DNA of 35,396 nucleotides from positions 2,617 through 38,012 of the forward strand of contig CASFXH010000029.1 of assembly GCA_949298575.1 (NCBI GenBank), written 5' to 3'. The notes beneath the pieces are model-generated. The model ran no database searches. It was not told the DNA's origin and was given only the letters and a program-made list of their open reading frames with translations. Shown one piece after another: positions 1 through 35,396 of the stretch (position 1 is the stretch's first letter; every line of letters begins with the position of its first letter). The position numbers and the translations under genes were made by a program. This DNA comes from an uncultured Parabacteroides sp. Lineage in GTDB: Bacteria > Bacteroidota > Bacteroidia > Bacteroidales > Tannerellaceae.

Positions 1-28
1 TGCTTGCTTGCTTGCTTGCTTGCTTGCT
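1..28. repeat. TGCT tetranucleotide microsatellite, 7 copies
   Basis: Seven uninterrupted copies of TGCT open the window, so the true tract may be longer to the left. Tetranucleotide tracts of this length are prone to slipped-strand mispairing. No gene in the window covers it in a credible frame. The nearest gene is asnS, whose stop lies about 235 bp away, so any gene affected would be to the left of the window. Confidence 0.85.
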
Positions 29-41
29 AAGAAATTAAAGG

Positions 42-68
42 CTTTTACCAAAGGATTTATGGTAAAAG
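42..68. repeat. Short inverted repeat, 8-bp stem
   Basis: CTTTTACC at 42-49 pairs with GGTAAAAG at 61-68 across an 11-base loop. There is no U-tract on either side, so it is not a convincing intrinsic terminator. It could be a weak terminator or an operator for a gene beyond the left edge. Nothing else recognisable lies between here and the asnS terminator. Confidence 0.4.
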
Positions 69-200
69 ACGTTAATGAAAGATTTATCTCAGAAGTGTTC
101 ATCTTTTTTGTTTTTTCCGGCCCAAAGGTAAGTATTCGGAAGCGAAAACGGAAAAGAATTTTCAAAAAAAATATCCGTTCGCGGCGGGCGCGCCGAAAGA

Positions 201-230
201 AAAGCCGGCCCCAGACTGGGAACCGGCTTT
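201..230 (-). terminator. Probable intrinsic terminator of asnS
   Basis: AAAGCCGG (201-208) pairs with CCGGCTTT (223-230) across 14 bases. It lies 33 bp past the asnS stop on the minus strand and is followed on that strand by a short T/C-rich stretch (TTCTTTC). The U-tract is weak, but position and stem fit a terminator. Confidence 0.6.
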
Positions 231-262
231 CCGGGAAAAAATCTTTCTCGCCCCGAGGCGCG

Positions 263-1669
263 TCAGAACTCCGCGTTCTTCGGCGTGCGGGGGAAGGGGA
301 TGACGTCGCGGATGTTGGTCATGCCCGTCACGAAGAGCAGCAGGCGCTCGAAGCCCAAGCCGAAGCCGGAGTGGGGGACGGTGCCGAAGCGGCGCGTGTC
401 GAGATACCACCACATGTCTTTCATCGGGATATGCAACTCCTGGATGCGGCTGTAGAGCTTGTCGTAGTCGGCCTCGCGCTCGGATCCGCCGATGATCTCG
501 CCAATCTTGGGGAAGAGGACATCCATGGCGCGGACCGTCTTGCCGTCGTCGTTTTGCTTCATGTAGAAAGCCTTGATTTCCTTCGGGTAATCCGTGAGGA
601 TGACGGGGCGCTTGAAATGGTCCTCGACGAGGAAGCGCTCGTGCTCCGACGCCAGGTCGACGCCCCAATAGACGGGGAACTCGAACTTATGCCCTTTGGC
701 GACGGCCTCCTCGAGGATCTTGATGCCCTCCGTGTAGGTGAGGCGGACGAAGGAGTCTTTCAACACGCCTTCCAAGCGGGCGATCAGCTCCTTGTCGAAC
801 ATGTCGTTGAGGAACTTCACGTCGTCGGCGCATTGCTCCAAGGCCCAGCGGACGCAGAACTTGATGAACTCCTCGGCGAGCTCCATGTTGTCGTTGATGT
901 CGTTGAAGGCGACTTCCGGCTCGATCATCCAGAACTCGGCCAAGTGGCGGGGCGTATTGGAATTTTCCGCCCTGAACGTGGGGCCGAAGGTGTAGATTTG
1001 CCCCAGGGCCGTGGCCGCCAGCTCGCCCTCGAGCTGCCCGGAGACGGTGAGGCTGGCTTGCTTGCCGAAGAAGTCGTTGTCGTAGAGGATGGAGCCGTTC
1101 TCATCCTTCTTCAAGTCGTAGAGGTTCATCGTGGTGACCTGGAACATCTGCCCGGCGCCCTCGCAGTCCGACGCCGTGATGATCGGGGTGTGGAAATAGA
1201 AGAATCCCTTGTCGTGGAAGAATTTATGGATGGCGTAGGCCATGTTGTGGCGGATGCGGAAGACGGCGCCGAAAGTGTTGGTCCGTGGGCGCAGGTGGGC
1301 GATCTCGCGGAGGAACTCCATCGAGTGGCCTTTCTTTTGCAAGGGGTAAGTGGCGGGGTCGGCCGTCCCGTAGACCTCGATTTCCGTGGCTTGGATCTCG
1401 ACCGCTTGCCCCTTTCCTTGCGATTGGGTCAAAATGCCGTTGACGCTCAGGCTGGCGCCCGTGGTGATGAGTTTCAGGAGCTCGTCGTCGAACTTGTCGA
1501 GATCCACGACGACCTGCACGTTGTGGATCGTGGAGCCATCATTCAAGGCGATGAAGCTCACTTGCTTGCTTCCCCGGCGCGTGCGCACCCATCCTTTGAC
1601 GTTGACGAGGGTTCCATAGGCCGTGCTCGCCAACACATCTATAATCTTCGTCCTTTTCATTGTTTCCAT
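263..1669 (-). CDS. asnS: Asparaginyl-tRNA synthetase
   Basis: Cytoplasmic class IIb aminoacyl-tRNA synthetase that charges tRNA-Asn with asparagine, 468 aa and full length for the family. An N-terminal OB-fold anticodon-binding domain spans about residues 20-100. The class II core follows, with motif 2 at about 229-251 ([21 protein letters not shown] region) and motif 3 at about 435-448 ([12 protein letters not shown]). The start is ambiguous between the ATG at 1669 and an in-frame ATG three codons later at 1660; an AAGGA lies upstream of the first. It follows the rluB-like gene on the same strand but a strong terminator separates them, so it probably has its own promoter. Asn rather than Asp or Lys specificity is inferred from overall sequence and not tested. 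Confidence 0.95.
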
Positions 1670-1705
1670 TTGTTTCTTTTTCCTTGTTATGCCAAAAATC
1701 CTATC

Positions 1706-1740
1706 GAAAAAAACTAGCCGGCCCTCAACGAACCGGCTAG
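1706..1740 (-). terminator. Intrinsic terminator downstream of the rluB-like gene
   Basis: CTAGCCGG (1714-1721) and CCGGCTAG (1733-1740) form an 8-bp perfect stem. On the minus strand it is followed at once by a run of seven T (read on the plus strand as the A-tract ending at 1713). It lies about 20 bp past the stop of the pseudouridine synthase gene. This is a classic rho-independent terminator. Confidence 0.88.
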
Positions 1741-1759
1741 CCTACTTGTCAAAAATAGC

Positions 1760-3214
1760 TTATTCGAACGCGCCCATTCGTAAAGCGTTCACTTCTCTCT
1801 CGTTCAGGTAACGCCATTTGCCGCGGGGCAGGTTCTTCTTCGTCAATCCGGCGAAGTAGACCCGATCCAGCTTGACGACGTGGTAGCCCAGCGACTCGAA
1901 GATGCGGCGGACGATGCGGTTGCGGCCCGAGTGGATCTCGATGCCGACCTCGCTCTTGTTCTCCTCGTTCGTGTAGCTGATGGCGTCCGCGTGGATCTCG
2001 CCATCTTCCAGATCCATTCCGCTGGCGATTTTCTCCATGTCCTCAACCGAGACATTCTTGTCCAACCAAACGTGGTAGATCTTCTTCTTCTTGAACGAGG
2101 GGTGCGTCAACTTCGAGGCCAAGTCGCCATCGTTGGTCAACAGCAAGACACCCGTCGTGTTGCGGTCCAGACGGCCGACCGGGTAGATGCGCTCCTTGCA
2201 AGCGTTCTTCACCAGATCCATCACGGTCTTCCGCTCCTGGGGATCGTCGGAAGTCGTCACGCAATTCTTCGGCTTGTTCAAGACGATATAGACCTTGCTC
2301 TCGATCTGTACGGGCTTGTCGTTGTAAATCACCAAGTCTTGGCGCGTGATCTTCGTACCCAACTCCGTCACGACCTCGCCATTGACCCGGATAGCGCCCG
2401 CTTGGATGAGCTCATCCGCCTCGCGCCGCGAACAAACGCCCGCGTTCGACAAGAACTTGTTCAAGCGGATCGGTTCGTTCGGATCCGCCAAAACCTCCTT
2501 GTATTTCAATTGTTTCTGATGGCTGTACTTCGCGTTTGGATTATACGCCGCTCCCCCCGGACGACGGTTACCCTTACCGACCGGAGCGCCACCCTGGCGA
2601 CGATTGCCCGCCGGATAACCACCTTGCGCCGGACGAGCGCCACCGCCTTGTCCATAGCGATTGCCTGATGCCACCGGACGGTTCATCGGGCGCTCATTGC
2701 CATAGTTCGGATAGCTTACTCGCGTATCACCTACACGTGGTCTTCTCTTCTTTACGACACCTTCCGTCGGTGCGGCCGCTTCATTCTCCATCCCCTGGTT
2801 CGGGTTTTGCCGAACGGGGCGCTGCTCATAATAACCACCCGCGGTAGACCGATACGCACGACCCGGCTGGGCAGGATTTCCGCCCGCGTTGCCGTATCCT
2901 CCACGGTTGTTCCCATAATTTCCTCGGCTAGTGTTTCCATAATTCGGACGTCCTCCGGCGAAACCACTCTCCCGGTTATTCTCATAATAACGAGAGCGAT
3001 TACCTTGGCCCGCCGAATAAGGTCGGTTGTCGCCATAAGAACGATAACCGCTATTATTGTTTCCATAATCGCGATTATACGCTCTCCCTTCCGGTCTGTT
3101 ATAGCCTTGGTTGTACGGCCTGCGTTCACCGTCTTGTTCCGTGCTCTCTCTCCTGACACTTGATGTTCCCTTCATTGGACGAGATAAGGACTCGTCTCTT
3201 TCTTCTGTGCTCAT
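1760..3214 (-). CDS. rluB: RsuA/RluB-family pseudouridine synthase with long low-complexity N-terminus
   Basis: Isomerises a specific uridine in rRNA to pseudouridine; by family this is 23S rRNA (RluB), with 16S (RsuA) or dual RluE/F-like alternatives not excluded. The protein is 484 aa, about twice the length of the catalytic unit. Residues 1-240 are a basic, Gly/Asn/Arg/Tyr-rich disordered tract with RGG- and NYG-like repeats. An S4 RNA-binding domain follows (about 249-295, RLNKFLSNAGVCSRREAD), then the synthase core with the catalytic Asp350 in GRLDRNTTGVLLLTNDGD and the family's C-terminal GRNRIVRRIFE segment. The start at 3214 is the only reasonable ATG. Such N-terminal extensions are known in Bacteroidota members of this family; the tract may bind RNA. 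Confidence 0.9.
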   Translation of the reverse strand: MSTEERDESLSRPMKGTSSVRRESTEQDGERRPYNQGYNRPEGRAYNRDYGNNNSGYRSYGDNRPYSAGQGNRSRYYENNRESGFAGGRPNYGNTSRGNYGNNRGGYGNAGGNPAQPGRAYRSTAGGYYEQRPVRQNPNQGMENEAAAPTEGVVKKRRPRVGDTRVSYPNYGNERPMNRPVASGNRYGQGGGARPAQGGYPAGNRRQGGAPVGKGNRRPGGAAYNPNAKYSHQKQLKYKEVLADPNEPIRLNKFLSNAGVCSRREADELIQAGAIRVNGEVVTELGTKITRQDLVIYNDKPVQIESKVYIVLNKPKNCVTTSDDPQERKTVMDLVKNACKERIYPVGRLDRNTTGVLLLTNDGDLASKLTHPSFKKKKIYHVWLDKNVSVEDMEKIASGMDLEDGEIHADAISYTNEENKSEVGIEIHSGRNRIVRRIFESLGYHVVKLDRVYFAGLTKKNLPRGKWRYLNEREVNALRMGAFE

Positions 3215-3280
3215 TGATTTAAATTAAAACAATAGATTAAAAATAGGATAGCCTCACGGCCACTCCCTGATTATTACTCA

Positions 3281-4630
3281 CTAAATACCTGTATAATTAT
3301 GAGGCGTTATCGCCCTTAATTCCTTTTTCACACGCTCGTCCACCCGCAAGCTGTCGATAAATTCCCGGATCGACTCTTCCGTCACGGTCTGATTAGTCCG
3401 CGTCAAGGCTTTCAACGCCTCGTAAGGCTTCGGATAACCCTCCCGCCGCAAGATCGTCTGGATCCCTTCCGCGACGACGGCCCAACATTGATCCAAATCC
3501 CGAGCCAAAGCTTTCTCATTCAGGAGCAACTTGCCCAATCCTTTTTGCAAGCTCTTGAAAGCGATTTCGATATGCGCCAAGGGGACACCTATGTTCCGCA
3601 GGACAGTCGAATCGGTCAGGTCGCGTTGCAAACGAGAGACGGGCAGCTTCGTCGCCAAATGCTCCAGGATCGCGTTCGCCAAGCCCAGATTGCCCTCCGC
3701 GTTCTCGAAGTCGATTGGGTTGACTTTATGCGGCATGGCCGACGAGCCGATCTCGCCCGCCTTGATCTTCTGCTTGAAATATTCCATGGAAATGTATTGC
3801 CAGAAATCCCGGTTCAAGTCGATCAAGATCGTATTGATCCGCTTCAAGCCATCAAAGATCGCGGCCAAGTTATCGTAATTGGAAATCTGCGTGGTCCATT
3901 GCTCCCGCTTCAAGCCCAGCGCCTCTTCCACGAAGCGGTTGCCGAAAGCTTTCCAATCATATTCAGGGTAAGCCACGTGGTGCGCGTTGAAATTGCCTGT
4001 CGCCCCACCGAACTTCGCGGAAATCGGCACCGCTTTCAACAATGCCAGTTGCTGCTCCAGGCGATAGACAAAGACCATGATCTCCTTGCCCAAACGCGTC
4101 GGTGAGGCGGGCTGCCCGTGCGTCTTCGCCAGCATCGGGACCGTCATCCACTCTTCCGCATATTTCCTCAACGTGCCGATCACCTCTTCCAGGCCCGGAT
4201 AATAAACCGCGTCCAACGCCTCCTTCAATGAAAGGGGAACCGCCGTATTGTTAATATCTTGCGAAGTCAAGCCGAAATGGATGAACTCGTGGTATTTCTC
4301 GGCTAGCACATGATCCGTCTTTTCCTTAATAAAATACTCCACCGCTTTCACGTCGTGATTCGTGACACCTTCGATCTCCTTGATCCGCAAAGCGTCCGCT
4401 TCCGTGAAATCCCGGTAAACCGAGCGAAGCGTCTCCTTCATAGCCGGCGTATTCAACTCCGCCAACTGAGGAAGATATTCGCTCAACGCGATAAAATACT
4501 CGATTTCCACACGCACTCTATATCGGATAAGCGCGAACTCCGAGAAATAAGCCGCCAAATTCTCCGCTTTGTTTCTATAACGCCCGTCAACAGGCGAAAT
4601 CGCTGTAAGTGATGACAATACCATAAACAT
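3281..4630 (-). CDS. purB: Adenylosuccinate lyase
   Basis: Cleaves SAICAR and adenylosuccinate, releasing fumarate, in purine biosynthesis; cytoplasmic homotetramer of the fumarase/aspartase superfamily. At 449 aa it is full length. The superfamily signature GSSAMPHKVNPIDFENAEG sits at about 295-313 with the catalytic Ser in its flexible loop, and the general-acid His is in KTHGQPASPT (His171). The N-terminus LTAISPVDGRY is typical of the long PurB subtype. Two ATGs are possible (4630 and 4624), and conservation does not decide between them. It is upstream of the rluB-like gene on the same strand, with a 66-bp gap that shows no clear terminator, so read-through is possible. Confidence 0.95.
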   Translation of the reverse strand: MFMVLSSLTAISPVDGRYRNKAENLAAYFSEFALIRYRVRVEIEYFIALSEYLPQLAELNTPAMKETLRSVYRDFTEADALRIKEIEGVTNHDVKAVEYFIKEKTDHVLAEKYHEFIHFGLTSQDINNTAVPLSLKEALDAVYYPGLEEVIGTLRKYAEEWMTVPMLAKTHGQPASPTRLGKEIMVFVYRLEQQLALLKAVPISAKFGGATGNFNAHHVAYPEYDWKAFGNRFVEEALGLKREQWTTQISNYDNLAAIFDGLKRINTILIDLNRDFWQYISMEYFKQKIKAGEIGSSAMPHKVNPIDFENAEGNLGLANAILEHLATKLPVSRLQRDLTDSTVLRNIGVPLAHIEIAFKSLQKGLGKLLLNEKALARDLDQCWAVVAEGIQTILRREGYPKPYEALKALTRTNQTVTEESIREFIDSLRVDERVKKELRAITPHNYTGI

Positions 4631-4646
4631 CTTTAAAATAGAGTCA

Positions 4647-4654
4647 CAAAGTTA
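4647..4654 (-). promoter_or_regulatory. Putative -7 box for purB
   Basis: On the minus strand this reads TAACTTTG, matching the Bacteroidota -7 consensus TAnnTTTG, 16 bp before the first purB ATG. A good TTTG -33 box is not visible at the expected 19-21 bp, so this rests on the -7 match alone. Confidence 0.4.
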
Positions 4655-4796
4655 GTTCTTTTCCGCAGATCTCTTCCTCGAATGAGAATATTTTTTGTTT
4701 TTATACTCTTTTTTTGTCACTGAACAGAACGATAGGCGATTCCATAGCCTCGTACGAAAGGGATATTCACGAAAGACAAAAAAATAAGAAGGAATA

Positions 4797-4827
4797 TTTG
4801 GAGATAAAAAAAATCGCCGTATCTTTG
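4797..4827 (+). promoter_or_regulatory. Promoter of the tRNA-Val cluster
   Basis: TTTG (4797-4800), 19 bp, then TATCTTTG (4820-4827) is a full match to the Bacteroidota sigma-ABfr promoter pattern. It lies 35 bp upstream of the first tRNA-Val gene, as expected for a short tRNA leader. Confidence 0.8.
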
Positions 4828-4862
4828 CAGCGCTTTTCAAAGATAAAGCGTTTATTGTTTAA

Positions 4863-4937
4863 GGGCGTTTAGCTCAGCTGGTTCAGAGCGTCTGCCTTAC
4901 AAGCAGAGGGTCGGCGGTTCGAATCCGTCAACGCCCA
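4863..4937 (+). tRNA. tRNA-Val (anticodon TAC), copy 1
   Basis: The cloverleaf can be read directly: acceptor GGGCGTT/AACGCCC, D-arm AGCTCAGCTGGTTCAGAGC, anticodon stem TCTGC/GCAGA around the loop CTTACAA (anticodon TAC, Val), and T-arm with GGTTCGAATCC. The discriminator base is A and the 3' CCA is not encoded. It is the first of three tandem copies. Confidence 0.97.
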
Positions 4938-4962
4938 CTTAAACAAATCCAACCGATCATTC

Positions 4963-5037
4963 GGGCGTTTAGCTCAGCTGGTTCAGAGCGTCTGCCTTAC
5001 AAGCAGAGGGTCGGCGGTTCGAATCCGTCAACGCCCA
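4963..5037 (+). tRNA. tRNA-Val (anticodon TAC), copy 2
   Basis: Identical in sequence to copy 1 across 75 bases, with the same TAC anticodon and no encoded CCA. It is separated from copy 1 by a 25-bp spacer that is almost the same as the next spacer, showing tandem duplication of a 100-bp unit. Confidence 0.97.
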
Positions 5038-5063
5038 CTCAAACAAATCCAACCGATCCATTC

Positions 5064-5138
5064 GGGCGTTTAGCTCAGCTGGTTCAGAGCGTCTGCCTTA
5101 CAAGCAGAGGGTCGGCGGTTCGAATCCGTCAACGCCCA
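5064..5138 (+). tRNA. tRNA-Val (anticodon TAC), copy 3
   Basis: Third identical 75-base copy with anticodon TAC. The sequence after it (CTCCCCAAACAAATTTC) diverges from the earlier spacers, marking the end of the duplicated block. No strong terminator hairpin is visible before the fbp promoter. Confidence 0.97.
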
Positions 5139-5252
5139 CTCCCCAAACAAATTTCAATCCATTTTTCCATTCTAAATGTGGCGAACGTCTGTAGCCGTCT
5201 TTTTACGCTTACGTGAACGCGAAGGGTTTTTCAACATGAAATCAGTGGAAAG

Positions 5253-5284
5253 GTTGGCGAAAAGATCCTCTTGCCTTATCTTTG
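5253..5284 (+). promoter_or_regulatory. fbp promoter
   Basis: TTGG (5254-5257), 19 bp, then TATCTTTG (5277-5284) fits the Bacteroidota consensus. The -7 box covers the TTG codon at 5282, so that codon cannot be the start; the transcript would begin around 5290 and leave a leader of about 20 nt before the ATG at 5312. Confidence 0.75.
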
Positions 5285-5311
5285 CGTTCATTAAAAGAAA
5301 GAGACGAAAGC

Positions 5312-7309
5312 ATGACAAAGGATGTTCAGAAGGAATCCGTCTTGACGGATTTGAGATATTTGAAGCTCTTGGCTCGGAGTTTCCCGACAGTGGCCGACGC
5401 GAGTACGGAAATCATTAATTTAGAAGCCATCCTGAATTTACCGAAAGGAACAGAGCATTTTTTGAGCGACCTGCATGGAGAGGACCAAGCTTTCCGTCAT
5501 GTGCTGAAAAACGCTTCCGGCGCCGTAAAACGCAAGGTTAACGAGATTTTCGGGATCTCCATGCGTGAGGCGGAGAAGAAAGAATTATGTACATTAATCT
5601 ATTACCCGGAAGAGAAGCTGGAGCTGATCAAGGGACAGGAACGGGATTTGGATGATTGGTACCAAGTAACCTTAAACCAATTGGTCTGCGTTTGCCGGAA
5701 TGTTTCCTCGAAATATACCCGATCGAAAGTACGGAAAGCCCTGCCGCACGAGTTTTCTTATATCATTCAAGAACTGCTGCATGAGTCGTCGGTAGAGCCG
5801 AACAAGTCCGCCTACGTAGACCAGATTATCTGCACGATTATCTCGACAGGGCGGGCAGACGATTTTATCATCGCGATGTGCAACTTAATCCAGCGGTTGA
5901 CGATTGATCTCCTTCACGTGATCGGCGACATCTATGACCGCGGCCCGGGCGCGCACCGGATCATGGACACGCTTTGCGATTACCACAACTTTGATATTCA
6001 ATGGGGCAACCACGACGTGCTTTGGATGGGAGCTGCTTCCGGCAACTTGGGTTGTATCGCCAACGTGATCCGGATGTGCCTGCGCTTCGGCAACCTCTCA
6101 ACGCTTGAGGATGGCTATGGCATTAACCTTTTGCCCTTGGCGACCTTCGCGATGGAGACATACAACGACGATCCTTGCGCCTTATTCATGCCTCGCACGA
6201 AATACGCAGACAGCTATTTCGACGAGAAAACCATCCGTCTGATCTCGCAAATGTATAAGGCGATCACGGTGATCCAATTTAAGCTGGAGGGTGACATCAT
6301 CCGTCGCCGGCCGGAGTTTGAGATGGACGACCGGATGTTGTTGCATCTTCTGGATCTGAAAGCCGGTCTGCTCCGAGTTGACGGAAAAGAATTCACGTTG
6401 AAAGATACGTATTGGCCGACCTTGGATCCGAAAGACCCTTATCGCCTGTCGGTCGACGAGGAAGAGTTAATGCGTAAGATCCAACACTCGTTCGAGAGCA
6501 GCGAGAAATTGCGCAAACACATGCGTTGCTTGTTCGCGCATGGCGGGATGTACTTGGTTTGCAATTCAAACCTCCTGTATCACGCCTCGATTCCCATGAA
6601 CGCGGACGGGACTTTCAAGGTGGTCGATATCATGGGTAAGTCTTACTCCGGGAAAGCGCTGTTGGACCGAGTGGATCAATTGGTCCGCACCGCCTATTTC
6701 AAGACTGGCGAGCAAGAGGAAGTGGAATTCGCGCATGATTATGTCTGGTATCTTTGGTGCGGAAAGGATTCGCCACTTTTCGACAAGAGCAAGATGGCGA
6801 CATTCGAGCGCCTTTTCCTAGAAGATCCGGAAACATACAAGGAAGAGAAAGGAGCCTACTATTCACTACGGGAACAAGAAGCGGTTTGTGACCGGATCTT
6901 GGATGAGTTTCACGTGACAGGCGCCCATCGCCATATCATCAACGGACATGTGCCGGTCCGTTCCAGCAAAGGCGAGAACCCGATCAAGGCGGGAGGCAAG
7001 ATGCTCGTGATCGATGGAGGCTTCTCCAGGCCTTATCATCTGGAGACAGGAATCGCGGGCTATACCCTCGTTTATCATTCAAGAGGTTTTCAGTTGGTGC
7101 AACATGAGCCGTTTGAGTCGACCGCCAAAGCGATTGAGGAAGGATTGGACATCAAGTCGACCACGATCGTGGTTGAGCTAAGCGCGCATCGCCAAATGGT
7201 AAAAGACACGGACAAAGGCGCTGAGCTGCAAAGCCAGATCAAGGATCTCGAGAAACTGCTGTACGCCTATCGGAGTGGATTAATCAAGGAAAAAGAATGG
7301 GTGGATTGA
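5312..7309 (+). CDS. fbp: Fructose-1,6-bisphosphatase, class III
   Basis: Hydrolyses fructose 1,6-bisphosphate to fructose 6-phosphate in gluconeogenesis. Class III enzymes are metal-dependent PPP-type phosphoesterases unrelated to E. coli Fbp or GlpX. The 665-aa protein carries the metal-binding signatures in order: LSDLHGE (51-57), GDIYDRGPG (205-213), WGNHD (231-235) and a late INGHVPV (about 545-551). Length is normal for the Bacillus/Bacteroides class. The start was set at the ATG at 5312, preceded by AAGAAAGAGACGAAAG, because an upstream in-frame TTG (5282) lies inside the promoter. Monocistronic, with a long hairpin behind it. Confidence 0.95.
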   Translation: MTKDVQKESVLTDLRYLKLLARSFPTVADASTEIINLEAILNLPKGTEHFLSDLHGEDQAFRHVLKNASGAVKRKVNEIFGISMREAEKKELCTLIYYPEEKLELIKGQERDLDDWYQVTLNQLVCVCRNVSSKYTRSKVRKALPHEFSYIIQELLHESSVEPNKSAYVDQIICTIISTGRADDFIIAMCNLIQRLTIDLLHVIGDIYDRGPGAHRIMDTLCDYHNFDIQWGNHDVLWMGAASGNLGCIANVIRMCLRFGNLSTLEDGYGINLLPLATFAMETYNDDPCALFMPRTKYADSYFDEKTIRLISQMYKAITVIQFKLEGDIIRRRPEFEMDDRMLLHLLDLKAGLLRVDGKEFTLKDTYWPTLDPKDPYRLSVDEEELMRKIQHSFESSEKLRKHMRCLFAHGGMYLVCNSNLLYHASIPMNADGTFKVVDIMGKSYSGKALLDRVDQLVRTAYFKTGEQEEVEFAHDYVWYLWCGKDSPLFDKSKMATFERLFLEDPETYKEEKGAYYSLREQEAVCDRILDEFHVTGAHRHIINGHVPVRSSKGENPIKAGGKMLVIDGGFSRPYHLETGIAGYTLVYHSRGFQLVQHEPFESTAKAIEEGLDIKSTTIVVELSAHRQMVKDTDKGAELQSQIKDLEKLLYAYRSGLIKEKEWVD

Positions 7310-7339
7310 GGCTGGAATAACAACTCTGACCTTACAATT

Positions 7340-7394
7340 TAGGCGGATGGCCGCGGATTTTATTTTAGCTTAATAATCCGCGGCCATCCGCCTA
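7340..7394. terminator. 20-bp perfect stem between convergent fbp and topA
   Basis: Bases 7340-7359 (TAGGCGGATGGCCGCGGATT) are the exact reverse complement of 7375-7394, with a 15-base AT-rich loop. It sits between the stops of the convergent genes fbp and topA, so it probably ends transcription from both sides. U-tracts are poor on both strands, so termination may rely on stem strength, or the hairpin may mainly protect the 3' ends. Confidence 0.75.
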
Positions 7395-7405
7395 ATTCAT
7401 TCCTA

Positions 7406-9763
7406 TCATTTCCGTGCGGTCCGCTTGGGAACTCTCTTCCGCTCGGACGCGGGTTTGTCGTCGGCTTCCTTGACGATCGCGAGGCATTCCTCCAAGGTCA
7501 ACGCGCTCGGATCCTCGATGCTCTTCGGGATGCGATAGTTCTTTTTCTTATAAGCGATATAGGGGCCATAGCGTCCATTCAAGATTTCCAGATCCGGCTC
7601 CATGTCGAAGGTCTTGACAAAGCGGGCCTCGTCTTTCTTTTTCTTCTCCTCGATAAGTTCGATCGCTTCCTCGGGCGTAATGGTCATGGGGTCGAGAGCT
7701 TTGGGGATGGAGACGAACTTGCCGTCGTGGCGGATGAAAGGACCGAACCGTCCGATCGCCGCCACCATCTCCTGTCCTTCGTACTCGCCCACGACACGGG
7801 GCAACTCGAACAGCTTTAACGCCTCTTCCAACGTGATGGTCTCGATGGACTGGCCTTTCCGCAAAGTCGCGAAACGGGGCTTCGGCCCCGACTTATCGTC
7901 GCCTCGTGACGCGCCAATTTGCACGACTGGGCCGAAGCGACCGATCTTCACGAATACGGGATCACCTGTCGCCGGGTCTATACCCAACTCACGCTCGCCG
8001 ACACGGTGCTCCGTGCGAGCTTCCGTAACCTTCACGACATTAGGGTGGAACAGTTTGTAGAATTTATCGATCGCTTTCGTCCATTCCAACTCTCCTTCGG
8101 CGATCCGGTCAAACGACTTCTCCACATTGGCGGTGAAGTTATAATCCAAGACATCGGGGAAAGTGCCCATCAGGAAATCATTCACGACCATCCCAATATC
8201 GGTCGGGAGCAGTTTGTTGTGGTCCGCGCCATAGACCTCGCTCTTCTCCGCGACCTTAATCTTCCCTGTTTTCGAGAGGGAAAAGACTTTGAACGTACGG
8301 GAGACACCTTCGATATTGCCTTTCGTGACGTACTCGCGGTTCTGGATGGTCTGGATCGTCGGGGCGTAGGTCGACGGGCGGCCGATGCCCAGCTCCTCCA
8401 TCCGGCGCACCAGGCTGGCCTCGGTGTAGCGGGGCGGGCGTTGGGTGAAACGCTCGGTCGCGGTCGCGTCTTTCAAGGTGAGCGTCTCGCCTTGCTTGAC
8501 GGGCGGCAGGATGCCGTTGTCTTGCTCGCGCTCGTTCTCGTCGTCGCTGCTCTCGCGATAGACTTGGAGGAAGCCATCGAAAGTAAGCACTTCGCCCGTA
8601 GCCACGAACTTCTCTGTCTGCCCGGCGATGTTCACCGTGATCGTGGTACGCTCCAGCTCGGCGTCGGCCATTTGCGAAGCGATAGTCCGCTTGCGGATCA
8701 GGTCGTAGAGCTTTTTCTCTTGGGCGTTCCCGGTGACGCTCTCACGAGCCATCTCAGTGGGACGGATCGCCTCGTGCGCTTCCTGGGCGCCTTTGCTTTT
8801 CGTATGGTATTGGCGGAACTTATAGTAGCGGTCGCCAAAGGTTCGCGTAATCTCCTCCTTGGACGCGGCGAGGGCGAAATCACTCAGGTTGACCGAGTCG
8901 GTACGCATATAGGTGATCAAACCGGACTCGTAGAGGTGTTGGGCGATCATCATGGTCTGCGCCACCGAATAACCCAGCTTGCGGGCCGCCTCCTGTTGGA
9001 GCGTCGAGGTGGTGAAAGGAGGCGCGGGCGATTTCCTCACCGGCTTGCGGCTGATGTCCTCGATCGTGAAAGAGGCTTTGGCGCAGGCCTCGAGCAACGC
9101 GGTCACTTCCTCTTCCGTTTTCAAACGGCGGTTCAGCTCGGCGCGGAGCGCGGTCGTCCCGTCGGGGAGCAGGAACGTGGCGGTCACCCGGTAGGCGCCC
9201 TCGGACTGGAAGGCGCTGATCTCGCGCTCGCGCTCCACGATGAGGCGGACGGCCACCGATTGGACCCTGCCGGCCGACAACGCCGGTTTCACTTTCTTCC
9301 AAAGGATGGGCGACAGCTCGAAACCGACGATCCGGTCGAGGACCCGGCGAGCTTGCTGGGCGTTGACCAGGTTGATGTCGATGTCGCGGGGGGTTTCGAT
9401 CGCGCGCAAGATCGCTTTCTTCGTAATCTCGTGGAAGACGATCCGCTTCGAGTTCTCGGGGGTCAGGCCCAGGACCACGTACAAATGCCACGAGATGGCT
9501 TCTCCCTCGCGGTCCTCATCGGAAGCCAGCCAGACCTGGTCCGCTTCCTTGGCGGCGGTTTTCAGCTCGGTCACCAACTTGCGCTTATCGGTCGGGATGA
9601 CGTATTGCGGCGCGTAGTCATGGTTGAAATCGATGCCGATCTCCTTCGCTTTCAAGTCGCGAATATGGCCGTAACTCGACAGGACTTTATAATCTTTCCC
9701 AAGAAATTTCTCGATCGTTTTCGCCTTGGCGGGCGACTCTACGATGACCAAGTTCTTCTGCAT
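7406..9763 (-). CDS. topA: DNA topoisomerase I (type IA)
   Basis: Relaxes negative supercoils by cutting one strand through a 5'-phosphotyrosine. From the chosen start the protein is 785 aa. It has a TOPRIM domain with Glu9 (IVESPAKAKTIEKFLG) and the DxDxE-like SDEDREGEA (81-89). The active-site Tyr285 lies in GLITYMRTDS. The C-terminus has no Cys4 zinc fingers; instead there are at least three repeats with the core [RF/RY]GP..., such as RFGPFIRHDGKF and RYGPYIAYKKKNY, as in other zinc-less bacterial TopA proteins. An in-frame ATG at 9805 lies upstream of the -7 box, so the ATG at 9763 (MQKNLVIVESPAKA) is preferred. Convergent with fbp. Confidence 0.95.
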   Translation of the reverse strand: MQKNLVIVESPAKAKTIEKFLGKDYKVLSSYGHIRDLKAKEIGIDFNHDYAPQYVIPTDKRKLVTELKTAAKEADQVWLASDEDREGEAISWHLYVVLGLTPENSKRIVFHEITKKAILRAIETPRDIDINLVNAQQARRVLDRIVGFELSPILWKKVKPALSAGRVQSVAVRLIVEREREISAFQSEGAYRVTATFLLPDGTTALRAELNRRLKTEEEVTALLEACAKASFTIEDISRKPVRKSPAPPFTTSTLQQEAARKLGYSVAQTMMIAQHLYESGLITYMRTDSVNLSDFALAASKEEITRTFGDRYYKFRQYHTKSKGAQEAHEAIRPTEMARESVTGNAQEKKLYDLIRKRTIASQMADAELERTTITVNIAGQTEKFVATGEVLTFDGFLQVYRESSDDENEREQDNGILPPVKQGETLTLKDATATERFTQRPPRYTEASLVRRMEELGIGRPSTYAPTIQTIQNREYVTKGNIEGVSRTFKVFSLSKTGKIKVAEKSEVYGADHNKLLPTDIGMVVNDFLMGTFPDVLDYNFTANVEKSFDRIAEGELEWTKAIDKFYKLFHPNVVKVTEARTEHRVGERELGIDPATGDPVFVKIGRFGPVVQIGASRGDDKSGPKPRFATLRKGQSIETITLEEALKLFELPRVVGEYEGQEMVAAIGRFGPFIRHDGKFVSIPKALDPMTITPEEAIELIEEKKKKDEARFVKTFDMEPDLEILNGRYGPYIAYKKKNYRIPKSIEDPSALTLEECLAIVKEADDKPASERKRVPKRTARK

Positions 9764-9788
9764 ATTGAATTTGTGCTTGTTTAAAAAT

Positions 9789-9803
9789 CGACCGCGAACA
9801 TAC
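9789..9803 (-). promoter_or_regulatory. Putative -7 element of topA
   Basis: On the minus strand TATGTTCG (9802 to 9795) resembles the TAnnTTTG box. The 15-base stretch 9789-9803 recurs exactly upstream of the DUF59 gene (27719-27733). No TTTG box is visible at the expected -33 position here. The in-frame ATG at 9805 is upstream of it, which supports the shorter TopA start. Confidence 0.45.
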
Positions 9804-9924
9804 AATAAAATAATAGATGTAGCTCGCGGCGGGCCTTCTTTTTTATCATACGTTTGCCCAAATCCTCTCCATCGGGATTATCTTCGCGGCCTGATTCCCG
9901 ATAATTCATAAAAATAAATTCGTG

Positions 9925-10188
9925 ATGGAAAAGATCAAACAGATGATCACGCGAGGGGAGACGCGCGAGGCGCTCGACCTTCTCCAGGCCCACCTGGCCC
10001 AATGCCCTGATGACGACGAGGCTTGGTATCTCCGCGGAAACGCTTACCGCAAGCTGGGCGAGACCCGCCTGGCCCTGAACAGCTATCTCGAGGCCATGGC
10101 CCGCAACCCAGAAAGCCCCGCGAAGACGGCCTACGACATGATGATCCGTATCCTCGACTTCTACAATAAAGATATGTATAACCAATAA
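9925..10188 (+). CDS. Small tetratricopeptide-repeat protein
   Basis: An 87-aa protein holding about two TPR helix pairs (AWYLRGNAYRKLGETRLALNSYLEAMARNP is the clearest, about residues 36-64), with no signal peptide or membrane segment. TPRs mediate protein-protein contacts; no specific role is known to me. The ATG at 9925 is preferred over the GTG immediately before it. It diverges from topA, and a possible promoter (TTTG at 9853, TATCTTCG at 9879, with a slightly long 22-bp spacing) lies in the shared intergenic region. It is convergent with the first ABC permease across 33 bp with no clear terminator. Composition and TPR pattern support a real gene. Confidence 0.8.
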   Translation: MEKIKQMITRGETREALDLLQAHLAQCPDDDEAWYLRGNAYRKLGETRLALNSYLEAMARNPESPAKTAYDMMIRILDFYNKDMYNQ

Positions 10189-10221
10189 GGCCGTCCTCGC
10201 GTCGCGCCCGCTCCCGGCGGC

Positions 10222-12570
10222 TTATTTCTCGACCTGGAGTTGGATCGAGGGGTTCTCGTTCGCCTTGCGCCAGCCTCGAAGGACGACGGTGGCGGCGAGC
10301 AGCCCCGCGAGCGACAGGCCGGAGAGGAGGTAGAGCGCGAAGCCCAAGTGCACCCGCTCGGGGAAACTCATCAGCCAGCGATGGGCCACCGGCGGTACGG
10401 CCAGCAGGGCCAGGACGATCGCGGGCAGGCCGGCGCTCGCCAAGTCGAGGAGAAGCAGCCGCTCGATGTCCCAAGCCGTCGCGCCACAGATCTTACGCAC
10501 CATGATCTCCTTCCCCCGCCGGCGAATCTCGTCGGCCACGTAGCCCAGCAATCCCATCAGCGTGATGAGCGTCATGAAGAGCGCCGCCACGAGGGCCGAG
10601 TCGCGGAAGCGCGTCGTGTCGCGATACGACTTTTGGAGATCGTCGCGATAGGCGCGGACCACGATATCGTCGTCCGGAAAGAGGTCGCGCAGAGCGTGCT
10701 CGACTTTCGTCAGCGTCCGCGGGGTGATCTCGTGGAGGCGAAGGGTGAGGTAGGTGTCTGAGCCATCCATCTCGTCGCTCGTGGAGAGAAAGATAGGCGT
10801 GCGCTCGTCGAAGAGGCCACCGACCGTGAAGTCGTTGACGACGCCGCGGACCACGATGCCCAGCTGCCGGTGGACTTTCCCGATGGCCGACTCCTCCGTC
10901 CAACCCAGGGCTTGGAGGAATCGCTGGTTGACCAAGGCGGGCTCCGGCTCGCCACCCGAGCCGTCCAGGTTGTCGCCCATTTTCAACTGGAGGCCCAGGG
11001 TGGAAATGAACGCGCTATCGACCTGGCAATAACGGACGGTCGTGATCGACTCGCCCGTCGCGGGGTTGATCAGCGGGCGACCGTTGAAACCTTGCGGCAC
11101 GAAGGAGCCGGTATAGCAGACCCGCTCGACCTCCGGCAACCGCTCCAGCTCCTCGCGGGCCGTCCGCTGGTCGGAGGGGGAAGGGTCGCGCAAGGCGACA
11201 TAGACCAGGTTCGAGGGGTCGTAGCCCAGGTCTTTATCCAAGATCTTCCCGTATTGCAAGAGCACGACCGCGAGGAAAACCAGCATGAAGCTCGACGAGG
11301 CGATTTGCGCCCCCAGCAAAATCTTCCGCCCCCCCCGCCGGCTCAGGTCGTAGAAGCGGAAAACCCGCGCCGCGGGCACGGAGGCGAAAATCCGAGCCGG
11401 CAAAAGCCCCGCCAGCAAGACGACCAGCAGGATCGCCCCCAGCGAGACCGCCACTTGCCGCCCACTGAGGAAGAACGACAACGGGACGCCCGTCAGCGCC
11501 ACGATCCCATCCTCAGCCGCCGCGATCAGGAAAGCAGCCAGCGCCGCCGAGGCGACGACCAGCAGCGCCGTCTCCACCAGGCGGGTCCGGAAAATATCGC
11601 CGAAGGTGGCGCCGAAACATTTGTGGATGGCCATCACCCGCGCCCGCTTGGCAAGCGAGGAGACCGAGAGCATGACGTAGTTGAAAGCCGACGCCGCCAG
11701 GATGAGCGTCGCCAGGATGGAGAGCACGGCCAGCGTCTGCCGGATCTCCGGCTCGCTCACGTGCAGTTCGAGGACGGGCTTCAGGTAGGCGGCGTAGCTC
11801 ATGCCGCGCTCGCGCCAGCGGGCCAGGTCCATGTGCCGCTCCAGCAGCGGGGTCATTTCGCTGGCGATCCGCTCGGCCGAGGCGCCGGGACGGAGGCGCA
11901 CGTAGCCCGTGAAGCCGTCGCCCCCGTCCCAACGGGGCTGGCCGGTGAGGGCGATGGAATAAATGAAGTCGAACCGCAGGTGGCTGTTGGCGGGAATGTC
12001 GTCGAAGACGCCCGCGACGACGTAGCGTTCCCGCCGCGCCTTGTCGTCGTAGAGCGTTTGCCCCACCTCATCGCCCTCAGGGAACATCCGCTCGGCCAGC
12101 GAGCGGGAGATGAAAACCCGGTCTTTCACCATCAGCTCGCCCGTATTTCCTTTTAACACCTTCAAACCCAGCGTCCGGAAGAGCGCCGAGTCGGCATAGA
12201 CGGGCTCGACGACGTAGCGCCCCTCCGCGCCGAAGACGACCCGCTCCTCGCCCCGCAAATCCAACAGGCTACACCCCGCCTCGACCCCGGGCAGCTCCTC
12301 GGCCATCGTCGGCGCCAGGGGGCGAAACGTGTGTCCATAGTCGTTCACGTCGGGGTGGTCGCTCCCCAGGCCGTTCGTGAAGAGGCTCTGGATCTGGTAA
12401 ATCCGCTCCGCGTCGGGCAGGAAGCGGTCGTAACTCAAGTCGAACGAGACCCGCGCCAGGAGCACGAGCCCGATCGTCAGCCCCAAAGTCAGGGTGCAAA
12501 TCTTGATCAATCCATTGTCGTAGCCCCGGAGCAGGGTCCGGATGGCGTAGTAAATCGGTGTCGTTTTCAT
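10222..12570 (-). CDS. FtsX/MacB-type ABC transporter permease (orphan, sigma-54-driven)
   Basis: A 782-aa inner-membrane permease with two fused FtsX units. TM1 is at about 21-40, followed by a MacB_PCD-like periplasmic domain (about 45-270). TM2-4 lie at about 280-392 and TM5 at 417-440. A second periplasmic domain follows (about 445-650), then TM6-8 at about 657-764. The coupling-loop motif RGKEIMVRKICGATAWDI is typical of Bacteroidota FtsX permeases. MacB relatives use mechanotransmission to drive lipoprotein, peptide or antibiotic export from the periplasm. No ATPase, adaptor or TolC-type gene is adjacent, so it must pair with a distant ATPase or work otherwise. A sigma-54 promoter and paired palindromes lie upstream, matching those of the second permease at 21942. 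Substrate unknown. Confidence 0.9.
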   Translation of the reverse strand: MKTTPIYYAIRTLLRGYDNGLIKICTLTLGLTIGLVLLARVSFDLSYDRFLPDAERIYQIQSLFTNGLGSDHPDVNDYGHTFRPLAPTMAEELPGVEAGCSLLDLRGEERVVFGAEGRYVVEPVYADSALFRTLGLKVLKGNTGELMVKDRVFISRSLAERMFPEGDEVGQTLYDDKARRERYVVAGVFDDIPANSHLRFDFIYSIALTGQPRWDGGDGFTGYVRLRPGASAERIASEMTPLLERHMDLARWRERGMSYAAYLKPVLELHVSEPEIRQTLAVLSILATLILAASAFNYVMLSVSSLAKRARVMAIHKCFGATFGDIFRTRLVETALLVVASAALAAFLIAAAEDGIVALTGVPLSFFLSGRQVAVSLGAILLVVLLAGLLPARIFASVPAARVFRFYDLSRRGGRKILLGAQIASSSFMLVFLAVVLLQYGKILDKDLGYDPSNLVYVALRDPSPSDQRTAREELERLPEVERVCYTGSFVPQGFNGRPLINPATGESITTVRYCQVDSAFISTLGLQLKMGDNLDGSGGEPEPALVNQRFLQALGWTEESAIGKVHRQLGIVVRGVVNDFTVGGLFDERTPIFLSTSDEMDGSDTYLTLRLHEITPRTLTKVEHALRDLFPDDDIVVRAYRDDLQKSYRDTTRFRDSALVAALFMTLITLMGLLGYVADEIRRRGKEIMVRKICGATAWDIERLLLLDLASAGLPAIVLALLAVPPVAHRWLMSFPERVHLGFALYLLSGLSLAGLLAATVVLRGWRKANENPSIQLQVEK

Positions 12571-12617
12571 TTTTGCCTTTTTCGATTACGTGTGAAAATC
12601 TTTTTCCGGGAAAAAAG

Positions 12618-12636
12618 CGTGCAAATAGCGTGCCAA
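12618..12636 (-). promoter_or_regulatory. Sigma-54 (-24/-12) promoter of the first permease gene
   Basis: On the minus strand the sequence is TTGGCACGCTATTTGCACG, a near-perfect match to TGGCAC-N5-TTGCA with GG and GC separated by exactly 10 bases. From the -12 GC (12622-12621) to the ATG is 51 bases, the same as for the second permease. Sigma-54 promoters need an NtrC-family AAA+ activator, and a candidate enhancer lies upstream. Confidence 0.88.
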
Positions 12637-12689
12637 GATCCTTATTCCGCTTTAAAAGAAAACCTTATCGGAACAGGCGAAAGTCGGGA

Positions 12690-12729
12690 GTGTCCAAAAT
12701 TTTGACACCATTGTCCATTTTTTTGACAC
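12690..12729 (-). promoter_or_regulatory. Candidate enhancer (UAS): paired GTGTC-N9-GACAC palindromes
   Basis: The 40-bp element reads GTGTC-N9-GACAC, CA, TTGTC-N9-GACAC on the plus strand, with A/T-rich centres. Repeats start 21 bp apart, about two helical turns, so both dimers would bind one DNA face. It lies 55 bp upstream of the sigma-54 GG, a normal enhancer position. A matching element at the same spacing precedes the second permease. On the promoter-distal side it abuts TCCCG-g-CGGGA (12731-12741). Inferred to bind an NtrC-type regulator not encoded here. Confidence 0.8.
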
Positions 12730-12850
12730 TTCCCGGCGGGACGGGAGGATACGCGCGAGGGGCATGAACCGCCCGGCGATGACGCGGATTCTAGCTACAA
12801 AAAGCCCTTTTCTCTCTTTCGGCAGCCATAAAAGTGGGTTTTACGCAGTC

Positions 12851-13125
12851 GAAAATACATTCCCGCATCTTGCCCGGCGACTTTGGAGTGATCGAAAGCC
12901 ATTTCCGCAGCGCGCCGGGCCACTTCGGAGTGGTCGAAATACATTTCTAGATCTCGCCGGGCCACTTCGGAGTGATCGAAAATACATTTCCGCAGCTCGC
13001 CTGACTACTTTAAAGTGATCGAAAGCCATTCCCGCAGCGCACCGGGCCACTTCGGAGTGGTCGAAAATACATTTCCGCAGCTCGCCGGGCCACTTTAAAG
13101 TGTTTGGAGATACATTTCCGCAGCC
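12851..13125. repeat. Tandem array of 42/43-bp hairpin repeats (6 units plus a partial one)
   Basis: Units begin at 12851, 12894, 12936, 12978, 13021 and 13063, with a partial unit at 13107-13125. Each starts GAAAA/GAAAG, then ACATTTCCGCAG-like sequence, and ends in an inverted repeat such as CCACT-TCGG-AGTGG or CACTTTAAAGTG. Changes in the arms tend to keep the pairing. The period is close to four helical turns. It lies between the permease enhancer and the end of the response-regulator gene. There are no unique spacers, so it is not CRISPR. Confidence 0.88.
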
Positions 13126-13166
13126 AAAAAGCCTTTTCGGAGGTATTTCAAGACAGATTTTTCCCC

Positions 13167-14342
13167 CTAGCGCGAGCCCCCGTTATAGGCCAAAGCCATC
13201 ATCGTGATGTCGTCGCTCCGGTCGGCCTCGCCCACGAAAGCGTGGACGGCGGCGGCGACCCGCTCGACCATCGCTCGCGGGTCGAGGGCGCGCGCCTGTT
13301 CGCAGACCTCCAAGAGGCGGCGCTCGCCGAAGAGTTGGCGCTCGGGGTCGGTGGCCTCGCTCACGCCGTCGGTGTAGAGGAAGACGCGGTCGCCCGGGGC
13401 GAGTTGGATGACGCGCTCGCGGTAGCTGTCGTTGGGCATCACGCCGAGGGCCATGCCGCCCGAGAGGGGCAGGAGCTCAGCCGGGTGGCCTTGGAGGCAG
13501 GCGACGGGCTGGTTGTGGCCGGCGTCGCAATAGGTCAAGAGGCCCGTGCGGATGTTGAGGATGGCGTAGAAAGCGGTGACAAACATGCCGTTGACGCTCT
13601 CCTTGCAAAGCATCTCGTTGGCCTTGGCCATGCACGCGGCGGGCGAGAGCTTTGAGAGGGCGATGGTGCGGATCACGGTGCGGCTGATGGCCATGAAGAT
13701 AGCCGCCGGAACGCCCTTGTCGGAGACGTCGGCCACGGTGAGGCCCAGGTGGCAGTCGTCGATCATGAAGAAGTCATAAAAATCGCCCCCGACCGACTTG
13801 GCGGCCGTCATGCGGGCGTAGAGGTCGAAGAGCGAGACATATTCCGGGAAGGGCGGGAAGGTTTTCGGGAGGATGGATTGCTGGATCTCCTGGGCGACGG
13901 AGAGGTCGTGGCGGATGGCCTCCAACTGGTCGTGCTCGCGCTGGGCTTCCTTGACGAAGGCGATCTGCTTGACGGCCTTCTCGATCGTGCGCTCGAGGTC
14001 TTCCATGTCAATGGGCTTCGTGGCGAAGTCGAAGGCGCCCTCGTTCATGGCGACGCGGATGTTCTCCAGGTCGCCGTAGGCCGAGACGATGATGCAGCGC
14101 ATCGCCGGGTCGCGCATCTCGTTGATGCGGGCGAGGAGGGTCAGTCCGTCCATCTCGGGCATGTTGATGTCGGAGAGGATGATGTCGTAGTGGGGGCCGC
14201 GCAGGATGAGGTCGAGGGCCTCGACGCCGTCGTGCGCGAAAGTGAACTCGTATTCCCCCCGACGGATCTTCCGCCGGAAGTATTGGGTCAGCAGGGCTTC
14301 GAGATCCTGCTCGTCGTCTACGCTTAATATTCTGATAGGCAT
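13167..14342 (-). CDS. Response regulator with SpoIIE/PP2C phosphatase output
   Basis: A 391-aa cytoplasmic protein. An N-terminal receiver domain (1-120) has acidic residues Asp9/Asp10, phospho-acceptor Asp58 (ILSDINMPEMDG), Ser87 and Lys109 (FATKPID). A coiled-coil linker spans about 120-155. A SpoIIE-type PP2C Ser/Thr phosphatase domain spans about 165-390, with the metal-binding Asp residues in GGDFYDFF (185-192), VADVSDKG (203-210), YTDGVSEAT and SDDITMMAL. Family members (RsbU/RssB-like) are switched on by phosphorylation and dephosphorylate an anti-sigma antagonist or another regulator. No STAS or anti-sigma gene is nearby, so the target is unknown. It is the last gene of a five-gene operon, 20 bp after the soluble kinase, and that kinase is its likely phosphodonor. 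Confidence 0.92.
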   Translation of the reverse strand: MPIRILSVDDEQDLEALLTQYFRRKIRRGEYEFTFAHDGVEALDLILRGPHYDIILSDINMPEMDGLTLLARINEMRDPAMRCIIVSAYGDLENIRVAMNEGAFDFATKPIDMEDLERTIEKAVKQIAFVKEAQREHDQLEAIRHDLSVAQEIQQSILPKTFPPFPEYVSLFDLYARMTAAKSVGGDFYDFFMIDDCHLGLTVADVSDKGVPAAIFMAISRTVIRTIALSKLSPAACMAKANEMLCKESVNGMFVTAFYAILNIRTGLLTYCDAGHNQPVACLQGHPAELLPLSGGMALGVMPNDSYRERVIQLAPGDRVFLYTDGVSEATDPERQLFGERRLLEVCEQARALDPRAMVERVAAAVHAFVGEADRSDDITMMALAYNGGSR

Positions 14343-14362
14343 GATGCTTGTTTTTTATCGTT

Positions 14363-15229
14363 TTAAGAAACAGGGGCCAGGAGAGGGATGACGAGGGTCA
14401 CCCGCGTGAAGCGTCCCTCCTCGGACTCGACCTCGACGCGGCCGCGGTGCTTGTCTTCGATGATGCTCCGCGTGATAGAAAGGCCCAGCCCCGTGCCCTC
14501 GCCGGCGGGCTTGGTGGTGAAGAAGGCCTTGAACATTTGCCGGCGCACTTCCTCGCTCATGCCCGTGCCGTTGTCCTCGATGGCGAGGCGCAACTCGCCG
14601 TCGGTGGCGAGGAGGCGGATCGTGATGGTCGGGCGGTAGTCGGGCGGGGCCACCCGCGAACGCGCGTAAACGGCGTAGCACGCGTTGCTCATGACGTTCA
14701 AGACGGCCCGGCTGTAGTCCTGCGGCACCATGCGGACCTTGGGCAGGTCGGGGGCGTAATCCTCGCGGATCGAGATGTTGAAGCCCTTATGGCTGGCCCG
14801 GAGGGAATGGTAGGCCAGGTGGACGTATTCCTTGACGAGGGGCGCCGGGTCCGTCTCGACCAGCTTCTCGCAATCCTGCCCGCGGGTATAGAGCAAGATG
14901 CCCCGGATGATGTCGAGCGCGCGGCAGCCGTGCGACTCGATTTTCTGGAGATTGCCCTCGAGGTCGGTCATGATCTCTTCCGCCTCCTCCTCGAAGTCGG
15001 CGTGGCGGGCGCGCTCGGCGGGGGCCATGCGTCGCTTCTCCTCGTCGATGAGGGCGATGAGCTCTTTCACCAGCTTGACCGACAGTTTGCTGAAGTTGAT
15101 GACGAAATTCAGGGGGTTCTGGATCTCGTGGGCGATGCCGGCGCTCAAGGTGCCGAGGGAGGAGAGCTTCTCCATCCGCTCGATTTGCGCTTTCAGCCGG
15201 TCGATGTCTTTCTTCTCTTCAGTAGCCAT
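14363..15229 (-). CDS. Soluble sensor histidine kinase (HisKA/HATPase)
   Basis: A 288-aa kinase with no membrane segment or recognisable sensor domain. A short coiled coil (about 5-25) leads directly into the H-box LSAGIAHEIQNPLNF with phospho-acceptor His34. The HATPase domain has an N-box (AVLNVMSNACYAVY), G1 (IEDNGTGMSEE), an F-box (KAFFTTKPAGEGTG) and G2 (GLGLSI). It would autophosphorylate and pass phosphate to the SpoIIE response regulator encoded 20 bp downstream. Lacking its own sensor, it probably receives its signal from the kinase-like membrane protein encoded just upstream (6-bp gap), perhaps as a heterodimer; that is inference. The start at 15229 (MATEEKK) is the natural ATG. Confidence 0.92.
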   Translation of the reverse strand: MATEEKKDIDRLKAQIERMEKLSSLGTLSAGIAHEIQNPLNFVINFSKLSVKLVKELIALIDEEKRRMAPAERARHADFEEEAEEIMTDLEGNLQKIESHGCRALDIIRGILLYTRGQDCEKLVETDPAPLVKEYVHLAYHSLRASHKGFNISIREDYAPDLPKVRMVPQDYSRAVLNVMSNACYAVYARSRVAPPDYRPTITIRLLATDGELRLAIEDNGTGMSEEVRRQMFKAFFTTKPAGEGTGLGLSITRSIIEDKHRGRVEVESEEGRFTRVTLVIPLLAPVS

Positions 15230-15235
15230 GCGTAA

Positions 15236-16387
15236 TTATGATTGATGGGATTCCTCTTTGTTGTTCTGCTTGGGGTCCTTGTCCATCAGGAAGAGGGGGA
15301 CGCGGACGGTCATTTCGGTATATTCGCCCTTCACGCTGTCGACGGCGATGGTCCCGCGGTGGTTCTGCACGATCTCGCGGCAGAGGTAAAGGCCGATGCC
15401 GGCGGCCTCGCTGGTCGTCTTGGTGGTGAAGAAGGGGGCGAAAATCTTATCTTGGAGGGCCTTGTCGATGCCCGTGCCGTTGTCGCGGACGCGGATCTCC
15501 AGCTCTTCGCCCTCCACCCGGCGCAAGGAGAGGCGGATCACCGGCTCGAACTCGACATTCTCGCGCTTGCGCGACAAGGCGTAGATGGCGTTGCCCAGGA
15601 GATTGATCAAGACTTTCAGCATCTGGTCGACGTCCAAGGGGAGCATGAGCGCGAGGTTGAGGGGCTCGAAGTGGATCGAGATGCCTTTTTCCTGGATCTC
15701 GGCGCCATACTGCTTGTTGATTTTCTTCAACGCCACCCGACAGAGGTCGTTGACGTTGGTGAGGGCCAGGTTGCTGCGGTGATCCTTGAGGAGTTCCTCC
15801 ATCGCCTTCACGATGCGGACGGTGTTGTAGCCATGATCCGAGATCTTGGAGAGGTTGCTCTCCATCAGGCCGACGATCTCCATCGAGTCCTCGTAGGTCT
15901 CGCGGTCGAGGCGGTCCTTCTGGCTCTCCAGGTTTTCCCTCAACTCCTTGCCCAGACCGGAGGTCAGGGTGGCGAAATTGTTGATGTAGTTGAGGGGATT
16001 GAGGATCCGGTCGACGAGACCTTTGGTCAGCTGCTCGATGGTGGCCGTCCGCTCGCGGCGGACCAGCTCGTCTTGCGCCTCGCCCAGGTCTTTCAGGGCG
16101 TTGGCGAGCTTGACGGATTCCTCTTGGATGGCGTCCCGCTCTTGGCGGATCGCCGCGGTGCGTTGCTCGATTTCCCGCACCATCGTCTCCTTGATCTTTA
16201 GCTGCCGTTGGAGCATTACTTTCACCACCTGCATGATAAGGAGGACGGGGACGATTCCAGAGGTCCACCCGTATCGCTCCGTCACGAAGAGCACGCCGAT
16301 GGCGACCAGCCCGATCGTCGTCACGTGTTCGATCCGGCGGATCCGGGTGCTCAACTGTTTGATATCGTTGTTCAGGTCGTCGATCAT
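15236..16387 (-). CDS. Membrane histidine-kinase-like protein lacking the phospho-acceptor His
   Basis: A 383-aa protein with two closely spaced membrane helices (about 23-40 and 43-60), a long coiled coil (about 65-118), a HisKA-like dimerisation segment and an HATPase domain. In the H-box position LTKGLVDRILNPLNYINNF aligns with the neighbour's LSAGIAHEIQNPLNFVINF, so the expected His is Asp126 and the following Glu is Arg127. The ATP-binding N (LINLLGNAIYAL), G1 (VRDNGTGIDK), F (APFFTTK) and G2 (AAGIGLYL) boxes look intact. It is therefore probably a pseudokinase or a signal relay that may bind ATP and dimerise with the adjacent kinase. It follows the barrel gene by 6 bp in the same operon. 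Confidence 0.88.
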   Translation of the reverse strand: MIDDLNNDIKQLSTRIRRIEHVTTIGLVAIGVLFVTERYGWTSGIVPVLLIMQVVKVMLQRQLKIKETMVREIEQRTAAIRQERDAIQEESVKLANALKDLGEAQDELVRRERTATIEQLTKGLVDRILNPLNYINNFATLTSGLGKELRENLESQKDRLDRETYEDSMEIVGLMESNLSKISDHGYNTVRIVKAMEELLKDHRSNLALTNVNDLCRVALKKINKQYGAEIQEKGISIHFEPLNLALMLPLDVDQMLKVLINLLGNAIYALSRKRENVEFEPVIRLSLRRVEGEELEIRVRDNGTGIDKALQDKIFAPFFTTKTTSEAAGIGLYLCREIVQNHRGTIAVDSVKGEYTEMTVRVPLFLMDKDPKQNNKEESHQS

Positions 16388-16393
16388 GGCTTA

Positions 16394-18193
16394 TCAGAAA
16401 TTGAGATTCACGCCGCCCATCACGCTAAAGCCTTGCGCGGGATAGCCATAATCCAGCTCGTAGTCCTGGAACAGCAGGTTGCGCAGCTTCACGTAGACGC
16501 CGAATAGGGAATTAAACGAATACGCGCCGGTGACGCTCAGCTCGTTGATGTTGTCCATCTTGATCACGCCCCCTTGATTCAGGTCCGTATAGCGGTCGGT
16601 CGCCAAGTAATAGTTGAGGTCAATCGACAGGCGGTCGATCGGACGGATGGTCGCACCGGCCGTGATTTCCACCTTCGGCTTTCCCCAGGCGTGCTCCAAC
16701 TCCTCGTCGGGGTTCGCGCCGTCCCAGGAGTTCCCCCACGAGGCGGTCCAGTGGTTATAAACGCCCCTCACACGGATGTCGAAAAGTTGTTGATAACTAT
16801 ATTTCAACTCCGCCCCGGCGTAGAGACGCTTCGTGTCGATGTCGTCCATGCCCCGGATCAGGTTCGCGAAGCCTCCTCGCGCGCCATTATCCGGCAGGAA
16901 AAGCACGTCGCTGTCCGTGATCTTATACCCGGCGAAGAGGTCGAACCAGAAACATGGGGCGACCCCGCTCCGGATTCCCACCTGCCCGTCCAACCAATTG
17001 AACGAGGGGAGCAACTCGCGGGTCGGGTCGATGTAGCGCTTCGTGAGCGAAGTCTCGTAGGCGCTGTTGGAATAGAGCTTGCCCGTCGCGGTGAGGTAGA
17101 GTTGGGTCCGCGGCGCCACTTCCACGTCGGCCGAGACGTTCGGGGCGGCGGAGAACTTGCTGTTCTCCCCGGTCGAGAACATCACTTGCGCGCCCAGCTT
17201 GACGTGCCAATTGTCGCCCTCCACCCGATAGTAAGGCGAAAGGACCACCTCCGCGTGGTTCTCGAAGGAGCAGAAATACCACGAGCCGTCGCTGGCTTGA
17301 CGCTCAGCGGGCAGGGCGTAGTTGAAATATTCCACTTGCCCCGCGAGGCCGAGCCGCATCGTCTCGTTGAACGCCTTGTTCACGTCGAAGCGGAAGTCGA
17401 TCGTGTTTTCCGTCGGGCCATCCGCGGCTGCGGCGATCCCGTATTTGTGGGAGAAGCGGATATAATCCAAGTCGAACAAATAGCCGAACGAGGCGCCTTC
17501 CTTGGATTCCACCCCGACGTTCGCCTTGATCGTCTGGTTCACCTGATTGGTCTCCTGGTCCACCAGCGCCAGTCGATCCGCGAGGGGGAGCGAGGAAGAC
17601 AAATCTATCGGCAAGCCATAATAGTTGAAGGCGGAATAGCCGTAGAGGACGCCCATCTTCAGGCTGAGCTGGTCGAAGTGGTGGGCGTAATTCAGCCCGC
17701 CGTAGTTGTCGTTGATCTTTTGCTTCGCTTCCAAGTCCTCGCCTTGGAGGTAAGAGACGTCGCCATGCGTCGACCGGTGCGAATACCAGATGTTGAGCCG
17801 GTCTTTCGCCGTGTTCAGGATGTGGTAGCCCGCGTCGCCGTCGATGTTCAGGTAGTTACCGATGCCGAAGTTCAGGTAGCCCCGACGCCCCTCGTGCGGG
17901 ACGGTGGTCATGAGGTTGCCTGAGGGGAGGACGCTGATCCGCGGGGTCAGCGTGATGGGCGCGGCGAACTCCGAGTAGTCGATCGGGACTTCGCGCGCTT
18001 CCGGTTCCTTGACCGTGGGCAGGGTATTGACCTTGTTGGCGTCTTGCACGGTCGGGTCGTACTCGCGTTCGAGGGTCAGCTCGCGCTCCAACGCTTTCTT
18101 TCCCGTTGTCAGGTCTTCTTGGGCGTTCGCGGCGCAGGCGATCCCCAGGAGCGCGATCACGCCCAGCGTCTTATTGTTGTATCGCATTTTCAT
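16394..18193 (-). CDS. Outer-membrane beta-barrel protein (TonB-receptor-like, no plug)
   Basis: A 599-aa exported protein. The signal peptide spans about residues 1-24 with cleavage at ANA-Q. A short polar N-terminal region (LEREYDPTVQDANKVNTLP) is followed by alternating amphipathic strands rich in Tyr/Phe/Trp down to a terminal aromatic residue (GGVNLNF), as barrels need for BAM recognition. No Cys lipobox or carboxypeptidase-like/plug domain is visible. The role is unknown; it may be a porin-like or structural outer-membrane partner of the large TPR protein. The start overlaps the TPR stop by 17 bp (ATG at 18187) or 23 bp (ATG at 18193), so translation is probably coupled. The downstream kinase-like gene is 6 bp away. 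Confidence 0.85.
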   Translation of the reverse strand: MKMRYNNKTLGVIALLGIACAANAQEDLTTGKKALERELTLEREYDPTVQDANKVNTLPTVKEPEAREVPIDYSEFAAPITLTPRISVLPSGNLMTTVPHEGRRGYLNFGIGNYLNIDGDAGYHILNTAKDRLNIWYSHRSTHGDVSYLQGEDLEAKQKINDNYGGLNYAHHFDQLSLKMGVLYGYSAFNYYGLPIDLSSSLPLADRLALVDQETNQVNQTIKANVGVESKEGASFGYLFDLDYIRFSHKYGIAAAADGPTENTIDFRFDVNKAFNETMRLGLAGQVEYFNYALPAERQASDGSWYFCSFENHAEVVLSPYYRVEGDNWHVKLGAQVMFSTGENSKFSAAPNVSADVEVAPRTQLYLTATGKLYSNSAYETSLTKRYIDPTRELLPSFNWLDGQVGIRSGVAPCFWFDLFAGYKITDSDVLFLPDNGARGGFANLIRGMDDIDTKRLYAGAELKYSYQQLFDIRVRGVYNHWTASWGNSWDGANPDEELEHAWGKPKVEITAGATIRPIDRLSIDLNYYLATDRYTDLNQGGVIKMDNINELSVTGAYSFNSLFGVYVKLRNLLFQDYELDYGYPAQGFSVMGGVNLNF

Positions 18194-21100
18194 CGCTTTC
18201 TTGTTTTTGATTGATTTTAGAGAGTCTTTCCTCGATCATGCCATCGATCTCCTCGTTGCCTTTATAGTTGTTGCTCAGGCTGACCAGGTATTGGCGGGCC
18301 TGGAAGTCGTCGCCTTGTTTCATGTAGACATCGGCCAGGAGGATGAAGCCGCGGGCCAGCCAGTATTGATGGGGCGTCCCCTTCTCGATGAAGTCCATCA
18401 GGAGGGTTTCCGCGTCTTGGGTCTTGCCTTGGTCGAAGTAGAGCTGGGCCAGTTGGTATTTCGCCTCGGCGCCTTGGGCGGTCCGGGTATCCTCGCTGAG
18501 GACTTTCAGGTCGGCGATGGCCTTGTCGCGCTCACCCTGTTCCAAATAAACTTTCGCGCGGATATAGCGGGCTTCGATGGCCAGCTCGGGCGAGAGCTTG
18601 GCGTCGGCCAGCAGCTCGTCGGCGGCGGTGAGGGCCTGCCCGGATTCGTTCAGGTTGACGGCGCAGCGCATGATGCCGAGCTTCGCGGCTTGCTGGTTGT
18701 CGGGATCATTGGCGAGGGTCCGCAGGGACTTGAAGGTCTCGAGCGCGGCGGCGTAATCCTCCGCCATGTATTCAATCTCCGCTTTCCGGGCGGTCGATTC
18801 TTCCAGGAACTTGACGTCGCGGCTCGCCAGGACTTCCTCGTAAAGGCGCTTGGCCTCCGTGTAATTCTTCTCGGCGAACGCGATGTTGGCCAGATAGAAG
18901 TTGGCGTTCGAGCGGAAGGCGCCTTGAGGATACTCGGCGAGGTAATTGCTCAGGCTCTGCCGGGCTCTCGCGTTGTCGCCCCGGAGGAACGTCTTCTCCG
19001 CCGCCAGGTAGGTCAGCGAGTCTTGCTCGCTCGCGTCGATGTGGATGCCACCCAAGGAGTTGACGTAAGTGGCGTAGGCGTCGACCTCATCCAGATCGAT
19101 GTAGATGGACTTCAAGTCTTGCAAGGCCACCTTCGCCTCGTCGCTGCCCCGGTAGTCGTTGATGACTCGCTTGTAGGCCTCGATCGCTTTCTCGGGTTGG
19201 TTCTCGTTGTAATAAATCAGACCCAACTGCACACCACCTTTGGGCGCCAGGCTCCCGTTGGGGTAGCGGGCGACCAGCTCGCCGAAAGCCTCGGCCGCCT
19301 TGGCGTTGTTCTCCAAGAGGACATAGGCACGGCCTTTCTCGTAGAGGGCGTCGTCGGCATATTGGGATTGGGGATAGTCGCGGATCAATTGGTCCATGAC
19401 ACGAATCTTGCCCGTATAGTCTTTTTGCAAGCCCATCACGAAACCTTTCTGGTAGAGGGCGTAGTCGGCGGCCGAAGGTTGCAGGCCGACGGCCCGGTTG
19501 TAGTTCTCCTCGGCGGCGGCGAACTGGCGGTCGTTGAAGAGGCAGTCGCCTATGCGGTTATAGGCGTCGGCCACGGCGGGCTGCCGCTGGTCGCGCTCCT
19601 GGTTGACGTATTGGCGGAAGCGGTTGAGCGCCTCGTCGTAGTCTTTCCGCTTGAAATAATTATAGCCTAAATTATAATACGCCAAAGGATCGGCCTGGAC
19701 GCCCCGTTGCCGCGCGTGGGCAAGGTAGGTCCGGAAGCCGTCGATCGAGCGCTCGTAATCGTCCATGCGGTAATCGACCTCGGCCCGCCAGAAGTAGGCG
19801 TCGTCGCGCGAGGCGGGATCGTAGCTGCCCATCGCGATCGTCTGCTCGAACCAGTCGCGGGCGGCGGGCAGGTCGTTGTTGGCGAAGGCTTGCGTCCCCA
19901 GCTGGAAGAGGATCTTTTGTTTCGCCTCCAGGATTTTCTCGCTGGGGCGGTTGATCTTGTTGATCGAGGCCAGCGCCGCCTCGTAGTTGCGGGTGGTCAA
20001 GTAGACCTCGATGAGGTAGTCGCCCACCCGGTCGGCGTAGCGGGAGTTGGGGAAATCGTTCAGGAACTCCTCGAAGATCGTCACCGACTCGCCGAAGCCC
20101 GTGAAGGCCGTCTCGTGGATCAGCAGGGCGTAGTTGTACATCGCCGCCTCGCGGACTTGGGGGTCGGCCTCGTTGGTGGAGGCGATCTCGAAGGCCAGGC
20201 GGGCGTTGTTCTTATCGTCGAGCCGGAGGTAGCTTTGCCCCAAATAGAGGTAGGCGTTCTGGGCGAGGGCGTCGTCCTCGTGGACGGTCTGGGCGAGGGC
20301 TTTCACGGCGTTGCGATAGTCGCCCTGGCCATAGTGGCAGACGCCGAGGAGGTAGAGATCGTCGCGGCGAGGCGCCTCGGTGGTCGTCTCGGTATAGCGC
20401 TTGAGCATCTCCAAAGCCTCGCGTTCGCTACCTTTATAATAATAGGCGTTGCCCATGACGCGATAGACCTCGCTGTTCTCGGGCGAGCCGGGGTAGTCGT
20501 CGAGCAGGCTTTGCCCCTCGCGCAACACTTGGTCGTATTTCTTTTGGGTAAAATGAATCTGCGCCGTGTAATAGCGGGCCCGCTGGCTGAACTCGGGATG
20601 GCCGTCGAGGCGGGCGAAGCCTTCGAGGGCCGCGTCGTAGTCGCCCGTCGCGTAGTCGATGTAAGCCAAGTAATAAGCCGAGGCCTCTCCATAGGTCTCG
20701 CCGGCGGCGGCCACGCGGTCGAAGTAGCCTCGCGCCCGTTCCGTCTCGCCCGTTTGCAGCAGGGCGTAGGCCAGGCGATAGGCGTAGGCTTCTTGCTGGG
20801 CGGGGGCGAGAAGGTCGATGTCGGCGCGCTCGAACCAATGGATGGCCGCGTCGTAGTCGGCCCGCTCGAAATGCCCGGAGCCGATGAGGAAAGCGGCCTC
20901 GTCGGCGTGGCGCGTCGCGGGATGACGTTCCAAGAAAGCGGTCAGCGCCTCCGTAGCGTCGGGCCGACCTTGCTCGTAGGCCACGACGGCGAGCATGTAA
21001 TCGGCTTCCTCGATAAGGTTCGCGTCGGTAGCCCGCGCCTTGAAGGCGGTGAGCTTGTCGGCGCAACCCGCGTAATCTTTCAACTCAAACAATTCCCGGC

Positions 21101-21203
21101 CCTCGACGAACAGCCGATCGCCCTCCGCGAACGGGTAGGCGCGCTGCGCTTCCGCCAGGTGGCAACCCAGCGCCAGGCATAGGGGAAGAAGTATCCTTTT
21201 CAT
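18171..21203 (-). CDS. Large periplasmic TPR protein
   Basis: A 1010-aa protein with a signal peptide (about 1-19, MKRILLPLCLALGCHLAEA) followed by some twenty degenerate tetratricopeptide repeats over nearly the whole length. Examples are ADYDAAIHWFERADI, NNARLAFEIASTNEADP and YNLGYNYFKRKDYDEALNRFRQY. Repeats of the YbgF/Ypt type suggest a periplasmic scaffold, perhaps attached to the outer membrane through the barrel whose gene overlaps its end. No catalytic motif is seen. It is the first gene of the operon TPR, barrel, kinase-like, kinase, response regulator. A possible -7 box (TAAGTTCG, minus strand, 21243-21250) lies about 40 bp upstream. Function unknown; co-translation points to a shared complex or signal. 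Confidence 0.88.
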   Translation of the reverse strand: MKRILLPLCLALGCHLAEAQRAYPFAEGDRLFVEGRELFELKDYAGCADKLTAFKARATDANLIEEADYMLAVVAYEQGRPDATEALTAFLERHPATRHADEAAFLIGSGHFERADYDAAIHWFERADIDLLAPAQQEAYAYRLAYALLQTGETERARGYFDRVAAAGETYGEASAYYLAYIDYATGDYDAALEGFARLDGHPEFSQRARYYTAQIHFTQKKYDQVLREGQSLLDDYPGSPENSEVYRVMGNAYYYKGSEREALEMLKRYTETTTEAPRRDDLYLLGVCHYGQGDYRNAVKALAQTVHEDDALAQNAYLYLGQSYLRLDDKNNARLAFEIASTNEADPQVREAAMYNYALLIHETAFTGFGESVTIFEEFLNDFPNSRYADRVGDYLIEVYLTTRNYEAALASINKINRPSEKILEAKQKILFQLGTQAFANNDLPAARDWFEQTIAMGSYDPASRDDAYFWRAEVDYRMDDYERSIDGFRTYLAHARQRGVQADPLAYYNLGYNYFKRKDYDEALNRFRQYVNQERDQRQPAVADAYNRIGDCLFNDRQFAAAEENYNRAVGLQPSAADYALYQKGFVMGLQKDYTGKIRVMDQLIRDYPQSQYADDALYEKGRAYVLLENNAKAAEAFGELVARYPNGSLAPKGGVQLGLIYYNENQPEKAIEAYKRVINDYRGSDEAKVALQDLKSIYIDLDEVDAYATYVNSLGGIHIDASEQDSLTYLAAEKTFLRGDNARARQSLSNYLAEYPQGAFRSNANFYLANIAFAEKNYTEAKRLYEEVLASRDVKFLEESTARKAEIEYMAEDYAAALETFKSLRTLANDPDNQQAAKLGIMRCAVNLNESGQALTAADELLADAKLSPELAIEARYIRAKVYLEQGERDKAIADLKVLSEDTRTAQGAEAKYQLAQLYFDQGKTQDAETLLMDFIEKGTPHQYWLARGFILLADVYMKQGDDFQARQYLVSLSNNYKGNEEIDGMIEERLSKINQKQESDENAIQQ

Positions 21204-21242
21204 TCCTTTTCGCTTTGTTTAATTCTAAATGAACTATCAGCG

Positions 21243-21250
21243 CGAACTTA
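21243..21250 (-). promoter_or_regulatory. Weak candidate -7 box for the five-gene TPR/barrel/kinase operon
   Basis: The minus strand reads TAAGTTCG, similar to the TATGTTCG boxes before topA and the DUF59 gene. No -33 box is evident at the right distance. It is the only promoter-like sequence I see between the TPR start and the repeat array. Confidence 0.3.
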
Positions 21251-21312
21251 CATAAAAACTCCCATTCGGCTGACATCTCGCGGCGCCTTTTTCGGAGAAG
21301 GGCGGAAATGGC

Positions 21313-21767
21313 TTCCGAACCCCCGGAAAAGTTCTCGCGAAGCCGCGCCGAGCCTTCCGAACCCCCGGAAGGGTTCCCGCGGAGCCGCGACAAGGTTTCC
21401 GAACCCCCGGAAGGGTTCTCGCGGAGCCGCGCAAAGCTTCCGAACCCCCGGAAGGGTTCCCGCGGAGTCGCGGCAAGGTTTCCGAACCCCCGGAAGGGTT
21501 CCCGCGGAGCCGCACAAAGCTTCCGAACCCCCGGAAGGGTTCCCGCGGAGCCGCGCAAAGCTTCCGAACCCCCGGAAGGGTTCTCGCGGAGCCGCGCCGA
21601 GGCTTCCGGAGTCCGGAAAGGTTCCCGCGGAGCCGCGCCGAGGCTTCCGGAGTCCGGAAAGGTTCCCGCGGAGCCGCGCCGAGGCTTCCGGAGTCCGGAA
21701 AGGTTCTCGCGGAGTCGCGGCAAGGCTTCCGGAGTCCGGAAGGGTTCTCGCGGAGCCGCGACAAGGT
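21313..21767. repeat. Tandem array of 41/42-bp double-hairpin repeats (11 units)
   Basis: Units begin at 21313, 21355, 21397, 21438, 21480, 21521, 21562, 21604, 21645, 21686 and 21727. Each has a first inverted repeat (TTCCG-n-CGGAA; in units 8-11 the perfect TTCCGG-agt-CCGGAA) and a second one (CGCGG-ag-CCGCG). Units 1-7 share one version of the first arm and units 8-11 another, indicating block amplification. It ends exactly where the inverted repeat next to the second permease enhancer begins (21768). Not CRISPR: no unique spacers. The reading frames across it are repeat artefacts. Confidence 0.92.
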
Positions 21768-21822
21768 TTCCCGAAGCGGGAAGTGTCTAAAAATTGGACA
21801 CCACTGTCTAATTTTTTGACAC
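21768..21822 (+). promoter_or_regulatory. Candidate enhancer (UAS) of the second permease, with flanking inverted repeat
   Basis: TTCCCG-aag-CGGGAA (21768-21782) is followed by the 40-bp element GTGTC-N9-GACAC, CA, CTGTC-N9-GACAC (21783-21822). The element agrees with the first enhancer at about 35 of 41 positions when both are read on the plus strand, and likewise carries two palindromes 21 bp apart. It ends 55 bp before the sigma-54 GG, exactly as in the first case. Confidence 0.82.
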
Positions 21823-21875
21823 TCCGTTTTCCCTCGTGATCACATAACCTTTTGGCTTTTAACAAGAAAAAGATT

Positions 21876-21893
21876 TTGGCATGATATTTGCTT
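21876..21893 (+). promoter_or_regulatory. Sigma-54 (-24/-12) promoter of the second permease gene
   Basis: TTGGCATGATATTTGCTT has GG (21878-21879) and GC (21890-21891) separated by exactly 10 bases, matching TGGCAY-N5-TTGCW. The C of the -12 GC is 51 bases from the ATG at 21942, identical to the first permease gene. Confidence 0.87.
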
Positions 21894-21941
21894 TTCTTTT
21901 AGCATAAGAACAACATTTATAATTTAAAAAGCACTAGAAAA

Positions 21942-24287
21942 ATGAAAGCTCTTTTGAAAGGTTTTTGGGCCTTATGCCGCCGGTATAGCGTCGCCATGAC
22001 GCTCAATCTGTTGGGGCTCGCCGTCGCCTTCACCGCCTTCCTGGTGATCATGGCGCGCTGGGAATTTGAGCGGAATTTCGACCGGGAAACGCCCAACGCG
22101 GAGCGGATCTTCCGCCTCGACACGCGGATGCCCGAGCGGGGGCAGGCCGCCATCGTCTGTCGCCCGCTGGCCGAGTTGTTCATCCAATCGTCGCCCCACA
22201 TCGAGGCGGGGGCCTTGCGCTATATCGCATGGCTCAGCTCTGATTTCACGGTCGACGACGCGCTCGGCGGGCGGCATGTCTATCAGGAACACGTCGTTTC
22301 CGTCACACCCGACTTCCCGCGGGTGTTCGGCTTCGAGATGCTGGAAGGGTCGATGGACGCCCTCACGGAAGACAACCAGTTGCTGCTGCCCGAAAGCCTC
22401 GCCCACAAACTGTTCGGCGAGACGCCGGCCCTCGGGCGACGCCTGGACACGGACTTGAAAAACGCACCCGTCGAGAACGGGATCTATTATGTCGGAGGCG
22501 TTTACCGGGATTTTCCCGCCAACTCGTCGGTCAACAACGTCATCTATCGCTCCCTGGGCGACGAGAACAAGACGGCGTGGGACACGTGGAACTACTCCTT
22601 TTACCTCTTGCTCGACGACCCCTCGTCGGCCGAGGGCTTGGTCGACAATTTTAAGGCTTATATCCAGGGAATGGAGCTGGATTTCGACCAAGAAGACGCG
22701 GATGAGATCGTCATCACGCCCCTCCGCGAGTTGCACTACGCCGGCGATATCATCTACGACCACATTCCTAAGATCTCCCGGTCGACACTCTTCCTCCTCT
22801 TCTCCATCGCGTGGGTTATCCTGCTCATCGCGGCGATCAATTACACCAACTTCAGCACCGCCCTCTCCCCCTTGCGGACGAAGAGCCTCAACATCCAACG
22901 GGTCTTGGGCGGGACGCTGGGCGAGCTGCGGTGGGGGCTTTTGGTGGAAGCCATGCTCGTCTCGCTCACGGCCTATGTGATCGCGTTGCTGCTCGTGGAT
23001 CATCTTTGGAAAACCGGTTTCAGCGACTTCGTGGCTGTCTCGCTCAACTTGGCCGACCATGTGGGGTTGGCGTTGGGCACGGGTGTCGTCACCTTGGCGC
23101 TGGGGCTGCTCGCGGGGCTCTATCCCGCGTTCCACATGACCTCCTTCCAACCCGCCTTGGCGCTGAAAGGCTCGTTCGGCCTCTCCCCCGCCGGCCACCG
23201 GTTGCGGATGGCGCTGATGGGAATCCAGTTTGTCGCCTCGTTCGCCCTGATCATCGGGGCCTTGTTCATGGCCTTGCAAAACCGCTATACCCGCGTCGCC
23301 TCGCTGGGTTACGACAAAGACGCGTTGATCGTCGCGGAGATGAGCGAGACGATGCGAAAGGCGGAACGAAGTGTCCAAAGCGACTTGTCGCGGATCGCGG
23401 GCGTGACGGGCGTGACGTTCGCGACAGAGGCGATCTCTTGGGCTGACGACTACATGCATTGGGGCCGGGGCTATAAAGACGGCACGATCGACTTCGACCT
23501 CATCCCAGTCTATCCTGATTTCCTCCGCGTACTGGACATCCCCGTCAAGGAAGGTCGCGATTTCATGGAATCGGACAAGGCGACGGGCGCCTTCATTTTC
23601 AACGAGACCGCCGCCAAGCGTTACCACCTCGCGGCGGGCGACAAGGTGGGCGACATGCCCGTCGTCGGGATCATGCCCGACATCCATTACGCTTCTCTAC
23701 GCAAGCGCATCGCGCCGATGGCTTTCCTCGTGAAAGATTGGGTCTCGTCGAATATGCTTTACATCCGCGCCAAGCCGGAAGCCGACCTCTTCGCCGTCCG
23801 CTCGCGAGTGGAAGAAGCCCTTCACGCGATCGACCCCGCCTATCCGCTCAACCTCCGCTTCTACGACGAGGTGATCGAGATGAGCTACCAGTCGGAGCGG
23901 CAATTGAGCTCGATGATCTTGCTCTTCAGCCTCCTGGCGGTCTTCATCTCGATGGTTGGCGTCTTCGGCCTGGTGGTCTTCGACAGCGAATATAAGCGGA
24001 AAGAGATCGGCGTGCGGAAAGTAATGGGCGCGACGACGGGCGAGATTCTCCTTCAGTTCAACAAGATCTACGTGCGGCTGCTGGTCGTCAGCTTCGTCAT
24101 CGCGGCGCCCCTCGCGTGGTATGCCGTGCGGGAGTGGCTCCAGCATTTCGCCTACAAGACGCCGATGTACGTGTGGGTCTATGCCGTGGCGTTTCTCCTC
24201 GTGGCGCTGATCACCGTCGCCACCGTGACGTTCCAGAACTGGCGGGCGGCGAACGCGAATCCCGTCGATTGCCTCAAGTCGGAATAA
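21942..24287 (+). CDS. FtsX/MacB-type ABC transporter permease (orphan, sigma-54-driven)
   Basis: A 781-aa inner-membrane permease of the same type and length as the one at 10222 but well diverged from it. TM1 is at about 17-37, a periplasmic MacB_PCD-like domain follows, TM2-5 lie at about 280-445, a second periplasmic domain follows, and TM6-8 lie at about 656-762. The coupling-loop motif KRKEIGVRKVMGATTGEIL and terminal NWRAANANPVDCLKSE are typical of Bacteroidota FtsX permeases. No ATPase gene is adjacent. Its sigma-54 promoter, paired-palindrome enhancer and distances are the same as those of the first permease, so the two are probably co-regulated and may form a heteromeric transporter. 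It ends 15 bp from the convergent porin gene. Substrate unknown; envelope stress or peptide efflux is inference. Confidence 0.9.
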   Translation: MKALLKGFWALCRRYSVAMTLNLLGLAVAFTAFLVIMARWEFERNFDRETPNAERIFRLDTRMPERGQAAIVCRPLAELFIQSSPHIEAGALRYIAWLSSDFTVDDALGGRHVYQEHVVSVTPDFPRVFGFEMLEGSMDALTEDNQLLLPESLAHKLFGETPALGRRLDTDLKNAPVENGIYYVGGVYRDFPANSSVNNVIYRSLGDENKTAWDTWNYSFYLLLDDPSSAEGLVDNFKAYIQGMELDFDQEDADEIVITPLRELHYAGDIIYDHIPKISRSTLFLLFSIAWVILLIAAINYTNFSTALSPLRTKSLNIQRVLGGTLGELRWGLLVEAMLVSLTAYVIALLLVDHLWKTGFSDFVAVSLNLADHVGLALGTGVVTLALGLLAGLYPAFHMTSFQPALALKGSFGLSPAGHRLRMALMGIQFVASFALIIGALFMALQNRYTRVASLGYDKDALIVAEMSETMRKAERSVQSDLSRIAGVTGVTFATEAISWADDYMHWGRGYKDGTIDFDLIPVYPDFLRVLDIPVKEGRDFMESDKATGAFIFNETAAKRYHLAAGDKVGDMPVVGIMPDIHYASLRKRIAPMAFLVKDWVSSNMLYIRAKPEADLFAVRSRVEEALHAIDPAYPLNLRFYDEVIEMSYQSERQLSSMILLFSLLAVFISMVGVFGLVVFDSEYKRKEIGVRKVMGATTGEILLQFNKIYVRLLVVSFVIAAPLAWYAVREWLQHFAYKTPMYVWVYAVAFLLVALITVATVTFQNWRAANANPVDCLKSE

Positions 24288-24302
24288 GGCCTGCCGATTT
24301 CC

Positions 24303-25583
24303 CTACAAGCCCAACTCCACCTGGAAACGGATCTCCCAGCGGTCGTATGGCAGGCGTGACTCGCTCCGATGGTTGAACGAGGCGTCCGCCTGCACCTTGA
24401 GGCTATGGCCGATGAGGTATTTCGTCACGGCCACGGTCGTCTGGTTGTTGGTCTTATAGCCAACCAGGGGTTGGACTTCGTCTTTTGGGAAAAGGGTCGA
24501 ATTACGCAAGGCGACCTCCCATTTCTTGGGGAAAAGGTAGCTGGTCTGGAGATTCAAGCCGTTGCCGGTAAAGACATACGCCTCGGGATCGCTTTTGAAA
24601 AGAGGACGGTCGCACGCCCGCCCCATATAATCGACATAAAACGCGAAGCCTTGGTATTTCAAAATAAAGTCGACGAAATAGGAATGAAGGTCGCGCGTCT
24701 CCCCATTGGGCGTCAGCGCGCCGTTCTGCCCATGGACGCGGGTCGTCTTGTCGTTGAAGGAATAAGCGCCCGCCAAGAGGAACTTGACGCTCTCCTCCCG
24801 CTCGAAGTCGCCCTCCGCCACGTCGCCCAACGCCTTGAAACGCCCCAAGGGATACAGCTCGACGCGCCCCGTATAGGCGAAGCCGGCATTATCAGAAACG
24901 CTGAAGTTACGCCCCTCTCCCATCGTGACCGATCCTTTCAATCCCAAATCAAACTCCTTCCCCAACACCTTGTGGAACTCGCCGAAGAAACCGAAATCCC
25001 GGTCGATGTTGAACGTGGAGTTGACGATGCTGCGATCGACGAACTGCAAGGCGCTCGAGGAGTTCATGCGGGCCCGGTTGGCCTTGATCTTGGTCTGCCC
25101 GAAGCCGATGTTCCAAGTGGAGTTGGGCATGTAGAAGACCATGGCGTCGCGCACGATGTTGGTATTCCCGTTCGGCAGCGTCTGGTTATCGTAGGGCGTG
25201 AATCCCAGCTGGATGGAGTAGAGCAGTTTCGGCGAGAAAATATAACCGTCGAAACGAAGGCGCAAACGCTTCACCCTCGCCTCCGCCTCGTTGAGCGAGA
25301 AGTCCTTGTCAAAGCTAAGCCCCACCATGTTTTGCATCCGGAAACGCATGGTCAGCTGGTAGAGCTTGTTGCTGGGCTCGAACGTGATACCTTTCCCGAC
25401 CGCGATGTTCGGCATGTTGCGGACACGTTCGAGGAGTTCCTTGTTCTCGTTAAGCGCCCGCTCGATCGAATCGTTCTCGGCGATATACCGGGTGAGGAAA
25501 TTGTCTTGGGCTTTCAGCTCAAGGAAATGGGAGGCGCCGACCAGGAAAAGGAAGAGCGCGAGGCAGCGTTGGATGGACTTCAT
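24303..25583 (-). CDS. Porin (Porin_O_P / OprO-OprP-like)
   Basis: A 426-aa outer-membrane protein with a signal peptide (about 1-25, cleavage near LKA-Q), a short coiled-coil-like stretch (IAENDSIERALNENKELLERVRN, about 34-56) and a long beta-barrel region. The segment FRMQNMVGLSFDKDF followed by RLRLRFDGYIFSPKLLYSIQLGF is typical of Bacteroidota phosphate-selective-porin-like proteins. It diverges from pstS, and the 181 bp between them hold a Pho-box-like repeat, which supports a role in phosphate or polyphosphate uptake. Specificity for phosphate is inferred from family and context, not from identified binding residues. Confidence 0.82.
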   Translation of the reverse strand: MKSIQRCLALFLFLVGASHFLELKAQDNFLTRYIAENDSIERALNENKELLERVRNMPNIAVGKGITFEPSNKLYQLTMRFRMQNMVGLSFDKDFSLNEAEARVKRLRLRFDGYIFSPKLLYSIQLGFTPYDNQTLPNGNTNIVRDAMVFYMPNSTWNIGFGQTKIKANRARMNSSSALQFVDRSIVNSTFNIDRDFGFFGEFHKVLGKEFDLGLKGSVTMGEGRNFSVSDNAGFAYTGRVELYPLGRFKALGDVAEGDFEREESVKFLLAGAYSFNDKTTRVHGQNGALTPNGETRDLHSYFVDFILKYQGFAFYVDYMGRACDRPLFKSDPEAYVFTGNGLNLQTSYLFPKKWEVALRNSTLFPKDEVQPLVGYKTNNQTTVAVTKYLIGHSLKVQADASFNHRSESRLPYDRWEIRFQVELGL

Positions 25584-25655
25584 AAAAGTTCGTGAAATAG
25601 CATTTTAAAATCTGTCGCGAATTAAGGGGATTTTTGTTGGAGCGAAATGACATAT

Positions 25656-25677
25656 CTGTTACAATACGGTTACAAGT
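25656..25677 (+). promoter_or_regulatory. Pho-box-like direct repeat between porin and pstS
   Basis: CTGTTAC-AATA-CGGTTAC-AAGT is two 7-bp direct repeats with an 11-bp period, matching the E. coli Pho-box layout CTGTCAT-A/T4-CTGTCAT. It lies between the divergent porin and pstS genes. A PhoB-type regulator bound here could activate either or both under phosphate limitation. The regulator gene is not in the window. Confidence 0.6.
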
Positions 25678-25764
25678 CGTGCGGAAACCGGAATGTAATC
25701 CTTCTTTCACCCGCGTGAAATGCCCGTTTTGTTTCTTCGCGCCGAAACTTGTAGAAGGAAAATC

Positions 25765-26616
25765 ATGAAGAGGAAAGCTGTTCACGCATGGCTGATGGCA
25801 ATGGCGCTTGTTTGGAGCGTCCCGTCTTTCGGCCAGAAAATCAAAGGAAGTGATACCTGCCTGCCATTGACCCAACTGGCGGCCGAGAATTACATGAACG
25901 CCCACCCGGAGGCGATGGTCGTCGTGACGGGCGGTGGATCGGGTGTCGGCCTATCCGCGTTGCGGGAGAACATGACGGATATCGCGATGACGTCCCGCAA
26001 GATCAAGTTCGACGAGCAGGTGGAATTGGGCAAAGAGGGCAAGCGAGTGGAGGAAGTGATCATCGCCTACGATGCCCTAGCCGTCATCGTCCATCCCTCC
26101 AACCCGGTGAAAGAACTGACCCGCGAACAATTGGAGAAGATCTTCACAGGCCGTATCCGCAATTGGAAAGAGGTAGGTGGGCCAGACCGGCGGATCGTCG
26201 CCTATTCCCGCGAGACATCCTCAGGCACCTACGAGTTCTTTAAGGAAAGTGTCTTGAAAAATAAGAATTACACCAACCGGGCCTTGAGCATGCCGGCTAC
26301 GGGCGCCGTGATCCAGAGCATCAGCCAGACCAAAGGGGCGATCGGCTACGTGGGCTTGGCCTACCTGAACGACGCGGTGAAAGCGCTCAGCGTCTCTTAC
26401 GATGGGGGCGCTCATTTCGTAACCCCCACTTTCGAGAACGCGGAAAAGAAACTTTACCCAATCGTCCGTCCTCTTTATTATTATTATGAAGAGAAAAACG
26501 AAGCGCGGGTAAATCCTTTCATTCACTACTTGCTTTCGCCGGAAGGGCAGAACGTGGTCCGGGAAAAAGGTTACATCCCGGTCGGCTCCGACTCGGAATC
26601 GTCGGCCTCGAACTGA
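25765..26616 (+). CDS. pstS: Phosphate-binding protein (PstS family)
   Basis: The periplasmic receptor of the high-affinity Pst phosphate importer, 283 aa from the chosen start. A signal peptide (about 1-23, ending SFG-Q) precedes a type II periplasmic-binding fold. Phosphate-contact motifs are KGSDT near the mature N-terminus, TGGGSGVGLSAL, and YSRETSSGTYEFF. The ATG at 25765, preceded by AGAAGGA, is preferred; the in-frame ATG at 25720 would put 15 residues before the signal peptide. pstCAB and phoU are not adjacent, so it is an orphan copy or the main receptor encoded apart. Its last 46 bp overlap the 3' end of lpxH on the opposite strand. Confidence 0.88.
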   Translation: MKRKAVHAWLMAMALVWSVPSFGQKIKGSDTCLPLTQLAAENYMNAHPEAMVVVTGGGSGVGLSALRENMTDIAMTSRKIKFDEQVELGKEGKRVEEVIIAYDALAVIVHPSNPVKELTREQLEKIFTGRIRNWKEVGGPDRRIVAYSRETSSGTYEFFKESVLKNKNYTNRALSMPATGAVIQSISQTKGAIGYVGLAYLNDAVKALSVSYDGGAHFVTPTFENAEKKLYPIVRPLYYYYEEKNEARVNPFIHYLLSPEGQNVVREKGYIPVGSDSESSASN

Positions 26617-27374
26617 TCCAAGTATAATTGCTGGCCATCCCAAGTGATGTAGGAGAAATAACGCATCCAGTCGCCCGCGATCAAGACACGGCAATCCCGA
26701 CTGAGCATGAGATCAAGCATAATGTGGCGATGCCCGAAGATGAAGAAATTGATGTCGGGATGGGTCGCCAGATAGCTTTTGGCGAAAGCCACGAGGTACT
26801 CGGCCGATTCTCCTTGGTAATCGTTCTCCCGTTCTTTTTCCGCCTTCTCCAATCCGCTCTTCCGGCTATTGAGCGACCAACCCAGCGCGAACCCGAAAGT
26901 CCAGCGGGGATGGATGCCGGCATAGAGCCATTGGCAGAAGCGGTCGCGAAAAAGTCTCCGCAAGAATCGGAACGCCTTGCTCCGATAATCCACCTCGTCA
27001 CCATGCCCCAAGAAAAAGCGTTTGCCCAACAAATCGACGATCTCCACGTCGCGATGGATCGTAGCGCCAATCTCCTTTGGCAGGTAGTCGAACATCCAAA
27101 TGTCATGATTCCCGGTAAAGAGATGGATCTCGACGCCCGCGTCCGACAGCTCAGCCAATTTCCCCAAGAAACGGACATGCCCTTTCGGGACGACGTACTT
27201 GTATTCATACCAATAGTCGAACATATCGCCCAAGAACCACACGGCCAAAGCCTCGTCCTTGATCCGGTCAAGCCATCGCACCAGCTTACGTTCGACGGCC
27301 AATGGATCCTTATGGTAACGGGCGCCAAGGTGGGCGTCGGAGGCGAAGAAGATCTTTCCGCGGCGTTTCTCCAT
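26571..27374 (-). CDS. lpxH: UDP-2,3-diacylglucosamine diphosphatase (LpxH family)
   Basis: Cleaves UDP-2,3-diacylglucosamine to lipid X in lipid A synthesis; peripheral inner-membrane calcineurin-type phosphoesterase. The 267-aa protein has the metal ligands in order: DAHLG (13-17), GDMFD (49-53), GNHD (88-91), GHGDE (123-127) and GHRH (214-217). An insertion with HPRWTFGFALGWS is typical of Bacteroidota LpxH homologues, which are longer than the 240-aa E. coli enzyme. It follows the DUF59 gene by 11 bp and is probably co-transcribed with it. The 3' end overlaps pstS tail to tail by 46 bp. Function is by family; a general LpxH-like phosphatase is the alternative. Confidence 0.9.
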   Translation of the reverse strand: MEKRRGKIFFASDAHLGARYHKDPLAVERKLVRWLDRIKDEALAVWFLGDMFDYWYEYKYVVPKGHVRFLGKLAELSDAGVEIHLFTGNHDIWMFDYLPKEIGATIHRDVEIVDLLGKRFFLGHGDEVDYRSKAFRFLRRLFRDRFCQWLYAGIHPRWTFGFALGWSLNSRKSGLEKAEKERENDYQGESAEYLVAFAKSYLATHPDINFFIFGHRHIMLDLMLSRDCRVLIAGDWMRYFSYITWDGQQLYLDQFEADDSESEPTGM

Positions 27375-27385
27375 CAGGCGGTGTT

Positions 27386-27703
27386 TTAGAGGAAACCCAG
27401 TTCAAGTTTCGCCTCGTCGGACATCATGTCCTTGTCCCATTCCGGCTCGAACACGAGATTGACTTCGACATTGTTGACCCCATCAATGGAAGCCACTTTC
27501 TGGCGGACGTCCTCGAGAATGAAATCGGCGGCCGGGCAGTTTGGTGCGGTCAGGGTCATATCGATCCGGACGTTCTGCTCGTCGTCGATGTCTACCCTGT
27601 AGATCAGCCCTAAATCGTAAACATTGACGGGGATCTCTGGATCATAAACGGTCTTCAGCATCGCGACGATCGCTTCTTCTGTCTTTAGGAATTCGTTCTT
27701 CAT
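27386..27703 (-). CDS. DUF59/MIP18-family Fe-S assembly protein (SufT-like)
   Basis: A 105-aa single-domain protein of the MIP18/SufT/PaaD family, which helps mature Fe-S proteins. Visible family features are EEAIVAMLKTVYDPEIPVN near the N-terminus, DLGLIYRVDID, and the Cys-containing MTLTAPNCPAADFI (LTAP.CP motif), where the Cys is the conserved functional residue. The start at 27703 is chosen because a promoter -7 box lies between it and an upstream in-frame ATG (27745), and because AAGAAGCAG precedes it. It is expressed from its own promoter and perhaps also by read-through from radC, and is followed by lpxH after 11 bp. Confidence 0.88.
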   Translation of the reverse strand: MKNEFLKTEEAIVAMLKTVYDPEIPVNVYDLGLIYRVDIDDEQNVRIDMTLTAPNCPAADFILEDVRQKVASIDGVNNVEVNLVFEPEWDKDMMSDEAKLELGFL

Positions 27704-27724
27704 CTGCTTCTTGTATTTCGACCG

Positions 27725-27755
27725 CGAACATACGAAATTGCCCACATTTGACCAA
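27725..27755 (-). promoter_or_regulatory. Promoter of the DUF59 - lpxH operon
   Basis: On the minus strand TTGG (27755-27752), 19 bp, then TATGTTCG (27732-27725) fits the Bacteroidota pattern. It fixes the CDS start at 27703. The 15 bases around the -7 box repeat exactly at the topA promoter. Confidence 0.7.
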
Positions 27756-27768
27756 TGGAGCGGGACGA

Positions 27769-28470
27769 CTAAATTCGTCCCTCATCGGAGTAACTGTAGT
27801 AAGCGCCATCGGTCAGGATCAGATGATCCAAGAATTGGACCTGTACCAACCGGGCGCCTTGCTTGACCCGTTCGGTCAGCTGGTCGTCGGGCCGGCTGGG
27901 ACGGGGATTTCCCGATGGGTGGTTGTGGCAAAGGATCAGTCCCGACGCCAAGGCGACAATCGCTTCCTTCAAGATGACCCGGAGATCCGCCGTCGTCTCG
28001 CTGGCGCCGCCTTGGCTGACCCGGCTTTTCCCAATGACGTGGCCCGATTGGTTGGTCAAAGCGACCCAAAGCTCCTCGTGGGGAAGATCGCGCAAGAGCG
28101 GATAGAACAATTGGTAAACGTCCCGACTGTCGCGGATCATTGGTCGTTTGGCCGGTTCTGCCTCGTTTCGTCGGCGCCCCAGTTCCAAAGCGGCACAGAT
28201 CGTGACGGCCTTGGCGGGCCCGATTCCTTTAAAGTCGCTGACAAGTTGTTTGACTGGAAGCTTTCCAAGCGTGTTCAGATTGTGGTCAACCGTCCGCAGG
28301 ATGCGTTGCCCCAACTGGACAGCTGTCTCTTGATTTGTTCCTGAGCCAATCAGGATGGCGAGTAGTTCGGCGTCGGTCAACGCGGCCGCGCCTTTGGCTA
28401 ACATCTTTTCCCGTGGGCGATCCTCTTCGGCCCACTCCTTGATAGATAATGTTTCGATCGTTCCTTCCAT
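27769..28470 (-). CDS. radC: RadC/MPN-JAMM family protein
   Basis: A 233-aa cytoplasmic protein. The N-terminal part (about 15-100) has UPF0758-type helices with a helix-hairpin-helix (FKGIGPAKA, 80-88). The C-terminal JAB1/MPN-like metalloprotease fold carries the JAMM signature CHNHPSGNPRPSRPD (181-195; ligands His182, His184, Asp195) and an upstream Glu. RadC was once linked to DNA repair, but its true role is unresolved. It is upstream of the DUF59 gene on the same strand. A -7 box TAACTTTG precedes it. Confidence 0.92.
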   Translation of the reverse strand: MEGTIETLSIKEWAEEDRPREKMLAKGAAALTDAELLAILIGSGTNQETAVQLGQRILRTVDHNLNTLGKLPVKQLVSDFKGIGPAKAVTICAALELGRRRNEAEPAKRPMIRDSRDVYQLFYPLLRDLPHEELWVALTNQSGHVIGKSRVSQGGASETTADLRVILKEAIVALASGLILCHNHPSGNPRPSRPDDQLTERVKQGARLVQVQFLDHLILTDGAYYSYSDEGRI

Positions 28471-28495
28471 AGCTAATTGTTCTGAAATTCGCCGA

Positions 28496-28526
28496 CAAAG
28501 TTAATGAGAACTTGTCTTTCCGGAAA
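28496..28526 (-). promoter_or_regulatory. Putative radC promoter
   Basis: The minus strand carries TAACTTTG (28503-28496) with TTTC at the -33 position after a 19-bp spacer (28526-28523). The -7 box is a full match and the -33 box is three of four. It lies 25 bp upstream of the ATG. Confidence 0.55.
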
Positions 28527-28604
28527 AGGCAAGTGAACAATTTTCCCCATTTTCCTCTCACATCTATTGAAACCATCGTATATAACTGTTATTCAATATA
28601 GATT

Positions 28605-28690
28605 ATAATGGGCATCATAAGGTCGTCACTATTGGGTTATAAGGAGGTCATAATGGGCAGTATGACAACCTCACAATGGGCAGCATAATA
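28605..28690. repeat. Four degenerate 21-24-bp direct repeats
   Basis: AATGGG/ATTGGG cores occur at 28607, 28631, 28652 and 28675, three followed by CA, with related ATAAGG/GGTCAT sequence between. The spacing of 24, 21 and 23 bp is about two helical turns. They lie in the 344-bp region between divergent radC and the nitroreductase gene and could be operator sites. No coding sequence is visible in this region. Confidence 0.55.
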
Positions 28691-28728
28691 AAATGACTCC
28701 ACCGGTATCATTTTCTATCCAAATTTAT

Positions 28729-28736
28729 TACTTTTG
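28729..28736 (+). promoter_or_regulatory. Possible -7 box of the nitroreductase gene
   Basis: TACTTTTG fits TAnnTTTG and lies 78 bp upstream of the ATG, just after the AATGGG repeats. There is no TTTG box at -33, so an activator would be needed if this is real. Confidence 0.35.
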
Positions 28737-28814
28737 CTGTACGAACTTTGGGGACGATCTCCATTCCAACGAATCTAAGGTTTACTCAATATCAATCTAA
28801 AACTAATTCACAGT

Positions 28815-29450
28815 ATGAAAACTCTATTTTGTGTAGTAGCAGCTTTGCTCGTCAGCATGGGCACCTCTTTCGCCCAGAGTCTTAAACCAATTAAACTCAA
28901 CGCGCCGGATAAGGACCGGGGCGCTTCCGTCATGAAAGCGTTGGCCGACCGTCATTCCGAGCGGGAATTCGCCGACAAGGCGCTTAGCATGCAGGATCTT
29001 TCCGACTTGCTTTGGGCGGCGAACGGCGTGAACCGTCCGGACGGCAAACGGACCGCCGCTTCCGCCATGAACAAGCAAGACATCAGTGTTTACGCTATCC
29101 TTCCGGAGGGAGCTTACCTTTACGACGCGAAAACACACCAACTGACTCCCATCGCTTCGGGTGATTTCCGGGCGCTGGTCGGCGGTCAGCAAACATTTGT
29201 CAATAAGGCGCCACTTTGCTTGTTGATGGTCTCGGACATTTCCTTGTTCGGTGGGGGTGAGAGAGCGAAGATCACGGCGGCATTAGACGCGGGTATCGTT
29301 TCCCAAAACATCATGTTGTTTTGCTCCGGCTGCGGTTTGGCGACTGTCCCGAGAGCATCGATGGACGTGGATGGCCTGAAGAAAGCGTTAAAACTGAACG
29401 AGAATCAGTTGCCTTTAATCAACAATCCTGTAGGTTATCCGAAAAAGTAA
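28815..29450 (+). CDS. Exported nitroreductase-family (SagB-like) protein
   Basis: A 211-aa protein with a signal peptide (about 1-20, ending SFA-Q) and a nitroreductase/SagB-type fold. Visible signs are the N-terminal RHSEREFADKALSMQDLSDLLWAANGVNRPDGKRTAAS segment, where RxSxR is the usual flavin-phosphate contact, and the C-terminal NIMLFCSGCGLATVPRA. These proteins bind FMN and reduce varied substrates, but export across the inner membrane is unusual for an FMN enzyme; flavin would have to be loaded in the periplasm. It is upstream of two metallophosphoesterase genes but probably separated from them by a hairpin. Substrate unknown. Confidence 0.85.
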   Translation: MKTLFCVVAALLVSMGTSFAQSLKPIKLNAPDKDRGASVMKALADRHSEREFADKALSMQDLSDLLWAANGVNRPDGKRTAASAMNKQDISVYAILPEGAYLYDAKTHQLTPIASGDFRALVGGQQTFVNKAPLCLLMVSDISLFGGGERAKITAALDAGIVSQNIMLFCSGCGLATVPRASMDVDGLKKALKLNENQLPLINNPVGYPKK

Positions 29451-29454
29451 ACAT

Positions 29455-29490
29455 AAAGGAGGTGTGCCTAACATAAATGGCACACCCCTT
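29455..29490 (+). terminator. Hairpin over the Shine-Dalgarno and start of the next gene
   Basis: GGTGTGCC (29461-29468) pairs with GGCACACC (29479-29486), followed by CCTTCTT. It could end the nitroreductase transcript. It also covers a strong AGGAGGTG Shine-Dalgarno (29457-29465 region) and the ATG at 29477, so it may instead control translation of the metallophosphoesterase. Confidence 0.5.
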
Positions 29491-30610
29491 CTTCCCTAAG
29501 TCATCTTACTATCTTTCTTTTATGTCAATAATTTTCATGTCGATGTTCGTTCTCTACCTGTTAGGGAACCTTTACATCTTCATTCGTGGACGGCAAGCGA
29601 TCCGCAAGCATCCCAAAGGCGTACGGATCTTGGTCGCCACCCTTTTCTTCTTTTTCTCCCTATCCTTCTTTTTCTCGTTCGCCCTCGACCGCTTCGCGTT
29701 GCCTCGCCGGCTGGCTCTTTTCCTGGAAAGCGTCGGGAACAGCTGGTTGCTCTTCACGCTCTATATGGTTTTGGCCTTAGCCGTGATGGACTTGCTCCGA
29801 TTGGTCCGGGTACGGATCCCGTTCGCGTTCTACACGTCCCTAGCCCTGACGCTCGGTATCTTGGGATATGGGCATTACCATTACAACAACCCCAATACTC
29901 AAGAAATTAACATCGTTATCAACAAGTTTTTCAACAAGCCGGATCGCCCCCTGCGGGTAGTGGGGATCAGCGACGTGCATCTGGGCTATGAAACCAACAA
30001 AGAGCGACTGGCCGATTACGTTCGACGAATCAATGCCTTGGAGCCGGATCTTATCTTGATCGCCGGCGACCTGATCGATCATAACCTGACACCCGTGAAA
30101 GCGCAACGGATGCAAGACGAGCTTTCCCAGCTCAAAGCACCCTTAGGCGTCTTCATGGTCCCGGGCAATCATGATTATTTCGCCCACATCGACGAGGTCG
30201 CCGATTTCCTGAAACGAACCCCTGTCACCTTGCTTCGTGACTCAATTGTCACGCTCAGCAACGGACTGCAAATCGTCGGACGAGACGATCGCCGGAATCG
30301 AGACCGAGCCGAGGTAAGCGACTTGGTCCAACAAACCGATTCCTCGAAACCCATTCTTCTACTAGACCATCAACCCTACGACTTGGATAAAGCCGTAGCG
30401 GCAGGTGTCGACCTACAACTCAGCGGCCATACGCACCACGGACAAGTCTGGCCTCTCAACTACTTGACCGACTATCTGTTTGAATTAAGTTATGGTTACG
30501 AGAAACGAGGGGATACGCATTTCTACGTTTCTTCCGGTCTCTCGCTCTGGGGGCCGCCCTACCGGATCGGGACCGATAGCGAAATGGTCCTTTTCTTGAT
30601 TGACTATTAA
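29477..30610 (+). CDS. Membrane-anchored metallophosphoesterase 1 (YkuE/YaeI-like)
   Basis: A 377-aa protein. Four membrane helices (about 14-35, 48-70, 88-108 and 113-133) precede a calcineurin-type phosphoesterase domain. The metal ligands are ISDVHLG (164-170), AGDLIDH (196-202), GNHD (230-233) and GHTHHGQ (317-323). Relatives include YkuE/YaeI-type enzymes acting on lipid-linked or UDP-sugar phosphates; the substrate here is unknown. The active domain follows the last helix and is probably periplasmic or at the membrane face. The start is uncertain: the ATG at 29477 has a strong AGGAGGTG 12 bp upstream but lies inside a hairpin, and an ATG at 29522 would remove 15 residues before the first helix. 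A paralogue follows after 17 bp. Confidence 0.87.
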   Translation: MAHPFFPKSSYYLSFMSIIFMSMFVLYLLGNLYIFIRGRQAIRKHPKGVRILVATLFFFFSLSFFFSFALDRFALPRRLALFLESVGNSWLLFTLYMVLALAVMDLLRLVRVRIPFAFYTSLALTLGILGYGHYHYNNPNTQEINIVINKFFNKPDRPLRVVGISDVHLGYETNKERLADYVRRINALEPDLILIAGDLIDHNLTPVKAQRMQDELSQLKAPLGVFMVPGNHDYFAHIDEVADFLKRTPVTLLRDSIVTLSNGLQIVGRDDRRNRDRAEVSDLVQQTDSSKPILLLDHQPYDLDKAVAAGVDLQLSGHTHHGQVWPLNYLTDYLFELSYGYEKRGDTHFYVSSGLSLWGPPYRIGTDSEMVLFLIDY

Positions 30611-30627
30611 AAAAGAAGGTAAAAGAT

Positions 30628-31764
30628 ATGAGAGTTTTCTTGCAAGCCATCGTCGCGCAGCTGTTATTGAATCCTTACATCTATTGGCGAGGACGACAAG
30701 CGCTTCCCCAAAAGAAAGGAATCCAATGGACTTTCGCGGGTTTATTCCTGCTCGAATGGTTGATCTATTTCACGGGATTCTTTTTCCACAACGAATTGCC
30801 CGACACGATCATGATCCCCATCCTCCATATTTGCGGCGCATGGTATATCGCCTCGATCTATATCACCCTTACCTTGCTCACGCTCGAGGTGATCCGGCTG
30901 ACCGACAAATGGTGGCACTGGTTTCCCCAAGGGGTTTACCTCAATCTTCCCACCATTAAGCGAGTCTTGTTCGTCGTCATCGCGGTGGGCGCGGTCGCGT
31001 TCTTATTCCGAGCCAACTACAAAGTCAACCACCCGATCGTAAAACATGTCTACCTGACCGTTCCCAAAGAGACGCCCGGACGAGACAGTCTCCGCATCGT
31101 GCTGATGAGCGACCTGCACATTGGCGAGATGATCGGCAAGGAACTCGTTCAAAAGTATGTCCGATTAAGCAACGCGCAACATCCCGATATGGTCGTCTTG
31201 GCGGGCGACATCATGGACTACGAGTCTCGTTTCGCCGAAAACGCCCATATCGAGGAAGACTTGCGCCAACTCCAAGCTCCCCTCGGCACATACATCGTCT
31301 ATGGCAATCATGAATATCGGGCCAACCGGATGGCAAAACAAAAGTGGCTAAAAACGACAGGAGGAGTCTTGCTGGTCGATTCGTTGGTACAACCCGACTC
31401 GACATTCTACCTGGTCGGCCGGGATGATTACATCAACAAGCGCAGGAAGCCACTCCACGCGATCGTCGAGGGCATTAACCCCCAGAAGCCTCTGATCGTG
31501 ATCGACCACCAGCCGGTCGCGTTCACGGAAATGACAATGAACGGTGTCGACCTAGGGCTGCATGGCCACACGCACAATGGGCAATATTGGCCCTATTCCT
31601 TGCTGTTAAAATTGGTATTCGAATGTCCTTACGGCTCTTATCAAAAAGGTGGCACACAATTCTACATCTCCTCAGGAATCGGTATCGCGGGGCCGCCCTA
31701 TCGGGTTGGTACCGATTCTGAGATGATCGTCTTGCATATTCAATTCAAAAAGCCGACAAGATAG
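30628..31764 (+). CDS. Membrane-anchored metallophosphoesterase 2 (YkuE/YaeI-like)
   Basis: A 378-aa paralogue of the preceding protein with the same layout: N-terminal membrane helices (about 6-20, 32-53, 60-88 and 112-128), then a calcineurin-type domain. The metal motifs are MSDLHIG (160-166), GDIMD (193-197), GNHE (226-229) and GHTHNGQ. The third motif has Glu where the first copy has Asp, a common variation. The two proteins share the end GPPYR(I/V)GTDSEM and the RGRQA stretch after helix 1, so they arose by tandem duplication and then diverged. AAGAAGG lies upstream of the ATG and the 17-bp gap implies one transcript. A hairpin overlaps the 3' end. Confidence 0.88.
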   Translation: MRVFLQAIVAQLLLNPYIYWRGRQALPQKKGIQWTFAGLFLLEWLIYFTGFFFHNELPDTIMIPILHICGAWYIASIYITLTLLTLEVIRLTDKWWHWFPQGVYLNLPTIKRVLFVVIAVGAVAFLFRANYKVNHPIVKHVYLTVPKETPGRDSLRIVLMSDLHIGEMIGKELVQKYVRLSNAQHPDMVVLAGDIMDYESRFAENAHIEEDLRQLQAPLGTYIVYGNHEYRANRMAKQKWLKTTGGVLLVDSLVQPDSTFYLVGRDDYINKRRKPLHAIVEGINPQKPLIVIDHQPVAFTEMTMNGVDLGLHGHTHNGQYWPYSLLLKLVFECPYGSYQKGGTQFYISSGIGIAGPPYRVGTDSEMIVLHIQFKKPTR

Positions 31765-31812
31765 GAGCTAAACATTCAGCGCTCTTCTCTTGCCGGCTCA
31801 ACAAGTTTTTTA
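31747..31812. terminator. Bidirectional terminator between metallophosphoesterase 2 and mrp
   Basis: AGCCGaCAAG (31751-31760) pairs with CTTGcCGGCT (31789-31798) with one mismatch. On the minus strand TTTTTG follows directly (for mrp). On the plus strand TTTTTT comes ten bases after the stem. It overlaps the last bases of the metallophosphoesterase gene, which ends at 31764. Confidence 0.7.
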
Positions 31813-31817
31813 AGGGA

Positions 31818-32933
31818 TCAATGTCCGCCTTTCGTCACATGCACCCGTTCGGTCGGCGCGAGATGCGCGTTCCGGTAGTCGATCTGTCCGACCAGATTCT
31901 CGGCCAACTCACGGAAAGCGGCGCCCGTCATGGTCTCCGGATTCAAAGCCACCGGTTCTCCTTGGTCGCCTCCCTCACAAATGCTCTGCACAATAGGGAT
32001 TTGCCCCAATAGTGGAATATCCAGTTCCTCGGCCAACCGGCGGCATCCCTCTTTTCCAAATAAGTAATAACGGTTCTCCGGCAATTCAGCGGGCGTGAAC
32101 CACGACATGTTCTCGATCAAGCCTAAGACCGGGACATTGACCTTTTCACCCGTAAACATACTGATTCCTTTACGGGCGTCGGCCAAAGCCACTTCTTGCG
32201 GCGTGCTCACCACGATCGCGCCGGTGATCGCCAGCGTTTGCACCATCGTCAAGTGAATATCACTCGTTCCCGGAGGCAAGTCGATCAGGAAATAATCCAG
32301 CTCACCCCAGTTGGCGTCGCCGATCAATTGCTTCAACGCGTTGCTGGCCATCGCCCCTCGCCAGAGGATCGCGTCTTCCTTGTTCACGAAGAAGCCGATC
32401 GAAAGCATCTTGACGCCGTAGTTCTCGATCGGCTCAATCAACTCGCGCCCATCGACCTCGACCATATAAGGCCGTGCTTCCTCGACATGGAACATCTTGG
32501 GTTGCGAGGGGCCAAAAATATCCGCGTCGAGCAAACCAACCTTATATCCCATGCCCGCCAAAGCGACCGCTAAGTTCGCGGCAACCGTACTCTTGCCCAC
32601 GCCGCCCTTGCCTGATGAGACCGCGATGATGTTTTTCACTTGCGGCAACAACTTATCCGGCTCCGGCCGAGCCAGCTGGCGTGCCTTTACCGTAATGTTG
32701 CCCTTGATATTCACCTCCGGACTGACATAAGTCAAAATAGCCGTCTCGGCCGCCTTCACGACCGAGCGGATAAACGGGTCGTTCGGCTTTTCGAAAAGGA
32801 GCGAGAAGGTCACGTTCATCCCGTCGATACGGATATTGTCCTCCACCATGCCCATCTCGACCAAGTCTTTACCCGTTCCCGGATAACGCACGTTTTTCAA
32901 CGCGTCCAAGATCAATTGTGGATATAATGTCAT
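31818..32933 (-). CDS. mrp: Mrp/ApbC/NBP35-family P-loop ATPase
   Basis: A Fe-S cluster carrier ATPase of the ParA/MinD superfamily, 371 aa and cytoplasmic. A DUF59/MIP18 domain at about 1-85 is fused to the ATPase, which has the deviant Walker A GKGGVGKST (108-116), LLDADIFGPSQPKMF (switch I region) and LIDLPPGTSD (Walker B). In the usual position of the Cys pair that bridges the cluster, the sequence is ENMSWFTPAELPENRYYLFG, with no CxxC. So it may carry clusters differently or have another role. It lies 33 bp downstream of trmB on the same strand, probably in one transcript, and another DUF59 protein is encoded at 27386. Confidence 0.93.
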   Translation of the reverse strand: MTLYPQLILDALKNVRYPGTGKDLVEMGMVEDNIRIDGMNVTFSLLFEKPNDPFIRSVVKAAETAILTYVSPEVNIKGNITVKARQLARPEPDKLLPQVKNIIAVSSGKGGVGKSTVAANLAVALAGMGYKVGLLDADIFGPSQPKMFHVEEARPYMVEVDGRELIEPIENYGVKMLSIGFFVNKEDAILWRGAMASNALKQLIGDANWGELDYFLIDLPPGTSDIHLTMVQTLAITGAIVVSTPQEVALADARKGISMFTGEKVNVPVLGLIENMSWFTPAELPENRYYLFGKEGCRRLAEELDIPLLGQIPIVQSICEGGDQGEPVALNPETMTGAAFRELAENLVGQIDYRNAHLAPTERVHVTKGGH

Positions 32934-32966
32934 GATCGTAATGATTTAGAAAATTTCGTGTCACGC

Positions 32967-33725
32967 TTATTTGCCCGAGGCCAAGGCGCTCCGCTTGCTT
33001 CGGTTAAAACTCCGGTACGTATCGTATTCGATTTCTACGTCCGGCTCAATCCATTCCGCCCGGTCTTCGCAGGCGAAACAGAGGTATTTAATACGAAGCC
33101 CACGACCTAACCATTGTTGCTCGTAGTAGGTTTGAATGGAAAGGATCGGGTCGGCCAATCCGGAATGATAAAGGTCGTCTGTCACGATCCGGACGGGCAA
33201 TCGGTTCGCCTTGATCATTTCCTGGGTATAAGTGAAAAGGAAATCGCTATCCGTCTTCAAATGAATCAAGCCCTCGCCACCCAGGATCTCCCGATAGAGC
33301 CGCATGAAACGGGTAGAGGTCAAACGCTTGTTCACCTTCTTCATCTGCGGGTCCGGGAAAGTGATCCAAATCTCGGAGACCTCGCCCGGCGCGAAGAATT
33401 GGGCGATCAGCTCAATATGGGTCCGCAAGAAGGCCACGTTGCGCATGCCCGCCTCCAACGATTCTTTCGCGCCCGTCCACATTCGAGCTCCCTTGATGTC
33501 CACCCCTATGAAATTCTTCTCCGGGAATAAACGCCCTAAACCAACCGTATACTCCCCTTTTCCACAACCCAGCTCCAAGACGATCGGCCGGTCGTTGTGA
33601 AAGAAATCCTCATGCCAACGTCCCCGCGTCTCGAACCCTTTCTCCTGAAGCACCGAGAAAGGATATTGGAAGACGTGCGGATAGCTCGCCATGTCCTCGA
33701 ACTTCGCTAATTTATTCTTTCCCAT
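32967..33725 (-). CDS. trmB: tRNA (guanine-N7-)-methyltransferase
   Basis: Makes m7G46 in the variable loop of tRNAs using SAM. The protein is 252 aa from [19 protein letters not shown]. The Rossmann fold has motif [16 protein letters not shown] (50-64) and VDIKGARMW (75-83). The TrmB-specific [13 protein letters not shown] (122-134) contains the catalytic Asp, and [10 protein letters not shown] follows further on. The open frame continues 109 codons upstream, but that part is a non-homologous shadow of the neighbouring gene. A TACATTCG -7-like box ends 4 bp before the ATG, so the message may be nearly leaderless. Followed by mrp. Confidence 0.92.
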
Positions 33726-33729
33726 GGCG

Positions 33730-33737
33730 CGAATGTA
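33730..33737 (-). promoter_or_regulatory. Possible -7 box of trmB
   Basis: The minus strand reads TACATTCG just 4 bp before the trmB ATG, preceded by ATTTCG as at the DUF59 promoter. If used, transcription would begin at or near the start codon. Evidence is the motif alone. Confidence 0.3.
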
Positions 33738-33771
33738 CGAAATAACCACCAATAATAGGCTATCCGCCCCC

Positions 33772-34146
33772 TTATCGCGCCTTACGTTCCCAACGGCGAC
33801 CCAATTGATTGAACAGCATAAAGAAAGCGATGGCGTAAACCACTGGTGCCAAAGAGAACAACAACGACAGGATCTGTCGCCAATAGTCCTCCATTCCTCC
33901 TCCCTCGCTCCGATACCAAAAGTAGCCAGCGATAAGGGCCAACGCGTAACCGACAAAACAGACCGACAGCCCCAGGAGCGAAGGGGTCCATCCCCAATCG
34001 CGCTCCACCGGGCGCTCCGCCGTCTCCATCTTCCGGACGCGCTCCATGACAAGGCTGGCGAAGCGCGAGTCCGGTCGCTCGGCCGTATCGCGCAACAAGT
34101 CGCGAGTCAGCTGATCCAAATCCATGTTCTTATAATCTTTCTTCAT
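33772..34146 (-). CDS. Small two-helix membrane protein, candidate anti-sigma factor
   Basis: A 124-aa protein with an acidic/basic cytoplasmic N-terminal half (about 1-50, [30 protein letters not shown]) and two membrane helices (about 55-76 and 92-112). No database family is recognised. Its ATG overlaps the stop of the ECF sigma factor gene by 4 bp (ATGA), implying translational coupling. Position and topology suggest an anti-sigma factor or a membrane partner that holds the sigma factor; the N-terminus lacks the zinc-binding HxxxCxxC of ZAS proteins, so this is inference. Confidence 0.75.
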
Positions 34147-34706
34147 AATAAATTATTTATCTCACTTCCCATTCTTTCTTTCAATAACTCAAAAAGACGT
34201 TTCCGGGCCCGGCACAGGCGGGTCTTGATCGTCGGGAGGCTCAGCGACGTGATTTGCCGAATCTCCTCGATCGAGCACCCCTCGAGGTAGAACAAGGTCA
34301 TCACCAAAGCGTCATTTGGGGAAAGGCGAGCCAAAGCTTCCCGGACAATCGTCTTCCGCTGACGGCTTTGCAAAAGCTCGATGGCCGAGTCACGCTCCTC
34401 GCTCCCGACGTCTTCCACTTCCTCGATCGGCGTTTCCTCGACCGGTAGCCGTCCGCTCGCCACGGTAAGGGAGACCCGATAGACAATGCGATAAAGCCAT
34501 GTCGAGAATTTGCTCTCGAAACGGAATCGCGGCAAGGCCCGATAGGCCCGGACAAAGGCGTCTTGCGCAGCTTCCTCCGCCTCTTCCCGATTGCCAAGAA
34601 TACGAAAAGCGATCGTATAAGCCATCCGCTCATAACGAGACACGAGATAGGCGAACGACTTGCCGTCGCCCGCCTGGACAGCCTCTATCAATCTTCGCTC
34701 ATCCAT
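34143..34706 (-). CDS. ECF-family RNA polymerase sigma factor
   Basis: A 187-aa extracytoplasmic-function sigma factor. Region 2 (about 15-85) contains YLVSRYERMAYTIAFRI, the DAFVRAYRALPRF stretch and STWLYRIVYR. A variable acidic linker spans about 86-115. Region 4 (about 120-180) has LSPNDALVMTLFYLEGCS and the helix-turn-helix IEEIRQITSLSLPTIKTRLCRARKRL. It directs RNA polymerase to envelope or stress promoters. It lies in a three-gene operon: the DUF6249 gene 4 bp upstream and a two-helix membrane protein overlapping downstream. The ECF-type promoter ahead of the operon suggests autoregulation. Confidence 0.93.
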   Translation of the reverse strand: MDERRLIEAVQAGDGKSFAYLVSRYERMAYTIAFRILGNREEAEEAAQDAFVRAYRALPRFRFESKFSTWLYRIVYRVSLTVASGRLPVEETPIEEVEDVGSEERDSAIELLQSRQRKTIVREALARLSPNDALVMTLFYLEGCSIEEIRQITSLSLPTIKTRLCRARKRLFELLKERMGSEINNLL

Positions 34707-34710
34707 CCCT

Positions 34711-35103
34711 TTAACGCTCGGCCAGGCTGGCGTCTTCCGCCTCCTTGTCCATCAATTTCTTGGAAATAAAGAAATAAGACACGAGCGCACCACCTCCGCA
34801 GATCGCGATCAGAGAGACGATCAGGAGAAATTTCTCATAATCCTCCGCCATGAGTCTCGCGAGGAAAATCCCGGCCACCGTTCCGATGGCCAAGCCCGCC
34901 ATCAACAAGCCCGTCCGAAGCGAACCATAACGGCTCGGCCGCTGGTTCGATCCTCCCTCATCTGGCGAAAGCCCCCGCTCGATCATCGCCATCCGCTCCC
35001 TATGCCGGCCGATCACCATCCAATAAACTACCCAAGCGACCGCCGCTATCGGCAAGACGACCGCTCCTAAAATACCCAATACGGGAATCAATACTTCATC
35101 CAT
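34711..35103 (-). CDS. DUF6249-like membrane protein
   Basis: A 130-aa protein with an N-terminal helix (about 5-32) and a C-terminal pair (about 62-83 and 92-113). Between them is the characteristic motif RHRERMAMIERGLSPDEGG, seen in DUF6249-type proteins of Bacteroidota. Its biochemical role is unknown. It is the first gene of the operon with the ECF sigma factor (4-bp gap) and the small two-helix protein, so it may help set sigma activity at the membrane. The ATG at 35103 is the only good start. Confidence 0.82.
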   Translation of the reverse strand: MDEVLIPVLGILGAVVLPIAAVAWVVYWMVIGRHRERMAMIERGLSPDEGGSNQRPSRYGSLRTGLLMAGLAIGTVAGIFLARLMAEDYEKFLLIVSLIAICGGGALVSYFFISKKLMDKEAEDASLAER

Positions 35104-35146
35104 ACGCTTAATCTTTTAAATGAAACATTTATCTTGTCTTTACCCC

Positions 35147-35176
35147 TATGACCCGCCCCCGCGGGAAAAGGTTACA
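35147..35176 (-). promoter_or_regulatory. Candidate ECF-type promoter of the sigma operon
   Basis: On the minus strand TGTAACC (35176-35170), 17 bp, then GTCATA (35152-35147) resembles ECF promoters of Bacteroidota (GTAAC near -35, GTC near -10). It lies about 44 bp upstream of the first ATG and suggests autoregulation by the sigma factor of the operon. Confidence 0.5.
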
Positions 35177-35318
35177 CGGCGGGAACGATTTTTTTAAGCC
35201 CTCCACGTTTCCGCCTCTATCCGGTTGCCGGAAGTGGCTTTTCCGCTCGCGAAAAGTGACATACGTGAGCGTTAAGTATTATCTTCAATAACATTAAGGG
35301 GGCAGTAGAAATTTAGTG

Positions 35319-35396
35319 GGGATAACCATACAGCTTTGCGATTCTGAAGAGAAAGAACTTTTTGTCGGTAACTCCATGCAGATTTGCCCTGAAGAG
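35319..35396. repeat. Two imperfect direct repeats at the window edge
   Basis: GGATAACCATACAGCTTTGC...CTGAAGAG (from about 35319) recurs as GGTAACTCCATGCAGATTTGC...CTGAAGAG (from 35367), spaced about 47 bp. The second copy runs to the window end, so more copies may follow. The rest of 35177-35318 holds nothing I can recognise. Confidence 0.45.

Follow-up and report, generated by a model that had tools for sequence, protein, structure and literature searches.

Two permease genes with a shared promoter layout

The window, a stretch of 35,396 nucleotides from an uncultured Parabacteroides sp. (contig C29:2617-38012), carries two genes for FtsX/MacB-type ABC permeases, here called A and B. Each is preceded by a predicted sigma-54 core and, further upstream, by a pair of palindromes that we describe as a putative enhancer. 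No MacB-type ATPase was found beside either permease in the window when the ATPases C2a and C2b were used as queries (tblastn, E 1e-5). The features of the two promoters are as follows:

10222..12570, minus strand: permease A, a 782-aa FtsX/MacB-type ABC permease (Pfam MacB_PCD and FtsX matches)
12621..12635, minus strand: sigma-54 core of promoter A, TGGCACGCTATTTGC
12655..12667, minus strand: IHF-like place in spacer A, TAAGGTTTTCTTT, a weak copy with 2 mismatches to YAANNNNTTGATW by reading
12690..12729, minus strand: putative enhancer A, 40 bp, TGTC-N9-GACA palindromes at 12712-12728 and 12691-12707, 21 bp apart
21783..21822, plus strand: putative enhancer B, 40 bp, palindromes at 21784-21800 and 21805-21821, 21 bp apart
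21845..21857, plus strand: IHF-like place in spacer B, TAACCTTTTGGCT, a weak copy with 2 mismatches to YAANNNNTTGATW by reading
21877..21891, plus strand: sigma-54 core of promoter B, TGGCATGATATTTGC
21942..24287, plus strand: permease B, a 781-aa FtsX/MacB-type ABC permease (Pfam MacB_PCD and FtsX matches)

Read in the direction of the gene, promoter A runs from GTGTCAAAAAAATGGACAATGGTGTCAAAATTTTGGACAC through 54 bases to the core TGGCACGCTATTTGC, and promoter B from GTGTCTAAAAATTGGACACCACTGTCTAATTTTTTGACAC through 54 bases to TGGCATGATATTTGC; in both, counting on from the T of the core, the first G of the GG is the 55th base after the element. The layout claimed for both promoters in the original prediction (a GG-N10-GC core, a palindrome period of 21 bp and 55 bp from element to GG) is correct, as are the coordinates, and the two permeases have indeed diverged strongly, with 25% identity over an alignment of 804 columns. 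By reading, the spacers and leaders of the two promoters are unalike. Two sequence patterns needed revision: the palindromes had been given as GTGTC-N9-GACAC-type, and all contain TGTC-N9-GACA, but the full GTGTC and GACAC ends are missing in two of the four palindromes of the window, and the search string suggested for the core, TGGC-N8-TTGC, should read TGGC-N7-TTGC.

Between the permeases (13167-21203) lies a signalling cluster that encodes a SpoIIE-type phosphatase with a receiver domain, a TPR protein of 1010 aa, two histidine-kinase-like proteins and a protein of 599 aa that matches no Pfam family. Elsewhere in the window, three tandem 100-bp units (4863-5163) resemble a tRNA gene, with CTTACAA read as the anticodon loop.

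Further copies in the genome

Across the whole genome, a 3.05-Mb assembly of 88 contigs, the pattern of the palindrome pair matched 36 places with up to 3 mismatches (4 with none, none with 1, 4 with 2 and 28 with 3), compared to 5 places for the reversed pattern. The four perfect TGTC-N9-GACA pairs are those of promoters A and B and two others, at C2:104724 and C7:88031, and in all four a sigma-54 core of the form GG-N10-GC stands at 55 bp from the pair. Further copies of the element had been predicted, and these two have identical geometry. As all four perfect pairs have the core at 55 bp and the reversed control in the family gave no match, the combination of pair and core is not a product of chance. 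The sigma factor that the original prediction relies on is also encoded: a profile search of the genome identified rpoN at C12:21051-21527 (Sigma54_DBD, 183.6 bits), together with ten Sigma54_activat matches, all over the cut-off, of which five are strong (215-232 bits) and five weak (21-32 bits).

Tandem arrays of quite different sequences but a common period of 41-42 bp lie near the enhancers. This period was found in 11 of 12 arrays with a period of 30-60 in 168 kb of this genome, and its constancy among unrelated units is strange. An array lies 10 to about 120 bp upstream of three of the four enhancers, and the fourth enhancer is about 130 bp from a contig end. Arrays of 41-42-bp period are located at the following positions:

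Window: 12853-13124 and 21310-21771
L057: 8301-8459 and 8531-8714
L058: 6570-6805
L059: 6045-6282
L060: 8266-8623
L061: 12696-12929
L062: 10045-10226
L067: 4201-4401

Predicted target genes

Two orphan permeases had been proposed as the target, and both do lie behind the element, but the other two loci were missed. The C2 site precedes a lone gene for a 226-aa LolD/MacB-type ATPase, 70.6% identical to a second such ATPase of the genome, while the C7 site is followed by genes for OEP/TolC, an HlyD adaptor and a 779-aa permease in operon-like order. Because these two copies stand before a TolC-HlyD-permease operon and an ATPase, the target appears to be a dispersed exporter rather than two orphan permeases. 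Together with permeases A and B, the four loci, united by a common promoter design, supply every kind of part of a MacAB-TolC-like tripartite exporter: three FtsX/MacB_PCD permeases, one HlyD adaptor, one MacB/LolD-type ATPase and one OEP channel. These four unlinked genes or operons could together encode a complete pump through the envelope. We infer that their products form one exporter machine and, from genomic context alone, that one ATPase may be shared among the permeases.

Similar genes follow the element across genomes. Among 123 distinct sites from the fetched loci (pair and core together allowed up to 3 mismatches, and 10 loci were left out), the first downstream gene is of exporter type in 115 (permease in 49, TolC in 42 and ATPase in 24); five of the remaining sites have a first gene that matches none of 20 query proteins, and at three no ORF was found. 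The parts can also be contiguous. TolC, HlyD, permease and ATPase stand in one row in Prevotella cerevisiae (locus L113), and a permease-ATPase-permease row is found in loci L080 and L093, the second permease of L093 having its own element. This contiguity suggests that the scattered loci are fragments of a once intact exporter operon and that these fragments bear control elements. A named strain of Parabacteroides distasonis has a site of the TolC type (L107).

Candidate activator and paralogous modules

An activator of the NtrC family had been predicted, and at the level of sequence relatives do show an NtrC-type regulator in linkage with exporter operons that carry the element. In this genome the regulator is encoded at C13:47926-49272, with a membrane kinase directly downstream, and the pair lies apart from all four targets. 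Response_reg, Sigma54_activat and HTH_8 all match it over their cut-offs. The classical sigma-54 contact motif is GAFTGA, and the C13 regulator reads GAFTDA there (by reading). Its kinase, in which a HisKA match falls below the cut-off, has hydrophobic spans at 8-31 and 26-54 and therefore almost no periplasmic loop, which is the layout of intramembrane-sensing kinases.

The best copies of the C13 regulator in relatives have 58-67% identity and other copies 50% or less, with a second copy at 55-57% in three genomes, so orthology is not perfectly clean. In Prevotella (L094) and Parabacteroides An277 (L102), an orthologue stands divergent to a TolC operon that has the element. In a raw count of 20 orthologue loci, nine contain the exporter's TolC/HlyD genes (49-82% identity), two only permease and ATPase matches, and nine no exporter gene nearby, one of these last being 12 kb only; permease matches in these loci are 27-33% identical and in part unspecific. 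The recognition helix is SRQTLYNK in 17 of the 18 tails compared from the 20 loci, and TRQTLYNK in the remaining one. Co-occurrence is only moderate: the element is present in 25 of 48 genomes with an orthologue versus 2 of 11 without (one-sided P = 0.04), or in 15 of 48 versus 0 of 11 (P = 0.03) on the stricter basis of the 43 free-gap matches described below, where 'without' means no listed match of at least 55%, so that fragments in broken assemblies may be missed. The two genomes with the element and without the regulator, G011 and G018, are 87% and 83% complete. On this evidence, the C13 regulator with its kinase is most likely the activator of the TGTC pairs.

The same sigma-54 regulon could instead have its TGTC pairs bound by C67, C26b or an orphan C7 AAA+ protein, which we consider unlikely. 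There are five strong sigma-54 activators in the genome, and none was found adjoining a target there. The C67 operon also includes TolC, and in locus L088 an element-driven permease is followed, some 3 kb further on, by an orphan AAA+ activator of C7 type (78%). Behind the TolC gene on C67 lies a third regulator-kinase pair (L061 4340-4700), with a different, ACTGT...ACAGT-like palindrome and the core-like GGCACGCCTTTTGT upstream. The C26b-type modules, with their NtrC-type regulator and kinase, carry GTGCG-N4-CGCAC pairs and lie at these positions:

L059 (contig C26): 8600-8960
L060 (contig C2): 4800-5200

In these modules GTGCG-N4-CGCAC occurs twice, 21 bp apart, upstream of a permease gene divergent from the C26b regulator and also upstream of a second ATPase-permease operon (C2:45032), and the distance from pair centre to GG is 75 and 74 bp, compared to 75.5 bp for the TGTC pairs. 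Of the 123 family genomes, 7 contain this pair pattern, with 8 matches in all and none for the control; seven of the matches have a gap of 55 or 56 to the core T and the eighth one of 67, and C26b orthologues sit in six of the eight loci (2-3 kb loci, own genome included). Since C26b has its own operator with near-identical geometry, the TGTC operator should belong to a different regulator, and the comparison points to operator choice being set by the regulator and geometry by the machinery. In the loci examined, no C26b or C67 orthologue lies beside the TGTC element, bar a 35% C67 match on a Pirellulaceae contig that we judged to be chance, whereas C13 orthologues repeatedly adjoin it.

A wider generalization, offered tentatively, is that Bacteroidales may possess insulated sigma-54 modules for FtsX/MacB-type exporters, in which every two-component pair is matched to a palindrome pair of its own (TGTC-N9-GACA with the C13 pair and GTGCG-N4-CGCAC with the C26b pair) and all keep to a shared rigid architecture, with the palindromes 21 bp apart and their centre 74-75.5 bp before the -24 GG. 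Exporter operons might then scatter and their parts yet stay co-expressed, so that one ATPase, adaptor and channel would serve several interchangeable permeases.

Conservation of the geometry

A scan of named species genomes (84,980) identified 51 stretches with the element, mostly from Parabacteroides and Tannerella(ceae), with two from Prevotella, some from other Bacteroidales and 10 others, the last having gaps outside 53-56, namely 42, 51, 52 and 63-66 (58 distinct sites listed). Ten loci (L078, L082, L091, L092, L097, L100, L106, L108, L109 and L111) were left out of the 123-site counts, which narrows the gap range too: six are from other phyla, three are labelled only 'bacterium' and one Bacteroidetes (L108; gap 64, with a permease match of 24% about 3 kb off).

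With the gap left free from 40 to 70, the 123 family genomes gave 43 matches in 28 genomes, and the reversed pattern gave none; as read from the coordinates, the gap is 55 in 34 matches, 56 in 5, 54 in 3 and 53 in 1. Freeing both spacings (palindrome spacing 0-30, core gap 40-70, last core base dropped) gave 98 matches in 53 of the 123 genomes, again with none for the reversed pattern. Four bases separate the palindromes in 96 of the 98 and five in one, and the remaining match is a triple whose middle copy is imperfect; the core gap is 55 in 63, 56 in 11, 54 in 12, 53 in 11 and 52 in 1. Among the 123 fetched-locus sites the gap is 55 in 101, a figure biased upward because some searches fixed the gap at 55, a bias that the two free-gap searches (43 and 98 matches) do not share; in all of these counts the sites are drawn from related genomes and are not independent. 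With the gap fixed, 29 of 38 genus genomes match when 3 mismatches are allowed (control, 0) and 7 of 392 genomes of the order at up to 2 mismatches, two of them outside the family, which indicates a regulon mainly of this family with scattered members elsewhere. The last base of the -12 box varies over the 123 sites (C in 71, A in 31, T in 17 and G in 4), and a strict GG-N10-GC search consequently misses at least 4 in 10 such sites. Two other arrangements were also seen: a triple palindrome site with a 21-bp period (G037:C139:19422-19549) and seven elements within 37 kb of one genome (G041:C2:1567201-1604359), presumably a permease cluster.

Two further parts of the originally proposed layout did not extend beyond the window. 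The distance from GC to ATG, thought to be constant, has 50 bases between in both A and B, but 72 in one of the other own promoters and 16 or 28 in the other, where two ATGs are possible; over 115 sites it varies widely and is not a fixed part of the layout. The CCCG-n-CGGG inverted repeat on the far side is present at both window promoters, where that of promoter B borders the 41-bp tandem array, but at only 2 of 123 sites, both being these same promoters, and was ruled out as a regulatory part. A 5-bp-stem repeat of some kind lies upstream in 43 of the 123 sites, compared to a shuffle mean of 23.

The constancy of the core gap bears on whether the palindromes are an enhancer at all. Inverted repeats of this size are common operators, and they could bind a repressor, or several factors, with the GG-GC core being fortuitous; we regard this as very improbable, as a repressor site would normally overlap the promoter or lie directly next to it, whereas the core lies at 55 bp in all four own sites and at 52-56 in all 98 family matches with the gap free from 40 to 70, and rpoN and activators are present in the genome. 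Still less credible is recent copying of one promoter without selection on geometry, for although exporter genes multiply and could bring promoters along, A and B look unalike in spacers and leaders and their proteins are 25% identical, and these distances are seen again in 53 of 123 genomes and at the operator of the paralogue.

The spacer and a proposed mechanism

When the 123 spacers are aligned on the core, YAANNNNTTGATW starts 32 bases before it with a mean of 2.5 mismatches in 9, compared to about 4-7 at most other positions, and with at most 1 mismatch in 34 sites. On the opposite strand an IHF-like signal starts at 20 (mean 2.9 mismatches; 21 sites), and a weaker signal is found at 35 (mean 3.4 mismatches; 11 sites). 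Taking the best match on both strands, 64 of the 123 spacers have at most 1 mismatch, compared to 15.4 in letter shuffles of the spacers. In this genome the motif stands at that same position in A and B with 2 mismatches (by reading), and it has about 4 at C2 and C7. That IHF takes part is plausible where the family is concerned, but the case is weak for this genome.

We consider it probable that the element is the enhancer, joined to a sigma-54 promoter, of a small four-locus regulon for one tripartite ABC exporter, with the C13 regulator and kinase as its likely activator. The kinase, with its two close hydrophobic spans, would sense envelope stress or exporter cargo and phosphorylate the regulator, dimers of which would fill both palindromes on one face of the DNA, two helical turns apart. 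An AAA+ ring would assemble, the spacer would bend (a step that an IHF-like protein would aid in many relatives), and sigma-54 polymerase would be opened by the ring at the core. Sharing of one ATPase, adaptor and outer-membrane channel by three permeases would give a broader cargo range. In this scheme the sequences themselves show the element with its geometry and the genes behind it, the presence of rpoN, the conservation and the regulator's linkage in relatives, and from these we propose the binding, the activation, the part of IHF, the signal and the sharing of components.

Sequence comparison yields a predicted sigma-54 regulon of a dispersed tripartite ABC exporter, with an unusually rigid enhancer geometry and a well-supported candidate activator. 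For a regulon of this kind in gut commensals it puts forward a concrete operator and geometry together with a sensor pair and a list of targets, and it makes the function of orphan FtsX/MacB permeases testable. Enhancers are a kind of element known for action at variable distance, and the question raised is why one spacing should hold across much of the family and in a paralogue with another operator.

Relation to known systems

Sigma-54 control of FtsX-like (COG0577) permeases in Bacteroidia was predicted in 2025 and called first evidence (PMC12316311). That prediction concerns the same target gene class and sigma factor as ours; an operator, a fixed geometry, a dispersed exporter and a cognate two-component system are all absent from the accessible portion of the paper. 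Within the open-access literature, we found no description of this operator, its geometry or a cognate two-component system. The Bacteroides BT2792-2795 bile-tolerance system, termed an efflux pump in the available text of PMC10994844, was set aside as a relative, as BT2793-2795 are counted as RND-type in that of PMC11078008.

GlrR/GlrK (QseF/QseE) of E. coli combines an NtrC-type regulator, sigma-54 and help from IHF in envelope homeostasis (PMC6075780, accessible sections), and GlrR/QseF sites of enterobacteria are TGTC-N10-GACA (PMC8745638, likewise). By reading, three such sites stand before glmY of K-12. The regulator type, sigma factor and TGTC/GACA half-sites are alike in the two systems, as the help from IHF would be, but the GlrR sites have N10 and are three and widely spaced, whereas those described here have N9 and are two in helical phase, and GlrR targets an sRNA and rpoE rather than exporter genes. 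A GlrR orthologue is excluded as the activator by the score of the C13 regulator in the curated GlrR model (274.8 bits, cut-off 763), by its 35% identity to GlrR and by its different recognition helix; given the last two, the half-site resemblance looks convergent.

MacAB-TolC and the darobactin exporter DarBCD resemble the predicted exporter in having a permease, HlyD-type adaptor, LolD/MacB-type ATPase and TolC. They differ in that the permeases here have a length of about 780 aa and the parts come from four separate loci, and scores in the Dar, MacB and ADOP models lie below the curated NCBIfam cut-offs (DarB, 44.6-74.5 of 700 bits; DarC, 211 of 450; DarD, 295 of 375). Lastly, enhancers of NtrC/NifA type consist of paired upstream palindromes and a -24/-12 core with an IHF site between them; what sets the present element apart from these is a spacing that is nearly invariant across the family and in a paralogue with another operator.
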